NCBI GenBank assembly: GCA_018432315.1
Contig: JAHDLB010000023.1
Coordinates: forward strand, 124,001-188,000
Direction: 5' to 3'
From: Anaerolineae bacterium
Lineage (GTDB): Bacteria; Chloroflexota; Anaerolineae; Aggregatilineales; Aggregatilineaceae
DNA length: 64,000 nucleotides
Position 1 is the first letter of the stretch. Each line of letters opens with the position of its first letter. Both the position numbers and the translations under genes were made by a program. Positions 1-64,000 of the stretch are shown one piece after another. Under the pieces are notes generated by a model. It was not told the DNA's origin, searched no databases, and saw nothing but the letters and a program-made list of their open reading frames with translations.

Positions 1-194
1 AGCAGAGTGCCGGCTTCAGTCAAGCGCAGCACTCTGCCGGAGCGATCGAACAACTCGACACCCAGGCCACGTTCCAGCGCCTTGATATGATGGCTGATCG
101 TCGGCTGGGTGAGGCTCAGTTGTATCGCCGCCTCGGAAAAGCTCATCCGCTGAGCAACGTGCAGAAATGTCTGTAATTTTGTCAAGTCAATCAT
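1..194 (-). CDS. LysR-family transcriptional regulator, N-terminal part
   Basis: This is the winged helix-turn-helix start of a LysR-type regulator; the rest lies beyond the window edge. The translation begins MIDLTKLQTFLHVAQ and continues through SFSEAAIQLSLTQPTISHH, the usual LysR recognition-helix pattern, then GVELFDRSGR, the typical wing. It is the last visible member of a minus-strand run of metallocofactor-like genes, 33 bases after the VKOR-like gene, so it may be cotranscribed with them or regulate them. The effector cannot be inferred because the ligand-binding half is missing. Confidence 0.85.
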   Translation of the reverse strand, partial: MIDLTKLQTFLHVAQRMSFSEAAIQLSLTQPTISHHIKALERGLGVELFDRSGRVLRLTEAGTL

Positions 195-227
195 CGCTTG
201 TCTCATTCCGAGAATCTAGCCGGTGGT

Positions 228-467
228 TCACCAATCCGGCTGGTTGCTTCGGTAGGGTCGCCGTGCCAGTCTATCGGCCAGGCGGTTGACCGCGGTCCAT
301 CCGTCTGGCCTGTGCAGGCTGAGGATCAGGATCATCATGGCCGATGTCAGGCACCAGGCGCAGGTCGCCCCGGTTACGAACGGCTCCAGGAACGTCAGGT
401 AGATGGAAAACACGGTGCCGAACAAGTATAGGCCGAGTAACAAGGCCAGCACGAACGCCTTTCTCAT
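228..467 (-). CDS. Short vitamin K epoxide reductase (VKOR)-like membrane protein
   Basis: A 79-residue protein with two hydrophobic segments. The second carries GATCAWCLTSA, matching the CxxC active site of the VKOR family, preceded by the family-like stretch YLTFLEPFV. Full-length bacterial VKOR proteins have four or five membrane helices and about 140 or more residues. This one holds only the C-terminal helix pair, so it is either a minimal redox protein or a truncated one. The start is supported by GGAGG upstream and by an ATGA overlap with the stop of the DUF364 gene, which implies translational coupling. A thiol/disulfide role for the operon is inference. Confidence 0.7.
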   Translation of the reverse strand: MRKAFVLALLLGLYLFGTVFSIYLTFLEPFVTGATCAWCLTSAMMILILSLHRPDGWTAVNRLADRLARRPYRSNQPDW

Positions 468-1231
468 ACATCCTCCCCAAATGCGGTTCCTTCCCGACTC
501 ATGGTGACCAGCCGCACACCAGCCCGGTGAACCTGGCGGAAATTGGCCCCTTGTTTGATGGCGGCCAGCACGCGGTCGATGTCCGTAACAACCGACCCGG
601 ATAGCAGGTCGATACCATGTTCGAACAACAGGGGGCTGAGCGGCGTACTCGGTCCCAAGAGCAGGACGGTCGCCGCCGGACTGCACAGATGTAGCAGGTT
701 TTCCAGGGTGTGATTGACCAGACTCATGCTCGTGATAGCGACGATGTCGGCTTGCGGCAGAATGTCCGGCGCGGCTTCGGCGGGCAGTTCGTCATCTTTG
801 GGCTGAAGCTCCAGCACAAACAGCCGCTCGAGGCGGGATCGCAGGGCTGGGATGAACGGAAAACTGCCGACCAGCGCGATAGTTTTTCCCTGGCCACGGG
901 CAGCAATCACCTCTTCGGCGTTCACATCATGCCAGCGATCTGGTTGAGGCAGCAGCAGGGCATTGATCGCCGCCACACCGATGCTCACCAGGGGGGGCTG
1001 TTCCGAATGGGCCAGCCGCGCCAGTTCCCGTGCTGAGAGCGCATGCAATTGTCCCGCTTGAGGAACATCGGGGTTCGCCGAATGGTTGTGCGGCCCGGTT
1101 ACCGTTGACGCCAACCCGCAGCGCACCTGCCCATCCGACCGGATTACAACGGCTGTCCAGTGCAGCCCGATGCACACATCGAGCACATCACCGTCGGGAA
1201 GTGCCGCCAACAGATCATCAACTAACTGCAT
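464..1231 (-). CDS. DUF364/DUF4213 putative heavy-metal-chelation protein
   Basis: The 255-residue product has the two-part layout of the DUF4213/DUF364 family: an enolase-like N-terminal part with SIGVAAINALLLP at about residues 83-95, and a Rossmann-like C-terminal part with IALVGSFPFI, DIVAITSMSLVN and TVLLLGPSTPLSP. The family is described as putative heavy-metal chelation and is often found near molybdenum, tungsten or nickel genes; its biochemistry is unresolved. Here it sits between a NifX-like protein and a VKOR-like protein, in keeping with metal or cofactor handling. No transmembrane segment or signal peptide is seen. Confidence 0.75.
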   Translation of the reverse strand: MQLVDDLLAALPDGDVLDVCIGLHWTAVVIRSDGQVRCGLASTVTGPHNHSANPDVPQAGQLHALSARELARLAHSEQPPLVSIGVAAINALLLPQPDRWHDVNAEEVIAARGQGKTIALVGSFPFIPALRSRLERLFVLELQPKDDELPAEAAPDILPQADIVAITSMSLVNHTLENLLHLCSPAATVLLLGPSTPLSPLLFEHGIDLLSGSVVTDIDRVLAAIKQGANFRQVHRAGVRLVTMSREGTAFGEDV

Positions 1232-1351
1232 GTTACCTCGTTGACGTAGATGTGGGCCAGGATGTTATGCCACATTTCACGCAGCGCCCGGCTGATTCGA
1301 TCATCAGGCACGTAAACCTTGCTCGTCCGGGCCGGCAGGATACAGTCTCGC

Positions 1352-1756
1352 CTAGTGAAGCCGGTCTGTATAATCGGTCAGCGTGCCGCCAAGATAAGCC
1401 TTGACCGCTTCTTCGGCACTGGCAAGGTCGGTCACGAAGGGGCGGATGTTGGCCTGTTCCATGGCGAGGTACGCTCCCCGTCCCATCCCGCGCACGATGA
1501 TCACGTCGCAGTCCTGGATCGCGTCGATCATGCGCGCGTGCTTGGCATCCGAGTGTGCGCCAAAGCCATGCCCGCGCGGATCGTCTTCCGATTCGTGCTC
1601 GTGATCCTGATGCGCGAATTGGCGGTGGCCCACCTTGTCGCGCAGTTCTTTCGTGACGATTGTTCCATCTTCGATGGTAAAAACGAGGTAGTAGGGTGCA
1701 CGGCCAAAATGCTGGCTGATGGTCTGGCTGTCTTCCGTGATGACTGCAATTTTCAT
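1352..1756 (-). CDS. NifX/NifB-type dinitrogenase iron-molybdenum cofactor-binding protein
   Basis: The 134-residue product starts MKIAVITEDSQTISQHFGRA and later has VIIVRGMGRGAYLAMEQA, the start and the glycine-rich loop expected of the NifX/NafY/Mo-Fe cofactor-binding fold. A histidine- and acid-rich linker (HQDHEHESEDD, then GHGFGAHSD) sits in the middle, where this family often carries metal ligands. No nif structural genes are present, so this is not a nitrogenase gene. Such small proteins also occur beside Mrp-type ATPases and carry Fe-S or Mo clusters in anaerobes. ATG was chosen because the in-frame upstream extension does not resemble the family. Confidence 0.8.
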   Translation of the reverse strand: MKIAVITEDSQTISQHFGRAPYYLVFTIEDGTIVTKELRDKVGHRQFAHQDHEHESEDDPRGHGFGAHSDAKHARMIDAIQDCDVIIVRGMGRGAYLAMEQANIRPFVTDLASAEEAVKAYLGGTLTDYTDRLH

Positions 1757-1799
1757 GTTCGGTTTCTTTCCTTCTAGGTGTTTGCTGACCTGACTGCAC

Positions 1800-2627
1800 T
1801 TAACCCACCGCTGAGTCAGCGGGGGATTGGAACTCGAGAATGGTGCCCGTGCCGATGGAGACGAAGTCGTCGCCATATGCCTCTGCGAATGCCGTAATGG
1901 CCTGCTCGCCCGTGCAGTGACAGGGACCGACGCGTTCCACACCCAGGCGGCGGAACGCCTGGATAATGGATGCGATCTCGGCGCGGGTCTTGTCCTTCAG
2001 ATGGAAACCTCCCAGGACAAGGTGAATCGGCTTGTCCGATGTCTCTTTGACGCGTTCGATGATCGCGACGATGCCGGGATGAGCGCAGCCGGTCACAATG
2101 ACCATGCCCTGCTCGATCTCGATGGCGATGGCCTGTTCGGGTGTGCTCCCGTTCATCTCACCCGTGGTGAAGATCCCATCTGCGGTGATCTGATCGGGAG
2201 TTGCTTCAACGACGGTAACCGTTCGAGCAACCTGCCGCTTGAATGCCTCCGGAAACGAAGGCAGCACGATCACCTCGGGCCGCGCGGGCGTGGCCAGCAG
2301 CGCATCCAGTCCGCCGGTGTGGTCGTGATGAATGTGCGAGAGCACAACGCTTTCGATGGCCAGTGGATCGATGTTCAGCGCGGCCATGTTGGCCACAAGC
2401 GCCTCGCCATCGGCGCCGGTATCGAACAGGAGGGTGTGCCCCTGATACTCGATGAGGGCTGCGAACCCCCAACCGGCTGTCAACCCTGGTTCGTAGAGGC
2501 TGTTTTCATAGATAATCGTGATGGTCAGGTCCGCTTGGGTTGACATCGGAGTCTCTCCCCTGACTGGCGCCGACAGACTGCCAGACATTATGGCGAACAA
2601 CAGGACGGTCGCGGCCAATCTAATCAT
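1800..2627 (-). CDS. Metallo-beta-lactamase-fold hydrolase, dihydropterin-synthase-like subgroup
   Basis: The HxHxDH-type metal motif is seen as SHIHHDHTGG, followed by VIVTGCAHPGI, LVLGGFHL and GPCHCTGE. The GCAHPG and GGFHL blocks are typical of the subgroup named after 7,8-dihydropterin-6-methyl-4-(beta-D-ribofuranosyl)aminobenzene-5'-phosphate synthase. From this start there is a hydrophobic leader (IRLAATVLLFAIMSGSLSA) that could be a signal peptide, unusual for the subgroup. The start overlaps the stop of the CooC-like gene by eight bases. The substrate is unknown. In many anaerobes such enzymes travel with NifX-like proteins and Mrp/CooC ATPases. Confidence 0.78.
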   Translation of the reverse strand: MIRLAATVLLFAIMSGSLSAPVRGETPMSTQADLTITIIYENSLYEPGLTAGWGFAALIEYQGHTLLFDTGADGEALVANMAALNIDPLAIESVVLSHIHHDHTGGLDALLATPARPEVIVLPSFPEAFKRQVARTVTVVEATPDQITADGIFTTGEMNGSTPEQAIAIEIEQGMVIVTGCAHPGIVAIIERVKETSDKPIHLVLGGFHLKDKTRAEIASIIQAFRRLGVERVGPCHCTGEQAITAFAEAYGDDFVSIGTGTILEFQSPADSAVG

Positions 2628-3522
2628 GGCGAACAACGGATCGCTCCAACTCATCGATCACCGACTGAATCTCACGGTAAGCTGGCTCGCTGTCAAGTGC
2701 CGAGCCGGTCAGCCACGCCATGGCGATAGCCGGATCGGTGTGAATGACGCCCAACGCCCGCAGACCGTGTTCGTCCAGCGCGCTCCGCAGGTAGTCTTCC
2801 ATCTGCTGGCTCGCGACGCGGTTCAACACGAACAGGACACCCTGGATGGACGCGTCTCGGAAGATGGCGTTCGCCAGCTCGACCATCTTCGGTGACGCGA
2901 GGTGGTCGGTGGCGGGGAGTTCTCCAGCCTGGATTTGTGCGACCATGTGCTGCATGTCAGCCGCCATCTGGATCGCGGCGTTGGTAGGATCCACCACCAC
3001 GACGGCCCAATCGAGGCTGGTAATCGCACCTCGTGCCGAGTCCTCGAACCCGGCTTTGAAGTCCACCAACATCACGGCTCTGTCGGGTGGTCCCCCGATG
3101 GTGACGTCGCGGGCGATTTTGGCTACCGGGCCATCACAACCCGCGCCCGGTCCCTGGTCCCCGATCTTGCCCGCGATGAGATAGTGGATCCCGTTAGGGG
3201 TCCGCGCGTAATAGGTATCCGGCAGCGTATCCCAGCGGATCACAGCGTTGGGCAGCCGTGTCGGATCATCAACCGGGCAGCTGACCTGCCCGCCACGGAA
3301 CACCACGCCGCCGAAGTAGTCCGTGAGCGGGGCGGGCGGGCGATCGATACCGAGCGCCCGGTGCAGCCCGACATTAGTCGAGTCGGCATCCAGGATCGTC
3401 ACCTCATAACCGCGCGCCGCTAGCGTCCGCGCCAGCAAGGTCGTGACGGTGCTTTTCCCCGATCCACCCTTGCCAAACATCCCCATCTTCATTCCAGCCA
3501 GCCCATACACCTTTTCGATCAT
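2620..3522 (-). CDS. CooC/MinD-type P-loop ATPase
   Basis: The deviant Walker A motif FGKGGSGKST is near residue 16, followed by VTILDADSTNVGLHRALG, the switch I/A' region of the SIMIBI class, and later VDFKAGFEDSARG and FVLNRVAS. The layout matches CooC-type ATPases that insert nickel into carbon monoxide dehydrogenase, and the related MinD/Mrp proteins. No CODH gene is visible, so the client is unknown. A GCDGP stretch could hold a metal-binding cysteine. Tight packing with the MBL hydrolase and the NifX-like gene suggests a metallocofactor maturation complex; that is inference. Confidence 0.8.
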   Translation of the reverse strand: MIEKVYGLAGMKMGMFGKGGSGKSTVTTLLARTLAARGYEVTILDADSTNVGLHRALGIDRPPAPLTDYFGGVVFRGGQVSCPVDDPTRLPNAVIRWDTLPDTYYARTPNGIHYLIAGKIGDQGPGAGCDGPVAKIARDVTIGGPPDRAVMLVDFKAGFEDSARGAITSLDWAVVVVDPTNAAIQMAADMQHMVAQIQAGELPATDHLASPKMVELANAIFRDASIQGVLFVLNRVASQQMEDYLRSALDEHGLRALGVIHTDPAIAMAWLTGSALDSEPAYREIQSVIDELERSVVRHD

Positions 3523-3554
3523 GCCGTGTTCCCTTTTGTCGAAATGCGCCTGTC

Positions 3555-4562
3555 TTATCCGTCTTTCGTTTTGTGTCTGCGCGGCTGCCTGGGATCGACA
3601 GCCATGCTCTGAACCTCCGTTGGATAGTGGGAAGGAGCCGCACTCCAGAAATGCACGCCATAGCGCTCCACGACCTGCGCGCGTCCACTCTGTCGAAGGT
3701 CGGCCAGCACATCGCCTGACCTGCCCGGTGCCGCCTGTTCCAACGCTCGCTCTAGCTCTTCCTGGCGCATGGGGTGGCGCGTGATGATGCCTGTCACCGC
3801 GTCAGCCAGGTTCGCAGCGCCGCTCAGATCAAACGTGCCCGCCGCGGGGTGCAGCACATGCGTCACGTCGCCCAGGATTGCCAGCGCGCGCAGGATGCCG
3901 TCTTCGTCAGCAGGCCGAACCCAGGTCTCCGCCGGCGGACGGGTGGGCAGGCTGATATGAATCTCATCTGGCTCTACCCGGCGCAAGATACTGGCGATGT
4001 CCTGCAAAGCCCGTTCGGTGTCATTCAGGCCGCGCACGAGCATTACCTCGACCCATAATTTCCCGTCGTACTCCTGCCGGAACCGCATCATGCCGGTGAC
4101 CAGTCGCCGGAAGGTGGCGGCGGGATGCGGGCGGTTGATGTGTTGGTACAGCTTCGATGTGCCCGCATCCAGGGTGGGCAGCACCGCATCGGCGGCGGCG
4201 AGATCGCGCCGCATCTCGGCATCGTAAAGCCACGACCCGTTGGTGATTACTGCGACAGGAATGTCGGTCGCGGCTTTGACCTGCGCGATCAGCCAACCGA
4301 TGCCGGCGTGCAGCGTTGGCTCGCCGGACCCGACAAACGTCACCCAGTCGATCTCGCCTGGTTGGTGCGCCCGCAGCGCCTGTTGAACCTCTGCCAGGAT
4401 GTCAGCCGAGGGACTATAGTCTGCCCGTTTGTGCACCACGGGCTGTGTACGACCCAACTGGCAGTAGAAGCAGTTCCAGTTGCAGGTTTTGAGCGGGATC
4501 GTGTCGATTCCCAGCGATTGTCCCAACCGGCGTGATGGCACCGGACCGAAGACGAATTTCAT
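3555..4562 (-). CDS. Radical SAM protein (COG0731-like)
   Basis: The 335-residue protein carries the cluster motif CNWNCFYCQLG (CX3CX2C) at about residue 27, after the family-typical start FGPVPSRRLGQSLGIDTIPL. Further radical SAM landmarks are FVGSGEPTLH, close to the GGEP loop, and VITNGSWL. The head resembles the COG0731 group of wyosine-type radical SAM enzymes found widely in anaerobes, with a winged-helix-like C-terminal part. The start overlaps the stop of the peptide deformylase by ATGA. The substrate is unknown; modification of a peptide or cofactor in the metal operon is only a guess. Confidence 0.85.
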   Translation of the reverse strand: MKFVFGPVPSRRLGQSLGIDTIPLKTCNWNCFYCQLGRTQPVVHKRADYSPSADILAEVQQALRAHQPGEIDWVTFVGSGEPTLHAGIGWLIAQVKAATDIPVAVITNGSWLYDAEMRRDLAAADAVLPTLDAGTSKLYQHINRPHPAATFRRLVTGMMRFRQEYDGKLWVEVMLVRGLNDTERALQDIASILRRVEPDEIHISLPTRPPAETWVRPADEDGILRALAILGDVTHVLHPAAGTFDLSGAANLADAVTGIITRHPMRQEELERALEQAAPGRSGDVLADLRQSGRAQVVERYGVHFWSAAPSHYPTEVQSMAVDPRQPRRHKTKDG

Positions 4563-5122
4563 CGGCGCACTCTGTCCAATAAGCCCGGCACGGGAACTCG
4601 TTCAAGCGTGCCGTCTGCCCCTCGCTGGATCGTATACAGGTCCTCGGGGCGCTCGATATGGTCGATGAACAGCACCCCGTCCAGGTGATCGATCTCGTGG
4701 TGCACCAGCACGGCATCGAAGTCTTCAAAGACGTGCTCCACCATCTGGCCGGTTTCGTCGAGCGCCTTCACTTTCAGGTAGTGAGGCCGCCGCGTGGTGC
4801 CGTACAGTCCTGGAAAGCTGAGACACCCATCGAAGTCCGCGCGTTCGTCGCGCGCTTCCACGATTTCAGGATTGATAAGGGCCATGGGAATTACCGCCGT
4901 GGCATCATCCTCATCGCGCAGCCCCAACCGCACCACGACCACGCGCAGGTGCACGTTGATCTGTGGTGCGGCTAGCCCGGCACCATCCGGACAGCCCATC
5001 AGCGTGTCTTTGAGGTCCCGGACCAGGTCGCGCACGCGTTTCGTTACCTTGTTCACCGGCCTGCTTTTCCGGCGCAGGGCAGCTTCATTCGTCGCATAGA
5101 GCAAAATTTTTCGAGCTGGCAT
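4559..5122 (-). CDS. def: Peptide deformylase
   Basis: Removes the N-terminal formyl group from nascent proteins. All three family motifs are visible: GAGLAAPQI (GxGLAAPQ), DGCLSFPG (EGCLS with Glu replaced by Asp) and HHEIDHLDG (HExxH metal ligands plus catalytic Glu). The 187-residue length is normal. It is the first gene of the minus-strand operon and is translationally coupled to the radical SAM gene. Housekeeping def usually sits with fmt, so this may be a second, specialised copy. Its placement ahead of cofactor genes is unusual. Confidence 0.93.
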   Translation of the reverse strand: MPARKILLYATNEAALRRKSRPVNKVTKRVRDLVRDLKDTLMGCPDGAGLAAPQINVHLRVVVVRLGLRDEDDATAVIPMALINPEIVEARDERADFDGCLSFPGLYGTTRRPHYLKVKALDETGQMVEHVFEDFDAVLVHHEIDHLDGVLFIDHIERPEDLYTIQRGADGTLERVPVPGLLDRVRR

Positions 5123-5300
5123 AGGGCGTTACCCTTCGTCTCGTGGCCCGTGGCGACGGTCCTCCTCGATGCTCTCCCGCTATGGCACATGAGAACACTC
5201 GCATGTCGTGCGGTTCCGCAGAAGCCGTCTCATCTCGTGCCGGGCGGTAGTTGTGAAGAAAATCGAGGACAGCTTCTGAGACTATCTATCTACGTCTATT

Positions 5301-5341
5301 TTACAACTATGATGTACAACCGTCAATTTTTATAGTATAAT
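5301..5341 (+). promoter_or_regulatory. Promoter with candidate operator upstream of the first XRE-cupin gene
   Basis: The -10 box TATAAT is 34 bases before the chosen start, with a -35-like TGTACA 17 bases upstream of it. TACAAC occurs twice at a 13-base period just before and across the -35. The same block (ctattNtacaactNtNgNgtaca, then cgtcNattt) occurs at 37072-37112 before the second XRE-cupin gene. Conservation across two otherwise different intergenic regions makes it a plausible binding site for these regulators. Confidence 0.6.
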
Positions 5342-5374
5342 CAAGCGCGGTAGTGAGGAATGGTAGGTAGCATT

Positions 5375-5965
5375 ATGGTTGAAAACGTCGCTCCGAATGT
5401 GGGGCCACGCATCCGCGCTATGCGTGAGCAGCGTGGGCTGTCGCTGCGCGCGCTGGCCGAGCGCTGCGGCCTGTCGATCAACGCCATCAGTCTCATTGAG
5501 CGTGGCGAGAATTCGCCGACTGTTTCATCGCTGCATTTGTTGGCGACTGCCCTTGGGGTGAAGATCACGGACTTCTTCGAAGATTCGCACGAAAATGCCG
5601 TTGTTTATGTCCGTCACGACCAACGCCTCGCCACGCGAGGTCATGGATTGTTGATGGAAAGCCTGGGGATCGGCCTGCGCCACCAGCAGTTAGAACCCTT
5701 CATGGTCACGGTCCAGCCGGGAGCCGGCGATCCCGGCGAAACGATCGTGCATCCCGGGCAGGAATTCGTGTGTTGCCTTGAAGGGACTATCCTTTATCAA
5801 GTGGGCGAGCACACATACGATCTCGAGGCGGGCGACAGCCTGCTGTTCGACGCCACGCAGCCGCACTGTTTTCGGAATGCGGGAGAGTCACCGGCCAGGA
5901 TTCTGATAGTCTTTCAGGCCGCAGAGGGGAGACATCTGGCCCGACAGCGCCACCTGGAAGGCTAA
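5375..5965 (+). CDS. XRE-family regulator with C-terminal cupin domain (copy 1)
   Basis: The N-terminal helix-turn-helix contains RAMREQRGLSLRALAERCGL and SINAISLIERGENSPTVSSL; the C-terminal cupin contains VHPGQEFVCCLEGTI, LEAGDSLLFDATQPHCF and a C-terminal beta strand. This is the two-domain layout of regulators that sense a small ligand or metal through a cupin barrel. GGTAGGT before the internal ATG supports this start; an in-frame ATG 15 bases earlier is possible. It is divergent from the def operon and closely related to the regulator at 37.2 kb; the end DGHLARQRHL/GRHLARQRHL is nearly identical. Control of the adjacent operon is inferred from position. Confidence 0.88.
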   Translation: MVENVAPNVGPRIRAMREQRGLSLRALAERCGLSINAISLIERGENSPTVSSLHLLATALGVKITDFFEDSHENAVVYVRHDQRLATRGHGLLMESLGIGLRHQQLEPFMVTVQPGAGDPGETIVHPGQEFVCCLEGTILYQVGEHTYDLEAGDSLLFDATQPHCFRNAGESPARILIVFQAAEGRHLARQRHLEG

Positions 5966-6092
5966 GTGTTGTGGGCCGAACGCCATACCGTGGCCGACCG
6001 AAAAGCAGTGGTGACGCTCTCTCGCCGTGAGGGACGAACAGGAGCATCGATACGCGCTCACGCCTGCCTGTGCACTCGCGTGTCTTCCTGAA

Positions 6093-6629
6093 CTATTCAC
6101 ATTTGTCGTCACACGAGCCGGTTTTTCCGCAAAGTTGCTCAATTCCCGTAATGTCATAACTGGACGACGAGGGAGTGTGAAACGACTGAAACGAGCCGTG
6201 AACACGTTCCCGGTTGTAGTCGTCCTGGTACTCGCCTAACTGAGCGTTCAGCTCTTCAAGCGATTGGGTTAGGTCGGCAACCGCATACGACTCCTGCAAC
6301 GTTGCCTTCTGCCCCCGCTCCACCTTGCCGTTGAGATGGGGTGAACGGGCGCGCTTGGGATGCCAGTTGATGCCCCACTGAGCCAGTGTTTCGCGTACAT
6401 CGTAGGCGGTGAACTCCCTGCCCCGATCGGTCTGGATACGCTGAATAGGGAACGGCATTTCCTCGACAATGTGCGGGAGAAACTTCAGCTTGTTTGCGGC
6501 TGTGCGGTGGGGATATAGCCTCGCAACCTGGTAACGTGTGCCATCGTCGATGGCCGTGTACGGATAGTTCCCGTTAGCGATTTTGATGGTGTCCACCTGC
6601 AAGCGTTCGCCGGGCACGCGCCGCGGCAC
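6093..6629 (-). pseudogene. Truncated integrase-core (DDE) transposase, IS481/IS3-like
   Basis: The DDE core is readable: VDTIKI (first Asp), IQTDRGREF (second Asp) and HLNGKVERGQ (Glu), followed by the family-typical DYNRERVHGS. The N-terminal helix-turn-helix part is missing, and the C-terminus diverges after HGSFQ, where family members have a further conserved block. No terminal inverted repeats were found. It is a dead insertion-sequence fragment between the regulator and the apbE gene, marking the edge of the organohalide locus. Confidence 0.75.
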
Positions 6630-6759
6630 ACCTCCGAATTGACTTACAGCTTCAATCGAAGGACCTCCGTAGGCGAGATTCGGGATGTCCGTGAGGTCTT
6701 TTGCTTCTCGATGACCACTGTCTCAAACCTGGCGCTCGTCCTGGCGGAGACCGGCGAAT

Positions 6760-7803
6760 TCACAGGCGCGGAAAAGCTGCGGATTGAGTCTGGCTGCCGT
6801 CTTTGCCTACCAGCAGCCCCTCAACGTCTGGCAGGCGGGCTAGCAGAGTGAGCGTTTTGTCTGCGCCGAGCACGATTGCCGCCGTTGCCAGCGCGTCCGC
6901 ATCGCACGCGGTGGGCGCGATCACGCTCGCGCTGCTGAGTTCCAGCGGAGAAGCGCCTGTGCCGGGCATAAGGATATGGTGCAGGCGAAAATCGGGCGTG
7001 AAGGCTTGCATATAGTCTCCGGAGGTTGCCAGCGCACAGTCGCGAAGCTGTGCCACACCGAGCGCGCGATCGATCATCGAGTCGCGGGGCGCTTGCAGCC
7101 CAACCTGCCAGGGGCGATCACCTGCCATCCCCTGCGCCTGCATATCGCCACCCAACTCGACCAGCACCTGCTCGAAGCCGCGCCGCCGCAGCTCATGCGC
7201 GCCCTGGTCGATAATGTACCCCTTGGCAATACCATCCAGCGTGATCGCCATGCCGGGCTGGCGCAGGTGGATACGATCCGCGCTCACGTCGATGTCACGG
7301 AAATTCACCAGGGCGCGCAGCCGGGCGACCTCATCTGTGGCAGGCAAGCCGCCCGTTAACGCATGGTGGCGGTACAGCGCCAGGACCGGCTCAACCGTCA
7401 CGTCAAACGCACCGCCCGTCAGCGCGCCAAAATGCAATGCCCGCTGCAGCACGTCGACCAGCGCGGGATGCGGATCGCGCAGGTCGCCGCTGCGGTTGAG
7501 GTGCGAAAGCTGGCTGTCGGTCCGGAACCGGCTCATTACGCTTTCCAGCACGGCCATCGTGGAAAACGTCGCTTCAATTGCCGCCTGGGCCGCGTCCGCG
7601 CGATCGGTGATGAGCGTGATGTTGGCAACAGTGCCCAGCAGCAGGCGGGTCGTCTGGATGCGGTGGAGTCGCCGTTCGGTGTGTAAGGCGTCGACTCCCA
7701 ACGCCCCGGCCCCGGCAAGCGATCCCGCAACGGCCACGATCTTCAAGAACTGGCGGCGCGCGAAGCGCGGATTCAAATGATCACCGGTGCGTTCAGTGTT
7801 CAT
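6760..7803 (-). CDS. apbE: FAD:protein FMN transferase (ApbE), Tat-exported
   Basis: Transfers FMN from FAD covalently onto a threonine of target flavoproteins outside the membrane. ApbE landmarks are GTVANITLIT, SRFRTDSQLSHLNRSG, FDVTVEPVLALY, ITLDGIAKGYIID, VELGGDMQAQG and the C-terminal ADALATAAIVLG. A twin-arginine leader (ARRQFLKIVAVAGSLAG) points to Tat export. It follows the gene for an FMN-binding membrane protein whose SGATVSS site is the expected target. That pairing, within an rdh operon, supports a role in flavinylating the RdhC-type partner. Start ATG has A/G-rich sequence upstream. Confidence 0.9.
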   Translation of the reverse strand: MNTERTGDHLNPRFARRQFLKIVAVAGSLAGAGALGVDALHTERRLHRIQTTRLLLGTVANITLITDRADAAQAAIEATFSTMAVLESVMSRFRTDSQLSHLNRSGDLRDPHPALVDVLQRALHFGALTGGAFDVTVEPVLALYRHHALTGGLPATDEVARLRALVNFRDIDVSADRIHLRQPGMAITLDGIAKGYIIDQGAHELRRRGFEQVLVELGGDMQAQGMAGDRPWQVGLQAPRDSMIDRALGVAQLRDCALATSGDYMQAFTPDFRLHHILMPGTGASPLELSSASVIAPTACDADALATAAIVLGADKTLTLLARLPDVEGLLVGKDGSQTQSAAFPRL

Positions 7804-7811
7804 CGTTCCCC

Positions 7812-8060
7812 CTAAAACGTGAGCGTCGGCAGCTTTGTGCGTGGATCGATGGTCGGCAGTGGAGCCGGCGGGACCGCGGAAGGCGTCGGCGTGGTCTGCC
7901 GGTAGGTATGGGCGGGATAGCCCTGCGCGTCTTCCGTCGTGGCGGTCATCCCCGCGTCGTTGAAGGCAGTGATCAGGGTAAGCGCCACCAGCACAAAGCA
8001 CGCTGCTGCAAAAGCGATCAGGAGCCCTTCCGGGAGGCGCGATTGTTTCGATTTACCCAT
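7812..8060 (-). CDS. Small single-span membrane protein in the rdh operon
   Basis: An 82-residue protein with one hydrophobic segment (LLIAFAAACFVLVALTLITAF, about residues 12-32) after a basic N-terminus, followed by a short Pro/Thr-rich outer tail. No family is recognised. The reading frame overlaps the end of the preceding RdhC-like gene by 43 bases and ends eight bases before apbE, so it is embedded in the operon. A later start cannot be excluded. It could be an extra membrane component of the respiratory chain; nothing in the sequence proves it. Confidence 0.5.
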   Translation of the reverse strand: MGKSKQSRLPEGLLIAFAAACFVLVALTLITAFNDAGMTATTEDAQGYPAHTYRQTTPTPSAVPPAPLPTIDPRTKLPTLTF

Positions 8061-9253
8061 AAGCCCTTCGTCCAATTTCTCGCATCTTGTACGTAATCGA
8101 CTACCGGCGACAGCGGGCACACGTAGTTACAGAACGGGCGGTAAATCACGAGCGAGGCCAGCAGCACCAAGACCAGTAACACCCACTGCGGCCACGATCC
8201 CTTCAGGTTAAACAACGTGCCGAACGGTTCGTAACTCGCTGCCCCAGGCATTCGCAGCGCCAGCCCTAACACGATCGCGCTGAACGCCAGCCCGCGCTGC
8301 GCCCAACGCAGGTGGTTGTATATCCGGCGCGGGAGATACGGCTTGGCTCCGGTGAATGTCCCCAGGACTTCCTGCACGCCGCCAAAGGGACAGAACCACG
8401 AGCAGTAGGGATTTTTTCCCTGAATCAATGTGACCGAGAATATGCCGCCCAGCAGCACAAACCAGTACAGGTTGGTGCGCCAGTCGGGCCAGTAGCCCGT
8501 GAGCAGCGAGATCACATTCGCCAGCGTGAGCGGTTTGTTGTACAGAAAGCCGAGCGTCACGATGCCAACCAGCAGCACCGCCCAGCGTCCATAGTGCTTC
8601 ACGCTGGGCCGGCGCACGCGGTGCAACACAAAACTTACCGCAAACAGCGCCACCAGCACAATCTCAGGCGCGCCAATCACGACAGGACGTTTTTCGGGCG
8701 GCACCGAAACGTTCAGTGTATCGCCCGCCATAGCGCGCACAGCCTGGCGGATGCCCATCGCCACCGCTTCCGAGCTGACAGTTGCTCCGCTCACAGCATC
8801 GATCGCATCAGCATCGCCGAGCGTCTCACGATAGCCGCTGCCGATAAACTGAGCCAGGAAATTCTCGCGCCCCAGCAGCCGGAAAAAGCCGGGTGTTTCG
8901 TGGTGCTTGATGATCTGCGCCCCGATCACGACGCCATCGGGATCGATCCCGACCAGCACATCGACCGGGCCGCCATAACCGGGTGCGGTGCCCACCTGGG
9001 CGTAGCCGATGATCTGCTGTCCATCCGGGCCGCCGTAGCCGATAAACACATCGCGGCGCGCCTCGACACGCTCGGCGCCGGGCAGCACGTCCGGCACAAC
9101 CTGCTGCACGTCGTAGCCGGAGTGAAGATAGCCATACAACCACGCGCCGATGATCACCATGACGGCTAATACACTTAGCCTATGCCGCCGGCGCCGGGCC
9201 TGTGCGCGGCGTAATTGGATCGAGTGTGGCGTGGACGTAGTGAGTGAGGTCAT
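8018..9253 (-). CDS. FMN-binding polyferredoxin membrane protein, RdhC/PceC/NosR type
   Basis: Residues about 27-45 form a first membrane span; an FMN_bind domain follows with the covalent site SGATVSS at 155-161 (Thr158 is the expected flavin acceptor). Several more spans come next, plus two Fe-S-type motifs: CSWFCPFGG near residue 284 and CNYVCPLSP near 375. This layout is shared by NosR, RnfG-fused proteins and PceC of reductive dehalogenase operons. The context (rdhA, rdhB, apbE) favours an RdhC/PceC-like electron carrier from quinol to RdhA over a nitrous oxide role. No nos gene is present. Confidence 0.85.
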   Translation of the reverse strand: MTSLTTSTPHSIQLRRAQARRRRHRLSVLAVMVIIGAWLYGYLHSGYDVQQVVPDVLPGAERVEARRDVFIGYGGPDGQQIIGYAQVGTAPGYGGPVDVLVGIDPDGVVIGAQIIKHHETPGFFRLLGRENFLAQFIGSGYRETLGDADAIDAVSGATVSSEAVAMGIRQAVRAMAGDTLNVSVPPEKRPVVIGAPEIVLVALFAVSFVLHRVRRPSVKHYGRWAVLLVGIVTLGFLYNKPLTLANVISLLTGYWPDWRTNLYWFVLLGGIFSVTLIQGKNPYCSWFCPFGGVQEVLGTFTGAKPYLPRRIYNHLRWAQRGLAFSAIVLGLALRMPGAASYEPFGTLFNLKGSWPQWVLLVLVLLASLVIYRPFCNYVCPLSPVVDYVQDARNWTKGLWVNRNNRASRKGS

Positions 9254-9410
9254 TGTGTCCGTATGCGCTGCAGCGCGCTCTGGATGATATCACCGGAAAC
9301 CGTGTGCACGAGGGCAGACTGGGATTGCGCCGCAGCCTGCCCTGACACAAATGGGGTTGGGCAGCGCACAGCATGGCTGCACGCGACGAGCGCTGTCCTG
9401 TAACCGTCGA

Positions 9411-9683
9411 TCACTCGGCCAACGCTTCGCGGCTGCGCCATGCACGGACTGCGACAACAGCGGTCAGGATCACCCCCGGCAGCCCAAACGACACTAACAG
9501 GATGTTGGCCGCTTTGGGTTCCAGTTCCGCGCGAGATTGGCTGAAGTTCACAATAGCGAGCAGGAAGAACACAACCGCCACCGCGAGCAGAATCCAGTCA
9601 TACCACGTCAGCTTGATATCCTCGCGCGAGTAGAGATAGACAAAACCCGCGCCGATGAGCAGACCAAAGATCAAGGTCGTCAT
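9411..9683 (-). CDS. rdhB: Reductive dehalogenase membrane anchor (RdhB-like)
   Basis: A 90-residue protein with three predicted helices: TLIFGLLIGAGFVYLYS, WYDWILLAVAVVFFLLAIVN and ILLVSFGLPGVILTAVVAV. The LTWYDW start of the second helix and the FGLPGVIL block of the third match RdhB/PceB anchors, which tether the exported RdhA to the membrane. It lies directly downstream of rdhA with 31 bases between, the canonical rdhAB order. There is no rdhB next to the second rdhA, so this anchor may serve both. Confidence 0.88.
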   Translation of the reverse strand: MTTLIFGLLIGAGFVYLYSREDIKLTWYDWILLAVAVVFFLLAIVNFSQSRAELEPKAANILLVSFGLPGVILTAVVAVRAWRSREALAE

Positions 9684-9714
9684 TGGTCGTACCGTCCTTT
9701 CTTAAGCGACTCGT

Positions 9715-11091
9715 TTACGCGTCTTTGTGACCAACAGTGGTGTCGATGCCCAGTTCGGCGTAGTCCAGTTCCCACCACTCCTCAGTATCCTTCTGAGGCT
9801 TGTCCGCATCGCCGCCCAGATATGTCGTCCGGCTCAGGCTTGCCAGCGCGCCGTCAAAGATCGGAGTCACGCCCACAATGCCCTTAACCATCTTGTGGAT
9901 CAGCGCCTTGTCCTTGACTGAGAAAGGACACACCGAGAAGCAAATACCGCAGTTCGTGCCCACTTCCGCCCAGTAGGCGCGGCATGTCGGTGAATTCTCG
10001 TACCACGTCTTGACGCCGCCGCGATTCCAGCCGCCCCGTGTTTCGTAGGACGGCTCCGAGTCGAAGCTCAGCGAGCCGGAGGGGCAGTATTCGGCGCAGG
10101 TCTTGCACGCTTTGCAGAAGTTCATGATCCCGGCGTTGATCGGCTTGGTGGGGGCCAACGGCAGGTCAGTGACCAGCTTGAAGACGCGCACCATCGGGCC
10201 ATATTCCGGTGTTACAAGGCGATTCAGGCGCGATAGCTCGCCCAGCCCGGCCATGACGCCGAACGCGGGTGCGATGCCGAGCGCATTGGTTTCCGCCTCG
10301 CCGAGCGCCATATACCCGATGCCCTTCAGGAACGATTGCAGGCGGCCCTGAATCGCGCGGTTGCGTGCGTACGCGAGGCTGGTCGTTGCCGCGCCGAGCG
10401 GCGTTGGGCAGCGCGTCATGCCTTCGCTGGACATTTGCACGGTCCACACAATGACCCAGCGCGCCTTGCGCGGGATCACGCGTGTATCTTCGGTTTCGTC
10501 GGGCTGATCCACGTCCTGGAATTCGACCTTTTTGCCATCGGGGTCGATCGCGTAGATCAGTTTTTCGGTGTTCTCGTCCAGCTCGACAAAGCCCACCGTC
10601 GAGGCTCCAAACGAACGCAGCGCCGCGCGGACCATCGCGGCGTTGTCTTCCGGCGAGCCTTCCCAACGGGGCACGCCGCGATCTTCGGGCGTCTGGGCGT
10701 CCGGCCCCAGGAAGGACTGTGTCGCGCCCACGCCGGACGCCGAATACAGCGCCAGGTCGCGGATCGAATACCCTGGGCGGCCTTCGAGCGCGTACTGGTT
10801 GCCGATAGTGCGCTGTTGCGCGCCGAGGCGATCTACCTCCTCTTGTGATACATACTTGTTCCAGCCACGGCGCACCGTGTTGCGTTCGTCAAAACGGTAG
10901 ATGAAATCCCAATCGATCTCAACGGTTGGCTTGTCCACTTCGCGCACCCAGGGCGGGCGGGAGGCAAGACCGGCTTTGTCGAGCCAGTCTTCCCCGAATA
11001 GCGATACTGGCGCGATGCTGGCTACGCCAGCGCCAACGCCAAACAAGCCCATATCGCGTAAGAACTCGCGGCGGGAAAGATTGTGAGGCAT
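9715..11091 (-). CDS. rdhA: Reductive dehalogenase catalytic subunit (RdhA), copy 1
   Basis: A corrinoid and Fe-S enzyme that removes halogen from organohalides as a respiratory electron acceptor. A Tat leader (LSRREFLRDMG) is followed by the family-like WVREVDKPTVEIDW, then GLGELSRLNRLVTPEYGP and TDLPLAPTKPI. Two 4Fe-4S binding motifs follow: FCKACKTCAEYCP at about residue 326 and CGICFSVCPFS at about 377. The 458-residue length is normal. The start was chosen for its GGAGA ribosome site and because the Tat motif follows at once. It sits with rdhB, RdhC-like and apbE genes under a cobalamin riboswitch. The substrate cannot be read from sequence. Confidence 0.93.
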   Translation of the reverse strand: MPHNLSRREFLRDMGLFGVGAGVASIAPVSLFGEDWLDKAGLASRPPWVREVDKPTVEIDWDFIYRFDERNTVRRGWNKYVSQEEVDRLGAQQRTIGNQYALEGRPGYSIRDLALYSASGVGATQSFLGPDAQTPEDRGVPRWEGSPEDNAAMVRAALRSFGASTVGFVELDENTEKLIYAIDPDGKKVEFQDVDQPDETEDTRVIPRKARWVIVWTVQMSSEGMTRCPTPLGAATTSLAYARNRAIQGRLQSFLKGIGYMALGEAETNALGIAPAFGVMAGLGELSRLNRLVTPEYGPMVRVFKLVTDLPLAPTKPINAGIMNFCKACKTCAEYCPSGSLSFDSEPSYETRGGWNRGGVKTWYENSPTCRAYWAEVGTNCGICFSVCPFSVKDKALIHKMVKGIVGVTPIFDGALASLSRTTYLGGDADKPQKDTEEWWELDYAELGIDTTVGHKDA

Positions 11092-11144
11092 AGCGTCATC
11101 TCCTTCTGCCAAAAAACAAATACTCGTCTGGAAGAAACGGGTGT

Positions 11145-11390
11145 CTAGCGGGGTCCGCAGGACGTACAACCGGTTGCTGCCATCCCACATCCCGCGCACG
11201 ACGGTGCTCCGGCGATTGCCCGCCGCTGTCCGTCTGCCGCCGTTGAAAACACCGCGACAGCCGAGAGCAAACGCCGGGTGTGATCGCTGCCGCAGTCAGG
11301 GCAGAACGTGTCCGCATCGCGCTCCGACATGGCCTTGCGCACGGTGAAGCGCGTGCTGCATTCCTGGCAGTCGTAGCTATAGGTGGGCAT
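11145..11390 (-). CDS. FmdB-type zinc ribbon protein
   Basis: An 81-residue protein starting MPTYSYDCQECSTRFTVRKA with CxxC pairs (CQEC and CPDC) that form one zinc ribbon, and a Cys-rich tail (CAGCGMAATGCTSC). This is the FmdB/putative regulatory zinc ribbon family. Its function is unsettled; members often sit near metalloenzyme operons. It is the first gene after the cobalamin riboswitch and terminator and precedes rdhA. The short start was preferred because the MPTY start is family-typical; eight extra in-frame residues upstream would run into the terminator region. Confidence 0.8.
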   Translation of the reverse strand: MPTYSYDCQECSTRFTVRKAMSERDADTFCPDCGSDHTRRLLSAVAVFSTAADGQRRAIAGAPSCAGCGMAATGCTSCGPR

Positions 11391-11405
11391 ACAACACCCC
11401 TTTCC

Positions 11406-11448
11406 GTAAAACAAAGGAGCCGGTTATTCCGAAGAATAGCCAGCTCTC
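11406..11448 (-). terminator. Intrinsic terminator of the cobalamin riboswitch expression platform
   Basis: Read on the minus strand, GGAGAGCTGGCTATTC pairs with GAATAACCGGCTCC around a TTCG loop and is followed by TTTGTTTT, a textbook Rho-independent terminator with a UUCG-type loop. It ends about 16 bases before the fmdB start and follows the B12 box of the riboswitch, so it can cut transcripts before the rdh genes. It could equally end read-through from the upstream rdhA copy. Confidence 0.85.
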
Positions 11449-11454
11449 CAGGCG

Positions 11455-11575
11455 CGTAGAGACTAAGGTGGTGGGTAGCCTGACTTCACACAGCGGCGCC
11501 GCCGCGCATGTCACAGTTGCGGCCCAGTACCGGATTTGCACCGGTTTTCCCCATTTGTGTCGTGATGATTCGATT
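11455..11575 (-). promoter_or_regulatory. Cobalamin riboswitch upstream of the rdh operon
   Basis: On the minus strand the conserved cobalamin aptamer core is readable in order: GGGGAA, CCGGTGCAAATCCGG, a CTG-like spacer, CCGCAACTGTGA, a GC-rich variable hairpin, and the B12 box AAGTCAGGCTACC. These match the GGGAA, GGTGnAAATCC, CGCAACTGT and AGTCAGG blocks of the known class. A terminator follows directly. The element lies between the two rdhA genes and would tie the fmdB-rdhA-rdhB-rdhC-apbE genes to intracellular corrinoid. The 5' border (P1/P2) is approximate because I could not fold it. Confidence 0.88.
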
Positions 11576-11690
11576 ATGCGGAATTGGGGAGCATTTGTCT
11601 GTCAGGAAGACTGGGCGTTGGTGTCGGGAAAACTGCGCGAGTGAATCGGTAATCGTGTAGGGAAATTTCCCACAGTACCCGCCCGCGAGG

Positions 11691-13079
11691 TTATCTGCTC
11701 TTTTTGGTATTGATGCCGTATTCGGGGTGATCTTGCGTCCACCACTGGCCGGGGTTCTTCTGAACGCCGTAGCCAAACGCGTCATCCATACTGCGCGTCA
11801 GGCCGTTGATCACGGGCGCATTGGCGATCTGCATGCGGATGAAGTCGTGCATGAACGACTCGTTCTGTTTGGAAAATGGGCACACAGCAAAGCAAATGCT
11901 GCAATTCGTGCTCGCATGTTCGTACCAGTACGTTTTGCAGCGCACCGAATCTTCGAACCAGGCCTGGTGACCGGGATTGCTCCATTCACCAACAGGCTGC
12001 CATCCCGGCTCATCGTCAAAGCTCAGCGCGCTGGGCGGACACGCTTCCGCACACTTCTTGCACGTCTTGCAGAAGCGCGTGATTCCGGCGTCGATGGGCT
12101 TGTCAGGGGCCAACGGCAGGTCGGTGATCAGCTTGAAGATACGCACCATCGGGCCGTATTCAGGCGTGATGACGCGATTCTGGCGCGACAGCTCGCCCAG
12201 GCCGCCCATCACGGCAAAGGCAGGTGCGATCCCCAGGCCGTTTGTCACCGCTTCGCCTAGCCCCAGGTAGCCCAGCCCGCGCAGAAATTCTTGCAGCGAC
12301 GCCTGGACCAATAAGCCGCGCTGGTAGGCGGACAGCGTCGCCTGCTCCGCGATCATGGTTGGCGCGCGCCGCATCGCTTCATCGGCCATCTGCACCGTGT
12401 AGACGATCACCCACCGGGCGCGGTTGGGAATGACGCGGCGTTGTTCGTCTTCGCTGGGCTGATCGACGTCAGCAAACACCAACTCCTTGCCGTCCACATC
12501 CACCCGGTAGATTAGCTTACGCGTGCGCTCGTCGAGCGGTACGATGCCGACTGTCGCAGCCCCCATCTGGCGCATGGCGACCTTGACGATCCGCGCATTT
12601 TCGTCGGGCGATCCGTCCCAGCGCGGTACGCCGCGTTCTTCCGGTGTTGGCGCTTGTTGGGGGCCGAGAAAGCTCTGTGGCATCTGCCCGCGCACAGCGT
12701 ACAGCGCATTACGCAGCGCCTGATCTTTCAGAGTATAGCCGCCTTCGTCGCGCAGCAGGCGTTCCTTCTGCACCTGCTCGATACGCGTCAGCAGGCGTGC
12801 GTTTTCCTGCGCGCTGGCGAAGCGTCCCAATCCACGGCCCCCGACCAACGTATCGCGCGATGCGTCCACGCGCTGCATCACGTCCCAGTTGATGCCTATC
12901 GTCGGCTGATCGACTTCGCGCACCCACCAGGGCCGCCGCGTGACACCGCCTGACGTGGTATCGCCGAGCAGATCGCCCGCCAGCGTCAGACCGGTCGCGC
13001 CTGCCACGCCCACTGTCAGCCCGGAGATGCCGAGCGTCCTAAGAAAATCGCGCCGGTTCATTCTGGCTGATTCATTCAT
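11691..13079 (-). CDS. rdhA: Reductive dehalogenase catalytic subunit (RdhA), copy 2
   Basis: The second RdhA, clearly related to copy 1: Tat leader MNRRDFLRTLGISG, WVREVDQPTIGINW, GGLGELSRQNRVITPEYGP and TDLPLAPDKPI. The two 4Fe-4S motifs are FCKTCKKCAEACP at about residue 336 and CSICFAVCPFS at about 389. The length is 462 residues. Its start overlaps the end of the upstream two-span membrane protein by eight bases, so the two are coupled. The riboswitch lies downstream, so this copy is not controlled by it unless through its transcript end. The substrate is unknown. Confidence 0.92.
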   Translation of the reverse strand: MNESARMNRRDFLRTLGISGLTVGVAGATGLTLAGDLLGDTTSGGVTRRPWWVREVDQPTIGINWDVMQRVDASRDTLVGGRGLGRFASAQENARLLTRIEQVQKERLLRDEGGYTLKDQALRNALYAVRGQMPQSFLGPQQAPTPEERGVPRWDGSPDENARIVKVAMRQMGAATVGIVPLDERTRKLIYRVDVDGKELVFADVDQPSEDEQRRVIPNRARWVIVYTVQMADEAMRRAPTMIAEQATLSAYQRGLLVQASLQEFLRGLGYLGLGEAVTNGLGIAPAFAVMGGLGELSRQNRVITPEYGPMVRIFKLITDLPLAPDKPIDAGITRFCKTCKKCAEACPPSALSFDDEPGWQPVGEWSNPGHQAWFEDSVRCKTYWYEHASTNCSICFAVCPFSKQNESFMHDFIRMQIANAPVINGLTRSMDDAFGYGVQKNPGQWWTQDHPEYGINTKKSR

Positions 13080-13449
13080 CGTTAGCGTCCTTTTCATGCG
13101 TGAGGACGGCAGTGTGTGTGCGCCGACGTGTCGGGGTTTCAGGGGGCAAAACATCATCGTCTGTGTCGTTTACGTGTGGGATATTGCGCAGCAGGTGTGC
13201 CTCGGGCCGGGCTTCCACATGACGCACAACTTCGACAATGATGCCTGCCACGAGCAGCACCAGACACAGCGCACCCGCCGTGATCGCTGCCTGCGGTTCG
13301 CGTTCATGGTGGCTTTGCAGCGCGTATTCCAGCAGCAGCACCAGGCAGATCAACCACAGCAGGCGCGCCAGCCATACGTGCAGCGGCTCGCGCTTGATGC
13401 GGATATACTCGGCGTCATCATACGAGTTTCTTGACTCCGGTGCAGACAT
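13072..13449 (-). CDS. Two-span membrane protein coupled to rdhA copy 2
   Basis: A 125-residue protein with two hydrophobic segments (LHVWLARLLWLICLVLLLEYAL and AAITAGALCLVLLVAGIIVEVV), an acidic and tyrosine-rich start (SYDDAEYIRIKREP) and a polar tail. It is not an obvious RdhB, which has three helices and a conserved Trp-Tyr-Trp start. Its end overlaps the start of rdhA copy 2, so it could be an alternative anchor or a partner subunit. I do not recognise the family. The start MSAPESRNS was chosen because it leaves a short gap after the response-regulator stop. Confidence 0.65.
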   Translation of the reverse strand: MSAPESRNSYDDAEYIRIKREPLHVWLARLLWLICLVLLLEYALQSHHEREPQAAITAGALCLVLLVAGIIVEVVRHVEARPEAHLLRNIPHVNDTDDDVLPPETPTRRRTHTAVLTHEKDANDE

Positions 13450-13493
13450 ACGCGCAACTCGCAGTGGTAAGCTCGGGCAACTCACGACCTGTT

Positions 13494-14171
13494 TCAGGGC
13501 AGCGAGTCGCCATCAAGCAAATTCTTCTTCAATGCATATTGTACCAACTCGGCGCGGCTGTCCAGTCGCAGCTTATCCATCAGGCGCTGGCGATAGGTAT
13601 CGACCGTTTTGGGGCTGAGGTACAACATCTCACCGATCTCGCGGCTGCTGTAGCCAAGCGCGGTGAGCGTCAGCACTTCACGCTCTCGATCGCTGAGCAT
13701 ATCCAGGGTGTCTGTTTCAGGACTCTCGTTGTCGTCGGTTTGGTCGCGATAAGCGTCCAACAGCACCTGGGTGGCTTCCGGATACAAATAAGACTTACCC
13801 TGCGCGACGTGGCGGATAGCGTGGATTAGCTCGGTATCCGCGCCGCTTTTGAGCACGTAGCCGGCCCCACCCGCTTGCAGAACGTGCAGAATATATTGTT
13901 TATCGGCGTGCATGGTCAGAACAAGCACGCGTGTTTGGGGATAGTTCGTCGTGATGTGATCGATGATATCCAGCCCACTCATGCCGGGCATTGTGAGATC
14001 GAGCACGACAACGTCAGGCCGCATCAGCTCGATTTGTTGGAGCGTTTCGGCCCCGTCGCTGGCTTCGCCGACGACTGCCATATCGCGCTCGCTGTTCAGC
14101 AGTACGCGCAACCCGGCACGCAGCACCGCATGGTCATCGGCCAGCAGAATTCGGATCTGCGTCTCGCTCAT
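13494..14171 (-). CDS. NarL/FixJ-type response regulator
   Basis: Receiver domain: ILLADDHAVLRAGLRVLL, VVVLDLTMPGMSG with the phosphoacceptor Asp, VLVLTMHAD and YVLKSGAD. LuxR-type output domain: LSDREREVLTLTALGYSSREIGEMLYLS followed by TVDTYRQRLMDKL. The 225-residue length is standard. It starts 18 bases after the sensor kinase gene and precedes the membrane protein and rdhA genes, so it is the obvious candidate to activate them. That link is by position only. Confidence 0.92.
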   Translation of the reverse strand: MSETQIRILLADDHAVLRAGLRVLLNSERDMAVVGEASDGAETLQQIELMRPDVVVLDLTMPGMSGLDIIDHITTNYPQTRVLVLTMHADKQYILHVLQAGGAGYVLKSGADTELIHAIRHVAQGKSYLYPEATQVLLDAYRDQTDDNESPETDTLDMLSDREREVLTLTALGYSSREIGEMLYLSPKTVDTYRQRLMDKLRLDSRAELVQYALKKNLLDGDSLP

Positions 14172-14188
14172 AGTCCCCCATGTAAGGC

Positions 14189-15850
14189 TCAAACAATCGG
14201 CAATTGAATGTGAATAGTGGTCCCCTCGCCAGGCCGCGAGTCCACACGCAGTGTGCCGCTCACGATCTCGATACGCTCGCGCATCCCCAGCAAGCCCAAT
14301 CCACACTCGCCCGACTGTAACACCCCTTCCAGGTCGAATCCACAGCCGTCGTCCTCGATGCACACATGCAGCGCAGACGCTTCGCGTGTGAGAGCAATCC
14401 GCGCGCTGGATGCCTGCGCGTGGCGCGCAATGTTAGTCAGCGCTTCCTGGATCACCCGGTAGAGCGTGATTTCCACCTCATGTGGCAGGCGTAGATCGCC
14501 CGCTGCACTGACAGTGAATGTGAGGTCGATTCCAGTCTGCGTGGAGAATCCTTCGACGTAATTTTCTAACGCGGGCAGCAGCCCCAGATCATCCAGCGCC
14601 ACAGGGCGTAGATCAGCAGCCAACCGCCGGATCTCCTGCAATGTGCGCGCTGTCATGCTGCGCAGATCCTCGACCTGAGTCTGGATCGTGCTGGACGAAC
14701 TCTGGCGTTCGAGAATCTTCAGTTGCACCAGCAATGAAGTCAACGCCTGCCCGGTCTCGTCGTGCAGTTCGCGGCTGATGCGGCGGCGCTCTTCTTCCTG
14801 GGCAGAAACGACCTTGTTCAGCAGTTGGGCGCGAATGCGCTCTTTCTGGCGCAGTTGTTCCCACAGGTGCGTATTTTCCAGCGCGACGCTCAACTGACCG
14901 CAGATCGCGTCCAGCAGCCGCCTGTCGTGCTCAGCCAATGTGACACCCTGCCGGAAAAAGATCGCCCACAGGCCCAGCATAGTGTCCTGACCTTGCAGCG
15001 GAAACAGCAGGGCGGTCGTCAGACCCTCATGCTGGCAGGCAACGATCAACTCTGCGGGGGCCGCGCTGTGCTCAACGACATTGGCGATGTAGCGCGCTTG
15101 CCCCTCGTTCATGACATTCAGCAAGAACGGGACGACAGATTCAGGATGCACTCCACGCGCGAGGAATTCCGGGGACAGGTTATAACTGGTCGCAATCGTG
15201 AGCGTGTCATGATTTGAGAACCTCAGCAGAATACCTGCATCGGCTTCGACGGCGGACAGGCTGCGCTGCAGGCTGTAATCCAGCACGGCGGTGCGTGTCA
15301 GTGGATGGCTGGCAGCCTGTGCGAGTTCATATAATACCGCCAATTCCTCGTTGCGTTCGGCAAGCTCTCGGTTGGAGCGTCGCAGATCATCGCGTGAGCG
15401 CTGCAAACTATCGATCATTGCGTTGAAAGCGTGTCCCAGTTGGCCGATCTCGTCATTGGCCCAAACGGGCGCGCGCAGCGAGAGATCGCCGCCATCCTTG
15501 ACATACATCGCGATGTGCGTGATCTGCAGAATTGGACGTGTGAGCAGCCATGTCAGAAACCAGGCGATGGCGAGACCCGCGACAGCGGCGATTACCGTGA
15601 TAATGAACACGCCGCGCATACCAACCGACATCGCCTGCGCGACGCGCTCCTCACTCAACAGATACGACAGCCACCCGCCAAGCTCGTTACGCACCCACCA
15701 CGCCATGGTTATGCCCAGGATGAGCAGCGGCGCGACCACGATGCCGATGATCTTGCTCCGCAAAGGCACGCGTCCAGCCCAGATCCAAATGACAGCCCAG
15801 ATACTTCTGCGTTTTGGTGTGTCGCCGGTGCTCACCGATTGGATAGTCAT
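14189..15850 (-). CDS. Sensor histidine kinase (HAMP-GAF-HisKA_3), NarX-like class
   Basis: About 553 residues with two membrane spans (IIGIVVAPLLILGITMAWW near 33 and VFIITVIAAVAGLAIAWFL near 77), a HAMP linker (DEIGQLGHAFNAMIDSL), a GAF-like domain, the HisKA_3 box EEERRRISRELHDETGQAL with the phosphorylated His, and an HATPase domain (VIQEALTNIARHA, DDGCGFD, GLLGMRERI). This class pairs with NarL-type regulators, and such a gene follows at once. The external loop between the spans is short, so sensing may occur in the membrane or in the GAF domain. A signal such as halogenated substrate or redox state is a guess. Confidence 0.92.
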   Translation of the reverse strand: MTIQSVSTGDTPKRRSIWAVIWIWAGRVPLRSKIIGIVVAPLLILGITMAWWVRNELGGWLSYLLSEERVAQAMSVGMRGVFIITVIAAVAGLAIAWFLTWLLTRPILQITHIAMYVKDGGDLSLRAPVWANDEIGQLGHAFNAMIDSLQRSRDDLRRSNRELAERNEELAVLYELAQAASHPLTRTAVLDYSLQRSLSAVEADAGILLRFSNHDTLTIATSYNLSPEFLARGVHPESVVPFLLNVMNEGQARYIANVVEHSAAPAELIVACQHEGLTTALLFPLQGQDTMLGLWAIFFRQGVTLAEHDRRLLDAICGQLSVALENTHLWEQLRQKERIRAQLLNKVVSAQEEERRRISRELHDETGQALTSLLVQLKILERQSSSSTIQTQVEDLRSMTARTLQEIRRLAADLRPVALDDLGLLPALENYVEGFSTQTGIDLTFTVSAAGDLRLPHEVEITLYRVIQEALTNIARHAQASSARIALTREASALHVCIEDDGCGFDLEGVLQSGECGLGLLGMRERIEIVSGTLRVDSRPGEGTTIHIQLPIV

Positions 15851-16026
15851 GCGGTCTCTGTGACTTACTATTTCAATGATACGCTCTGTGGTGTTTGTAG
15901 TATAACCGGAGATCAGTAAAACCGAGAATGCACCTGATACCTGGACCGCCTGGTTGGGCACCGACTCAAGTTATGGCGCATTCGACACGTAGCACGCGTA
16001 TGTTTCTTGCAGGGCGATATAATTCA

Positions 16027-16803
16027 CTATCGCTGCTCTACAGGAACAAGCCGGTAGCCCACACCGCGAACCGATTCGACATACAGAGGATAGTTTGGCG
16101 CTACGCCTCCTAACTTCTTGCGCAGATTGAGCACGTGGGTGCCAATGATCTCACGCGCTTCCTGGCGGGTGCACGTATACCCGCAGGCGAGCTGAACCAG
16201 TCGCACATAGTCGAGGGCTGTTCCCGGCTCGTGCGCAAATGCGGTAAGCAGGCGAAACTCGGTCGGTGTCAGGTTGAGTGGTTCACCGTCGAGGGTGGCG
16301 CGGAAGGCTTCGGGATCGATCCGCAATGATCCACATGAAATGACCGGGGTATCGCGTGGATCAGGTTCCTGATTGTCCTGCATAACGCGCAACATTTCAC
16401 CTGCTGCTTGCTCCAATCGAGCTGTCCGGCGCTGCCGTGCGCGTGCTTCCAGCCCCGACGCCACTGCGTTCAGGACATCCTCGTTCTTGGCCGGCTTCAA
16501 TAAATAGTCATGCGCGCCGAGCCTCAGCGCCTCTACTGCTGACTGCACCGTTGCGTGCCCGGTCAACAGGATGACCGCCATGTCCGGATAGCGCGTCCTG
16601 ACCTGGGCCAGCAGTTGGACACCGTCGAGCTGGTCCATCTTGATATCGGTCAACAGCACGCCATACGGCGATTCGTCCAGCCGTTGCAGCGCTTCACGCC
16701 CATTGGTGGCGGCTTGTGCCGCGTATCCCGCTTGTTCCAGCACGCGCACGAGAAAACTGCGAACGACGGGTTCATCGTCAACGACCAGCACACTATGCGT
16801 CAT
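16027..16803 (-). CDS. OmpR-type response regulator
   Basis: Receiver domain with VLVVDDEPVVRSFLVRVL, VLLTDIKMDQLDG and VILLTGHATVQSA, then a winged-helix output with PLNLTPTEFRLLTAF, IIGTHVLNLRKKLG and YVESVRGVGYRLV. The linker has coiled-coil character (EARARQRRTARLEQAAGE). The gene overlaps the upstream kinase gene by 11 bases, so the two form a pair. The target is unknown; the rdh genes downstream are the nearest candidates. Confidence 0.9.
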   Translation of the reverse strand: MTHSVLVVDDEPVVRSFLVRVLEQAGYAAQAATNGREALQRLDESPYGVLLTDIKMDQLDGVQLLAQVRTRYPDMAVILLTGHATVQSAVEALRLGAHDYLLKPAKNEDVLNAVASGLEARARQRRTARLEQAAGEMLRVMQDNQEPDPRDTPVISCGSLRIDPEAFRATLDGEPLNLTPTEFRLLTAFAHEPGTALDYVRLVQLACGYTCTRQEAREIIGTHVLNLRKKLGGVAPNYPLYVESVRGVGYRLVPVEQR

Positions 16804-18100
16804 GGCATTGCTCTCGCACTGGCAAGCTCACTGTAAAGACCGTTCCCTGCCCAGGATCACTTTCCACCTGGATTTCACCGCCATGCCGCCGGATGATCTC
16901 CTGAGAGATGGGAAGGCCAAGTCCCAGCCCGCGTGTTTTTGTCGTGAAGAGCGGCTCAAACAGCCGTTCGCGCAACTCCTCGGCAATGCCTATCCCATCA
17001 TCAACCACGCGAATGGACACCTGACGATTGTCGCTGGCTGTGCTGAGCGTGATGTTACCCCTCTGCGCGGGCATCGCCTCCGCAGCATTCAGCAGGAGAT
17101 TCAGCAGCACCTGCTTGATCTGGTTGCTGTCGCCACAGGTCAATGGCAGCGAGGAAGACAGATCAAGCTGCAAGCTGATGTGGGCATCCTGCAAGCGCTT
17201 GCGCATGAGCACCTGCACCGCGTCACAAATAGCATTCAGGTCGAGCGGCTGGCACTCATGAGACACGGGCCGGTAGAAATCGAGCATCTGGCGAAACAGC
17301 GCCTGGATGCGTTCCAGTTCAGCCTGGATGATGTCCAAATCGATCAGGGCCTGTGTAGCGTTTCCCTGTTTCACTTCGCTCATAAGCAGCCCTAATCCAC
17401 TCTGGATCGCCTGGAGCGGGTTGTTCAGTTCGTGCGCCAGCGAGCTGGCAAGCTGGCCGATCACGGCCAGTTTTTCAGATTGGATCAGGCGTGCCTGGGC
17501 CGCTTGCAGCTCAGCAGTCCGTTCTTCGACCTTGGCCTCGAGCGCGGCGGAAAACTGGCGTTCAGCCGACAGCAGCCGGTCAATCACCTGCTGCTGCTGT
17601 TCAACGGCTTGCAGCAGCCGTTCAAGGCGCTCGCGTTCGGCGTGAAGTTCGGCGTGCTCCGATTCGGCAAGCTGAAGCCGGAGCGCTTTATCAAGCGCGC
17701 TGGTACTGCACTGGACCAGGAGACTGTAAGGTTCGGGCGCCGACATCTGGTCTATGCCGATACAAAACGCGCCCACGTGCTGGCCCGCACTTGTGTGGAC
17801 GGGGTGATAGAACAGACCGGGGCTGATGAACCGCGCGCAGCGCGCATCGGACTGCCGCGCCATCTCACCCTGGCGCAGAATTTCACGCCGGAGCGCCGGT
17901 GCCTCTGACGCAGAATACGCCTCCATCCGGACATCACCCAGGATGTAGCGGTTCAACGCGCTGTCCCACAGCAAGATGCCTGCCCAGCGAGGGTGAAGCA
18001 GGTCGATCAAGATGGCGAGCGTGTGATCGACGACCTGCTCGACATCCTGAGCGGCGATCAAATTCACCAGACTCTGCGTAAAGCCATTCACCGTCAGCAT
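16793..18100 (-). CDS. Soluble sensor histidine kinase with GAF-like N-terminus
   Basis: 435 residues without membrane spans. The N-terminal part (about 1-150, GILLWDSALNRYILGD, HVGAFCIGID) looks like a GAF domain, then a long coiled coil (EHAELHAERERLERLL, AALEAKVEERTAELQ) leads to HisKA (SSLAHELNNPLQAIQSG) and HATPase (LLNLLLNAAEAMPA, DDGIGI, GLGLGLPISQEI). The coupling to a FIST-domain gene upstream, ten bases away, suggests the FIST protein supplies the ligand signal. It is paired by overlap with the OmpR-type regulator. Confidence 0.9.
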   Translation of the reverse strand: MLTVNGFTQSLVNLIAAQDVEQVVDHTLAILIDLLHPRWAGILLWDSALNRYILGDVRMEAYSASEAPALRREILRQGEMARQSDARCARFISPGLFYHPVHTSAGQHVGAFCIGIDQMSAPEPYSLLVQCSTSALDKALRLQLAESEHAELHAERERLERLLQAVEQQQQVIDRLLSAERQFSAALEAKVEERTAELQAAQARLIQSEKLAVIGQLASSLAHELNNPLQAIQSGLGLLMSEVKQGNATQALIDLDIIQAELERIQALFRQMLDFYRPVSHECQPLDLNAICDAVQVLMRKRLQDAHISLQLDLSSSLPLTCGDSNQIKQVLLNLLLNAAEAMPAQRGNITLSTASDNRQVSIRVVDDGIGIAEELRERLFEPLFTTKTRGLGLGLPISQEIIRRHGGEIQVESDPGQGTVFTVSLPVREQCHDA

Positions 18101-18109
18101 CTTTTGCTT

Positions 18110-19282
18110 CTACCCAGGCAGCACGCACGTTCCCACCGAGCATTCATAATGACCGCTCAACTGTCCCTGAAGGCGCGCCAGAACGCCGTGACTTCGAAAA
18201 CTGAGGAACGGCATATTCCCCATGCAGCGTTCCACCGCCAGCCGCTGCTGCTCATAAGCGTCTGACAGTACCATCCCCGTCGAGACGCAGTCGATGAACA
18301 GCGCCCCCGCTCTGGGCTGCTCGCCCAGGTTGTCCAGCGCTTCCTGTATGGCCTTCTCCGCGGCGGTGATCAGCGCGTCGGGTCGGGTCGAAAGAATGTG
18401 GATCAGGCTGCCTTTCGCGGGCGGCGAAGCCACCATCAACGCCCCTTTGCTGTCACATCCCATGACGATGCTGACCTTACAGTCGCCCTCGGCACAGATA
18501 CCGATTGGATAGTGTAGCAGTGTTTCTGAGAAGGTATCGCTGGTTGTGTGGATCCGGTGCGCGTTGAAAAAGTCTTCATAGATTTCACGCGCGGGACGCC
18601 CATCGAGCCTGATCACGCGCCGGTCACCTGACTGGGTCACGCGGTAGGGCCCGCTGATCGGCGTCCAACCGTTCGCCAGGGCCAGACCCAGTGGCACGCG
18701 GCTCAGGACTTCAGCGCCGCTCAACCCCGTGCGGAGAAGCTGGTCATTGTAGAACACAGCGGGCGACTGGGGGACCGCAGGTTGTTTCAAACCGGCACCG
18801 CCCAGAATAGTGTACAAGAGGGCGGTCTCTGTCATGGCCTGGTCGACCACACCGTCCAGGCTCATGGACTGGTCGTCCGGAAACAGCATCAGCGTGCGGT
18901 AGCTGAACGGACTGCCCAGGCCACCCTCGGAGATTCCTTGAAGCTGTCCGAATAGCTTGCCGCTTCCCAAAAAACGCCGGCGCTGGTGTTTCATGCCATA
19001 AAACAGGATGTCATCGCTCTGGATCAGCATCACACCCGCGCCCCGCTCGACATACCCCTGGTGGCTGTATTCGCCAGCGGAGGTCGCGCCGATCAGGGGA
19101 ACATTTCTCAGCACCTCATTGACTCCCTGCAGCACCTGCGCCGGATCGGGATGCGAGGTGAACAACAGCGCCAGCGAGACCGGCGACTTGCCGAGCGACT
19201 CCAAAGCGGCGCGCGCGGCATTACGTCCACAGGCCCGTCCTTGCTGCGCATTGTCGAGGCCCACTGCGATCCGTGTCGTCAC
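18110..19282 (-). CDS. FIST-domain sensory protein
   Basis: FIST N and C domains are read from the start MTTRIAVGLDNA, from IGATSAGEYSHQGY, a typical FIST_N motif, and from LLHYPIGICAEGD, SIVMGCDSKGALMVASPP and FIDCVSTGMVLS in the second half. FIST domains are ligand-binding modules of bacterial signalling proteins, thought to bind small molecules such as amino acids. The 390-residue protein carries no output domain, so it probably works with the histidine kinase encoded next. It is the first gene of the long minus-strand run that ends in the rdh operon. Confidence 0.85.
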   Translation of the reverse strand: MTTRIAVGLDNAQQGRACGRNAARAALESLGKSPVSLALLFTSHPDPAQVLQGVNEVLRNVPLIGATSAGEYSHQGYVERGAGVMLIQSDDILFYGMKHQRRRFLGSGKLFGQLQGISEGGLGSPFSYRTLMLFPDDQSMSLDGVVDQAMTETALLYTILGGAGLKQPAVPQSPAVFYNDQLLRTGLSGAEVLSRVPLGLALANGWTPISGPYRVTQSGDRRVIRLDGRPAREIYEDFFNAHRIHTTSDTFSETLLHYPIGICAEGDCKVSIVMGCDSKGALMVASPPAKGSLIHILSTRPDALITAAEKAIQEALDNLGEQPRAGALFIDCVSTGMVLSDAYEQQRLAVERCMGNMPFLSFRSHGVLARLQGQLSGHYECSVGTCVLPG

Positions 19283-19471
19283 CGGCGCTCCTTTCCCTGA
19301 CTCAGTCTATCTCCAAATATAGCGGGGCGTGGTCGATATTTGCCAAACGTTCGGCATTTGACCGGTGATTCTTTTCCAAATGCGCAGCCATTTTCCGTTA
19401 CAGTAACAATGGAAGTATGTGCCAAATGGAATACCTGATCGCACACAGCCAGTCTTAAGGGGAGAAACGCT

Positions 19472-20536
19472 ATGCCACACAGACATCGGTATCACATCAT
19501 CGCCCTGGCCGCGCTCGGCTTCGGCCTGCTGGTCGCCGCATTCGCCATGTTCAACTGGAATCACGCCAACCCGGCAGTTGCCCAGGAACCAGAACTGCCG
19601 GAAGCCGACGGTCAGGCCATCGCCGAGTTCATCCTGACTGAGAGTCCCTATCAGGACTGGGGCTCGTGGACGCCCGACCGGTGGACCGATTTTGGCGCTT
19701 ACGTCCAGGGCGGAGAACCGCACGGCAGTACCATCCGCATTTTCGTAAATGATGTCGCCCAGGAAGCCGTCGCGGCTGAAGATTTCGACGGCATCCTGCC
19801 ACCGGGCAGCCTTGTCGTCAAAGAGAATTTCATGGGGAGTCCGGAAGAGCCGGGCGATCTGGCCGCGGTCACTGCCATGTATAAGGTGGAGGAATTCGCC
19901 CCCGAAGGGAACGACTGGTTCTGGCTGTCGGTGGCGCCTGATGGCACCGTCAATGCCGAAGGCGCTGTGGAGATGTGCTCCGCCTGTCACGCCCAGGAAG
20001 GACACGCGGATTACCTGCTGCGTTACGCGTTCGGTGAAGAGCCGGCCACCTTCTTCGGCGACCCACTCCCTGAAGCAGATGGTGACGCGGTCATGGAGTA
20101 TGTGCTCCAGACCAATGACTATACGGCGTGGGCGAGCTGGCCCAGCGACGACGTCAACATCGAGGACTTCAGCGGCCTTCTGCCGGGCCAGGAGCCGCAC
20201 GGTGTGGCAGTCCGCATCTTCGTAAATGACCGGGCGCTGGCGGCCATCGAGCGTGACGATTTCAACGGCATTCTGCCTCCAGGCAGTATCGTTGTGAAAG
20301 AAAACTACATGGGCACGGTCGAAGAGCCGGGCGATCTCGCGGCAATCACCGTGATGTACAAGGTCGATGGGTTCAATCCGGAGGCGAACGACTGGTTCTG
20401 GGTGATGTCCGCGCCCGAAGGTGCTGTTGACGCGGCAGGTGCGGTGGATATGTGCATCGCTTGCCACGCACAGGAGGGCAACTCGGATTATCTGCTGCGC
20501 TATCAGTTGCAGGTCCCGGAAACCGCTGAAGAGTAG
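19472..20536 (+). CDS. Secreted tandem-domain cytochrome P460
   Basis: A signal peptide (IIALAALGFGLLVAAFAMF, cut near VAQEP) precedes two similar halves. Each half has PHGxxxRIFVND, FxGILPPGSxVVKENxMG, EEPGDLAAxTxMYKV and a c-type heme site, MCSACHAQEG in the first and MCIACHAQEG in the second. This is a duplicated cytochrome P460 domain. Family members act on hydroxylamine or nitric oxide, or accept electrons; the role here is unknown. The duplication gives 354 residues where single-domain members have about 150-200. A strong hairpin follows the stop. Confidence 0.88.
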   Translation: MPHRHRYHIIALAALGFGLLVAAFAMFNWNHANPAVAQEPELPEADGQAIAEFILTESPYQDWGSWTPDRWTDFGAYVQGGEPHGSTIRIFVNDVAQEAVAAEDFDGILPPGSLVVKENFMGSPEEPGDLAAVTAMYKVEEFAPEGNDWFWLSVAPDGTVNAEGAVEMCSACHAQEGHADYLLRYAFGEEPATFFGDPLPEADGDAVMEYVLQTNDYTAWASWPSDDVNIEDFSGLLPGQEPHGVAVRIFVNDRALAAIERDDFNGILPPGSIVVKENYMGTVEEPGDLAAITVMYKVDGFNPEANDWFWVMSAPEGAVDAAGAVDMCIACHAQEGNSDYLLRYQLQVPETAEE

Positions 20537-20549
20537 TTTGTAGAGCGTC

Positions 20550-20584
20550 TGGGATACGGCCTGCTTCATTTGGGCCGTATCCCA
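20550..20584 (+). terminator. Stem-loop after the cytochrome P460 gene
   Basis: TGGGATACGGCC and GGCCGTATCCCA form a perfect 12-base stem around an 11-base loop, starting 14 bases after the stop codon. There is no clear T-run after it, so it may be a Rho-independent terminator of weak type or an mRNA-stabilising end. Confidence 0.6.
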
Positions 20585-20787
20585 CAGCAATTCCGGTTTC
20601 AGGCAACCGCCCAAAGAAACCTGCTACGCCAGACGTGCCCCAATATGAGAATCGGATGAGAACTGCTTCCCGCTGACCCCGGTTGTTGCCCTGGCAACAG
20701 AGGCGTGCACCGCCCCCTGTTAGCCTCACATTGCGTTGCTATGCACCGGTCTGGTGTCTTTAGCAGGCAGACGGAGAGGATCGCGCT

Positions 20788-22371
20788 ATGGAGTTAACCC
20801 TGGGACTGGCGTTCATTGCCGGGCTGGTATCGTTCATATCACCGTGCGTGCTGCCACTCGTGCCCGCCTACGTGGGGTACATGGGCGGTCGCATGACCAA
20901 CACCGTTGCCGCTAATCTGCGGATGGGCACAGCGCCTAAGTCAAGCTCGGTCGGCCAGCGTTTCGGAACGGCGCTGCACGGCGTGTTCTTCGTGGCCGGT
21001 TTCACCTTCGTCTTTGTGGCAATTGGCCTGCTGTCTACGGCGTTCATCCAGGAAATCGGCGGGTCAAACATCAACCAGGTGACGGCGCTCATCGGGCGCA
21101 TTGGCGGCATCGTGATCGTGGTCTTTGGGCTGCACTTCATGGGCGTGTTGGCGCGCCTGTTTGCGCGCCTGCGCGCCGCTGAGAAGGTGCTTGCCAGCCC
21201 GCTGTTCAGTCTGGCGACTGCGCTGCTGGCGAGCGCCCTGATCGCCTGGGGTTTCACCGGCACGCTGGCTGTGTGGTCAACGCCGTTGTGGGAGGGCAAC
21301 ACGTGGCTCCCAACGTCTGCGGTTCTGGTGGTGGCGGCGCTGTGGCTTGTGCTCATTTTGGGTCGTGCGTTTACGCACCCCGCGGGTTTCTGGACCGCCG
21401 TGCTGACACGCGTTGAAACCGCGCTCTATGCCGATACGCGCCGCCAGATGAACGCCGCACATTCGAAGGGTTTTGGCGGTTCCGCGTTGATAGGGGTTGT
21501 GTTCGCCGCCGGGTGGACGCCCTGCATCGGGCCGGTCTATGGCGCGGTGTTGACGCTAGCCGCCAGCGGCGGCGACGTGAGCGAAGCGGGCACGCTGCTG
21601 GCGGCGTATTCACTGGGATTGGGTGTGCCGTTCCTGCTGACCGCGCTGCTGCTCGACCAGACGCGGGGTGTCTTGCGGCGTTTGCAGCGCCACATGCGCG
21701 CGATCGAGCTGGCGAGCGGCACCTTCCTGATCCTGATCGGCCTGATGGTCGCCAGCGGTCGTTTGCAGGACCTCAGCGCGCGATTTGCCGGTGACTTCGC
21801 TGAGTTCTCGATCGGGTTTGAAGAACAGGTGGTTGATCTGGTTGGCGGTGACACCTCTGCATTTCAAGTAACAGACGGGATTCAACCCCTGTCTGCTGAG
21901 GCAGCGCCTGAGCTGGCTGTTGGCGAGCCAGCATCGCTTAAAGTCGGCCTAGAGGTCGGCAATCTGGCCCCGGACTTCCAGACTGTGACCGATGAGGGTG
22001 AGCCGGTGTCCCTCTCCGATCTGCGCGGGCAGGTTGTGCTGCTCAACTTCTGGGCAACATGGTGTGGTCCATGTCGGGTGGAGATGCCCGAATTCCAGCA
22101 GCAGTATGAGGCGCGCGCGGGGGATGGCTTCACCATCCTGGCCGTGAACAGCGGCGAATCGCCTGACACCGTGCGCCGCTTCCGCGAGGAACTTGGTTTG
22201 ACTTTCCCACTGGCCCTGGACGAGTCTACCGCTATCCAGGCCCAGTATGGGCTGTTCAGCTATCCGACCACCTTGCTGCTGGACCATGAGGGGGTGATTG
22301 TAGCACGGCATTTCGGCCCGCTGACCACCGGTCAAATCGACCAGATGCTCGACAGCGTTCTATCGTCCTGA
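20788..22371 (+). CDS. CcdA-type thiol transporter fused to a TlpA/ResA thioredoxin
   Basis: N-terminal membrane part of the CcdA/DsbD family: the paired cysteines are seen as FISPCVLPLVPAYVGY near residue 20 and AGWTPCIGPVYGAV near 245, with about seven spans. The C-terminal 140 residues are a periplasm-type thioredoxin: GNLAPDFQTV, LNFWATWCGPCRVEMP and the cis-Pro region YPTTLLLD. A single protein thus carries reducing power across the membrane and delivers it, for cytochrome c maturation or thiol repair. The neighbouring heme-c protein makes cytochrome c assembly the likeliest use. Confidence 0.9.
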   Translation: MELTLGLAFIAGLVSFISPCVLPLVPAYVGYMGGRMTNTVAANLRMGTAPKSSSVGQRFGTALHGVFFVAGFTFVFVAIGLLSTAFIQEIGGSNINQVTALIGRIGGIVIVVFGLHFMGVLARLFARLRAAEKVLASPLFSLATALLASALIAWGFTGTLAVWSTPLWEGNTWLPTSAVLVVAALWLVLILGRAFTHPAGFWTAVLTRVETALYADTRRQMNAAHSKGFGGSALIGVVFAAGWTPCIGPVYGAVLTLAASGGDVSEAGTLLAAYSLGLGVPFLLTALLLDQTRGVLRRLQRHMRAIELASGTFLILIGLMVASGRLQDLSARFAGDFAEFSIGFEEQVVDLVGGDTSAFQVTDGIQPLSAEAAPELAVGEPASLKVGLEVGNLAPDFQTVTDEGEPVSLSDLRGQVVLLNFWATWCGPCRVEMPEFQQQYEARAGDGFTILAVNSGESPDTVRRFREELGLTFPLALDESTAIQAQYGLFSYPTTLLLDHEGVIVARHFGPLTTGQIDQMLDSVLSS

Positions 22372-22403
22372 CGCGCCGAATCAATCCGAGAGAGGGAAAC
22401 ACC

Positions 22404-23588
22404 ATGTTCAAGATCAGCCCCCAGTTCCTGCTCAGTGTCGCTTTGATTGCCGTCGGTTTGGTTGCTGCCGCGACCTTTTTTCCAGAGACTGGCGATCACG
22501 CACAAGCTCAACTGAGCTGCGACGACCCGCCGATCGACGTGAGCAACTTGCAGCGCGTCTGGGATAAAACTGACTTCTGCACCTACGAGCCAGGTGTGTT
22601 CGATGACATCATATCGGGCGGCGTGCCGCGCGATGGCATTCCACCGATCGACCATCCGGAGTTTGACCCGGTGGATGTGGCACGGGACTGGCTTCAGCCG
22701 CAGTCGCCGGTGGTGGCGTTCAGCCTGAACGGTATCGCCCGTGCTTATCCCCTGGCGATCCTGACGCGGCACGAGATCGTGAATGATGTCGTGGGCGGCG
22801 AGCCGGTGGCGGTGACGTTCTGCCCGTTGTGCAACAGCGCCGTCGTCTTCGAGCGCACGGTGGATGATCAGGTCTTTCGCTTCGGCGTCAGCGGGCTGCT
22901 GCGCAACAGCGACCTGATCATGTGGGACGACGTGACTCAATCCTGGTGGCAGCAGTTCACCGGGACCGGCATTGTCGGCCAGTACACCGGACACCAGCTT
23001 ACCATCTTGCCGTCGCAGGTGGTGGGATTTGGCGCATTCGCGGAACAATACCCGGATGGGGAAGTGCTGTCGCCGGGCAGCCGCAGCTACGGCAGCAATC
23101 CCTACGTGGGCTATGACAGCAGCGACAGCCCGTTCCTGTTCCGAGGGCGGGTGGATGATCGCCTGTTCGCCACGTCGCGTGTGTTGGCGGGTGTGATCGA
23201 CGGCATCCCGGTAGCCTACCCGTTCGAGACGCTTGCCAGCGTGGGCGTGATCAATGACACCGTTGGCTCTCAGGACGTGGTCGCGTTCTGGCAGCCCGGC
23301 GCGACCAGCGCGCTTGACCGCAGCGATATTGACTCATCACAGGACGTAGGCATGGCAGCGCTGTATGACCGCGCGCTGAACGGGCAGGAGTTGACCTTTG
23401 TCCGTGACGCCGAGGGCGCGATCCGCGATGAACAGACCGGCTCCGCCTGGAACGTGTTCGGCACCGCGACCGACGGCGACCTGGCCGGGCAGCAGTTGCG
23501 GCAGCGGTTGGCCGCGCCGCATTTCTGGTTCGCCTGGGCTGCCTTCCAGCCGGATACCCTCATCTATGGCTTTGAGGCGGCGGACTGA
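22404..23588 (+). CDS. Secreted DUF3179 protein
   Basis: A signal peptide (FLLSVALIAVGLVAAATFF) precedes a DUF3179 body: VVAFSLNGIARAYPLAIL, VTFCPLCNSAVVFER with the paired CxxC, FGVSGLLRNSDLIMWD, WWQQFTGTGIVG and FGAFAEQYPDGEVL. The CPLCN motif and the repeated YPFETLASVGVINDTVG segment suggest a redox or metal-binding role, but the family has no settled function. It follows the CcdA-TlpA gene by 32 bases, so it could be a client of that thiol system. Length 394 residues, normal. Confidence 0.82.
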   Translation: MFKISPQFLLSVALIAVGLVAAATFFPETGDHAQAQLSCDDPPIDVSNLQRVWDKTDFCTYEPGVFDDIISGGVPRDGIPPIDHPEFDPVDVARDWLQPQSPVVAFSLNGIARAYPLAILTRHEIVNDVVGGEPVAVTFCPLCNSAVVFERTVDDQVFRFGVSGLLRNSDLIMWDDVTQSWWQQFTGTGIVGQYTGHQLTILPSQVVGFGAFAEQYPDGEVLSPGSRSYGSNPYVGYDSSDSPFLFRGRVDDRLFATSRVLAGVIDGIPVAYPFETLASVGVINDTVGSQDVVAFWQPGATSALDRSDIDSSQDVGMAALYDRALNGQELTFVRDAEGAIRDEQTGSAWNVFGTATDGDLAGQQLRQRLAAPHFWFAWAAFQPDTLIYGFEAAD

Positions 23589-23607
23589 CTCCTACTGTTC
23601 GCCAACC

Positions 23608-23670
23608 GCCGCCCCACTTTGTGACGCTCCCACCGATAGGACGCGACAGGGTGGGGCGGCGCCGCCCCAC
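23608..23670. terminator. GC-rich palindrome between convergent genes
   Basis: GTGGGGCGGC GCCGCCCCAC at 23651-23670 is a perfect 20-base palindrome, and its right half GCCGCCCCAC also occurs 40 bases upstream (23608-23617), so it can fold two ways. It separates the DUF3179 gene from the kinase gene on the opposite strand. It probably ends transcription in both directions; no T-run is visible. Confidence 0.55.
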
Positions 23671-23675
23671 CTGAA

Positions 23676-26600
23676 CTACTCGCACAGCGGCTCGATGCGG
23701 TACTGTGCGCGCTCCTCGCAGGTGAACTCGCGGACGTACCGGTTGTCACGGATCCAGGCCAGCAGTTCGTCGACCGACCAATTCGCGATACGCCACTGCA
23801 ACACCGACATATCGAACGATGACGAAAAGGCATACTGCCCATCCGGGGAAAAAATCACCTCCCAGATTCCAGCCGTGTGCCCCGTGAAGCGGCGCAGTTC
23901 ATGGCCGGATGCAATGTCCCACAGGACAATGTTGCCATCCCGCCCCGCCGAGAGAAGTTGCTGCCCGTCTGGGCTGATGTCCAGATGAAGGACCCACCCA
24001 TCATGGCCGCTAAACACCTGGATCAGCCTGTCAGTCATGACATCGCGCTGCTCCACGGTGCCCAGGTTCGTGGCCATGAAATACGTCCGATCGTCGCGGG
24101 CGAACTGGCAGTCCATCGCCGCGGAAGGTAAGGGTTCCATTTTCCGGCGCCAGATCGACTCGCCATACGACGCCGACTCGGGATCGATGTCCCACAGACT
24201 GATCTCACCGATGGCGTGGGCCGAGCCGACCAGACCCAGTGTGCCATCCCGAGTGATGTCCACACAGGCCAGATCGTCGTGATAGTCGAAACGGAGGATT
24301 TCCTCGCCGGTGGCAGCTTCCCACAGGACGATCTCGCCTAGATTCTCTTCATCCCAGTTCGGCTTGACGGTGAATGAACCGCCCAGAATGGTCCGGCCAT
24401 CCGGCGCGAAAGCCTGGAACTTGGGCCAATATTCGAACCCGTCGAACTGGCTGATCATCTCGCCGGACTCAATGTCCCAAACACCAATCGAGGTGCGCCG
24501 CGTGCCCCCCAGGAAATCGCTCGTACTGACGACCGCCCACTTGCCGTCCGGGCTAACTGTGATGGCATTCGCTCCTAACCCCTGAGCGTCCAACCGGCGC
24601 ACAATTTCATGGGTCTCAGTGTCCCATATCAGCGTATCCGTGCCGTATGTACCCATGATGAGCTTTCGCCCGTCCGGCGTAATCGCGATTCCTCCGCCGG
24701 GCACCACACCTTCTGCGGCGTAATTGTGGACAATCGCCCGGTCAGACGTGTTGAGTAGGGCCATCGCCCCCGCGTCGCTGCCCGCAAGCAGATAGCTGCT
24801 GTCGGGGCTGACTGCAAGTGAGTGATGTTCGGGGGCGGCCGTCATCAGGAACGTATCGACCTGGGACCATTGAGCCACATCCCACACGCCAGTGGTCGAT
24901 TTTTCGCAAACATAAGCCAGCCTGCCATCCGGGCTGATCCCGATACATCCCAGTCCAAAGAGCGTCTTGTGAGTGCGCAGGATCGTGCCGGTTGGAACGT
25001 CCCATAACCGCGCGGTGAGATCGGCGCTGCGCGAGAGGATCGTCGTGCCATCCGGCGAGAAAACAATATCGTTCACCGCAGCGGTGTGACCCTCGAAGAC
25101 CCGCACCTTCTCGCCTGTTGCAGCGTCCCACAAGATCATGGTCGCATCATCAGAGGCCGAGAGGATGAACTGCCCGTCCGGCGCGAAGATGACTTTGCTC
25201 ACCGGCCCAGTGTGCCCGGCTAACGTGTGCAGACTGTTGCCCGTACTGGCCTCCACCACCGCCAGCGCGGTGTCGCTTTGCAGGGCGAGCGCCAGCAGGG
25301 TTCCATCCGGACTGATCGCAAGACTGCGCACGGCAGCGGGGTAGGCAGCCAGCTCATTTTGCAGCGCGCCAAACGTGGCGGACTCCGGATCGGCATCCCA
25401 GGTCAGGAGTTTCCCATCGCCGCCGCCGGAGATCAGCGTGGATGTGCCGGGCACAAACGCCAGCGTGTGCACCCAGCCGTCATGCGCTTCGATTCGTTCG
25501 ATTTCGGCGGCTTGGCCCGCGTCGCCGCTGACATTCCAGACGATGATCTCCCCGCGTATGCACTCGTTCGCCGCGACCAGTTCCGCACAGCTTGCCGAGA
25601 CAGCCGTTCGCCCGTCCGGGCTAAACGCCATCGCCTGCACCTTGTAACTGTGTCCCGGCAGGTTCGCCCGCAGGCCGGTACTGAGCGCGATGTCTCTCAG
25701 GGCGCGAACCGCCTCCTGCGGCGGGTCGTCGACGGCCAGTGCTTGCATCGCCAGCATCAGCGCCAGATCGGTCTGGCCCACGCCGCGAACATCTTCGGCC
25801 TCGTTCGCCAATACGAGGCTGTGATTGACCTCGGCCTCGCGTTCGGCCTGCTGGCGTGCATCCTGGGCGCGGCGTTCGCGGTCCAGCGCGAAGATCGCCA
25901 ACCCGATCGCCACGGCCAGAAACACGCCCAACCCGGCCACCAGGTAACGCAGCCGGTTGGCCGCGTGCCGTTGTTGCTCGACGAGCTGGCGCTGTGTTTC
26001 GAGCTCGCGTTCCTGACGATCGCGCTCAGCGGTTGCCTGGCGTTCGTTTTCGGCCACGCTTTGTTTCAGGTAGTCTCGTTCGTCCTGAGTCAATGCGAGC
26101 CGCGTTTCAGCTGCCCAGCCCTCGAACTGCTCCAGCTTTGCGCCGCTCAGCAGATAACTGGACTCGCGGTTGGCGTGCTGCCATTCGGCGGCAGCGGCGG
26201 AGAGCAGGCGCTGCTGCCGGATGTCGTGGCGACTCTCATCCAGCCAATCGCGCAGCCGCTGCCATTCACGCAGAATCGCCTCGTGTGCCATCTCGACGGT
26301 AGGCTTTCGAGTCGCCGGGTCGTGGTCCAGAGTCAGCAGCCGGTACGCCGCATAGGTGTCGATGACCTCATCCATCACATTGTCAGTGGTGGCGATGTTG
26401 AGCAGTTCTGACCGGAACACGCGCCGCCGGGTTTCTGTGGCATCCTCATCGAGCGTAACCAGCCGCAAAAACATCTGCTGGATTGCGTCGCGGCCTGCGG
26501 CATCCTGTTCGCAGTACACATCATCGGCCCGTTTGGCGAGCGTTCCCACCGCGCCGCCTGAGGCTTGATAGGCCGCTTGGGTCAGGGTTAGCTGCTCGCG

Positions 26601-28466
26601 CTGCTCAAACAACTCGGTGAGCGCGTATTGGAGCAGCGGCAGCGCGCCCGGCTGGTAATGCACGTCCGAGACAATGCGCGTGACCAATCCCGGTTCAAAG
26701 GACACGCCGACACGCTCAGCGGGCTTGATGACGGCTGCTTCCAGTTCCTCAGCCGACAAGGGCAGGACGGTTTCCATGCGGGTGCGCATCAACTCACCAA
26801 ACGCCGGGTAATGCAAGGGGCGATCGTAGAAATCGGCGCGCAGCGTCACAACCACGCGCACCCGGCTGCGCGGGTCGGTGACGGCGGCCTGGATCAGATC
26901 GAGGACATGAGCGCGTGCCGCCTCATCTTCGACCAGCGTGAACAACTCCTCAAACTGGTCGATCACAAGGACCAACTCGCTCCCGTCGTCTGGCAGAATC
27001 AAACCGGCCACGCGCAGCAGCCCGTGTTGGTCGCGTTCGAGATGCTCGCGCAGGTTTGGGCCCGGATGTGCCGCCACGCGGGTCAGCGCGATTTCGAGTT
27101 CGTCCAGCGGGCGCGGGCCGGGCACGACCTCGACCACAAACCAGCGATCCGAGCCGGGCAGCTCGCCGCGCCACAACGCGGGAATCAACCCGGCCTTGAC
27201 CACGCTCGACTTGCCGCTGCCACTGGGGCCGACGACTGCCAGGAAGCGCGACATCCCGTTTTTCTCGGCCAATCGCGCGATCAGCTTGCTCACCAGTTTC
27301 TCGCGTCCAAAGAAATCGCGCGCATCAGCGGGCTGAAATGCGCGCAGCCCTTTATAGGGATTTTCCGGTTCCGGACGGAGGACATACGGGGTTTCGGTGT
27401 CAAGCGGTTCGCCCGCCTCGGACGGGACGATCAGGTTGAGTTCACGCGCGCGCACGATAGCTTGCACGCGGCTGCGCACCCGCAGTTTGCCGTAGAGCTG
27501 CGAGAGATACCATTTCACTGTGCCCGGTGTAATCACCAGTTCATCGGCGATTTCCTGATTGGAGTAGCCACTGATGAGGAGTTGAAGCACTTCCTGCTCG
27601 CGGAGGGTGAGCTGTTCGACCAGGCTTTCACTGGCCCGGATCACCGTGAGCGCGGTTTCGTGGCGAAAAGCCGCCGCGATCTCCAGCACGTCAGCGTAGC
27701 GGTTGGCTGGATTCTTGGCCGTCGCCTTTTGAATGATCGTGTTCACACCGCCGGTCACCTCATCGGTCAGGGTGGTGATGAGCGGCAGCGGATCGTTCAG
27801 GTGGTGGTACAGGCGCTCGACTGGGGTCCTGGTGGGGAAGGGATAGCGACCTGTCAGAATCTCGTAGAGCACCACGCCCAGGCTGTAGATATCGGTCTGG
27901 GGCGAGGCGGGTTCGCCACGGGCTTGTTCTGGCGAGAGATAATCGGGCGAGCCGAGGATCGTATCGATTTCTGGCTGCTCCGATGTCGCGTCCAGAATGA
28001 CATTCGCAATGCCAAAGTCGGAGAGATAAGCATTTCCATCTTCGTCTAGCAGGATGTTGGCCGGTTTCAGATCGCGGTGAATGATGCCGTTGCGGTGCGC
28101 CAGTGCCAGCGCGGATGTGATCTGGTCGATCAGCAGGGCGGCGCGTTCGAGGTCGAAGGGACTCTGCTGGAGGGCTTCATGCAGATTTCCGCCCCGCAGC
28201 CAGCGCATGACCAGATACGCCCCGTCCGGGTCGCGCCAGTAGTCATAGAGCGGGACGATGTGCGGATGCTCTAGCTGCGCGATCAACTGCGCCTCGGCTT
28301 CGAACCGGCGAATGAAATCCGGGTGATTGGCATAGTGCGGCAGGATGATTTTGATCGCCACTTCGCGACCTATTGTGGATTGATAGGCGCGGTGGACCAC
28401 CCCGAATCCACCGCTGCCAATTCGCTCACGAAGTTCATAGCCCTTGATGATCTGCACCGCTTCCAT
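23676..28466 (-). CDS. Multidomain Ser/Thr kinase - LuxR HTH - nSTAND NTPase - WD40 protein
   Basis: A 1,596-residue fusion. Residues 10-268 are a Pkn2-type kinase (GSGGFG loop, VAIK, HRDLKPAN, DFG at 150-152, SPDYLSPEQ). About 285-345 is a LuxR-type helix-turn-helix (LTLREQEVLQLLISGYSNQEIADEL). About 370-790 is an nSTAND NTPase (FFGREKLV, GPSGSGKSS Walker A near 413, VLVIDQFEELFTL Walker B). A membrane span lies near 839-860, followed by about 650 residues of WD40 repeats (FSPDGxxxLS...WD). The DNA-binding module between a kinase and a membrane-anchored NTPase is unusual. It probably integrates an extracellular or stress signal, but the ligand is unknown. Confidence 0.92.
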   Translation of the reverse strand: MEAVQIIKGYELRERIGSGGFGVVHRAYQSTIGREVAIKIILPHYANHPDFIRRFEAEAQLIAQLEHPHIVPLYDYWRDPDGAYLVMRWLRGGNLHEALQQSPFDLERAALLIDQITSALALAHRNGIIHRDLKPANILLDEDGNAYLSDFGIANVILDATSEQPEIDTILGSPDYLSPEQARGEPASPQTDIYSLGVVLYEILTGRYPFPTRTPVERLYHHLNDPLPLITTLTDEVTGGVNTIIQKATAKNPANRYADVLEIAAAFRHETALTVIRASESLVEQLTLREQEVLQLLISGYSNQEIADELVITPGTVKWYLSQLYGKLRVRSRVQAIVRARELNLIVPSEAGEPLDTETPYVLRPEPENPYKGLRAFQPADARDFFGREKLVSKLIARLAEKNGMSRFLAVVGPSGSGKSSVVKAGLIPALWRGELPGSDRWFVVEVVPGPRPLDELEIALTRVAAHPGPNLREHLERDQHGLLRVAGLILPDDGSELVLVIDQFEELFTLVEDEAARAHVLDLIQAAVTDPRSRVRVVVTLRADFYDRPLHYPAFGELMRTRMETVLPLSAEELEAAVIKPAERVGVSFEPGLVTRIVSDVHYQPGALPLLQYALTELFEQREQLTLTQAAYQASGGAVGTLAKRADDVYCEQDAAGRDAIQQMFLRLVTLDEDATETRRRVFRSELLNIATTDNVMDEVIDTYAAYRLLTLDHDPATRKPTVEMAHEAILREWQRLRDWLDESRHDIRQQRLLSAAAAEWQHANRESSYLLSGAKLEQFEGWAAETRLALTQDERDYLKQSVAENERQATAERDRQERELETQRQLVEQQRHAANRLRYLVAGLGVFLAVAIGLAIFALDRERRAQDARQQAEREAEVNHSLVLANEAEDVRGVGQTDLALMLAMQALAVDDPPQEAVRALRDIALSTGLRANLPGHSYKVQAMAFSPDGRTAVSASCAELVAANECIRGEIIVWNVSGDAGQAAEIERIEAHDGWVHTLAFVPGTSTLISGGGDGKLLTWDADPESATFGALQNELAAYPAAVRSLAISPDGTLLALALQSDTALAVVEASTGNSLHTLAGHTGPVSKVIFAPDGQFILSASDDATMILWDAATGEKVRVFEGHTAAVNDIVFSPDGTTILSRSADLTARLWDVPTGTILRTHKTLFGLGCIGISPDGRLAYVCEKSTTGVWDVAQWSQVDTFLMTAAPEHHSLAVSPDSSYLLAGSDAGAMALLNTSDRAIVHNYAAEGVVPGGGIAITPDGRKLIMGTYGTDTLIWDTETHEIVRRLDAQGLGANAITVSPDGKWAVVSTSDFLGGTRRTSIGVWDIESGEMISQFDGFEYWPKFQAFAPDGRTILGGSFTVKPNWDEENLGEIVLWEAATGEEILRFDYHDDLACVDITRDGTLGLVGSAHAIGEISLWDIDPESASYGESIWRRKMEPLPSAAMDCQFARDDRTYFMATNLGTVEQRDVMTDRLIQVFSGHDGWVLHLDISPDGQQLLSAGRDGNIVLWDIASGHELRRFTGHTAGIWEVIFSPDGQYAFSSSFDMSVLQWRIANWSVDELLAWIRDNRYVREFTCEERAQYRIEPLCE

Positions 28467-28660
28467 CGTGCCGTACTCCGTGAATTGGTTGGGTTGTTAG
28501 TCGCATTATAGCCTGATTCAGAGCGTGCACGCTGAAGACCTAACTTTTTCCTACCTCGTTTCCCTCACTTTTCCCTGCCTCATCCGGTTCGATTATGCCC
28601 ATACAATGAAATCAAACGCGTGGGTCTGCAAAAGACCAACAGTGTGAGGAGGAAGTGGCA

Positions 28661-29956
28661 ATGGTCAACACACGCACGAGGCAAGTTCTGTATCTCGTTG
28701 TGATCGCTCTGTTCTGTCTGGCGCTGGTTCCATCGGCAGTCGCCCAGGAAGGCGATCCCGCCCGCGCCGGCTTCCGGCCCGATGCGCCGCCCTACGGCGT
28801 GCGCGGCCCGCACCCGGTAGGCTTCATGACGTTCACGGATGGACATGCGGAGCACCCGCTGGAAGGCGCCATCTGGTATCCCGCGGTCAATCCCGACGGG
28901 GCCGAGGAAGCCATCACCTATGACCTGGGCATCGGCGATCTCCTGCCCGTGCTGAACGACATGCCCGGTCGCGCGATCCCGGAGGGCACGCCCGATGTCG
29001 CGAATGGCCCGTATCCGTTGGTGGTCTACTCGCACGGGGCGAATGGGCAGCTCTATTTCACCGCGTACCTGAGGGAGCACCTGGCATCACACGGATTTGT
29101 GGTGATGGCGATGCAGCATAGCGACACGCTGCGCGGTAGTTTCCTCGCCAGCACAGAGGAGGAACAGGTCGCTGTTGCGCAAAGGATGATCGACAGCCTG
29201 GTGCAGCGTCCGCGCGATATCACGCAGGCACTGGATTATGCCGAGGTGCTCACCGGGCCTGGGGGCGCTCTAGCGGGTTTGATCGATGTGGACCGAGTGG
29301 CGGCGGTCGGCCTGTCATACGGCGGTGCTACGAGCCTGCTCGCCGCAGGCGCGCGCCTCGATTTCAGCAGCTTGCCAGAGCTGTGTGCATCAGGTGTTTA
29401 CGCCAGTATGCTCTCTACGGTGATGTGCCAGCTTCACGGTGCGGACTTGCCGGCCATGGAAGCGCACCTGATGGAATTGGCCGGAGTCGATGGCGCACCG
29501 GGCGAACTCTGGCCTTCACTGGGTGATGCACGGATCGACACCGTCGTCTCCATGATGCCGGGCGGCGGATCGGTGGTTGTCAGCGAAGAAGGCTATGCCA
29601 ATATCGAAGTGCCGGTGCTGTTTTTGAAGTCAGGCAACGACGACACGGCGATACCGGAGTATAACGTTGATCCAGCCTGGAATTATGCTGGCAGCGCCTC
29701 GAAGACCCGGGTCACGCTGGAGAACGCGGCCCATATGGTCGCGGGCCAATGCTCTCCGACAGTCGCCGCTACGCCGGGGTTTTTCCTGGCATGCTTCGAT
29801 GATGTATGGGAGCCAAACCGCGCCCATGATCTGGTCGATCACTTTGTGGCTGCGTTCCTGCTGGCCGAGCTGTACGGCGATGCCGATGCAGCCGCGGCGC
29901 TCGCGCCGGAGGCCGTGCAGATCCCTGGCATCACATATGAGACGACCGGCTTCTAG
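28661..29956 (+). CDS. Secreted alpha/beta hydrolase, PAF-acetylhydrolase/PETase-like fold
   Basis: A signal peptide (LVVIALFCLALVPSAVAQ) leads into a hydrolase with YPLVVYSHGANGQLYFTAYL (oxyanion region), VAAVGLSYGGATSL (nucleophile elbow GxSxG with Ser), a central alpha-helical cap, VPVLFLKSGNDDTAIPEYN (Asp) and ENAAHMVAGQCS (His). The layout resembles the PAF-AH-like/dienelactone group. Carboxylester cleavage outside the cell is likely; the substrate is unknown. GGAGGAAG in the right place favours this ATG over an in-frame GTG six bases earlier. It is divergent from the giant kinase gene. Confidence 0.85.
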   Translation: MVNTRTRQVLYLVVIALFCLALVPSAVAQEGDPARAGFRPDAPPYGVRGPHPVGFMTFTDGHAEHPLEGAIWYPAVNPDGAEEAITYDLGIGDLLPVLNDMPGRAIPEGTPDVANGPYPLVVYSHGANGQLYFTAYLREHLASHGFVVMAMQHSDTLRGSFLASTEEEQVAVAQRMIDSLVQRPRDITQALDYAEVLTGPGGALAGLIDVDRVAAVGLSYGGATSLLAAGARLDFSSLPELCASGVYASMLSTVMCQLHGADLPAMEAHLMELAGVDGAPGELWPSLGDARIDTVVSMMPGGGSVVVSEEGYANIEVPVLFLKSGNDDTAIPEYNVDPAWNYAGSASKTRVTLENAAHMVAGQCSPTVAATPGFFLACFDDVWEPNRAHDLVDHFVAAFLLAELYGDADAAAALAPEAVQIPGITYETTGF

Positions 29957-30048
29957 TTCCCGCACGCGGGGCGGGCGCTCGCTGCAGACGACCACCCGCC
30001 CCTGATCGATCGTCCGTCCGAATCGAACAGACAAAAGGAGCGTAACGC

Positions 30049-30597
30049 ATGAATCCCCGTCTTTGCAAAGCGTTGATGTCGGTCGTCATAGTCGCCGTGC
30101 TGGCGCTGCCCGCACTGGCAGTCGTCCCATCCGCTGGCGCACAGGCTGACATGCCAGTAGTGATAATAACTTGGGCTCCGGAAGAAACCTATGAAGCCCC
30201 TAACGGCAGTACCATTTTGTTGGTAACGGGCTGGTTTGTCTGTCGCGCACCAGGATTGTATACAAGCTACGAAAACGCGTTTGCCGTAGAACTTGTGGTT
30301 GATGGCCAGGTCCTGCTGGATGGATCGGTTAAGGCAACCAAGCCATACTGGCGCCCCAGACTAGACACCGGCTTCACCTACGACTTCTGCAACAACCATC
30401 CCGGCGATGAGTACGGGAACTATTGGGTATATGACTTGAGTTGGCTCGGAGTCGGTGAACACACTGTAGAATGGACGACCGTCCAGACCCATCCCGTCAC
30501 TGATATGTTAGATGGGGACGGGGATGGTAAGCCGGACCAGTATCCCGCTGGGATTATCGACGACGCGAGCGCGACGATTGTCGTAACAGCGGAGTAG
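30049..30597 (+). CDS. Small secreted protein of unknown function
   Basis: 182 residues with a clean signal peptide (LMSVVIVAVLALPALAVVPS, cut near AGAQA) and an AAAAGGAG ribosome site. The mature part is rich in aromatic residues and glycine (VTGWFVCRAPGLYTSYENAF, YDFCNNHPGDEYGNYWVYDL) with an acidic DGDGDGKPDQY stretch like a calcium-binding loop. Two cysteines could form a disulfide. It follows the hydrolase gene by 92 bases in the same direction and may be cotranscribed. I recognise no family. Confidence 0.7.
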   Translation: MNPRLCKALMSVVIVAVLALPALAVVPSAGAQADMPVVIITWAPEETYEAPNGSTILLVTGWFVCRAPGLYTSYENAFAVELVVDGQVLLDGSVKATKPYWRPRLDTGFTYDFCNNHPGDEYGNYWVYDLSWLGVGEHTVEWTTVQTHPVTDMLDGDGDGKPDQYPAGIIDDASATIVVTAE

Positions 30598-30933
30598 CTC
30601 CAGCGTTACAGATGGCGCTTTGGGGTGGGGCTTTTTCTCCGCGTGAGTGATGTCTGCCAGCGCGGGGGGCATGCCGGAGGGTCTGCGGGCTCTCCGGTAG
30701 GTCTTGCACCAGCAGAGACCAGTTTTCGGGCCGGACCATATCGATCCGCTCGTACATGATAACCTTGCGCGTCTCGTAATGGAATCGCCATGCGTGTTCG
30801 AGAACGAAGAGCACGCCTATGGTAGCGAAGTCGGCCACAGCAAATTCCTCGTAGTACGCCTCGCAGAGCATAATCGAGTTGATCACCGGCAGCGCAATTA
30901 GCACAAACGGGCAGGTCATTTCCCAGATCGGGA

Positions 30934-31462
30934 TGGTATTCGTGCGGTAGCGCAAAACTGAGGAGATCGCGAACAGACCAAACCCCACGCCGATGCTCAG
31001 ATCGGCGTTATGGAACTGCTCGGTCAGTTGCCCGTTGACGGTTTCAATGATCTGGCGTACTGCATTGAACGTCCTGTGGATCGGAGTGGGAACTTGAACT
31101 TTCTGGTTGGAACGCGGCAGGGTCAAGAGCCGCAAGCGATTGGTGCGCAACGACTCAGCAGCGACCGCCGCGCTGCTGTAGCCCTTGTCGCCATAGACCG
31201 TCAGGTCGGTGTGCTGGGCCAGCAACTCCGCGCCGACGGCCAGATCGCCTTCGTTAGCCGGCGCCAGTTCGAAATCCAGAATGACGCCGCCCAGGGTAAT
31301 CAACAGATGCAACTTGTAGCCGAAAATGGTCACTTTCTTGGACGATACCTTGCCATAGGTCGCGCTGTAGGCTCGCCAATCGCCCGTCGAGCCCGGCACC
31401 AGGTGAAACTGCACGACGGGAATCGGCAAGCTGTCGATGGCACATTCACAGTCCTGGCTCAC
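30934..31462 (-). pseudogene. IS982-family transposase fragment
   Basis: The DDE core of an IS982 transposase is readable: AIDSLPIPV (first Asp), DLTVYGDKGYSS (second Asp) and VRQIIETVNGQLTEQF (Glu), with VTIFGYKLHLLITLGG. The N-terminal roughly 90 residues are missing. The upstream boundary is fused to a terminal-repeat remnant of another IS (31469-31509). Downstream the frame stays open into an unrelated stretch (VLIALPVINSIMLCEAYYEE, FLVLEHAWRFHYETRK-like) that overlaps the next gene on the other strand. That stretch looks like a piece of a membrane protein I do not recognise. Confidence 0.7.
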
Positions 31463-31468
31463 ATCAAG

Positions 31469-31509
31469 CCATTGTACTCGAAGTGTCAGATTAAGTCGTG
31501 ACTATTTCA
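31469..31509 (-). repeat. Solo terminal repeat of the IS481-family element found at 42.1 kb
   Basis: Read on the minus strand, this stretch matches the left end of the element at 42071-42111 almost base for base (TGAAATAGTC, GACTTAATCT, ACACTTCGAGTACAATGG) with only a few differences. No transposase of that element follows; the sequence switches directly to the IS982 fragment. It is a relic of a lost copy. The rest of the 310-base stretch up to the FAD enzyme holds no gene that I can see. Confidence 0.75.
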
Positions 31510-31772
31510 CTTAAGTCGTCCCTGTAGCCGATCTCGCACGCCCGAAACCGATCATTCACTTTTCGACTTCACAGCAGACACTGAATCAGCCCTGATGTGG
31601 TTACTGATAGTGGGACACCTGTCCCATAATTTCACTGGTCGGTCGAGTCAAATTGAGGTCTCCTGGCTCACGACGCGTGCACCTTTCTGACCTACACTAT
31701 GTCCATATTCCGCTAAACGATTTCGAAGTGGCCCCTTACCGGGCGTCGCTTGGCGAAAAGAGAGGATCAGAA

Positions 31773-33164
31773 ATGGCAACACGCGTTCTAGATCAGAAAG
31801 TCGCGGACGATTTTAGGGCGAAATTGCGCGGCGACCTCATCGGGCCTGACACTGAAGGTTATCACGCTGCGCGCCAGATTTACAACGCTATGATCGACAA
31901 AAAACCGGCCCTGATCGCTCGCTGTGCAAACGTGGCTGATGTCATCGCCGCCGTGAATTTTGCACGCGAAAACAATCTCGACGTGGCGATTCGCAGCGGC
32001 GGACACAATGGCGCGGGGTTGGCGATGGTCGAAGATGGTTTGGTGATCGATTTATCACCGATGAAAGGTATTCATGTCGAGCCGGAAGCGCGCACGGTGC
32101 GTGTGGAAGGTGGCTGCACCTGGGGTGATATTGATCACGCGACTCACGCGTTTGGTTTGGCGGTGCCCAGCGGCATTATCTCCACAACGGGTGTCGGCGG
32201 ATTGACCCTCGGCGGCGGACATGGTTACCTGTCGCGCAAATACGGGCTGACAATCGATCATCTGCTCGAAGTGGATATGGTGCTGGCAAACGGGAATTTT
32301 ATCACTGCCAATGCCAACCACAATGCGGATGTGTTCTGGGCGGTTCGCGGGGGCGGCGGTAACTTTGGCGTGGTGATATCCTTTGTGTTCCGCGCACACC
32401 CGGTTCACACGGTATATGGCGGCCCAATGATCTGGCCGATCACGCAGGCCAACGACATCTTACGATGGTACCGTGACTATATCATCAACGCGCCCGACGA
32501 TATGTATGGGTGGTTTGGCTTTCACCGGGTTCCGACTGGCTCACCGTTGCCGGAAGAACTGCACAGCCAACACGGCTGTGTCATCACGTGGTGCTATACC
32601 GGCCCGCTGGAAAAGGCGGAAGAAGTCTTTGAGCCGATCCGGCGGCTTGGGACGCCCGTGCTCGACCTGGTAGGCCCGATGCCATATCCGGCGCTCCAGA
32701 GCATGTTCGACCAGATATATTACCCGCCAGGCCTGCACTGGTACTGGAAAGCGGACTTTGTGAAGGAACTGAGCGACGAGGCTCTCGCGATTCATCTGGA
32801 GTACGGATCAGCGCTCCCGACAGAACACTCGACGATGCACCTTTACCCGATAAACGGGGCAGTCCACGGCGTGGGCCAGAACGAGACGGCGTTTAGTTTT
32901 CGTGACGTGATCTGGTCGCAAGTCATCGTCGGGGTCGATCCCGATGCGGCAAATACTGGACGTATGACAGACTGGGCCCACGACTATTGGGCGGCACTCC
33001 ACCCGCACTCGGCAGGCGGCGGTTATGTCAACTTCATGATGGAAGAAGGGCAAGACCGTATCCGGGCCACCTATCGCGATAACTACGAGCGTTTGGCCGA
33101 AGTCAAAGCCAAGTACGATCCCGACAACTTATTCCACGTGAACCAGAATATATCACCCGGCTAG
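31773..33164 (+). CDS. FAD-linked oxidase, berberine-bridge-enzyme (BBE) type
   Basis: 463 residues with the PCMH-type FAD domain (DVAIRSGGHNGAG, where the His is the usual covalent flavin site, and GIISTTGVGGLTLGGGHGY) and the C-terminal BBE motif (YDPDNLFHVNQNI). The Cys of bicovalent family members is replaced in STTGVGG, so a single flavin linkage is expected. AGAGGA before ATG supports the start. Family members oxidise sugars, amines or aromatic compounds. It stands beside a LuxR/hydrolase regulator, a PLP decarboxylase and a methyltransferase, which suggests a small-molecule pathway. No signal peptide. Confidence 0.87.
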   Translation: MATRVLDQKVADDFRAKLRGDLIGPDTEGYHAARQIYNAMIDKKPALIARCANVADVIAAVNFARENNLDVAIRSGGHNGAGLAMVEDGLVIDLSPMKGIHVEPEARTVRVEGGCTWGDIDHATHAFGLAVPSGIISTTGVGGLTLGGGHGYLSRKYGLTIDHLLEVDMVLANGNFITANANHNADVFWAVRGGGGNFGVVISFVFRAHPVHTVYGGPMIWPITQANDILRWYRDYIINAPDDMYGWFGFHRVPTGSPLPEELHSQHGCVITWCYTGPLEKAEEVFEPIRRLGTPVLDLVGPMPYPALQSMFDQIYYPPGLHWYWKADFVKELSDEALAIHLEYGSALPTEHSTMHLYPINGAVHGVGQNETAFSFRDVIWSQVIVGVDPDAANTGRMTDWAHDYWAALHPHSAGGGYVNFMMEEGQDRIRATYRDNYERLAEVKAKYDPDNLFHVNQNISPG

Positions 33165-33179
33165 GGTATAAGAGCCGGG
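33156..33179 (+). terminator. Short hairpin at the convergent gene end
   Basis: CCCGGCT, overlapping the stop codon of the FAD oxidase, pairs with AGCCGGG after a ten-base loop. The stem is only seven bases and no T-run follows, so the terminator call is weak. It lies between two convergent genes. Confidence 0.35.
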
Positions 33180-33188
33180 CTGTTCGTG

Positions 33189-34289
33189 TTAGCGGGGCTT
33201 TTGACCGAGTCCCGCTTCGCGAGCCAGGACAATCGCCTGGGCACGGCTTTCCACACCCAGTGTGCTGTAGATGCGGGTCACATAGTTGCGCACGGTTTTG
33301 GGTGTGATGACCAACCGCTCGGCGATCTCAGCGTTGTTCAATCCTTGCGCTACCAGGGTTAAGACCTGTCGCTCACGAGCTGTCAGTTCAGGAAAGAGTT
33401 CGTCCGGAGAAACTGGTCCAGGCTCAGAACGCATGGCACCCAGAAAGGTATGCACTTCGGCCAGAAACCGAGACCAAGCTGGCTCATCTTCGAGCAGAAT
33501 ATGGTTGCGGCTGTCCAGCGGTACGAAACGTGCATCAGGGATCAGGGCAGCCAGCTCGCGACCCTCTTCAAAAGGGATCGCGGAATCTTCACGAGCATGT
33601 AGAACCAGCGTCGGCACGGTTACCTGGGGAGCGACATCGCTCACATCAATATGATAGAACGCTCGCTCCATTGCCGCAGCGGTTTCGGGCGTTGCCGAGA
33701 TACGGGCAAGTTCATTGAGCCATCGCATCTGCTCCGGTGAACCTCCCGGCATGAGCTGGGTAGTGAAAAGCTGCCGGAAAGCAGGATTCTCCTGGCCCCA
33801 GCCGACGCGGATCACATTAATCATCGTTTCTGCTTCCTGCTTTTGGTGAGGCGTCAGATCGCGGTTGAAACGCCCCCGCGCGTAGCCACCATACAGGATA
33901 AGATGCGTTACACGATCCGGGTATTTGACCGCGTAGGCTACGGCCACTGACGCTCCCTGAGAGATACCGAGTAGCGGGAAACGTTCCAGGTTCAGCGCCT
34001 CAACCACTGCCTCAAGGTCACGGAGCCAGGCATCAATGGAGAATTCGGTCACGTTCCGGTCCGAAAGCCCACAGCCGCGTTCGTCGTAGCGGATCAGCGT
34101 ATGGTGCTGGGCGAGTACTCTGAGCCAGTGCCGCCAGACGGGGCCGTTCCAGTCGTGTTCGAGATGGGTCAGATAGTTGGCAGCTTTGACCAGCGGCGGC
34201 CCATCACCGATTGTCGCATATGCGATACGCACACCGTCTGGCGCATGACAAAAACGGATTTTTTGGTTCATGTCGGTCGGAACCACCAT
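33189..34289 (-). CDS. Alpha/beta hydrolase fused to a LuxR-type DNA-binding domain
   Basis: Residues 1-275 are an alpha/beta hydrolase fold: YDERGCGLSDR, FPLLGISQGASVAVAYA with the nucleophile Ser in GISQGA, TLVLHAREDSAIPFEEG (Asp) and SRNHILLEDEPAW (His). The last 70 residues are a LuxR HTH: LTARERQVLTLVAQGLNNAEIAERL followed by TVRNYVTRIYSTLG. The catalytic residues look intact, so the domain may bind or hydrolyse the inducer. It is divergent from the decarboxylase-methyltransferase pair. The 12-base palindrome ACCATTAATGGT covers its start, and further ATGGTT/AACCAT half-sites lie upstream, possible autoregulatory sites. A start at Met7 is also possible. Confidence 0.87.
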   Translation of the reverse strand: MVVPTDMNQKIRFCHAPDGVRIAYATIGDGPPLVKAANYLTHLEHDWNGPVWRHWLRVLAQHHTLIRYDERGCGLSDRNVTEFSIDAWLRDLEAVVEALNLERFPLLGISQGASVAVAYAVKYPDRVTHLILYGGYARGRFNRDLTPHQKQEAETMINVIRVGWGQENPAFRQLFTTQLMPGGSPEQMRWLNELARISATPETAAAMERAFYHIDVSDVAPQVTVPTLVLHAREDSAIPFEEGRELAALIPDARFVPLDSRNHILLEDEPAWSRFLAEVHTFLGAMRSEPGPVSPDELFPELTARERQVLTLVAQGLNNAEIAERLVITPKTVRNYVTRIYSTLGVESRAQAIVLAREAGLGQKPR

Positions 34290-34396
34290 TAATGGTTGAA
34301 TAATGTTTTTGGGAGACCCTCAACCATATTTTACGAATACCAACACATGGTTACCAAGGCATCCAGACAAACGAGTCTCAACATAGGGAGCAGAGC

Positions 34397-35920
34397 ATGA
34401 CCGCCGACAAACAACCTGCACACGATTTCTGGTGGAATCCTGACCTGACACCAGATGAGTTTCGGGAACTTGGTTACCGGGTTATCGATATGATCGCTGC
34501 CTATTATGACTCAATCCGTGACCAGCCGGTATTCCCGGCGCGGCGATCCGATCATGTCGCCGGCGTATTTGCTGAATCGCTCCCCGAAAAGGGGCAGTCG
34601 CCGCACGCCATCCTGGACGAGTGGACCGCCAAGGTGCTCCCTCATACTACCCATGTCGGTTCTCCGCGCTATTTCGGGTTTGTGATGGGATCGGGTACCA
34701 TGATGGCAACGCTAGCCGAGGCGCTCGCCGCATCCGTCAATATGAATGCGGGCGGATGGAAAGCAGCTCCCGCCGCCACCGAGATTGAACGGCAAACGAT
34801 TGCCTGGATAGCTGAGTTGGTCGGCTATCCGACCGGGTGCGGCGGCCTGTTTACGAGCGGTGGGACCATGGCAAACTTCACGGCGCTGTTGACCGCCCTG
34901 CGGAATAATGCGCCCTATGACAGTTCGCAGGAAGGATTTCAAAGTACCGCGCGCGCGGGCCGGTTTCTGATTTATATGGCCGACCACGAAGGGCACGTAT
35001 CGATTACGCGTGTAGCAGATATGCTCAATCTGGGTCGCAGTGCGCTTCGCCCGGTGCCGAGTAGAGAGGACTTGACGCTGGACCCGGCGGCACTGGAGGA
35101 CATGATCCTGACAGACCGGGCGCAAGGAGATGTTCCGTTTTGTGTGGTAGCTCAGGTGGGTTCTATCAACACTGGTGCCGTCGATCCCCTGAACACGATC
35201 GCGGACGTCTGCGCCAAATATGGCCTGTGGCTGCACGCTGACGGCGCAAACGGCGCATTTGGGCGCATGTTGCCTGGCCGGGAGCACATGTACAGCGGAT
35301 TGGAACGCGCGGATTCGATCACACTGGATCCGCACAAGTGGCTGTTTATCCCGTACGAATGCGGCTGCGTGCTGGTGCGCGACCCGGAAAAGCTGCGGCG
35401 GACCTTTTCGATGAGCGCGCCCTACCTGCGCGGTATACTGCCGACCGAATATACTGGCCTTGATTATTTCGAATATGGCCCCCAGATGTCGCGCGGATTT
35501 CGGGCTTTGAAAGTGTGGATGTCACTCAAACACTACGGGGTCGAGGGGTATCGCAAGCTGCTGTCGCAGAGCGTTCGCTGTGCGGAACGGCTCGATGAAC
35601 TTGTGCGCGCGTCCGACGATTTTGAGGCGCTCCACGAACCTAACCTCTTCATCTACACCTTTCGTTATGCGCCAGCATCCTATCGGGCCAACGCTGCCTA
35701 TCTCGATTGGCTGAATCAGCAGATCGCAGATGAGCTACAGGCCAGCGGGTTTGCCTTCATCATGACAAGCACCATCCGGGAGCGTACTGTCCTCAGAATG
35801 TCCATCTGCTCTCATCGGACTACACTTGATGATATCGAAGCCGTTTTCGCCAAATTGACCGAGATCGGAGCAGATTTGATAAAGAACTCAGCAGGGGAAC
35901 GCCGGGCTTTATCCCGTTGA
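34397..35920 (+). CDS. Pyridoxal-phosphate-dependent decarboxylase, aromatic-L-amino-acid type
   Basis: 507 residues of group II decarboxylase fold: GFVMGSGTMMATLAEALA, LFTSGGTMANFTALL, LWLHADGANGAFG and the PLP lysine in SITLDPHKWLFIPYECG. It resembles tyrosine, tryptophan or DOPA decarboxylases more than glutamate decarboxylase, but substrate choice cannot be fixed from sequence. GGGAGCAG lies before the start. The stop is 11 bases before the methyltransferase start, so the two are one transcript. With the nearby FAD oxidase it could feed an amine that is oxidised and methylated. Confidence 0.88.
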   Translation: MTADKQPAHDFWWNPDLTPDEFRELGYRVIDMIAAYYDSIRDQPVFPARRSDHVAGVFAESLPEKGQSPHAILDEWTAKVLPHTTHVGSPRYFGFVMGSGTMMATLAEALAASVNMNAGGWKAAPAATEIERQTIAWIAELVGYPTGCGGLFTSGGTMANFTALLTALRNNAPYDSSQEGFQSTARAGRFLIYMADHEGHVSITRVADMLNLGRSALRPVPSREDLTLDPAALEDMILTDRAQGDVPFCVVAQVGSINTGAVDPLNTIADVCAKYGLWLHADGANGAFGRMLPGREHMYSGLERADSITLDPHKWLFIPYECGCVLVRDPEKLRRTFSMSAPYLRGILPTEYTGLDYFEYGPQMSRGFRALKVWMSLKHYGVEGYRKLLSQSVRCAERLDELVRASDDFEALHEPNLFIYTFRYAPASYRANAAYLDWLNQQIADELQASGFAFIMTSTIRERTVLRMSICSHRTTLDDIEAVFAKLTEIGADLIKNSAGERRALSR

Positions 35921-35931
35921 TGGAGGGTGCT

Positions 35932-36714
35932 ATGTGGAATCCAGAAGATTATGCCAAACATTCGGATGGCCAGTTGCAGTGGGCGCGCGACCTGCAGTCC
36001 CGACTTGTGTTGCGCGGCGACGAGACGATTTTGGATGTGGGTTGTGGAGATGGCAAGATCACAGCGGATTTTGCGTCTGCGCTGCCCTCTGGCCGCCTGA
36101 TTGGGATCGATAGTTCGCCGGAGATGATTGCCTATGCCACGCGTACCTACGGCAACATCCCGAACCTGTCCTTTGTTTGTCAGGATGCTCGAACCTTTGA
36201 CGTCGGTCAAGGTTTTGATTTGGTATTCTCGAATGCGACCCTTCATTGGGTGGACGATCACCGGGCTTTTTTACGTGCGGCACACCGGTCGCTGCGCTCG
36301 GCTGGCAAGTTGATCATCTCCTGCGGTGGCAAAGGAAATGCGGCGGATGTGATTCAGGTTTTCAACGAACTAACGACGAGTGTACGGTGGCGGATGTATT
36401 TTGATCGTTTTCAAACACCCTACTTTTTTTACGGCCTGGACGATTATGAACCCTGGCTGCGAGAAGCGGGATTTACGATTGACCGTCTGGAACTGGTTCC
36501 CAAAGATATGATCCATAGCGGAGTCAATGGATTGCTCGGCTGGGTTCGTACAACCTGGATGAAGCTTACGAACCATGTTCCCGACGATCAACGTCACGAA
36601 TTCATCAATCATATCGTGCAAAACTATCTGGAGCGTTTTCCCCTCGATGCTGCGGGTTATGCCCATGTACGCATGACCCGCTTGGAGGTTGAAGCCCACC
36701 GCGAGTTGAATTAA
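35932..36714 (+). CDS. Class I SAM-dependent methyltransferase
   Basis: About 260 residues with the SAM-binding motif I ILDVGCGDGKITADFA, then IGIDSSPEMIAYA (acidic residue at the ribose), FDLVFSNATLHWV and SCGGKGNA. The overall pattern (WNPEDYAKHSDGQLQWA start, NATLHWVDDH) is like trans-aconitate 2-methyltransferase and its relatives. GGAGGG just before this ATG fixes the start. Cotranscription with the decarboxylase suggests a small-molecule acceptor. Whether it methylates N, O or a carboxylate is open. Confidence 0.85.
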   Translation: MWNPEDYAKHSDGQLQWARDLQSRLVLRGDETILDVGCGDGKITADFASALPSGRLIGIDSSPEMIAYATRTYGNIPNLSFVCQDARTFDVGQGFDLVFSNATLHWVDDHRAFLRAAHRSLRSAGKLIISCGGKGNAADVIQVFNELTTSVRWRMYFDRFQTPYFFYGLDDYEPWLREAGFTIDRLELVPKDMIHSGVNGLLGWVRTTWMKLTNHVPDDQRHEFINHIVQNYLERFPLDAAGYAHVRMTRLEVEAHRELN

Positions 36715-37071
36715 TCTCTGCTGTGATACGGCGTAGGGTCAAAAAATCTCAATCACGGGAGACGTGCGGCGTGATCTCCCTTCGCCATCTTCCTACTCCT
36801 GATGGCTCTATTGGGCGATTGAAGTCTCCATTAGTTTAGCATCTCCAAATGTCCCATTCATTCTCATGATGTGCGTTGTATGGCTGTCTGTCACGGTAGG
36901 AGCGTTGCGCCCGGCAGATCCGTTCACGGGAGCCATTCGTTGCTCAGGTTTCACCTGGGCCGGGCCCTTGTGATTGTCTTCTGCTCCCATAACCGCGTCC
37001 GCCATTCAGAACCCTACCGGATGAAATGAGCCCATTTCCATCACAAACAAGCAGATTGCTTATCTTCTATT
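36715..37071. other. Intergenic stretch without a convincing gene
   Basis: Between the methyltransferase and the promoter block no gene is convincing. A minus-strand open frame of 65 codons at 36808-37005 (MADAVMGAEDNHKG...) has plausible composition but no ribosome site and no recognised family, so I do not call it. Confidence 0.4.
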
Positions 37072-37112
37072 ATACAACTCTAGGGTACATTCGTCCATTT
37101 AAATTATACGAT
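37072..37112 (+). promoter_or_regulatory. Promoter/operator block shared with the first XRE-cupin gene
   Basis: This block aligns base for base with 5301-5341: ATACAACTCT, GGGTACATTCGTCCATTT, then TACGAT at the place of TATAAT, with GGTACA 17 bases before it as a -35. About 100 bases of leader follow before the gene. A second, weaker -10 (TACAAT at 37169) is closer to the start. The shared TACAAC/GTACA elements suggest common regulation of both regulator genes. Confidence 0.55.
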
Positions 37113-37210
37113 GTGGGGCATTTTCGCTAGAAAAAATAGTCTTCTGAACGATATTTCATAGTTTATGGTACAATCTGGATAATCGGCCAAGGGCAGGAGG
37201 TAAACAAGTG

Positions 37211-37801
37211 ATGTTCGAGCAGCTAGAATCCCGTGTTGGCATGCGCATTCGTGCGCTGCGCAATCAACGGGGCTTGTCCTTGCGAGCCCTATCCAGCCAA
37301 TGCGGTCTATCGATCAATGCGATCAGCCAGATAGAACGAGGAGAGAGTTCGCCCACCCTCTCCTCGTTACACGTGCTGGCAACCGCATTGGGCGTGCCGG
37401 TTACGGCCTTTCTTGAGGACGGTACTGAACAACCTGTGGTATTCTTAAAACGCAACCAACGCCAACGTTCCAATGGAAAAGGCTTTGTCATGGAAGGATT
37501 GGGGGCTGGACTACCTGAGCAGCAGCTTGAGCCTTTCCTGGTCACCATAGAGCCTGGCGCCGGGAGTGCGGTCAACCCCATCACCCATCCTGGGGAGGAG
37601 TTTGTCTACTGCCTTGAAGGGGAGATCGAGTACCGTATTGGTGATCGCCTGTACCGATTAGAACCTGGCGACAGCCTTCTGTTCGAGGCTACATATCCGC
37701 ATTGTTTTTGTAATTCGACGGAAACCGGCGCCACCGTCTTGTTAGTGTTTCAGGCAGCTGAAGATGGCCATCTGGCGCGTCAACGTCACTTGAGTGTCTG
37801 A
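37211..37801 (+). CDS. XRE-family regulator with C-terminal cupin domain (copy 2)
   Basis: A close relative of the regulator at 5.4 kb: IRALRNQRGLSLRALSSQCG, SINAISQIERGESSPTLSSL, GAGLPEQQLEPFLVTIEPGAG, THPGEEFVYCLEGEIEYRIGD and LEPGDSLLFEATYPHCF. HTH then cupin, 196 residues. GCAGGAGG precedes the start; a GTG three bases earlier is possible. No target operon is adjacent, since IS debris follows at once, so its original neighbour may have been lost. Codon and base use look like the host's. Confidence 0.87.
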   Translation: MFEQLESRVGMRIRALRNQRGLSLRALSSQCGLSINAISQIERGESSPTLSSLHVLATALGVPVTAFLEDGTEQPVVFLKRNQRQRSNGKGFVMEGLGAGLPEQQLEPFLVTIEPGAGSAVNPITHPGEEFVYCLEGEIEYRIGDRLYRLEPGDSLLFEATYPHCFCNSTETGATVLLVFQAAEDGHLARQRHLSV

Positions 37802-38240
37802 TAGGTGTTTTCGATCTCACGCACATGATCCATCGGTCGGTCAGCAGATGCCAGATAACCACCAGGATCTTACGGGCGATGATGGTGATGGCCTTATGCG
37901 ACCCTTTGCGCGGAGCCAAGCGGTTGAAGCAGTCCCGCCAATAGGGCGAGTAGCGCGTGGCAGCCCAGGCAACTTGAATGAGGGTGGTGCGCAATTCGCC
38001 GCGCCCCGACTTGGTGATAGGGCCGGAGCGTGCAGTCTGGCCGGAACGGTGCACACCAGCGCCCAGTCCTGCGTAGCCCACCAACTGTTTTGGTGTGGGA
38101 AAACGAGTAATGTCGCCGATAGCACTCAAAATCGTCATCGCACTCACCAGGCCAATGCCGGTCATTTGCAGCAGCAAGGGCACATCCTCCGACCAGAGAA
38201 CACCCACGCTTAGCTGAGCCAAGGGCACATTCACATCAAC
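37800..38240 (-). pseudogene. IS110-family transposase, C-terminal fragment
   Basis: The C-terminal transposase_20 domain is readable: VPLLLQMTGIGLVSAMTILSA, PKQLVGYAGLGAGVHRSGQT, GPITKSGRGELRTTLIQ and KAITIIARKILVVIWHLLTD. The N-terminal RuvC-like half is missing, and the frame changes near 37840, where a second frame gives the more natural tail MDHVREIENTYQT. The 5' end abuts the next integrase fragment, so one mobile element was probably cut by another. Confidence 0.75.
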
Positions 38241-38945
38241 GACTGGGGTTATGAGCGTATTGAAGGAGAGTTGCTCAAACTGGGAATCACCATCAGCCAT
38301 GAGACAGTTGGCAACATTCTGCAACGCTACGGGACCCGACCGGCACCGGACCGTGAGCCATCACCGAGTTGGCGTCACCTGATGACACATTATAAGGATC
38401 AGTTGTTGGCATGCGACTTTTTCACCGCCGAGACGTTGTTTCTCCAAACGCTGTACGTACTTGTCTTTATCGAGATTGGCACGCGGCGGGTACATTTCGC
38501 CGGATGCACGGCCCATCCGGACAAGGCGTGGGTGACGCAACAGGCACGTCAGGTGATGTGGGAGCTAGAAGATCGCGAACCGGGCATCCGATTTCTGATT
38601 CGGGATAATGACAAGAAGTTCACTCAGTCCTTTGACACCGTTTTTGGTGCTGAAGGCATTGACGTGATCTCTACTCCGTATCGCGCCTCCAATGCCAATA
38701 CTTTCGCGGAAAGATGGATACGCTCGGCCCGGGAAGAATGTTTGGACAAACTATTGATCATCAACCAGGCTCATTTACGTCGCGTGATGCGCGAATATGT
38801 TGAGTTTTTCAATACGGCGCGCCCGCATCAGGGTATCGAACAACGGATTCCCGTACCAGGGTTAACTCACGAAAGTACCGGTCCAGTGCGTTGTCGCACC
38901 GTGTTGGGTGGCATCATCCGCGATTACTACCGCGACGCTGCGTAG
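38241..38945 (+). pseudogene. Integrase-core transposase, N-terminally truncated
   Basis: The frame starts mid-domain at DWGYERIEGELLKLGI and runs through ACDFFTAETLFLQTLYVL, FIEIGTRRVHFAG, FLIRDNDKKFTQSFD and SNANTFAERWIRSAREECLD to GGIIRDYYRDAA. First Asp, second Asp and Glu of the DDE core are all present, but the helix-turn-helix start is gone, cut at the junction with the IS110 fragment. The tail GGIIRDYYRDAA also occurs as a lone remnant at 41.9 kb on the other strand. Confidence 0.75.
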
Positions 38946-39125
38946 GGGGAAATCAGCTATTGCACTGATTTTTTGAGACAACGGGCACGAAATACCTTCG
39001 TGCTGGCTGGCATCCGGACAGGCATCATTGCCCAATATCGCGTCGAATGTCAGGTCTGGTTTGGGCTGTTGCGCAAGTTTTCATCACGACAACATTTAAA
39101 TCATCAAACATGAGGTGAAACTAAC

Positions 39126-39920
39126 ATGGATCTACAACTTAAAGATAAGGTAGCCGTTATCAGCGGCGGGAGCGTGGGCATTGGCCTCGCCATCGCGGAG
39201 GGGCTGGCCCAGGAGGGCGTGCATCTCGCCTTATGCGCTCGTAACGAGGAACGCCTCCGGGCGCGAGCACAGGAGATCAGCAGCAAGTACGGCGTGAAGG
39301 TGATCGGGGTGCCCGCCGACGTGGCCAAAGCGGACGCTATCGACAACTTTGTTCGAGAAGTCGAACGAGAATTTGGGGGCGCGGACATCCTTATTCACAA
39401 TGCCGGCACCGGCAGCAACGAGACGATCATGGGTGCGCCGGACGAAAAATGGCAGTTCTTTTGGGATTTGCACGTCATGGCCGCAGTCCGGCTGGCGCGC
39501 GGCGTGGTGCCGTTCATGCGCCAGCGGGGTAGCGGGGTCATCCTCAACAATGCCTCGATCTGCGCCGCCCAGCCGCTGTGGTACGAACCGATTTACAATG
39601 TGACGAAAGCCGCGCTGGTCATGCTCTCCAAGAACATGGCGACGGAATTCATTCCGGACAATATTCGCGTCAACGTGGTCAACGCGGGCCTGGTCCTCAC
39701 GCCCGACTGGATGAACACGGCCACGGAACTGACCAGGGACATGGACATCACACCCCAGCAGTACCTGGACGGCGTCGCGGAAGAACACACGCCCATGAAA
39801 CGCTTTGCATCGCCCGAGGAAATCGCGAATTATTTCGTCTTTTTGTGCTCACCACGGGCCAGCTACATTGTGGGATCGAGCTGTTATATCGATGGCGGCA
39901 TGCTGAAGGTCATCAAATAG
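39126..39920 (+). CDS. Short-chain dehydrogenase/reductase (SDR)
   Basis: 264 residues with the classical NAD(P) motif ISGGSVGIGLAIAEGLA, ILIHNAGTGSNE, ILNNASICAAQPLWYEPIYNVTKAAL with the catalytic Ser, Tyr and Lys, and the C-terminal YIVGSSCYIDGGM. This is a soluble oxidoreductase of the FabG-like type; the substrate is unknown. GAGGTGAAA precedes the start. It is isolated between IS debris and a sugar-kinase remnant, so its original operon may have been a sugar or polyol pathway. The link is inference. Confidence 0.9.
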   Translation: MDLQLKDKVAVISGGSVGIGLAIAEGLAQEGVHLALCARNEERLRARAQEISSKYGVKVIGVPADVAKADAIDNFVREVEREFGGADILIHNAGTGSNETIMGAPDEKWQFFWDLHVMAAVRLARGVVPFMRQRGSGVILNNASICAAQPLWYEPIYNVTKAALVMLSKNMATEFIPDNIRVNVVNAGLVLTPDWMNTATELTRDMDITPQQYLDGVAEEHTPMKRFASPEEIANYFVFLCSPRASYIVGSSCYIDGGMLKVIK

Positions 39921-39929
39921 GCTGCCGCG

Positions 39930-40278
39930 TTACTGACCCGGCGCTGCGTGTCGCTGTAATCGCTCGAACGAGGGGATGAACAGATCGTGTAGCCGCGCGA
40001 ACTCCGCGTAAAGCGCCGGATCGGGTGCGTATTCCGTTTCGATCGACGTGAGCGCGTTCACCGCGGCCTGGACATCTGGCCAGAATCCGACCGCCAGCCC
40101 CGCGAGCATCACCGTCCCCAGGATTCCGCCCTCGTTTGACGCGTACTGGAGGATCGGCTTGCTGTAGATGTCGGCGCGTCTGGTTCCATACCCCGGTGGC
40201 CGCGCCACCGCCGATCACCCGCACCTTTTCCACCGAGACTCCAGCCTGTTCGGCAGTGCGGCGGACCCGGCGCAGCTC
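39930..40278 (-). pseudogene. FGGY-family carbohydrate kinase, 3' remnant with frameshift
   Basis: The C-terminal end of a xylulokinase/glycerol-kinase-like protein can be read in two frames: ELRRVRRTAEQAG-VSVEKVRVIGGG in one, then NEGGILGTVMLAGLAVG, EYAPDPALYAEFARLHD in another, so a frameshift lies near 40195. Everything upstream of about 40278 is missing. It stops ten bases after the convergent SDR gene. Read as the ruin of a sugar kinase that may have belonged with the SDR enzyme. Confidence 0.65.
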
Positions 40279-40574
40279 ATTTTAGACAGATACGGGCACG
40301 CACTACCTGGCGGGAGGGGCAGTCTGTGAATGGCTGTCGAGCAGCTGAAAAATCCGGGCCCTCTCCCAATGCAGTTCCGACGATAGGCTGAGTCGACAGG
40401 TCTTCTCAGCATCTTATCGCATCTCACTGCACGCTAAATTATCTGATAAGGATAATCCGGACTTGACCAATGTTTGACCGAAGAATCGCCGAAGGACTGA
40501 CTTCTTGGCCCCACGGCCCTCCACAAGAGCAGCTTGCGCGCTGGCGACCCGACCCAGTACAACTTCCTACAGGA

Positions 40575-41795
40575 TCAGCGAGCAGTGGCGAAGATGCACT
40601 TCAAGTATTCACCTTCTGGGAAGCCAATCGGGTGATCCAGAGGATGACCCGTTTGTGTGACTTCAGTAAGTGGACGCCCCGTATCAACAGCGGCCTGCAT
40701 AACCGCACTCGAAAAGACGCCAGGCAATACCCGACTAGAGCACGATGCTATCACGAAGAGACCCCCGGGTTCCAGCACCTGGAGCGCGAGGCGGGTCAGG
40801 CGGGCGTAGGCTGCCAGCGCTGGCCGGATTTCTGCCGTGCTTTTAGCGAATGCGGGCGGATCGACGATCACCTTATCGAACGTCTGCCCGTCTGCCTGGA
40901 GTTGTTCGAGGCAGTCGAACGCATCGCCAAGCAGCGTTTGATGCTGAGTATAAGTCGGGTTGAGGGCAAAGTTGGCTTTCGCAGCTTCTAAGGCTGGGGC
41001 GCTCGCGTCCAGGCTCACAACGGATGTGGCTCCCCCGGCCGCGGCATAAACTGAGAACCCGCCGCTGTAAGCAAACACATCGAGCACCCGCCGCCCTGCC
41101 GATAGCGTGCGGACTCGGGCACGGTTTTCCCGCTGATCGAAAAAGAAACCAGTTTTGTGCCCATGGACTACATCAGCACCGAAATGTAACCCGTTTTCTT
41201 GGAAACTCACCGGCGTGTGAAGATCGTCGCCGATCAGAATTGAACCGTCGTAAAGGCCATGCGGAGCGGTGAGCGCTTCAGTGTTACGGCTGACGCGTAG
41301 CACCAAGCGGTCAAAGGGTTGCACCGCTTGCAAACCCAGGATGATAGGTTGTAGGTGGGGCAGCCAGGCAGTGGTATAAAGCTTGATTACCAGTGTGCCC
41401 GCGTAGCGGTCGACAATCAGACCGGGCAACCCATCATTCTCGCCATGGACCAGTCGATAGCCGTTAGTGTACTGGGTTGTAAGCGGTTGGCGGATAGCCG
41501 CTGCAGCTTGCAGCCGGTCGACGAACCAGTTGGCGTCAATGGTTGCCGACTGATGGTGTTGTAACACTTTGACCCGAATGTGGGAGTGCGGATCATACAG
41601 CCCGATGGCCAGAAAGCGTCGCTTACTGTCGAAAATTACTGCCAAGTCGCCGGGCTGGCCTTCGTGACTTTGGTGGCGGATCGCCCGATCGAACAACCAG
41701 GGATGACCAACCCGGAGCGCTCGCTCTGCCGCTGGCTTCACGCGTATCGCGATGCGTCTATTGGATGGCTGGGGTACTGCGTTGACGTGCTTCAT
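40575..41795 (-). CDS. rlmI: 23S rRNA methyltransferase, RlmI/YccW-like
   Basis: 406 residues with an N-terminal PUA domain (HPWLFDRAIRHQ, PGDLAVIFDS), a middle RlmI-type domain (GENDGLPGLIVDRYAG, RVSRNTEALTAP) and a Rossmann methyltransferase (GFFFDQRENRARVR, RVLDVFAYSGGFSVYAA, VIVDPPAFAKS, IASCSS). The DPPAF motif and the Cys in ASCSS fit a cytosine-5 methyltransferase acting on 23S rRNA. E. coli RlmI methylates C1962; the same target is assumed here. A housekeeping gene surrounded by IS debris. Confidence 0.85.
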   Translation of the reverse strand: MKHVNAVPQPSNRRIAIRVKPAAERALRVGHPWLFDRAIRHQSHEGQPGDLAVIFDSKRRFLAIGLYDPHSHIRVKVLQHHQSATIDANWFVDRLQAAAAIRQPLTTQYTNGYRLVHGENDGLPGLIVDRYAGTLVIKLYTTAWLPHLQPIILGLQAVQPFDRLVLRVSRNTEALTAPHGLYDGSILIGDDLHTPVSFQENGLHFGADVVHGHKTGFFFDQRENRARVRTLSAGRRVLDVFAYSGGFSVYAAAGGATSVVSLDASAPALEAAKANFALNPTYTQHQTLLGDAFDCLEQLQADGQTFDKVIVDPPAFAKSTAEIRPALAAYARLTRLALQVLEPGGLFVIASCSSRVLPGVFSSAVMQAAVDTGRPLTEVTQTGHPLDHPIGFPEGEYLKCIFATAR

Positions 41796-41874
41796 GAGAT
41801 CATTATCGTATATGCCGGCTCAACATGGCAGCCGCCGTACCTCCAAAAAACCGCGTACACGCTCGGATTTTGGC

Positions 41875-41922
41875 TTACGCAGCGTCGCGATAGTAGTAAT
41901 GAAGGATGCCTTCTGCTACCGA
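41875..41922 (-). pseudogene. Tail remnant of an integrase-core transposase
   Basis: The last 15 codons, SVAEGILHYYYRDAA then stop, closely match the tail of the integrase at 38.2-38.9 kb (GGIIRDYYRDAA), and an in-frame TAG lies just upstream. Only this tail is recognisable. The stretch from 41796 to 42070 holds no other gene. Confidence 0.5.
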
Positions 41923-42070
41923 CTAGTGAAGGACCGCTTGACCAAACAATCGCCTGTTGATCGGCTTTGTGTCCATTAGGTCTTGAAGTCGAACACAGGT
42001 AACCAGGCATCTAGTGTAGACGATTTCTAGATTATACCTGTACGAGCTGCTTGACGAATCCCCGTAGTAG

Positions 42071-43269
42071 TGAAATAGTCGAGACTTAATCTAACACTTC
42101 GAGTACAATGGGCGAGCACCAACAGGAGTGTCAGCATGACAACGGAAGAGAAAATCATCAAGAACAAACTGGGCTTGCTGCGACTGGCTGAAGAACTGGG
42201 GAATGTGAGCCAGGCGTGCAAGGTCATGGGGTACTCGCGCGACAGCTTTTACCGTTTCAGAGAGCTTTACGCTGAGCACGGTGAAGCAGGCTTGCGCGAG
42301 ATCAGCCGGAAGAAACCGAATGAGAAAAATCGGGTTGCCCCCGAAGTCGAAGACGCGGTGGTGAAGTTCGCGACGGATTACCCGGCTTACGGACAAAAGC
42401 GCGTCTCGAACGAATTGAAGAAACGCGGCATCTTTGTCTCACCGGGCGGCGTGCGGTCGATCTGGCTGCGGCATGACCTGGAGAACTTCAAGAAGCGGCT
42501 CAAGGCGCTGGAAGCGCTCATGGCAGCGAACGAAAGCCTGGTTTTGACCGAAGCCCAGGTCCAGGCGGTCGAGCGAGCCAAAGAGAAGCGCGAAGCCGAG
42601 GGGGAAATTGAAACCGAGCATCCCGGCTATTTGGGATCGCAAGACACGTACTAGGTCGGAACGATCAAAGGCATCGGACGGATTTACCAGCAAACCTTTG
42701 TCGATCCTTACAGCAAGGTCGCCATCGTCAAGTTGTATACAGCGAAAGCGGCATTGATGGCCGCTGACTCGCTCAATGATCGGGTCATTCCTTTCTTTGA
42801 AGAGCAAGAAGTCCCGTTGTTGCGTATCTTGACCGACCGGGGTACCGAGTATTGTGGGTCACTCCAGCATCACGAAGATCAGCTCTATCTAGCCCTGGAA
42901 AACATCGACCATACAAGACCAAAGCCCGCTCGCCGCAGACCAACGGCATCTGCGAACGGTTTCATCGCACCATTCAAGATGAGTTCTATCAGGTTGCGTT
43001 CCGCAAAAAACTGTATACTTCGCTGGAAAACCTGCTGGCTGATCTGGATGAATGGTTGCTTGAGTACAACCGCGAGCGGCCCCACAGCGGCAAACACTGT
43101 GATGGCCGCACGCCGTTTCAAACCTTTCGGGAAACCAAGCATTGGGCATTTCAGAAGATGCTAGAGCGTCAATTCGACGCAAAGGAGCGCGAAGATCAGA
43201 CAACTTCACCTGCGACAACTCTCGTTGTCGAATAAGTCACATGTGTCAGGTTAAGTCTGATCTTTTACA
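42071..43269 (+). mobile_element. IS481-family insertion sequence, decayed
   Basis: Imperfect terminal inverted repeats are visible: TGAAATAGTCGAGACTTAAT at the left end, and TGTAAAAGATCAGACTTAAC read inward from the right end. They share AGACTTAAnCTnACAC. The element is about 1.2 kb and carries a single transposase gene that is broken twice. The left terminus also occurs alone at 31469-31509. Target duplications were not clear. Confidence 0.7.
42136..43235 (+). pseudogene. IS481-family transposase with one stop and one frameshift
   Basis: HTH part [23 protein letters not shown] part IYQQTFVDPYSKVAI, LLRILTDRGTEYCG, and in the next frame SPQTNGICERFHRTI, LLEYNRERPHSGK. A TAG replaces what should be a Tyr or similar codon after GSQDTY (42652-42654), and one base is missing near 42916-42917, after which the frame changes. 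All other family blocks are in order, so the decay is recent. Start ATG has AACAGGAG upstream. Confidence 0.85.
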
Positions 43270-43504
43270 CCAGGAGGTGCTTTCGAAGCGTGCTATCATT
43301 AAGCAACAGACGCTACAACAGCGTCTTCAACATCATTTACACATGACCGTCCAAGCTTTCTAGTTCATGCGAAAAGTCTCTCTTATTTTTCAGCCGCTTT
43401 TGTCCCAAAGGTTCTGAATATTTACAGTCAACCCTGCATTTTCCAACACGTGTTGGCACACCTACGCCAGCCGGATTCAGCAAGTTGCCCTCGCGGTCCT
43501 ATCG
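43270..43504. other. Intergenic stretch with a hairpin and a palindrome
   Basis: No gene is seen. AGACGCT-ACAAC-AGCGTCT (43308-43326) is a short hairpin and CCAACACGTGTTGG (43443-43456) is a perfect 14-base palindrome. The latter lies close to the end of the minus-strand WD40 gene; it could be a terminator part or a binding site, and there is no further evidence. Confidence 0.35.
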
Positions 43505-46500
43505 TCACCGGATGCCCCACAGCCGGATGGTGCCATCGGATTCGCCGGACGCGAGCAGCGTGTCGTCGTTGTTGAACGCCACGCCGATGCTCGACGCGTC
43601 CAATGTCACCAGTCGGACACCCGCAACCCGGTCCCAGACCTGAACCCCGTCGCTCGTCGCCAGGGCGAGCAATGCGGAATCGGAACTAAAGGCCACGCCC
43701 CGGATGCGCTCCGCGCCGGAGCGCAGGACGACGGGGGCGACGCCTGCCCGGAGGGGCAGGATCCAGACGTTCGAGTCCTGTGTCTGCGCGGCGACGAACA
43801 GGCCGTCAGGGCTGAAGGCCAGCGCGGTGATGCGCGCTGCGGGGTCGGGCAGGACGATGCTGCGCTGCGCACCGGTCGCCAGGTCCCACAGCTTCACGGC
43901 GCTGCCCGGCGGGGTGACGATCCCGGCCAGCACCTGACCATCCGGGCTGAACGCCAGGTTTTGCACCGTGAGATCGGGGGCGTCGAGCAGAACAGCCTGT
44001 TCCGTTTGCGTCTCAAGGTCCCACAGCCTGACGACGCCATCCTGGCTCAGCGCCAGCAGCGCCCCGGTCGGGTTGAGAGCAACACTCTCTACCCGATCCG
44101 TCTTTCGTGGATTCCCACGAAGAAGCTCACCTGTCTCGACCTTCCAGATCCAGGCATCTGCCCCGGTGGAGATGCGGTAGAAATCGTGATGTCTGGTTAC
44201 CACGACCGGGCGATCGTCGCTGGGCTCGGCGTGATCCACCAGCAAGCCGGTCAGGGAACGGGGCTCGCCCTGAATGCCGGCAACAGATATGTCGTTGTTG
44301 CGAATCACAGCCGAATTTCGCCCCATTTCCAGGCTGACCAGCGCCCCCGTCGAGTCGAAGCTCAGGTACGACGCAGGATTGCGAAACTCGGTTAACACGC
44401 GCAGTTCCTCACCCGTGCTCACATCCCACAAGCGAATGCTATCGTCGGTGCCGACCGATAGCAGGCGGTTGCCGTCTGGGCTGAACAGAAGCTGGTCGAC
44501 CGGGGTCAGGTGCCCGCGTAAGATGGTGTGAGGGTCGGCGGTGTGCGGATCCCACAGCACGACCGTGGTTGGGATGATATCGGGCAGCGGATCGCAGGAG
44601 CTATTCATCAGGATGCCGGTCGCCAGTACGGAGCCGTCCGGGCTGAATGCGACCGCACCGCTGCCGAAAATGCAGCTCAACGCCCACCATTTTTCGACGT
44701 CTTCAGCGTTCGGCTCCAGCATGATGGTCAGATAAGAGCCGAACGTGGAGTAGGGGATCATGGTGCTGCCGTCCGGACTGAAAGCCATTTCATAGTAGCG
44801 CCCATCGCCGAAATACTCAAAACTGCTCAAAGTGGGAGTGCTCCAGCGAGGAGCCCGAATGCTTGGGGCGACATCGTGCAGTAGCCATTGATTCAGTGAG
44901 GCGGATTCCCAGCGAAGGTCAACTGTGAAGTAAAACACAGTCTTTCCATCTCGCGAAAACTGCGCGTTCGTTATATGTGGGTCCTGTTTCGAGTATTCTG
45001 TCCAATCCCCATTGTAGCGATCGAGCAGCGCGCCCGTTTCTGCGTCCCACAGGCGGGCAGCGATGTCGCCCGCCGAAACCAGCAGGCCCGCATCCGGGCT
45101 GAAATCGACGCTCAGCACCGTGTCCACGTGATCCCAGAGCACGTGTGCCGGTTCCCCAGTCTCCATGTTCCACAGCCGGATCGTGGAGTCCGCGCTGCCG
45201 GTGGCGAGCAAACGGCTGTCGGCGCTGAAGTCCAGCGTCGTGATAGCCCCGGTGTGCCCCGTCATCACGTGCTCCACACGGTCGGATTGCAGGTTCCACA
45301 AGTGGACTGCGAAATCCCGAGCCGCTTCGTTTTCTACGGCCAGTGCCAGGTAACGGCTGTCGGGGCTAAACAGCATCGTGCTGATCGTGCCGCTTGCGAC
45401 GGCAAGCAGGCGCGGCGGCTGGGTCAGGGTGGGGTCGTCGTACAGCCACACTCCGCGCGTGCCGAGCAGAGCAATCGTGCGCCCATCGGGTGACCACATC
45501 ACGTCGCGGACATTATCCCGGCCAAACTGTCCCAACAGGGCGATTTGATGAACATTCATGACGGCAAGCGGTTCAGTGGCGCTCGGCACGGTCGACAACA
45601 GCGGGGGGATGGAATCGGTGAGCGATAACGCGATCGGCGGAGGCGGAGGCGGCGCATGGGCGGCGACCGGCGAGACGATGCGAATCTCGCGGTAGGTGGG
45701 ATACGCGACGGATCGTCCATCTGGACTCCAGGCAATGGTTGAGTCCCAGCGATTCGCGGAACGATCCAACCCCAAACCCGTCTCCAGGCTGCCGGTAATC
45801 CGGGTCGAAACCGGATCGACGAGTGAAATGTCGTCCCGCCCGACGATGGCTAACCGGTCCTCATGTGTCCAACGCAGGTCAGAGGCGCGCCCTGGAATCG
45901 CCATGATTGGCTTACCCGTTAAAAGATCCCAGGCGCGGATCATGTTCGGGCCGGCGGCGGCGATCTTGCTGCCCGATGAATTCCAGGCCAGGCTGTGAGC
46001 CGATCTCAGGAATCCCCAGGCACTGAATATTTCTGTCCGTTGCTCCACGTCCCAGATTGCCAGTGTGCCGTTGAGGTTGGGGACCGCGAGCCGCATGCCA
46101 TCGGGGCTCCAAACGGGCGCGTACCAGTAGCTGTTGGCGAAATTCTGAGCGCCGACGATCCAGGCTTTGAGATGGCTCTGGGTTGTCAAGTCTTCGATGT
46201 GTCCCGTGGTAACATCCACTACCTTGACCATGCTCATGAAGAAGTTGGACGTTTCATATCGGCACGTCGTGACGGCCATACGTGTGCCGTCGGGGCTCCA
46301 GGCGAGTCCGTTGACATCCAGATCGTCCCTCAGCACGGTTTCGCCGCCTGTGTTGATGTCCAGAATCGTGATGGGCCGCGCCACCTCTATGATCCGAAAA
46401 TCGTCCCCTGCGTCTGGTGCTCCATTGACTGCCAACCTGGTGCTGTCCGGGCTCCAGACGATCTCGTCAGGCGCGTAATCGAAATCGGCGATCAATTCTC

Positions 46501-46702
46501 CGCTGCTCACCTCGATCACCTGGACGTTGGTATCGTGGTCTTCATCGGTGGCGAGGAAGGCAATGTACCGGCTGTCCGGGCTCCACACCAGGTGGCGCGC
46601 GGTCCGTTCCAGCGCGATCGAGTGGGGCGGTTGGGGTTCCTGAGCGTGGCCGGTTGGCGTGCAGCACAGCAGGACGAACAACACGAGGGCAAATCGCTTC
46701 AT
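43505..46702 (-). CDS. Secreted WD40 beta-propeller protein
   Basis: 1,065 residues with a signal peptide (FALVLFVLLCCTPTGHAQ) and then only WD40 repeats, for example HLVWSPDSRYIAFLA, LVWSPDGTRMAVTTCRYE-like blocks, ATGSADSTIRLWNMETGE, LLSVGTDDSIRLWDVSTGE and LLASGESDGTIRLWGIR at the end. At least 12 repeats are visible, so two propellers are likely. No catalytic domain is present. GGAGGATG before this ATG was used for the start. The repeats resemble those of the giant kinase, a lineage habit. The binding partner is unknown. Confidence 0.9.
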   Translation of the reverse strand: MKRFALVLFVLLCCTPTGHAQEPQPPHSIALERTARHLVWSPDSRYIAFLATDEDHDTNVQVIEVSSGELIADFDYAPDEIVWSPDSTRLAVNGAPDAGDDFRIIEVARPITILDINTGGETVLRDDLDVNGLAWSPDGTRMAVTTCRYETSNFFMSMVKVVDVTTGHIEDLTTQSHLKAWIVGAQNFANSYWYAPVWSPDGMRLAVPNLNGTLAIWDVEQRTEIFSAWGFLRSAHSLAWNSSGSKIAAAGPNMIRAWDLLTGKPIMAIPGRASDLRWTHEDRLAIVGRDDISLVDPVSTRITGSLETGLGLDRSANRWDSTIAWSPDGRSVAYPTYREIRIVSPVAAHAPPPPPPIALSLTDSIPPLLSTVPSATEPLAVMNVHQIALLGQFGRDNVRDVMWSPDGRTIALLGTRGVWLYDDPTLTQPPRLLAVASGTISTMLFSPDSRYLALAVENEAARDFAVHLWNLQSDRVEHVMTGHTGAITTLDFSADSRLLATGSADSTIRLWNMETGEPAHVLWDHVDTVLSVDFSPDAGLLVSAGDIAARLWDAETGALLDRYNGDWTEYSKQDPHITNAQFSRDGKTVFYFTVDLRWESASLNQWLLHDVAPSIRAPRWSTPTLSSFEYFGDGRYYEMAFSPDGSTMIPYSTFGSYLTIMLEPNAEDVEKWWALSCIFGSGAVAFSPDGSVLATGILMNSSCDPLPDIIPTTVVLWDPHTADPHTILRGHLTPVDQLLFSPDGNRLLSVGTDDSIRLWDVSTGEELRVLTEFRNPASYLSFDSTGALVSLEMGRNSAVIRNNDISVAGIQGEPRSLTGLLVDHAEPSDDRPVVVTRHHDFYRISTGADAWIWKVETGELLRGNPRKTDRVESVALNPTGALLALSQDGVVRLWDLETQTEQAVLLDAPDLTVQNLAFSPDGQVLAGIVTPPGSAVKLWDLATGAQRSIVLPDPAARITALAFSPDGLFVAAQTQDSNVWILPLRAGVAPVVLRSGAERIRGVAFSSDSALLALATSDGVQVWDRVAGVRLVTLDASSIGVAFNNDDTLLASGESDGTIRLWGIR

Positions 46703-46868
46703 GGGAGTCCATCCTCCGACATTCTGTGGGTGCCTGTATTCACATTCTAGGCCGACCCGTCGCCCCCATTCAACCTTCGCTTGTCCATCGTCCAACATAC
46801 GCCGGAGGTATGCGATTCAGTCTCCGCGACAACACCGGGCGCCATCGAGTGAACCGGGTGCCAAGAGT

Positions 46869-47000
46869 CTACAAACGGGATTGTGTGAAGCCGATCTGCT
46901 CGCGGTCCGGATAGTTCTTGTCGCGCCACACCGCGCATTTCTCAGCCAGTAGTTTTGCCATCCCACCCTCCGGGGCTATGAGCGTCGTGTGGAACCCGAC
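46869..47000 (-). pseudogene. Fragment of an unidentified coding sequence
   Basis: The stretch ends in VGFHTTLIAPEGGMAKLLAE-KCAVWRDKNYPDREQIGF and a stop. It has coding-like composition and no shadow on the other strand, but the upstream part of the frame looks random. I do not recognise the family and treat it as a 3' relic. The rest of the 46703-47252 stretch holds nothing I can support. Confidence 0.35.
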
Positions 47001-47252
47001 TGTACTGCACGATTCTGCTGCGAGTGGTGCTGCGGGGGAAACGCTCTGTGGGGAGAACGAGCGGCATCGGGGCAGCGCCGGAGGGAACTGGGTCGATCGC
47101 CATTCTGCGCGATAGCAGATGACATCTGACCGCGTTCGGAACGGTTCCCGGATGCCGGATTCTGGCCCAATGTACGCCCTCAAATAGCTTCCGATTACTC
47201 ATCGAAATCAGAGCATGAAATCTCCCCATCTCACCCCCTGGAGGACCCCACC

Positions 47253-47942
47253 ATGACCAACCCTGACGACAACCAACTGACCCTCATCGACCCATCCGAC
47301 AATGCCTTAGCCCACGTCGGCCAGGTCGCCAACCACTACGCCGCACAGAACGTCTTCGCCGACTACCTGTCGCGCAAGGCCGACAACACCATCCGCCGGC
47401 AGGCAGCGGACCTCGCCCGCTTCGTGGAGTTCCTCAACCAGGTGGGGGAGCAAGCGGGCCTGCGGCTCGGCGCAGCATTGGGCGGGTTCGCGCGGGCCAT
47501 CGCCGCGTTCCCCGACGGTCCCGAGCTGGACGCCACCGCCTGGCGCGGTGTGACCTGGGGGCTGGTCGAGGGCTTCCGCAACTGGATGGTCGCCCAGGGC
47601 GACGCGGTGGGCAGCATCAACGTGCGGCTCTCAACCGTCAAGGCCTACGCCAAACTCGCGACGAAGGCCGGCGTCCTCTCCGCCGAAGAGCTGGCCATGA
47701 TCCGCACGGTGGCGGGTTATGCCCACAAGGAAGCGCGGCGCATCGACGAGCGGCGCGAGACCTCCCAGCGCGGCAGCAAGAAGTCGGCGGCGGTCCACAT
47801 CGCGCAGAAGCAGGCCAAGAAGCTCAAATCACAGCCCGACACGCCCCAGGGTCGCCGCGACGCCTTGCTCATGTGCCTGCTGTTGGATCATGGGCTGAGT
47901 GTCGGGGAAGTCGCCCGGCTGCAGGTGTCCGACTTCGACGGC
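47253..47942 (+). pseudogene. Tyrosine recombinase (phage integrase), truncated
   Basis: N-terminal SAM-like DNA-binding domain (ADYLSRKADNTIRRQAADLA, GAVGSINVRLSTVKAYAKLA-like) followed by the beginning of the catalytic domain (LLMCLLLDHGLSVGEVARLQVSDFD). The first catalytic Arg, normally after the Leu in GLR, is replaced by Ser, and the domain stops at DFD where the sequence switches to a membrane protein. The catalytic His and Tyr are absent, so it cannot recombine. GGAGGA upstream is intact. Likely remnant of an integrated element. Confidence 0.78.
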
Positions 47943-47944
47943 TG

Positions 47945-48291
47945 TTGTGGTACTGGCGGGAACAACATTTGCGATCATCGCATGCTTTCTCCGAATAGGT
48001 GAGGAGCAATTCAGTTTCACCTTGTTCGGAAGTCGCACATCATACCGCTATGATACCGGAGACGCTATTGTGGACAGCATACTAATCTTGATGGGCGGTG
48101 GGTTTCTAGCTCTTGCACTAGCAGCTACAGCGGAGATTTTCGAGTTGTTTATCAGCGTTGAGGAAAACACACGTGTTTCACGGATGGCCTTGATGCGACT
48201 GGTAAAACAACTGCCGCCTGCAAATCCTGTCTCCAACCCGCAGAGCCGCATGTTAACGGAGACAAGGCACGAACAGGATATGGGGTTTTGA
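47945..48291 (+). pseudogene. Membrane protein 3' fragment fused after the recombinase
   Basis: From the junction an open frame gives VVVLAGTTFAIIACFLRI and ILILMGGGFLALALAATAEI, two membrane spans, then a basic tail (MALMRLVKQLPP). There is no start signal of its own; the frame begins inside the recombinase. It is read as the distal half of another gene joined by recombination at about 47940. The family is unknown. Confidence 0.45.
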
Positions 48292-48490
48292 CCGCAAGGG
48301 AGACAGCGACCTGTCCCAAGATCGCTCTTCCTGCAATTGATTCAGCATGGTGCAGTGCCCCTATTTAGGTTTGCAAAGTGGGCCAGGGATTGACGCGGCC
48401 CAACCCGTTCCGAATCTGTGCATGTCCTGGCAAGCCGACGCCAAGGAAAACGATGGTAGAATAGAGAGAGTCAATCGCGGAGAAACGACG

Positions 48491-48748
48491 ATGCACAGCA
48501 CGAGCGCACGCACAATCTTTGATGTGATCACCGATTTCCTGGCATCGGATCCCACGCCGGAAGAACTCATCGCCTACCGGCTGCCGGGCGATCTCCAGGC
48601 GCGAGTCGATGAACTGGTCGAGCGCAACGGGGAGGGGCAGTTGACCTTCGACCAGCAGCAGGAGCTATACGATTTCATGCGCGCCGACGAGATGATGGCG
48701 ATGCTGAAAGCCAAGACCAAGCTCCGGCTGCGGAAGATCGATCGGTGA
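48491..48748 (+). CDS. Small acidic helical protein, antitoxin-like
   Basis: 85 residues without a signal: FDVITDFLASDPTPEELIAY, GDLQARVDELVERNGEGQL and FDQQQELYDFMRADEMMAML. Helical, with an acidic core and a basic tail (KAKTKLRLRKID). It resembles the small proteins that precede PIN/RelE toxins in Chloroflexota and Cyanobacteria, but no toxin follows, so the antitoxin idea rests only on similarity. GGAGAAACG before the ATG supports the start. The following 449 bases up to the HNH gene hold no further gene, apart from a palindrome. Confidence 0.55.
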   Translation: MHSTSARTIFDVITDFLASDPTPEELIAYRLPGDLQARVDELVERNGEGQLTFDQQQELYDFMRADEMMAMLKAKTKLRLRKIDR

Positions 48749-48932
48749 GCGTCACGAGTGAGTAGCGGCGGGTCGTCCGCGAGCTGGCAGGCAACTGCCG
48801 CTGACGTTCTGCGCACTAACGGGGCCACCGCGCACGGCATCGCCGGATGGTTATGCTTCTTGGTGAGTATCCCTGCACCAAAGCGTAACCTGACCCCCTC
48901 CCGACGCGGGACCCGCTGAAACGTTCCAGTGC

Positions 48933-48950
48933 TCGGGAACCGGTTCCCGA
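48933..48950. repeat. Dispersed palindrome GGAACCGGTTCC, copy 1
   Basis: TCGGGAACCGGTTCCCGA is a perfect 18-base palindrome. Related copies occur at 49749 and 52450, all in the accessory zone. It may be a protein-binding site or a transposition target. Confidence 0.5.
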
Positions 48951-49197
48951 TATGCCGTGGACAGCTTGCCGACTGATCGGCGTGATTCCCTGGGCCGGAG
49001 TATCTTCTCACCAGGCCGAATCCATGCTACACTATCCCTGTGGTTGAGCTGCGCGCCCGACCACGTCCCCTGAACGACTGACTGACAGCACGATATCGCG
49101 AACGAGTGCCCGGTGACGGGTTTTTTGCGTTGCGCAGCCCCTCCTCGCTTTTCCTCGCCCGCGTTCCTCGCATATCCACCTCCAGGAGTGACCCCAC

Positions 49198-49740
49198 ATG
49201 TCTCCATCTATCTCCCTCAACATGGACACCTTCGCCATCGTCGATGACGACGACTACGAGAAGGTCAAACCGTACAACTGGTTCCTGTCCGGCACGGGCT
49301 ACGCGGTGGCATTCGTGCCGGTGAACGGGAAGTTCAAGCTCACCTACCTGCACCGGTTCATCATGGATGCCCAGCCGGGGCAGTGCGTGGACCACATCAA
49401 CGGCTATTCGTTGGACAACCGGCGGAACAACCTGCGGTTGGCGACGGCGGTTCAGAACGGGCAGAACCGGCGTGTCAGCCCGCTGTCCAGCACGGGGTTG
49501 AAAGGTGTGGCCTACCACCAAGGTCGGCGCAAGTATCACGCCCGCATCCAGTTGCAGGGCATCCGCTACTTCCTCGGCTTCTTCGAAGATGCCGAGACGG
49601 CGGCGCTGGCGTATGACGAGGCTGCCCGGCGGCTGTTCGGCGAGTTCGCGGTGTGCAACTATCCGGACCGGGAGGCGCCAGAGTCCATCGTCCGTCAGGT
49701 GGCCGAGCGCCTGAAGAAGCGCGGGCTGACGCTGGATTGA
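49198..49740 (+). CDS. HNH endonuclease with AP2-like domain (homing-type)
   Basis: Residues about 50-90 hold the HNH motif: YLHRFIMDAQPGQCVDHINGY followed by LDNRRNNLRLAT. A second block, GVAYHQGRRKYHARIQL-QGIRYFLGFFEDAETAALAYDEA, is an AP2-type DNA-binding fold. This pair is typical of free-standing phage homing endonucleases that nick or cut DNA at a recognised site. 180 residues, complete, with CAGGAG upstream. It lies in an accessory zone with a broken recombinase, fitting selfish mobility. Active-site residues look intact. Confidence 0.88.
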   Translation: MSPSISLNMDTFAIVDDDDYEKVKPYNWFLSGTGYAVAFVPVNGKFKLTYLHRFIMDAQPGQCVDHINGYSLDNRRNNLRLATAVQNGQNRRVSPLSSTGLKGVAYHQGRRKYHARIQLQGIRYFLGFFEDAETAALAYDEAARRLFGEFAVCNYPDREAPESIVRQVAERLKKRGLTLD

Positions 49741-49748
49741 TCACTCCC

Positions 49749-49760
49749 GGAACCAGTTCC
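49749..49760. repeat. Dispersed palindrome GGAACC-GTTCC, copy 2
   Basis: GGAACCAGTTCC just after the HNH gene differs from copy 1 in one central base. It lies between convergent genes. Confidence 0.4.
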
Positions 49761-49777
49761 CGCGGCTGTACCGAGGC

Positions 49778-50662
49778 TCAGAGGTAGACGATGCAGCCGC
49801 GGGTTTCCATTTCGCTCAGCCACTCGTCGTCCAGCGCCACAGGATTCCAGCGAAGGTCGAGCTTCTGGAGGTTGGCCAGTCGGTCGATGGCGCTGGTAGG
49901 TAACGCCGTCAACTGGTTGTCGCGCAAATCAAGCTCGATCAGTTGCTCGAGCTGGGCGATGTTCTCCGGCAGCGCTGAGATGCGGTTTTTCCTCAGATTG
50001 AGCCTGCGCAGTCCCCTTTGCTGCCAGACAGCATCGGGCAGGGATGCGATCTGATTCCCTTCCAGATGCAATTCGCGCAACTGCGCCAGTTCTGCCATGC
50101 TGGCGGGCACAGAGGTGAGGCGGTTGTGGGTAGCCTTCAACTCGATGAGGTTCGCCAGATTACCGACAGTGTTGGGCAGCGCCGCCAGTTGATTGTGATT
50201 TACGTTCAGGTATATCATCCGGCTGAGATTGCCGATGGATGCTGGCAGCGCTTCCAGGCGATTCGTGTGCAGATACAGAAAGCGAAGGCCACTCAGCGCA
50301 CCGATTGTGTCGGGTAGTCGCGCCAGATTGTTACCTGCTGTATCCAGCACTTCCAGGTTCTTCAAATCACCCAGTGACGCGGGTAGGTCGGCGAGTTGGT
50401 TGTGGTGGACGTAGAGCTGCGTCAGATGAGACAGTCGCCCGATCACTTCCGGCAGGGCGGCCAGGACGCCGTAGCGAATAGCGAGCGCGGTGATCTGGCC
50501 GTTCGGCGCAAAGAATCCGACTGGCAGGTTCTCGTTCGCGCGTGCCAGATGCGGGATGCGTGACCCTGCCTCCAGATAGTCGGTGCTCTGCAGTATGGCC
50601 TCTATCTCGGTCAGAATTCGCGACTCAAGTTCGGATAGCGTTATCCCCGCGTACGTGGCCAT
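49778..50662 (-). CDS. Leucine-rich-repeat protein
   Basis: 294 residues, almost all LRR: repeats of the form LxxLxxLxLxxNxLxxLPxxIGxL (for example LYVHHNQLADLPASLGDLKN, LDTAGNNLARLPDTIGAL, LNVNHNQLAALPNTVGNL). About nine repeats of 23 residues are seen, capped by a short N-terminal helical region and a C-terminal cap (LDLRWNPVALDDEW). No signal peptide or enzymatic domain. LRR proteins of this kind bind other proteins; the partner is unknown. It ends convergent with the HNH gene. Confidence 0.9.
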   Translation of the reverse strand: MATYAGITLSELESRILTEIEAILQSTDYLEAGSRIPHLARANENLPVGFFAPNGQITALAIRYGVLAALPEVIGRLSHLTQLYVHHNQLADLPASLGDLKNLEVLDTAGNNLARLPDTIGALSGLRFLYLHTNRLEALPASIGNLSRMIYLNVNHNQLAALPNTVGNLANLIELKATHNRLTSVPASMAELAQLRELHLEGNQIASLPDAVWQQRGLRRLNLRKNRISALPENIAQLEQLIELDLRDNQLTALPTSAIDRLANLQKLDLRWNPVALDDEWLSEMETRGCIVYL

Positions 50663-50700
50663 GATTTAGTTCGCTTTCTGTGCCGCTACTTGTTGTGATC

Positions 50701-51447
50701 CTATTCTTCCACCGGAAGCGCCGGGCGTGCAGCGGGGTAGACCAGCTCCAGATCGTCAATTCGCACGTCGAACTGCTCGAACTGCTGCCCTGCGGCGTCG
50801 GCCAAGTGCTTGACGGTCTGCCGCGCCTGCTGCGTCCACTGCCTGGCTTGGGACACCATCTCGCCCGCAGTCTCGCCTAGCCAGGGCTGTGCCCGCTGAA
50901 CCACCCGGCTCAGCACACGCACCCCATCAGCTAACAAGGTACTATCCACCGGATAGTGGATGTTGGTTTCAACCACCGTGCCATCCGTGCGCAGTTGCCG
51001 TCCACGGGTGACTTTCAGCTCCCGAGCCATCCGCACCACGTGGTCCAACACCTCATGCAGTGTTTCAGGCTGAATCAGATTGGCCCAGCGGATCAGCACG
51101 GTATCATCCGGCACCGTGTTGAAATACACCCGGCAAAACTGCCGTAACACCAGGCTGTCGCTCACCCACTGCTCCGTCTCTTCATAACTCCACCCGTAGA
51201 GATGTTTGACCACCAGCATCCGCAGCACTACTTCCACCGGCGTGGAGTGCCGTCCGGTTTTCAGGGTCCCCGGTCGCCGGTGGCTCAAATCGCGTTTGAC
51301 CGTTTCAAACAGCCGGTCGTCTTCCAACAACTCATCCAAGTGCGTCAAGACCGGCTCCATTTGCCTACTCAACTGGGGCACATAGCGGAACACATTCGTC
51401 GGGGCATAGCGGTCGCGCAGCATCGTCGACTTCCTTTTCTTCACCAT
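50701..51447 (-). pseudogene. Transposase of the ISNCY/IS1182-like group, C-terminally truncated
   Basis: The N-terminal half of a roughly 450-residue transposase is present: PVEVVLRMLVVKHLYGWSYE, SDSLVLRQFCRVYF, VPDDTVLIRWANLI, and TDGTVVETNIHYPVDSTLLAD with the first DDE Asp. The remaining two acidic residues are missing because the frame ends at ARPALPVEE. The element is interrupted beside the IS5-like element, and no inverted repeats of its own could be recognised. Confidence 0.75.
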
Positions 51448-51498
51448 TTGCTGCTATTCTACCGCTCCTGCCCCCTTGTTTTGCACCACAATCTAGTA

Positions 51499-52375
51499 CT
51501 AGAGCGTGTTATGCACTTTTGCGACGGACGATGCTACACTGAGGGCATGAGCGAACGAAAACCCTACCCCAGTGATGTGAGTGATGACGAATGGGCGTTT
51601 GTGGTGCCGTATCTGACGCTGATGACGGAAGCGGCGCCACAGCGCGAGTATCCCCTGCGCGAGGTGTTCAATGCTCTGCGCTACGTGGTGCGGGGCGGGA
51701 TTCCCTGGCGGATGCTGCCCAACGACCTGCCGCCGTGGCACGCGGTGTATCAGCAGACGCAGCGCTGGCTGAAAGCGGGCGTGTTCGAAGCAATGGTGCA
51801 TGACCTGCGCGAGGTGCTGCGGCTGGCCGCCGGTCGCAACGCGCAGCCGAGCGCGGCCATCTTCGACAGCCGGACGCTGCAATCCAGCCCGGAAAGCGGC
51901 CAGCGCGCGGGCTATGACGGAGCCAAACGACGCAAGGGCAGCAAGACGCACATGGCGGTCGATACCTTGGGTCACCTGCTGGCGCTGTATGTGACCGCTG
52001 CCAATGAACAAGACCGTGCCCAGGTGAGCTAGTTGGCGCAAGCCGTCCAGGACGCGACCGGCCAAACCGTCGAAGTGGCCTTTGTCGACCAGGGCTACAC
52101 CGGTGCACAGGCCGAACAGGCAGCTGCCGACCAGGGCATCCGCCTGGAAGTCGTCAAGCTGCCCGGCGCCAAGCGCGGCTTTTTGCTCCTGCCACGCCGC
52201 TGGGTGGTCGAACGCTCCTTCGGCTGGGCGGCGCGTTTTCGCCGGCTGGCTCGTAACTATGAGCGTGTGCCCGAAACCCTGAAAGGCTTGCATTTCCTGG
52301 CCTTTGCTATCGTGATGGCTCATCGTTTCGTTCAACTCATGGCTCATGTGCTCTAAAGTGCATAACAGCCTCTAG
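51499..52375 (+). mobile_element. IS5-family insertion sequence, about 0.88 kb
   Basis: Terminal inverted repeats of 21 bases: CTAGAGCGTGTTATGCACTTT at the left and, read inward, CTAGAGGCTGTTATGCACTTT at the right, two mismatches. The element encodes one transposase. The CTAG at both tips suggests a CTAG target, though a duplication beyond it was not found. It lies between the truncated transposase and the membrane protein gene. Confidence 0.82.
51547..52356 (+). pseudogene. IS5-family transposase with one in-frame amber codon
   Basis: N-terminal DUF4096-type block (LTLMTEAAPQREYPLREVFN, GGIPWRMLPNDLPPWHAVYQ) and the DDE core: AIFDSRTLQSS (first Asp), VEVAFVDQGYTG (second Asp) and RWVVERSFGWAARFRRLARN (Glu). 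TAG at 52030-52032, after DRAQVS, is the only defect; the frame continues unchanged. It is inactivated by one point mutation or may be read through. Everything else is full length. Confidence 0.85.
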
Positions 52376-52449
52376 GTGCTCATCCGCCAGAGACACGAGC
52401 CGGGGACATTCCTCGGCTCTTTTCGTTTCCGAAGCGTGTGGGCCATCTG

Positions 52450-52461
52450 GGAACCGGTTCC
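52450..52461. repeat. Dispersed palindrome GGAACCGGTTCC, copy 3
   Basis: GGAACCGGTTCC, identical in the core to copy 1, lies seven bases before the duplicated gene tail at 52468. Confidence 0.45.
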
Positions 52462-52467
52462 GAGTGG

Positions 52468-52539
52468 TCACTCCGAGCGGTGGCGCAGTCCCGTGGCGGC
52501 CAGCCAGCAGGCTTGCAGCCAGAGCATCTCGGCCAGGTC
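52468..52539 (-). pseudogene. Remnant paralogue of the small gene at 53.9-54.2 kb
   Basis: Read on the minus strand this gives DLAEMLWLQACWLAATGLRH-RSE and a stop, nearly the same as the tail ETLWLRACWLAATELRQRSE of the intact gene about 1.4 kb away. Only the tail is left. A local duplication followed by loss explains it. The rest of the 52376-52799 stretch holds no gene I can support. Confidence 0.6.
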
Positions 52540-52799
52540 CATAATGATGCTGGGGCTCTACCACGCGAACCAGTACGGTGTATTAGCCGTGTGACACGAG
52601 AATAGTGACCACCGACCATGCTCCCAAAGACATGATCTTCATGACACGCCTTGAGGAGCGTTTTTTCCGCCGCATAGAGCCGACGGTTTCGCGCTGCAAC
52701 ACGTGCACCGTGATGTGGGCCAGCACATGATTGCGGCTCACAACGCGCCGCAGCGATTCCGCGTATAGTGGAATATGTTCAATGGTTTTAGGGGTCCCC

Positions 52800-53786
52800 A
52801 TGATCACACGTGTTACCCACTGGCTCAGCACGCTTTCACCCGCCATGACACTGCTGCTGTTGGGGCCGATCTTCGGGGAACTGATATCGGGCCACCAATC
52901 GTTGTTTGAGTTCATCAACCCGCTGGCATTTATACTAAGCGCGCTACCGTATGGGTTCGGCGCGTTGATCTGCCGCGAATTGACGGTACGTTGGGGCAAG
53001 GGCTGGTTCAGCCTTGTGCTGCTCGGTCTTGCGTATGGTGTGTACGAAGAAGCCTTGGTAGCGCGCTCGGTGTGGGACCCGGAATGGGCCGAACTGGGCG
53101 CGCTGCGTGGTTACACCTACTGGCGCGGCGTGACCTGGACATACCTGGCAGTGCTGCTGCATTTCCACCTGACGATCAGTATTCTGTGCAGCGTAGGGTT
53201 AGCCAACCTGCTGTTCCCTGAGGCGCGCGGCAAGTCCTGGCTCACCAACCGGCAGTTGGCAGGTTGTTTTGTTGGGTTGGCGCTGTGGTCGCCGGTGCTG
53301 GCGCTGCTTAACCTGTTTATGCCGACGCTCCCCGCGCTGGTGGGAACTATAGGCGCGATTGCCGGGCTGATGACCGCTGCGTGGGCTGTTCCGGCGCGTG
53401 TGTTTCCCCCGCGTGCAGGGACTTCCACCGCGCCAGTCTGGTACGGCGTGGTGGGCGCGGTGACTATGACCATCGTGTTTGTGTGGGTCTTTATGCTGCC
53501 GGAAGTTGATCCGGCGTGGCTCCCGGCGTGGCCGGTAACACTGGCACTGGTTGCCGCGCTGGACCTGGGTGCGTTTGCCCTGATCCTGCACTGGTCAGGC
53601 AACGGCGCGGCGTGGGATGACCGTCACCGGCTGGCGCTGATCATCGGATTTGCCGCGTTTTTCCTGGTGATGGGCGTGTTCAAAGACCTGGACGAAGGGT
53701 TTGGCGGCTCAAGTCTCGTCACACTGGCGGCAGTCTGGTATTTCCGCAAGCTGTGGGGCCAGGTCCACGCGCGAACTGTCGGATAG
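52800..53786 (+). CDS. Polytopic membrane protein of unknown function
   Basis: 328 residues with about nine hydrophobic spans (MTLLLLGPIFGELI, FILSALPYGFGALICREL, WFSLVLLGLAYGVYEEAL, YLAVLLHFHLTISILC, GTIGAIAGLMTAAWAV, LALIIGFAAFFLVMGV). YGVYEEALVAR and the His-rich FHLTIS helix recall the Glu and His layout of intramembrane CPBP proteases, but the spacing is not right, so I do not assign it. No ribosome site of note; this ATG was chosen because the first span follows at once. Confidence 0.6.
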   Translation: MITRVTHWLSTLSPAMTLLLLGPIFGELISGHQSLFEFINPLAFILSALPYGFGALICRELTVRWGKGWFSLVLLGLAYGVYEEALVARSVWDPEWAELGALRGYTYWRGVTWTYLAVLLHFHLTISILCSVGLANLLFPEARGKSWLTNRQLAGCFVGLALWSPVLALLNLFMPTLPALVGTIGAIAGLMTAAWAVPARVFPPRAGTSTAPVWYGVVGAVTMTIVFVWVFMLPEVDPAWLPAWPVTLALVAALDLGAFALILHWSGNGAAWDDRHRLALIIGFAAFFLVMGVFKDLDEGFGGSSLVTLAAVWYFRKLWGQVHARTVG

Positions 53787-53875
53787 GAGATGCTCGCTTA
53801 TTCCGCGTCCTGGTCCCACCAATCGATGATCATCTCCTGCTCGAAGGTCGGCGCGCCGAAATGGAAGCTGTGCGG

Positions 53876-54184
53876 TCACTCCGAGCGCTGGCGAAGTTCC
53901 GTGGCGGCCAGCCAGCAGGCGCGCAGCCAGAGGGTCTCCGCTTCATCCAGAACCAGCTCGGGGCACGTGCCGTCCTTGACAGGGCAGGGCTGGTCCCAGC
54001 CGGCATCGCCGTGATACAACGTGCCGGTGTCAGCGTCATAGTCGTAGATGAAGATGAGCTGCTCGCCCTGGGCGTTCTCGAAGTAGGCATGGTAACGGCC
54101 CGGCGTGTTGCCGTCGATGCTGGGCGGTTCCCCGCTGGCGGCGGACTGCTTGTTGCGGACGTGGAATAACGGCGCTTGAGTCAT
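53876..54184 (-). CDS. Small conserved-looking protein of unknown function
   Basis: 102 residues: HAYFENAQGEQLIFIYDYDA, GTLYHGDAGWDQPCPV and LVLDEAETLWLRACWLAATE. Beta-rich with an aromatic and acidic core and one CPVKDGTC pair of cysteines. GGAGAT precedes the ATG. A truncated tail copy lies at 52.5 kb, so the gene has been duplicated locally. No family is recognised. Its neighbours, a membrane protein and a UDG-like protein, do not suggest a role. Confidence 0.6.
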   Translation of the reverse strand: MTQAPLFHVRNKQSAASGEPPSIDGNTPGRYHAYFENAQGEQLIFIYDYDADTGTLYHGDAGWDQPCPVKDGTCPELVLDEAETLWLRACWLAATELRQRSE

Positions 54185-54419
54185 CTCGATCTCCTTTGGT
54201 TTGGACTGCGTCTGGACAAGCCCCGCGTCACCGCTTCGGTGGGCTCTGTGCAGCGGACCTGTCATGTACTTGACTGCTTTCGTGCCTGTGCCGTATCCTA
54301 GGAACACCGCCGTAGGCTTTTCGGCGTGGGCTTGGCGAACGCCATCGCTCTCTCAACACCCTCATCGTTGTGCTACCCCTCTGACAACAGCAATCACCCT
54401 CGACCAACCGGACGATAGA

Positions 54420-55286
54420 ATGGGCGCACAAGAGATGATAACGAACGATCTTGCTCTGACTCACCGAAGAATACAACATCTCAACATGTACATGACCGCG
54501 AGCGTTCTGGCGGATGATCGCTTCTTGTGCCGGCATTTCTCCGAATGCAGAGCGTCACATACCGGTAACTTCTACGAAGGGCAGTTGCATCACGTTGGCA
54601 AAGCCTACGACCTGCAGATCGATGGTCGACCTTGGCGCATTGTGGTGGTCGGGCAAGCCTATGGTGGTCCACCCCCAAAGGTAACACTGGACGAACGGTA
54701 CAGATCAATTGTAGTCATTACCGGGGAGCAGAGAGGCTTTGCGAGAGACAGCGGGCTGCTGGTGCGCAATCCGCACATGAGAGGCACTACCAGCTTGCTC
54801 CGGTTGCTGTTTGGCATTCCACTTGGCACTGACCGCGCATCGGAGTACATCAAGACCGACGATGGCTCGAAGTATCACATCTTTGATGCATTCGCGTTGG
54901 TCAACTACTTGCTCTGTTCGGCAGTGTCCAGCGCGGGCGGGACGACTGACATGTCAACCAGGACCATGCACCAGAACTGCCGGGGTCATTTCCGTCAGAC
55001 GCTTGAGATATTAGAGCCGACCGTCGTCGCAGTACAGGGCATCGGCTTCTGGCCTCTGGTGAAGCGAAGCCTGGAGGTCGTTGAGCCTATCGATGAGAAT
55101 GGCTTGATGTACCGGGCACAGCTTGGGCGCAGAACGTTTCTGACCGCTGCGTTTTCTCACCCTTCAGCCCGTGACGCCAGGTATGGATGGGGCGCAAATG
55201 CGCATACGCCTTACTTGCTGGAGACAGTTGTGCCAACCGTCAAGCGCATCCGAGAACTGCTGTTGACTGATGATCCAGCCTGGTAG
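54420..55286 (+). CDS. Hypothetical protein, possibly uracil-DNA-glycosylase-like
   Basis: 288 residues. WRIVVVGQAYGGPPP near residue 75 resembles the first UDG motif (GxxPG/Y), EPTVVAVQGIGFWPLV resembles the middle strand, and TFLTAAFSHPSARDARYGWG carries an HPS-type third motif. Conserved cysteines (RFLCRHFSEC, MHQNCRGHF) could bind an Fe-S cluster, as in UDG families 4 and 5. The similarity is by motif order only. Start ATG was taken after a GGACGATAG stretch; another start inside is possible. A weak hairpin follows. Confidence 0.4.
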   Translation: MGAQEMITNDLALTHRRIQHLNMYMTASVLADDRFLCRHFSECRASHTGNFYEGQLHHVGKAYDLQIDGRPWRIVVVGQAYGGPPPKVTLDERYRSIVVITGEQRGFARDSGLLVRNPHMRGTTSLLRLLFGIPLGTDRASEYIKTDDGSKYHIFDAFALVNYLLCSAVSSAGGTTDMSTRTMHQNCRGHFRQTLEILEPTVVAVQGIGFWPLVKRSLEVVEPIDENGLMYRAQLGRRTFLTAAFSHPSARDARYGWGANAHTPYLLETVVPTVKRIRELLLTDDPAW

Positions 55287-55331
55287 GTTCTGATCCTGGC
55301 AGGATCCCAACTCGCCGTCACAGCGCGGGAC

Positions 55332-55349
55332 GCCTCCCTCTGAGGAGGC
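55332..55349 (+). terminator. Short hairpin after the UDG-like gene
   Basis: GCCTCC-CTCTGA-GGAGGC forms a six-base stem 46 bases after the stop. No T-run follows. The call is weak. Confidence 0.3.
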
Positions 55350-55408
55350 TCAAGTCGAACCCGCGGTGGCTACGGTGTTGGGAGATAGATCTTAATGGAG
55401 AGAGGGCA

Positions 55409-55500
55409 GTCCACCTACCATCTGAGGGGAAAACGCCGCTTTGGTGGCAATAAAAACGCCAGGAAAATCAATTCTTCCTCGCGTTTTCGTTTAGGTGGAC
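55409..55500. repeat. 92-base nested inverted repeat (MITE- or structured-RNA-like)
   Basis: The outer ends GTCCACCTA and TAGGTGGAC are perfectly complementary, and further in GAAAACGC pairs with GCGTTTTC. Between them is a smaller AGGAA/TTCCT hairpin. It sits in an 850-base gene-free stretch. It may be a miniature transposable element or a structured RNA. No target duplication was recognised. Confidence 0.5.
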
Positions 55501-56137
55501 TAAACGGGAGCGACGGGGCTCGCTCGATTACGCGTATACGCCCTCTTGTCTTCATTGCCAGACATGTGGCCGACGACATTCTGCACAGTTCGTCGAAAGC
55601 AGCATAGTGCTCCGAAATACACTTGTCCATGAAGCTCGATGGCATACAACAACCATCGGGTTTTCATTTTGTCCGTCGAATTCCGGACCTGGACCCATCC
55701 TGGATGCCAGATTTCTGACTCAAGGCGGAAACAGCCTCCAGGGCCTTCTTGACACCTCAATTGTTGAGCAGTGGGCGAATGCAGCGGGCCGCATGGTCGT
55801 CAAGGATTATACAGGAATTCCGCTTACATGGCAGGTGTTTTCCTGTGTCACCCCTGCCAAGTGTGAGCGCAACGAGGACATTCACCTGCGGTACAAGCAA
55901 GTTGAGCGCAAAGCACCCAAGTCCGTGGGGTCGCTACATGTGCAAACAGGCTTTGCTGGGCATGGAGGTGACGACGGCTTGCGGATCGTCCGCACGGCAG
56001 CCTGGCGCGCATCAGGCCGAATGCTCCAACACAACCTAAGAATCTTGTTGTCTGGACCGCTCGCTCATATCAGAGGCGGGCCCAATCGCGCGCGTTTCGC
56101 GCACGGATCTGTCGATCCACAGGGCATCGCGGCAGGC
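55501..56137. other. Gene-free stretch before the arabinan operon
   Basis: Only a dubious plus-strand open frame of 181 codons (55607-56152) is present. It overlaps the end of the GH43 gene on the other strand, lacks a ribosome site and shows no known motif, so it is not called. Nothing else is seen. Confidence 0.35.
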
Positions 56138-57640
56138 TCAAAATTCTTCTGAGAATGTCGCCTCAGCCGCACCGTCACCGGTCACATCTGCGGTGAGAAT
56201 CAACAGACCGTCTTCCTGCCCAATATACCAGCCCGGCGTGTTGTAGGACTCAAATGAAGTTACGTCGCTGTCCGCCAGGCCGGGGCGCAGCCACCACGTC
56301 GCCTCCGCCGCGAATGAAGTCGATTCGTCCCGTTCATCCAGCCAGATCTGCCCATCTCGGTGGCGCAGATAGCTACCAGGGCGATCAATGGCCTCCAGCG
56401 AAGTGGCGTCCGGATCGGCCAGTCCCGGTACGACTCTGAACTGCGATGATGCCACTTCGCTGATGTCGTCGCTCAAGACCACCGTGTTCCCGTCGCGGAC
56501 GACGTAGTGGGCCGGCAGGCTGGTTGACCTGAAACGCAGCGGCAGCGGGCCGTCTGGGACAGGGATTCCAAAGTTGGGCGTTCCATCGGCGTTCCAGTAG
56601 AGCTTTTGGGCGCGAGTGTGGCGGTTCGGGTCGTACAGCGGATCTCCCTTGATGTCTTCGTAGTTGCGGGCATGGTAGATGAGCATGTCATCCCCATCCG
56701 GCGAAACCGTGAACGAGTTGTGGCCGGGCCCATACTGGCCGGTTGCCCGGTTAGTTTGAAATACTGGAACAGGCGATTTGTCCCATGAATCGGGGTCCAA
56801 AAGATCGCTGGTGTCCAGGGCGGTCAACAGGCCCATCGCGTAATTGGCGTCCGTTGCGCTGGCGGAGTAGGTGATGAAGATGCGCCCATTCCGCTTGAGG
56901 ACCGCTGCGCCTTCGTTGACCCAAAACCCTCGTTTTTCCCAATCATAACTGGGTCTTGTCAGGCGGACCTGCGTGCCGGAGATTGTCCATGGATTGCTCA
57001 TGGCAGCGATATAGAGATTGCTGTTCCCGAAGATGTCCGGATTGCGTTGCGCCCAGACCAGGTATCTGACTCCCTCGTGTTCAAAGGTTGTGGCGTCCAG
57101 GGAGAACGATTCCCAGTTCATCACAACCTGCCCCTTTTCGATCCACGCGCCCTCTAGCGGATTGGCAGATGCGTTCTCGAGCACATACACCCGGTGATCG
57201 AATGGTCCGTCTAGCCTGGCTGCGGCGAAATAGATATACCATTTCCCATCAATGAAGTGGATCTCCGGAGCCCAGATGTGCTTGCTCATGATCCCGCTGG
57301 CATGTTTTTCCCAGACGACCACAGGCGACGCCTCGCTGAGACCTTGAATGGAGGCGGCCCGCCTGACTTCGATGCGGTCATATTCCGGGACGGACGCGGT
57401 GAAATAGTAGTAACCATCGGTGTGTTTATAGATCCAGGGATCAGCCCGCTGTTCGATGAGCGGATTGACGATGTGTTCCGTAACCTGCGCCTGTGCCATC
57501 GAGTCTCCATTCTGTGTGCTGAAGGAACGCGCCTGGCTCGTTGTTGCCGCACTCGAGTGGGCTGCAACCGAGATCAACAACAAGACGAGCGAAAGCCAGA
57601 TGACCGGGCGTCTGTGCGAGAGCTTGAAAACGCCATTCAT
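56138..57640 (-). CDS. Secreted GH43 glycosidase with C-terminal AbfB (CBM42) domain
   Basis: Signal peptide (PVIWLSLVLLLISVAAHSSA), then a five-bladed GH43 domain with the catalytic residues visible: QRADPWIYKHTDGYYYF (Asp base), SLDATTFEHEG (Asp modulator) and VNEGAAVLKRNG (Glu acid). The last 130 residues, RDGNTVVLSDDISEVASSQFRVV and PGSYLRHRDG, PGWYIGQEDG, form an AbfB arabinose-binding beta-trefoil. It cleaves arabinose side chains from arabinan or arabinoxylan outside the cell. It belongs to a run with a second GH43, a GH51 and an ABC importer. 500 residues, complete. Confidence 0.88.
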   Translation of the reverse strand: MNGVFKLSHRRPVIWLSLVLLLISVAAHSSAATTSQARSFSTQNGDSMAQAQVTEHIVNPLIEQRADPWIYKHTDGYYYFTASVPEYDRIEVRRAASIQGLSEASPVVVWEKHASGIMSKHIWAPEIHFIDGKWYIYFAAARLDGPFDHRVYVLENASANPLEGAWIEKGQVVMNWESFSLDATTFEHEGVRYLVWAQRNPDIFGNSNLYIAAMSNPWTISGTQVRLTRPSYDWEKRGFWVNEGAAVLKRNGRIFITYSASATDANYAMGLLTALDTSDLLDPDSWDKSPVPVFQTNRATGQYGPGHNSFTVSPDGDDMLIYHARNYEDIKGDPLYDPNRHTRAQKLYWNADGTPNFGIPVPDGPLPLRFRSTSLPAHYVVRDGNTVVLSDDISEVASSQFRVVPGLADPDATSLEAIDRPGSYLRHRDGQIWLDERDESTSFAAEATWWLRPGLADSDVTSFESYNTPGWYIGQEDGLLILTADVTGDGAAEATFSEEF

Positions 57641-57659
57641 TGGTTGTCTCCCACTATCA

Positions 57660-58724
57660 CTATGTTGGCGGCTCGGAGTTCAGACTGACGGTGGGCCAGC
57701 CGTCGGCGTCCCATATGATGGACGAAATCAGCAGCGTGGGCATACCTGCCGTCTTCGCGTCATAGGCGTGAAATACCAGTTTATCTCCATCCGGTTCTTG
57801 AAGGACGGCGTTGTGTCCGGGGCCGCGCCACCGGTCGTCCCCTTCAACCACAAGGCTGCCGCCGCCGCGCAACATGGATTTGCCGTCGCGGTCGAAATAC
57901 CGACCAGTGACCTTTTCGGCGCGCCCGACCATGATCTTATAGGTGCTCAAAGTGCCTTTGCAGCAGAAGTCGAAAGATACAAACAGGTAATAGTGATTCT
58001 GGTGACGGATGATGAAAGGCGCCTCGATCGCTCCCGACGTACCGGGTACCAGGTCGCGCCTTGCCAGCGAATAGAAGGTGTCGTCGTCCGCGAGCTTGCC
58101 TGTAAGCGGATCGACCCGCTGCATCTTGATGCCGGTCCAGAAGCTGCCCCAGGCTAGCCAGGGCTGGTCGTTTTCGTCGATAACGAGGTTCGGATCGATT
58201 GCGTTCCAGTCGTCGGTCAGGTTGGACTCGACGACCTTGCCTTCATCAACCCATGCGGAGTCTGGTGATTGGGAGTCGAGCGTGACATTGGTCGCCAGGC
58301 CGATACACGACCGGTTGCTGCCGAAGGTCGAGACCGAGTAGTAAAGGTGGAATTTTCCGTTATAGAACGAAATGTCTGGGGCCCACAGGCTGTCGGCACG
58401 CGGGATTTCCTCTCGCGCCCAGGCTGGGATCGCGCTGAAAACACCGCCCTGCAACTCCCAGCTCTCCAGGTCGTGCGATGTGCGCCACCAGATATGTGGC
58501 CCTGTGCAGAACAGGTGATACGTGTCCCCCTCTTTGATGATGCAGGGGTCATGGACGGGCCGCTCATACCGGGCCGCAGCGCGCAGTTTGGACGTCCGCC
58601 TTTCGAGGAGAGGGCCTCGATGGGCGTGAGCAAGGGCGGCCAGCGCGGTCCTGGTGGCCCTGCGGCCCAGCATGATCCCTGCTGAAGCAACAAAACTCTG
58701 CCTCAGAAACGTGCGGCGGTTCAT
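57660..58724 (-). CDS. GH43 arabinanase/arabinosidase, Tat-exported
   Basis: A twin-arginine leader (NRRTFLRQSFVASAGIML) precedes a GH43 five-bladed propeller: VHDPCIIKEGDTYHLF (Asp base), NAIDPNLVIDENDQPWLAWG (Asp modulator) and GAIEAPFIIRHQNHYYLF (Glu acid). The pattern, with SLWAPDISFYNGKFHLYY, is close to endo-1,5-alpha-L-arabinanases. 354 residues. The start was moved to the Met just before the RR pair; it leaves the gene 53 bases downstream of the binding-protein stop. It would cut the arabinan backbone while the CBM42 partner removes branches. Confidence 0.88.
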   Translation of the reverse strand: MNRRTFLRQSFVASAGIMLGRRATRTALAALAHAHRGPLLERRTSKLRAAARYERPVHDPCIIKEGDTYHLFCTGPHIWWRTSHDLESWELQGGVFSAIPAWAREEIPRADSLWAPDISFYNGKFHLYYSVSTFGSNRSCIGLATNVTLDSQSPDSAWVDEGKVVESNLTDDWNAIDPNLVIDENDQPWLAWGSFWTGIKMQRVDPLTGKLADDDTFYSLARRDLVPGTSGAIEAPFIIRHQNHYYLFVSFDFCCKGTLSTYKIMVGRAEKVTGRYFDRDGKSMLRGGGSLVVEGDDRWRGPGHNAVLQEPDGDKLVFHAYDAKTAGMPTLLISSIIWDADGWPTVSLNSEPPT

Positions 58725-58777
58725 TAAGCCACTCCCGATCACTGTTTGACAGCGTTTGAGCAGCCCTGAGGAGTCTC

Positions 58778-60160
58778 TTATGGAGAGGCTGCCTCAGCCT
58801 GCTGCAGAATCTGGTCCTGGAACTGGGCGATGTTGTCAACAACCTTTTGCGCCGGGTCAGTACGCTCGATGATGAAGTTGTGAAGCTGTTTTTGAGAGAT
58901 TCCCAACAACTCGGCGAAGACCGGCACGTTCCAGAAATCTTTGACACGTTCGATCGATTCGGCGTAGGCGGCGTTGATAGGCGAACTGCTCAAGAACGCC
59001 TCGGACTCGAGCGCGCTTGTGTTGCACGTGGTGCCACTTAGCGTCGCCCATTCGGCCTGAACCTCGTCCTGTGCCAGCCATCGCACGAAATCGAGCGAGG
59101 CTGCCTGATGTTCGGGATCCGTGAACGAGATCACGCTGATCCCCTGGCCGCCGAACACGGCGTAGCGCTGGCCATCAGCACCCTGTGGGTTGACAAAGAA
59201 ACCTGTCACCTCAGCGTATGGGTTGGTTGCAGGATCGCTGTAGAGGGATGCGAACCCGAAATACAACATGCCCATCGCGATCTGGCCCTTAGCGTATGTG
59301 GTCAGGATGGTCTCGACGCCCGCATCAGCAGCGCCCAGCGCCGAACAACACCGGTACAGGTCCTGGTAGTATTGCGCGGCGGCAGCCGCCTCCGGGGTGT
59401 TTGCCACCCCGATGATGGTGTTTTCCGCATCGTGCCAGTCGGCGCCGAAACTGACAAACACAGACTGCCATCCTGCGGTGATAAGACCCGGCGTCAGGCT
59501 CAGATGATCCATCGCCGTAAACAGGCCGATGCCCATGATCCCGTCCATTGGCTGGGTGAGAAACTCGACGATATCCCGTAGTTGGTCGAAATCCTCCGGT
59601 ACTGCAAGCGGATAGCCGTACTTTTTCTCAAAGGCTGCCATCTTCTTGGAATCTTCGAACAGGTCGCGGCGATAGGCGTAGCCGAGCAGATTACCGCTCA
59701 GCGGATAGGCCCAGTACTGGCCGCTGCCAGCCGGAAATTCGGCGAAACTGGCGAGAGTAGCGGGCACAACCGAGGCGGCGATGTCCTCGCTCGTCAGGAA
59801 TTCGGTCAACTCGACATAATAACCGGCGCTGGCCCCCCGGCCCAACCACATGCTGTCGCCCACCACCATATCGTATTGGTCCCCTTGCTCCTCCATCTCG
59901 GTAAAGAACGTCTGGGGGAACGCGCTCCATGGCGCCTGGACGACATGGACCGTGATTCCGGTTTCTTCCGAATACCGGTCGGCGACTGTCTGCAACGCAG
60001 CGGCAGGCGCCCACTCCGCCCACAGGATATTCAGCTCCGAGACAGCCGGAGTCTGCTCAACGGGATCGCCAGAGCGTGCGCCGCTCCCGCGGGCAGCCGT
60101 GAGCGCGTTCGCGGGGATCAACAGCCCAACCAGCAGCAGCAAATAGACGGACTTTTTCAT
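58778..60160 (-). CDS. ABC sugar transporter solute-binding protein
   Basis: A 460-residue protein with a signal peptide (SVYLLLLVGLLIPANALTA) and the usual extracellular family 1 layout: ELNILWAEWAPAAALQTVAD, DMVVGDSMWLGRGASAGYY, YPLSGNLLGYAYRRDLFED, AVFGGQGISVISFTDPEH. It would bind an oligosaccharide for import. It is the second binding protein of the run; the first precedes the permease genes. It lies between GH51 and GH43 genes, so arabino-oligosaccharide is the likeliest ligand. No lipobox Cys was obvious. Confidence 0.88.
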   Translation of the reverse strand: MKKSVYLLLLVGLLIPANALTAARGSGARSGDPVEQTPAVSELNILWAEWAPAAALQTVADRYSEETGITVHVVQAPWSAFPQTFFTEMEEQGDQYDMVVGDSMWLGRGASAGYYVELTEFLTSEDIAASVVPATLASFAEFPAGSGQYWAYPLSGNLLGYAYRRDLFEDSKKMAAFEKKYGYPLAVPEDFDQLRDIVEFLTQPMDGIMGIGLFTAMDHLSLTPGLITAGWQSVFVSFGADWHDAENTIIGVANTPEAAAAAQYYQDLYRCCSALGAADAGVETILTTYAKGQIAMGMLYFGFASLYSDPATNPYAEVTGFFVNPQGADGQRYAVFGGQGISVISFTDPEHQAASLDFVRWLAQDEVQAEWATLSGTTCNTSALESEAFLSSSPINAAYAESIERVKDFWNVPVFAELLGISQKQLHNFIIERTDPAQKVVDNIAQFQDQILQQAEAASP

Positions 60161-60173
60161 TCCGAGCCTCCTA

Positions 60174-61670
60174 TCAGCCTAAAGCGAACGTCATGGCGGC
60201 AATCGACAGCGGTGGCAGCTCGACCGTCGCTTTGCCCTGGCTGATTTTGACTTCCGTGAAAGGTTGCGACCGGATCACGTCAGGGTGTTCGAATGAATTG
60301 GCGGCTTGAGCATCCGGCCCGGTGACCAGTTCCGCCGAGTCAAGCGATACGATAGGGCAGTCCTCGACAGAAATCTGCACGATGGCAGGTTCGTCCGGGC
60401 TGCGGTTGGTCAGAAAGACGTTGAGTTGGCTTTGGTTCAGGATGGCGCTGGCATCGATGAGTTGAGCCAGGCCGTTGGCCCTACTCTCGAAGGATGGTCC
60501 CTGCACGACTGGCCGCAGTGAGACGCCCGCGCGCCGCCTGGAATACATCTCGAATGGATAGAAGATCGACTGGACCAACAGGTCGTCCCCACGCGTCATC
60601 AGCGGCGCGATCACGTTGACGATCTGCGCCAGGTTGGCGATTTTCAGGACATCGGCGTGGCGAATGAAGCTGTTGAGAAAACCCGCTACGACGAGCGCAT
60701 CCTCCAGGTTGTACACCTCTTCGAGCAGAGGCGGTGCAAACTGGCCTTTGCCGTCGAGATCGTCACGCGTCCTCGCCCGGTACCAGACGTTCCACTCATC
60801 AAAACACAGATAAGCGCGTTTCTTGCTGCGTGTTTTGGACTGTACATACCGGCAGACCGCATCAACTTCTTCGATCTGGCGGTCGATGGCGTGCGTCACC
60901 GCCAGAAAGTCGGGGGTGTCCCCTTGCTCATTGCCGACATAGCGATGCAGGCTGATGTAATCGGCGTAATCGCCGATGTATTCCAGTACCTGGCGATCCC
61001 ATTCCAGGTAGGTGGGCAGATCAACATTGCACGAGCCGCACGCCACAAGCTCGATGGAGTCGTCGGTGTCCTTCATCATCTTGGCGGCTTGCTGAGCCCG
61101 GATGGCATACTGGTCGGCGGGAACATGCCCGAGCTGCCAGGGGCCATCCATTTCATTCCCAAGAAACCACAGTGGGACATCATACGGTTGAACGTTGCCG
61201 TTGTTGGCGCGCAGGTCGGCGTATTTCGTACCCACCCGCGCATTGCAGTATTCCACCCAATTGCGGGCTTCTTCCGGTGTTCCGGTCCCGAGATTGACGG
61301 TGAGCATGGGAATCCAGCCCATGGTGCGGCAGAGTGCTATGAACTCGTCGGTGCCGACGCGATTGGGCTCAATGCTCTGCCAGGCGAGGTCGCACACTGT
61401 GGGTCGTTGGTCACGCGGCCCGACACCGTCGAGCCAGTGGTAACCGGAGACGAAATTGCCGCCAGGATAGCGCATCCCTGTCATCTGAAGGCGGCCCAGC
61501 GCTTCCATGACATCCGTGCGAAAGCCATCTTCCCCGGCATGTGCGCTGCCAGGGTTGTAAATCCCGTCATAGACGGCGCGGCCCAGATGCTCAAGGAAAC
61601 CGCCCAAAATACGCGGATCAACGTGCCCGATTTGGAAGCTGGTATGCAGGGCGATATAGGATTGATTCAT
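60174..61670 (-). CDS. abfA: GH51 alpha-L-arabinofuranosidase
   Basis: 498 residues with both catalytic Glu: FLGNEMDGPWQLG (acid/base Glu after Asn) and LCFDEWNVWYRART (nucleophile Glu). GGFLEHLGRAVYDGIYNPGS near the start and MRYPGGNFVSGYHWLDGVGP are typical of the family. It lacks a signal peptide, so it works inside the cell on imported arabino-oligosaccharides, releasing arabinose. A late beta-domain carries the C-terminal end (KATVELPPLSIAAMTFA). It follows the permease genes closely. Confidence 0.93.
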   Translation of the reverse strand: MNQSYIALHTSFQIGHVDPRILGGFLEHLGRAVYDGIYNPGSAHAGEDGFRTDVMEALGRLQMTGMRYPGGNFVSGYHWLDGVGPRDQRPTVCDLAWQSIEPNRVGTDEFIALCRTMGWIPMLTVNLGTGTPEEARNWVEYCNARVGTKYADLRANNGNVQPYDVPLWFLGNEMDGPWQLGHVPADQYAIRAQQAAKMMKDTDDSIELVACGSCNVDLPTYLEWDRQVLEYIGDYADYISLHRYVGNEQGDTPDFLAVTHAIDRQIEEVDAVCRYVQSKTRSKKRAYLCFDEWNVWYRARTRDDLDGKGQFAPPLLEEVYNLEDALVVAGFLNSFIRHADVLKIANLAQIVNVIAPLMTRGDDLLVQSIFYPFEMYSRRRAGVSLRPVVQGPSFESRANGLAQLIDASAILNQSQLNVFLTNRSPDEPAIVQISVEDCPIVSLDSAELVTGPDAQAANSFEHPDVIRSQPFTEVKISQGKATVELPPLSIAAMTFALG

Positions 61671-61704
61671 CGTGTTATCCTCTCATCGCGCCCTGGAGCG
61701 AGCG

Positions 61705-62613
61705 TCACATGGTTGAGCCAGTCCCGGTGAGGGAGATGCCTCTGATAAGGTAGTTCTTGGCAAAGTAGAACAGCACAACGACCGGAATAACGGCCACGAC
61801 AAACGATGCCATGACTGTGCCCGCCTCAAACGTGAAGTGATAGGCGCTGCGAACGTCATTCAGAGCCAGGGTGAGGGGATAGATGTCGCGATCGTAGATG
61901 ACGATCAAAGGCCATAGGAAGTCGTTCCAGTTGTTGAGAAACGTGATGAGAGCTACCGAGACCAGAGCCGGGCGTATCTGGGGAACGACAACGTACACGA
62001 GCACCTGCAGTTGATTACACCCATCCAGACGCGCGGCATCCTCGGTTTCGGTGGACACGGCCAGCATGAACTGGCGCAGCACAAACAGGGCGAACGCCGG
62101 CCCGATGGGAGGCAGAATGAGCGCGGCCAGCTTATTGACCAGCTCGAACCGGTCGAGTATCACGTATACCGGGACAATGAACATCTGGACCGGTAGCGCG
62201 AGCGTGGCGACAATGAGCCAGAACAGGACATTTCTGCCCCGGAATTTCAGACGGGCAAAAGCGTAGGCGGCAGGGGTTGAGACCAACAACACTCCCAGGA
62301 CGACGGCAGTACACACAAATGCACTGATGCCAAATGACCTGACAATATTCACGCCGCGGCTGGGGTGGAGCAGGATCGTTTCGTAGTTCTCCAGTGTCGC
62401 GGGATCGGGAATCCAGGTGACTGGGTACAGCGCGGCGACTGAGTTCGGCCTGAACGAAATCGAGATGATCCACAGGATGGGGGCGAACCACAGCACTGCA
62501 AAGGCGATCACCGCCACGCTGAAGAGGATCGGGCGCGATCTCTTCCATAAGTTGGAGGTGGTGAAGTCTTTCAGACCCGTTCGGATTCGATTGAGACCTG
62601 TTCGCGCGATCAT
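61705..62613 (-). CDS. ABC sugar transporter permease, MalG-like
   Basis: 302 residues with six membrane spans (FSVAVIAFAVLWFAPILWII, IVRSFGISAFVCTAVVLG, VLFWLIVATLALPVQMFIV, VMASFVVAVIPVVVLFYF) and the cytoplasmic EAA loop EDAARLDGCNQLQVLVYVVV-P. It pairs with the next gene to form the channel. No ATPase gene is seen; such importers often share one MsiK-type ATPase encoded elsewhere. The two permease genes are two bases apart. Confidence 0.9.
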   Translation of the reverse strand: MIARTGLNRIRTGLKDFTTSNLWKRSRPILFSVAVIAFAVLWFAPILWIISISFRPNSVAALYPVTWIPDPATLENYETILLHPSRGVNIVRSFGISAFVCTAVVLGVLLVSTPAAYAFARLKFRGRNVLFWLIVATLALPVQMFIVPVYVILDRFELVNKLAALILPPIGPAFALFVLRQFMLAVSTETEDAARLDGCNQLQVLVYVVVPQIRPALVSVALITFLNNWNDFLWPLIVIYDRDIYPLTLALNDVRSAYHFTFEAGTVMASFVVAVIPVVVLFYFAKNYLIRGISLTGTGSTM

Positions 62614-62615
62614 GA

Positions 62616-63518
62616 TCAGCTGCTTTCTCTTGCACTACGCCAGTTCAGCACGACGCGGAACATGGCGAAGATCATAATCATCAAGAACATGAGCCAGCTG
62701 ATGGCAGACGCCTTGCCAATCTTGAAATCTCTGAAGCCGCTCTCATACAGGTATTGGGCCAGGCTGCGCGTCTTGCCCATCGGGCCCCCCGCAGTGAGCA
62801 GGTAAACCTGGTCGAACATCTTGAAGGATGCCATCACCGTAAGCGCGCCGATGAGGATCATCTTGTCGCGAAGCATGGGCAGCGTGATGAATCTGAACTG
62901 CGCCAGGCGCGACCCGCCATCCACCTGTGCGGCTTCATACAACTCGTTTGGGATGTCTTGTAAGCCGCTTAGAAAAAGGATTGTGTTGAAGCCCGACGTC
63001 CACCACGTTGTGATGATCACGACTAGCACCATCGCCAGTCGCGGGTGAGTGAGCCAGTTCTGCAGCGGTAGGCCCAGCTCGCCCAGGTAGAAGTTGACCA
63101 GCCCGGAATGATAGTCGAACATCCAGCGCCACATCCAGATGATCGCGACGGAAGGCATGAACGAAATCGATATGAACGCGATGAACGCCCAGGTACGCCC
63201 CCAGAATGGCCGGTTGAGGATGAGGGCGAACATCAGCGGGACGATGATCAATAGAGGGACGCTCTCGGCCACGAAAATAAGTGTATTCTGTGTCGCCACC
63301 CAGAACCGGCTGTCATCGAAAAGGAGCTTGTCATAATTTTGAAGACCGACATACTCCGGAGGCGTGAAGAGGTCCCACGAGTAAAAGCTCAAGGCGAAAC
63401 CGTAGACCAGAGGTATGAGGATAAACACCAGAAAGAAGAAACCATAAGGTGCGAGGAACGCATACGCTTTTAAGTCGGATATGATGCTGCGCCAAAAGAC
63501 ACTTGGTTTCGCGACCAT
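62616..63518 (-). CDS. ABC sugar transporter permease, MalF-like
   Basis: 300 residues with a leading span (AYAFLAPYGFFFLVFILIPLV), five more and the EAA loop ELYEAAQVDGGSRLAQFRFI followed by TLPMLRDKM. FNTILFLSGLQDIPNELYEA is the typical MalF/UgpA segment. It lies after the stem-loop that separates it from the binding-protein gene. It works with the MalG-like permease. Confidence 0.92.
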   Translation of the reverse strand: MVAKPSVFWRSIISDLKAYAFLAPYGFFFLVFILIPLVYGFALSFYSWDLFTPPEYVGLQNYDKLLFDDSRFWVATQNTLIFVAESVPLLIIVPLMFALILNRPFWGRTWAFIAFISISFMPSVAIIWMWRWMFDYHSGLVNFYLGELGLPLQNWLTHPRLAMVLVVIITTWWTSGFNTILFLSGLQDIPNELYEAAQVDGGSRLAQFRFITLPMLRDKMILIGALTVMASFKMFDQVYLLTAGGPMGKTRSLAQYLYESGFRDFKIGKASAISWLMFLMIMIFAMFRVVLNWRSARESS

Positions 63519-63535
63519 GGAAAGCAGCCCTTTCT

Positions 63536-63574
63536 AAGGGATACCAGAAGGACTCGTTCCCCCTGGTATCCCTT
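63536..63574 (-). terminator. Strong stem-loop between binding protein and permease genes
   Basis: AAGGGATACCAG and CTGGTATCCCTT form a perfect 12-base stem with a 15-base loop, just after the solute-binding-protein stop and before the permease start on the minus strand. Such intercistronic hairpins in sugar ABC operons stabilise the upstream mRNA and lower permease expression. The few T bases after it could allow partial termination. Confidence 0.75.
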
Positions 63575-63588
63575 GCCTGCTGGATTTG

Positions 63589-64000
63589 CTAGCCTTCGAG
63601 CAAAGCTTGGATTTCGTCAGCAGAGGCTTGGATGGCCCGCTCGGCTGAGATGTCGCCCAGCAGAGCACCCTGGAAGTACTCGATGAAGATGGCCTCGGCC
63701 TCGGGCCAGAATTCCAGGGCCGGAGGGAGGTGCAGGTAGTCTGCGGCACCCGATGCGAACACCGCATGCGCCGGCAGCTCCGCGAATTCTGCGCTGTCCA
63801 TCACAGACAGGCGAGCCGGATACGCGCCGGCAGCGGCAAGATCAACCGTGTGTTCGGCCATCCACGCGCCGAATTCCAGCGCGGCTTGATGTTCGGCATC
63901 TGAAACACCCTTGGGGAACACAAGAGTATGGGTAGATCCCCAAGCCGCCCCATTGTCCTCATACTTGGGCAGGTTCGCGACACGCCAGTTGAGGTCTTCG
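63589..64000 (-). CDS. ABC sugar solute-binding protein, C-terminal part
   Basis: About 136 residues are visible, beginning EDLNWRVANLPKYEDNGAAW-GSTHTLVFPKG and ending in DISAERAIQASADEIQALL. Blocks such as VFPKGVSDAEHQAALEFGAW and AYPARLSVMDSAEF match the end of family 1 binding proteins, where the protein folds back onto the hinge. The start lies beyond the window edge. It is the first gene of the transport unit, as expected for a high-copy binding protein, and the hairpin follows it. Confidence 0.88.
   Translation of the reverse strand, partial: EDLNWRVANLPKYEDNGAAWGSTHTLVFPKGVSDAEHQAALEFGAWMAEHTVDLAAAGAYPARLSVMDSAEFAELPAHAVFASGAADYLHLPPALEFWPEAEAIFIEYFQGALLGDISAERAIQASADEIQALLEG

Follow-up and report, generated by a model that had tools for sequence, protein, structure and literature searches.

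A cobalamin riboswitch with a predicted activating layout ahead of a reductive dehalogenase operon in Anaerolineae

The stretch of Anaerolineae DNA analysed here (64 kb, hereafter the window) carries on its minus strand, between two reductive dehalogenase genes, a conserved cobalamin riboswitch with an intrinsic terminator. The RNA belongs to a known aptamer class and is predicted to bind corrinoid; what is probably new is its setting, a rare and probably activating layout before a corrinoid-using enzyme. We give a probability of roughly 70% to the reading that it is a corrinoid riboswitch of the ON type, which would control read-through into an operon with the order fmdB-rdhA1-90-aa ORF-rdhC-like-apbE (Table 1). 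The transcript would begin from a conserved promoter-like sequence a short way upstream. In the absence of corrinoid, the terminator, far stronger than the weak P13 hairpin, would win and end the transcript before fmdB. With corrinoid bound, loop L5 would dock on L13 and hold P13 closed; the closed hairpin would keep the base of the terminator 5' arm, polymerase would read on, and the corrinoid enzyme would be made. The purpose may be that cells importing corrinoid make no apo-dehalogenase.

Table 1. Features of the riboswitch leader, the operon behind it and its neighbours (window coordinates)
Feature	Position	Strand	Basis or remark
apbE, FMN transferase	6760..8001	minus	PF02424 226.3 bits
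rdhC-like FMN-binding/ferredoxin-type (FMN_bind/Fer4_5) protein	8018..9253	minus	PF04205, PF12801
90-aa ORF, rdhB position	9411..9683	minus	no Pfam match
rdhA1, reductive dehalogenase, RRxFL motif at start	9715..11091	minus	TIGR02486 267.6 bits, cut-off 160.35
fmdB-type zinc ribbon, first gene after switch	11145..11390	minus	TIGR02605 60.1 bits, PF09723
Intrinsic terminator	11408..11449	minus	hairpin 11449-11416, UUCG loop, then UUUGUUUU 11415-11408
GGAGA, common to P13 3' strand and terminator 5' arm	11445..11449	minus
P13 hairpin UCUCUA-CGCGCC-UGGAGA, proposed ligand-stabilised antiterminator	11445..11462	minus	-4.3 kcal/mol
L13 loop CGCGCC	11451..11456	minus	CG(N)GCC pairable with L5 GGCCG, one bulge; register hand-set
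Cobalamin aptamer core P3-P4-P5-P6, no P1/P2	11472..11553	minus	RF00174 31.8 bits; R1 70.5 bits
L5 loop GGCCG (consensus UCCCG), candidate kissing-loop partner of L13	11520..11524	minus
-10-like CATAAT	11573..11578	minus	19 nt from P3
-35-like CAGACA, between rdhA2 and riboswitch	11596..11601	minus	in 8/8 orthologous loci
rdhA2, upstream of switch and so not behind it	11691..13157	minus	TIGR02486 291.1 bits, cut-off 160.35
LuxR-type response regulator, conserved neighbour	13494..14363	minus	PF00072, PF00196
HisKA_3 sensor kinase, conserved neighbour, upstream	14189..15961	minus

The aptamer and its conservation

The initial annotation placed a cobalamin aptamer between the two rdhA genes and a UUCG-loop terminator just before the rdh operon, and both are there. 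A cmscan of the whole window returns RF00174 as the sole Rfam match, on the minus strand at 11552-11473, so the covariance search that the annotation proposed yields a significant hit (E 0.00026), although a marginal one: 31.8 bits against a gathering cut-off of 31.5, or 0.3 bits above. The match spans model positions 45-169 of 189, and the outer helices P1/P2 lie outside it. Three related leaders (L061, L063, L095) match positions 1-189; P1/P2 are common in the family yet missing from some matches above the RF00174 cut-off, and they were not taken as defining. Our own covariance model (R1) was built from 25 aptamer cores, the window core among them, which makes its score of 70.5 bits for the window leader partly circular. 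In an alignment of the 25 cores (A2), 92.8% of cells are paired under a hand-given P3-P6 structure, changes on both sides occur at 11 of the 18 pairs, and the covariation score reaches 0.489, whereas shuffles give 0.117 and slid versions of the structure no more than 0.097.

Conservation in relatives is stronger support for the aptamer than the window scores. Among 154 genomes of the order, the rdhA2-rdhA1 pair is found in the source genome (G000) and in G001, G268, G739, G781, G711, G696 and G717; in G717 two contigs each hold part of rdhA1, and in G702 rdhA2 lies at the edge of a contig. Wherever the gap between rdhA2 and fmdB is intact it holds the aptamer (RS-A; 8/8 loci, 57.9-75.8 bits under R1, with L005, which carries the same leader as L211 on G696:C312, counted once). 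Under the Rfam model five of these eight pass (the window, L061, L063, L209 and L211, the four relatives at 31.6-44.2 bits) and three fail (L208, L210, L213). A second dehalogenase lineage, rdhA3, 28-29% identical to rdhA1, has the switch at all three of its loci (L062, L095 and L105, in G001:C2, G272 and G114), L105 also lying below the RF00174 cut-off. Two genes 39% identical to the rdhA3 lineage (L342, L343) are without it.

Most strong rdhA matches of the class are without the switch. Across the class, R1 finds a switch before rdhA in 3 of 58 regions with strong TIGR02486 matches (L063, L095 and L105, within L063-L120), a count to be read with the fact that some regions stop at contig ends, where leaders may be missing; L061 and L062 stand outside it, having been picked for carrying a riboswitch. 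In 14 phylum-mates R1 marks 50 places, and 30 loci taken with 1.5 kb on either side hold no match to the rdh operon or rdhA3 at 1e-5 or better (best 0.035). The idea that small genomes rich in rdhA from other parts of the phylum carry the same switch was dropped on the absence of rdh matches in these 30 loci.

The genes behind the switch are those of a dehalogenase operon, with one reservation. The earlier reading fmdB-rdhA-rdhB-rdhC-apbE stands by family matches for fmdB, rdhA, the rdhC-like gene and apbE, but "rdhB" is a label by position only for the 90-aa ORF, which is matched in all seven relatives at 52-69% identity (tblastn). The best solved match of RdhA1 is PceA (4uqu, E 1.2e-46), and corrinoid binding and dehalogenation are known for RdhA relatives such as PceA. 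Upstream, the response regulator is matched by tblastn in G001, G268, G739, G781, G711, G696, G702 and G717, and the sensor kinase in all of these but G711, where the contig runs out at that point.

The sequence between rdhA2 and the aptamer is conserved as well and probably acts as a promoter. At 17 nt past CAGACA, a spacing that was imposed, with no chance control behind the match counts, all eight loci have a hexamer with 4 or 5 of 6 matches to TATAAT (CATAAT in two, CATACT in three, then GACAAT, CACAAT and CAAAAT), 14-61 nt before P3. In the window, G711, G696 and G717 the distance from hexamer to P3 is at most 19 nt, which would explain why P1/P2 are missing. In 7/8 loci CCYGACA is repeated once at a spacing of 22 nt, with the -35-like element at the end of the second copy (about 11628-11596 in the window). 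A palindrome like TGTAGGGAAATTCCCTACA lies farther upstream in four loci by pattern, and inspection by eye shows a comparable one in the window; repeats and palindrome are possible sites for the neighbouring LuxR-type regulator. The motif GACAGACA, found at the promoter-like sequence, has two more copies in the window, at 30244 and 36892 on the minus strand.

Could the two-component system set the operon on its own, with an RNA that no longer switches, a relic aptamer or an always-active terminator? The low Rfam scores of several members would fit, as would the conserved promoter-like sequence and the regulator genes alongside. However, the nucleotides of the core, the pairing of P13 and the match of L5 with L13 survive sequence change in eight genomes, and the aptamer recurs in the second rdhA lineage, so a defunct switch is highly improbable.

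Strand sharing and the predicted sign

Procknow et al. (PMC10653944), who dissect one repressing and one activating corrinoid riboswitch, offer a rule for reading the sign from anatomy. In both, corrinoid stabilizes P13 by way of a kissing loop between L5 and L13. The repressing switch has the 3' side of P13 paired with the 5' side of the terminator; in the activating one, before cobT of Alkalihalobacillus halodurans, the 3' side of P13 is the terminator 5' sequence, and P13 is the antiterminator. That switch is, by the same account, the first activating corrinoid riboswitch known, all earlier ones being repressing.

Every one of the 11 rdhA-linked leaders has the cobT-type arrangement. When P13 is placed by hand, the terminator pairs 4-7 nt of the hairpin's 3' strand and loses 4.5-24.9 kcal/mol if that strand is blocked; in the window leader the figures are 4 of 6 nt and 5.6 kcal/mol. 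A script with a tighter terminator boundary, which could handle nine of the leaders, gives an overlap of 2-6 nt, and two leaders beyond its reach (C_G272 and C_G114), done by hand, share 5 and 7 nt. The repressing arrangement of the P. megaterium metE type, with a P13 3' strand pairing with a separate terminator 5' strand, is not found in these leaders, and the overlap of P13 with the terminator leaves no room for it. Energies point the same way. On its own, P13 of the eight RS-A leaders is worth -1.8 to -4.6 kcal/mol and the terminators -17.6 to -26.6 (window terminator -16.6 and -17.6 in two computations), so the default state should be termination. Since the P13 3' strand doubles as the terminator 5' arm, the published rule would make this an activating switch, and B12-ON is the sign that the layout most likely favours, opposite to that of almost every B12 switch known.

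Control leaders behave differently. Twenty-nine were given and 26 could be evaluated, 20 of them other riboswitches of the family (several near-relatives) and six labelled B; L006 and L021 were dropped for want of a detectable L5 and L008 because its L5 was misread. In the 26, the gap between P13 and terminator is +22 to +66 nt with 0 nt shared, a contrast to be read in the light of the fact that the script alone makes false overlaps. The initial annotation had left OFF control, ON control and cofactor economy open; on anatomy the choice now tends to ON (11/11 rdhA leaders against 0/26 controls).

An ordinary OFF riboswitch, in which bound corrinoid would favour termination and reduce rdhA1, for instance to leave more of the cofactor to other enzymes, is unlikely. 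Precedent speaks for it, as every corrinoid riboswitch before A. halodurans cobT represses according to PMC10653944, and so do three genomes (G268, G739, G781) in which P13 could form alongside most of the terminator. There the remnant of the terminator left after P13 forms still abuts the U-tract (gap 0), so that P13 may only weaken it; exclusion between P13 and terminator is weak in these 3 of the 11 rdhA-linked leaders. It also speaks against the ON reading that in 5/11 leaders P13 is already part of the minimum-energy fold before the 3' arm of the terminator is made, with the ligand absent. However, the overlap leaves no room for the usual antiterminator of OFF control between P13 and terminator, where the 26 controls have 22-66 nt. 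Nor was another found upstream: in the 11 leaders the best duplex of upstream RNA with the unshared part of the terminator 5' arm never falls in the lowest 5% of shuffles (0.12-0.84), a test with little power in C_G272 and C_G114, whose arms are only 4 nt. Beside an uptake operon of the repressing type, it would also make little sense to silence a corrinoid enzyme at a time of ample corrinoid.

The ON reading places weight on P13 and its loop, and both hold up under sequence change. On six distinct RS-A rows 34/36 P13 cells are paired, a level reached by 4 of 720 permutations, and the shared strand fits the 3' side of the terminator in 39/40 cells. Covariation at the terminator base on distinct rows is not above permutation (1752/5040), as U-tracts pair with much. 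L5 and L13 can form five compatible pairs in 8/8 RS-A leaders when bulges are skipped, with register and bulges placed by hand. The two loops change together: GGCCG goes with CG(N)GCC or CG(N)GUC, AGCCG with CG(N)G(N)CU and UUCCG with CG(A)GAA, and in many controls UCCCG, the L5 consensus given in PMC10653944, goes with CG(N)GGA. A kissing loop of L13 with the P4 loop (UGCAAAU) was dropped in favour of L5, there being no complementarity by eye.

How often would such an overlap arise by chance? With the terminator kept and the linker shuffled, an overlapping P13 that has a matching loop and is at least as stable as the observed one turns up in 0.4-11% of cases for 10 rdhA-linked leaders, and at loose settings in 3-25% for 11; the rdhA-linked leaders are related, and these per-leader figures must not be multiplied. 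C_G272, whose P13 has an A.C mismatch, fails the automatic P13 criterion at loose settings. One leader alone proves little, but for all of them, over two lineages, a chance origin is unlikely.

Corrinoid supply and the neighbouring, putative uptake switch

In five relatives (G739, G781, G711, G696, G717) a second riboswitch follows apbE (L208, L209, L210, L211 and L214). Its layout is the repressing one, with a gap of 25-36 nt and 0 nt shared, and it passes RF01482 in four (L208-L211; L214 of G717 lay outside the Rfam run). Behind it, in the three relatives checked (L208, L209, L211), are genes of BtuF/BtuC/BtuD type: a periplasmic binding protein in L208 and L211, an FecCD permease in all three and an ABC ATPase in L208. 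The best NCBIfam matches in L208 are BtuC for the permease and a corrinoid ATPase for the ATPase, all below curated cut-offs. Corrinoid uptake and corrinoid use would then be wired side by side with opposite sign. The window has, at the place of this twin (6093-6629), an IS481-type transposase ORF of 178 aa that matches the second half of the model only, and the uptake riboswitch with its genes was possibly lost by an IS481-type insertion. The source genome has one other RF00174 match (G000:C43, L216, 4948-4879 minus), of repressing layout; the gene after it bears a weak squalene-cyclase/SCO2321-like similarity (97.8 bits, cut-off 300).

CbiC, taken as a marker of corrin-ring synthesis, is absent from 11/11 genomes tested and present in 7/14 control genomes, most of those tested being drafts. 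Corrinoid import is the simple reading of this absence, which concerns one marker and not the whole pathway, and the carriers of the switch presumably import or salvage corrinoids; the source genome encodes a cobalamin adenosyltransferase. For a cell that imports its corrinoid, it pays to produce a corrinoid enzyme only while the cofactor is available, so the ON sign makes sense. The cofactor economy that the initial annotation had put forward as one way out of its paradox agrees with the missing CbiC.

What the aptamer would sense is a separate question. It might respond to another corrinoid form or to a precursor, in which case the ON switch would report uptake and not cofactor sufficiency. 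The characterised activating switch of A. halodurans cobT does respond to cobinamide in the account of PMC10653944, and the present genomes, without CbiC, presumably belong to corrinoid salvagers. We hold this reading unlikely; it is compatible with the mechanism of the main reading.

Known systems and other loci

The window RNA shares with typical members of RF00174 the P3-P6 core, L5, a P13 kissing hairpin and an intrinsic terminator. It is unlike them in that its match is without P1/P2, in that it precedes a corrinoid-using enzyme, and in that L5 is GGCCG, or AGCCG in relatives, where the consensus has UCCCG, L13 being altered to fit. A close counterpart is the cobT switch, in which the P13 3' strand is likewise the terminator 5' strand and P13 the antiterminator; as described in PMC10653944, it controls a biosynthesis gene and answers to cobinamide, whereas here rdh operons of two rdhA lineages in Anaerolineae are concerned. 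In Dehalobacter restrictus, also an organohalide respirer, the same aptamer class occurs with predicted transcription terminators, but according to PMC4285132 the switches, all five of them, stand before corrinoid biosynthesis or uptake operons, whose genes cobalamin represses. The Listeria RNAs Rli55 and Rli39 have the same net effect: the B12-dependent eut and pdu pathways are on only with B12. There, as PMC7377500 has it, riboswitch-truncated non-coding RNAs act on EutV or pocR, whereas here direct action in cis is predicted.

RNA motifs upstream of rdhA have been noted in Chloroflexota before. The WRC-34-1 rdhA motif is described in PMC11109978 as a weak riboswitch candidate with 18 representatives, mostly in Dehalococcoides; it is set apart from the present RNA by its description and not by sequence, and the words "cobalamin" and "adenosylcobalamin" are absent from that paper's main text. 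One sentence in PMC5102406 places riboswitches, of a kind not given, ahead of tceA and of an S-layer gene of Dehalococcoides. Among the matches listed from the open-licence literature, no report of corrinoid-riboswitch control of rdhA was found, and none is contained in the retrieved passages of PMC9600662, PMC4285132, PMC13390484, PMC11109978, PMC9481103, PMC12415852, PMC5102406, PMC13390414 and PMC7585037. One natural activating corrinoid riboswitch was found described, that of PMC10653944, and it controls a biosynthesis gene. An activating switch before a corrinoid user would be direct cofactor economy, predicted by riboswitch logic and not known so far from this class. If the reading is true, corrinoid supply would set the dehalogenase level, which bears on the dependence of dehalogenation on B12-supplying neighbours. 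An existing Bacillus subtilis GFP reporter for the class can take these leaders unaltered, which makes this sharp prediction an inexpensive one to test.

Does strand sharing extend beyond rdhA? A survey of the order took in 90 R1 loci, two places being present twice and several repeating control loci. The script returned a gap for 58 of the 90, at 16-71 nt in 48 and under 10 nt in ten. Inspected by eye, only L272 of the ten is real and L284 and L289 are ambiguous; the close gaps of L232, L241/L309 (one place), L273, L290, L305 and L306 were rejected, the real terminator lying far downstream. Of the remaining 32 loci, 17 gave no core, six no terminator and nine a hairpin that begins ahead of the 3' strand of P13.

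L272 (G784:C46, minus strand 1579-676) is a strand-sharing riboswitch before a corrinoid protein (PF02310) and mtmB (PF05369), placed by Rfam in RF01482. As scored by the script, its P13 does not exceed chance (0.30; 0.57 at loose settings), and the best 30 loci homologous to its corrinoid protein show no clear riboswitch, one being marginal (L324, 18.3 bits) and 29 without any. As a single instance, the mtmB case is a lead. Together with the two rdhA lineages, this methylamine-methyltransferase operon (corrinoid protein plus mtmB) makes up the instances of what could be a recurrent design in Chloroflexota, in which corrinoid-activated riboswitches would license corrinoid enzymes only with imported cofactor and uptake operons, in some genomes directly behind the rdh operon, would carry the repressing form. 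We regard such a design as an even bet; if it is true, one ligand would drive opposite switches for uptake and for use. One cluster of the aptamer was noted elsewhere: part of L217, a locus of G392 with no rdh-operon match, has three cobalamin riboswitch cores within 6 kb (G392:C7:167496-173336) and a strong fourth at 189175.
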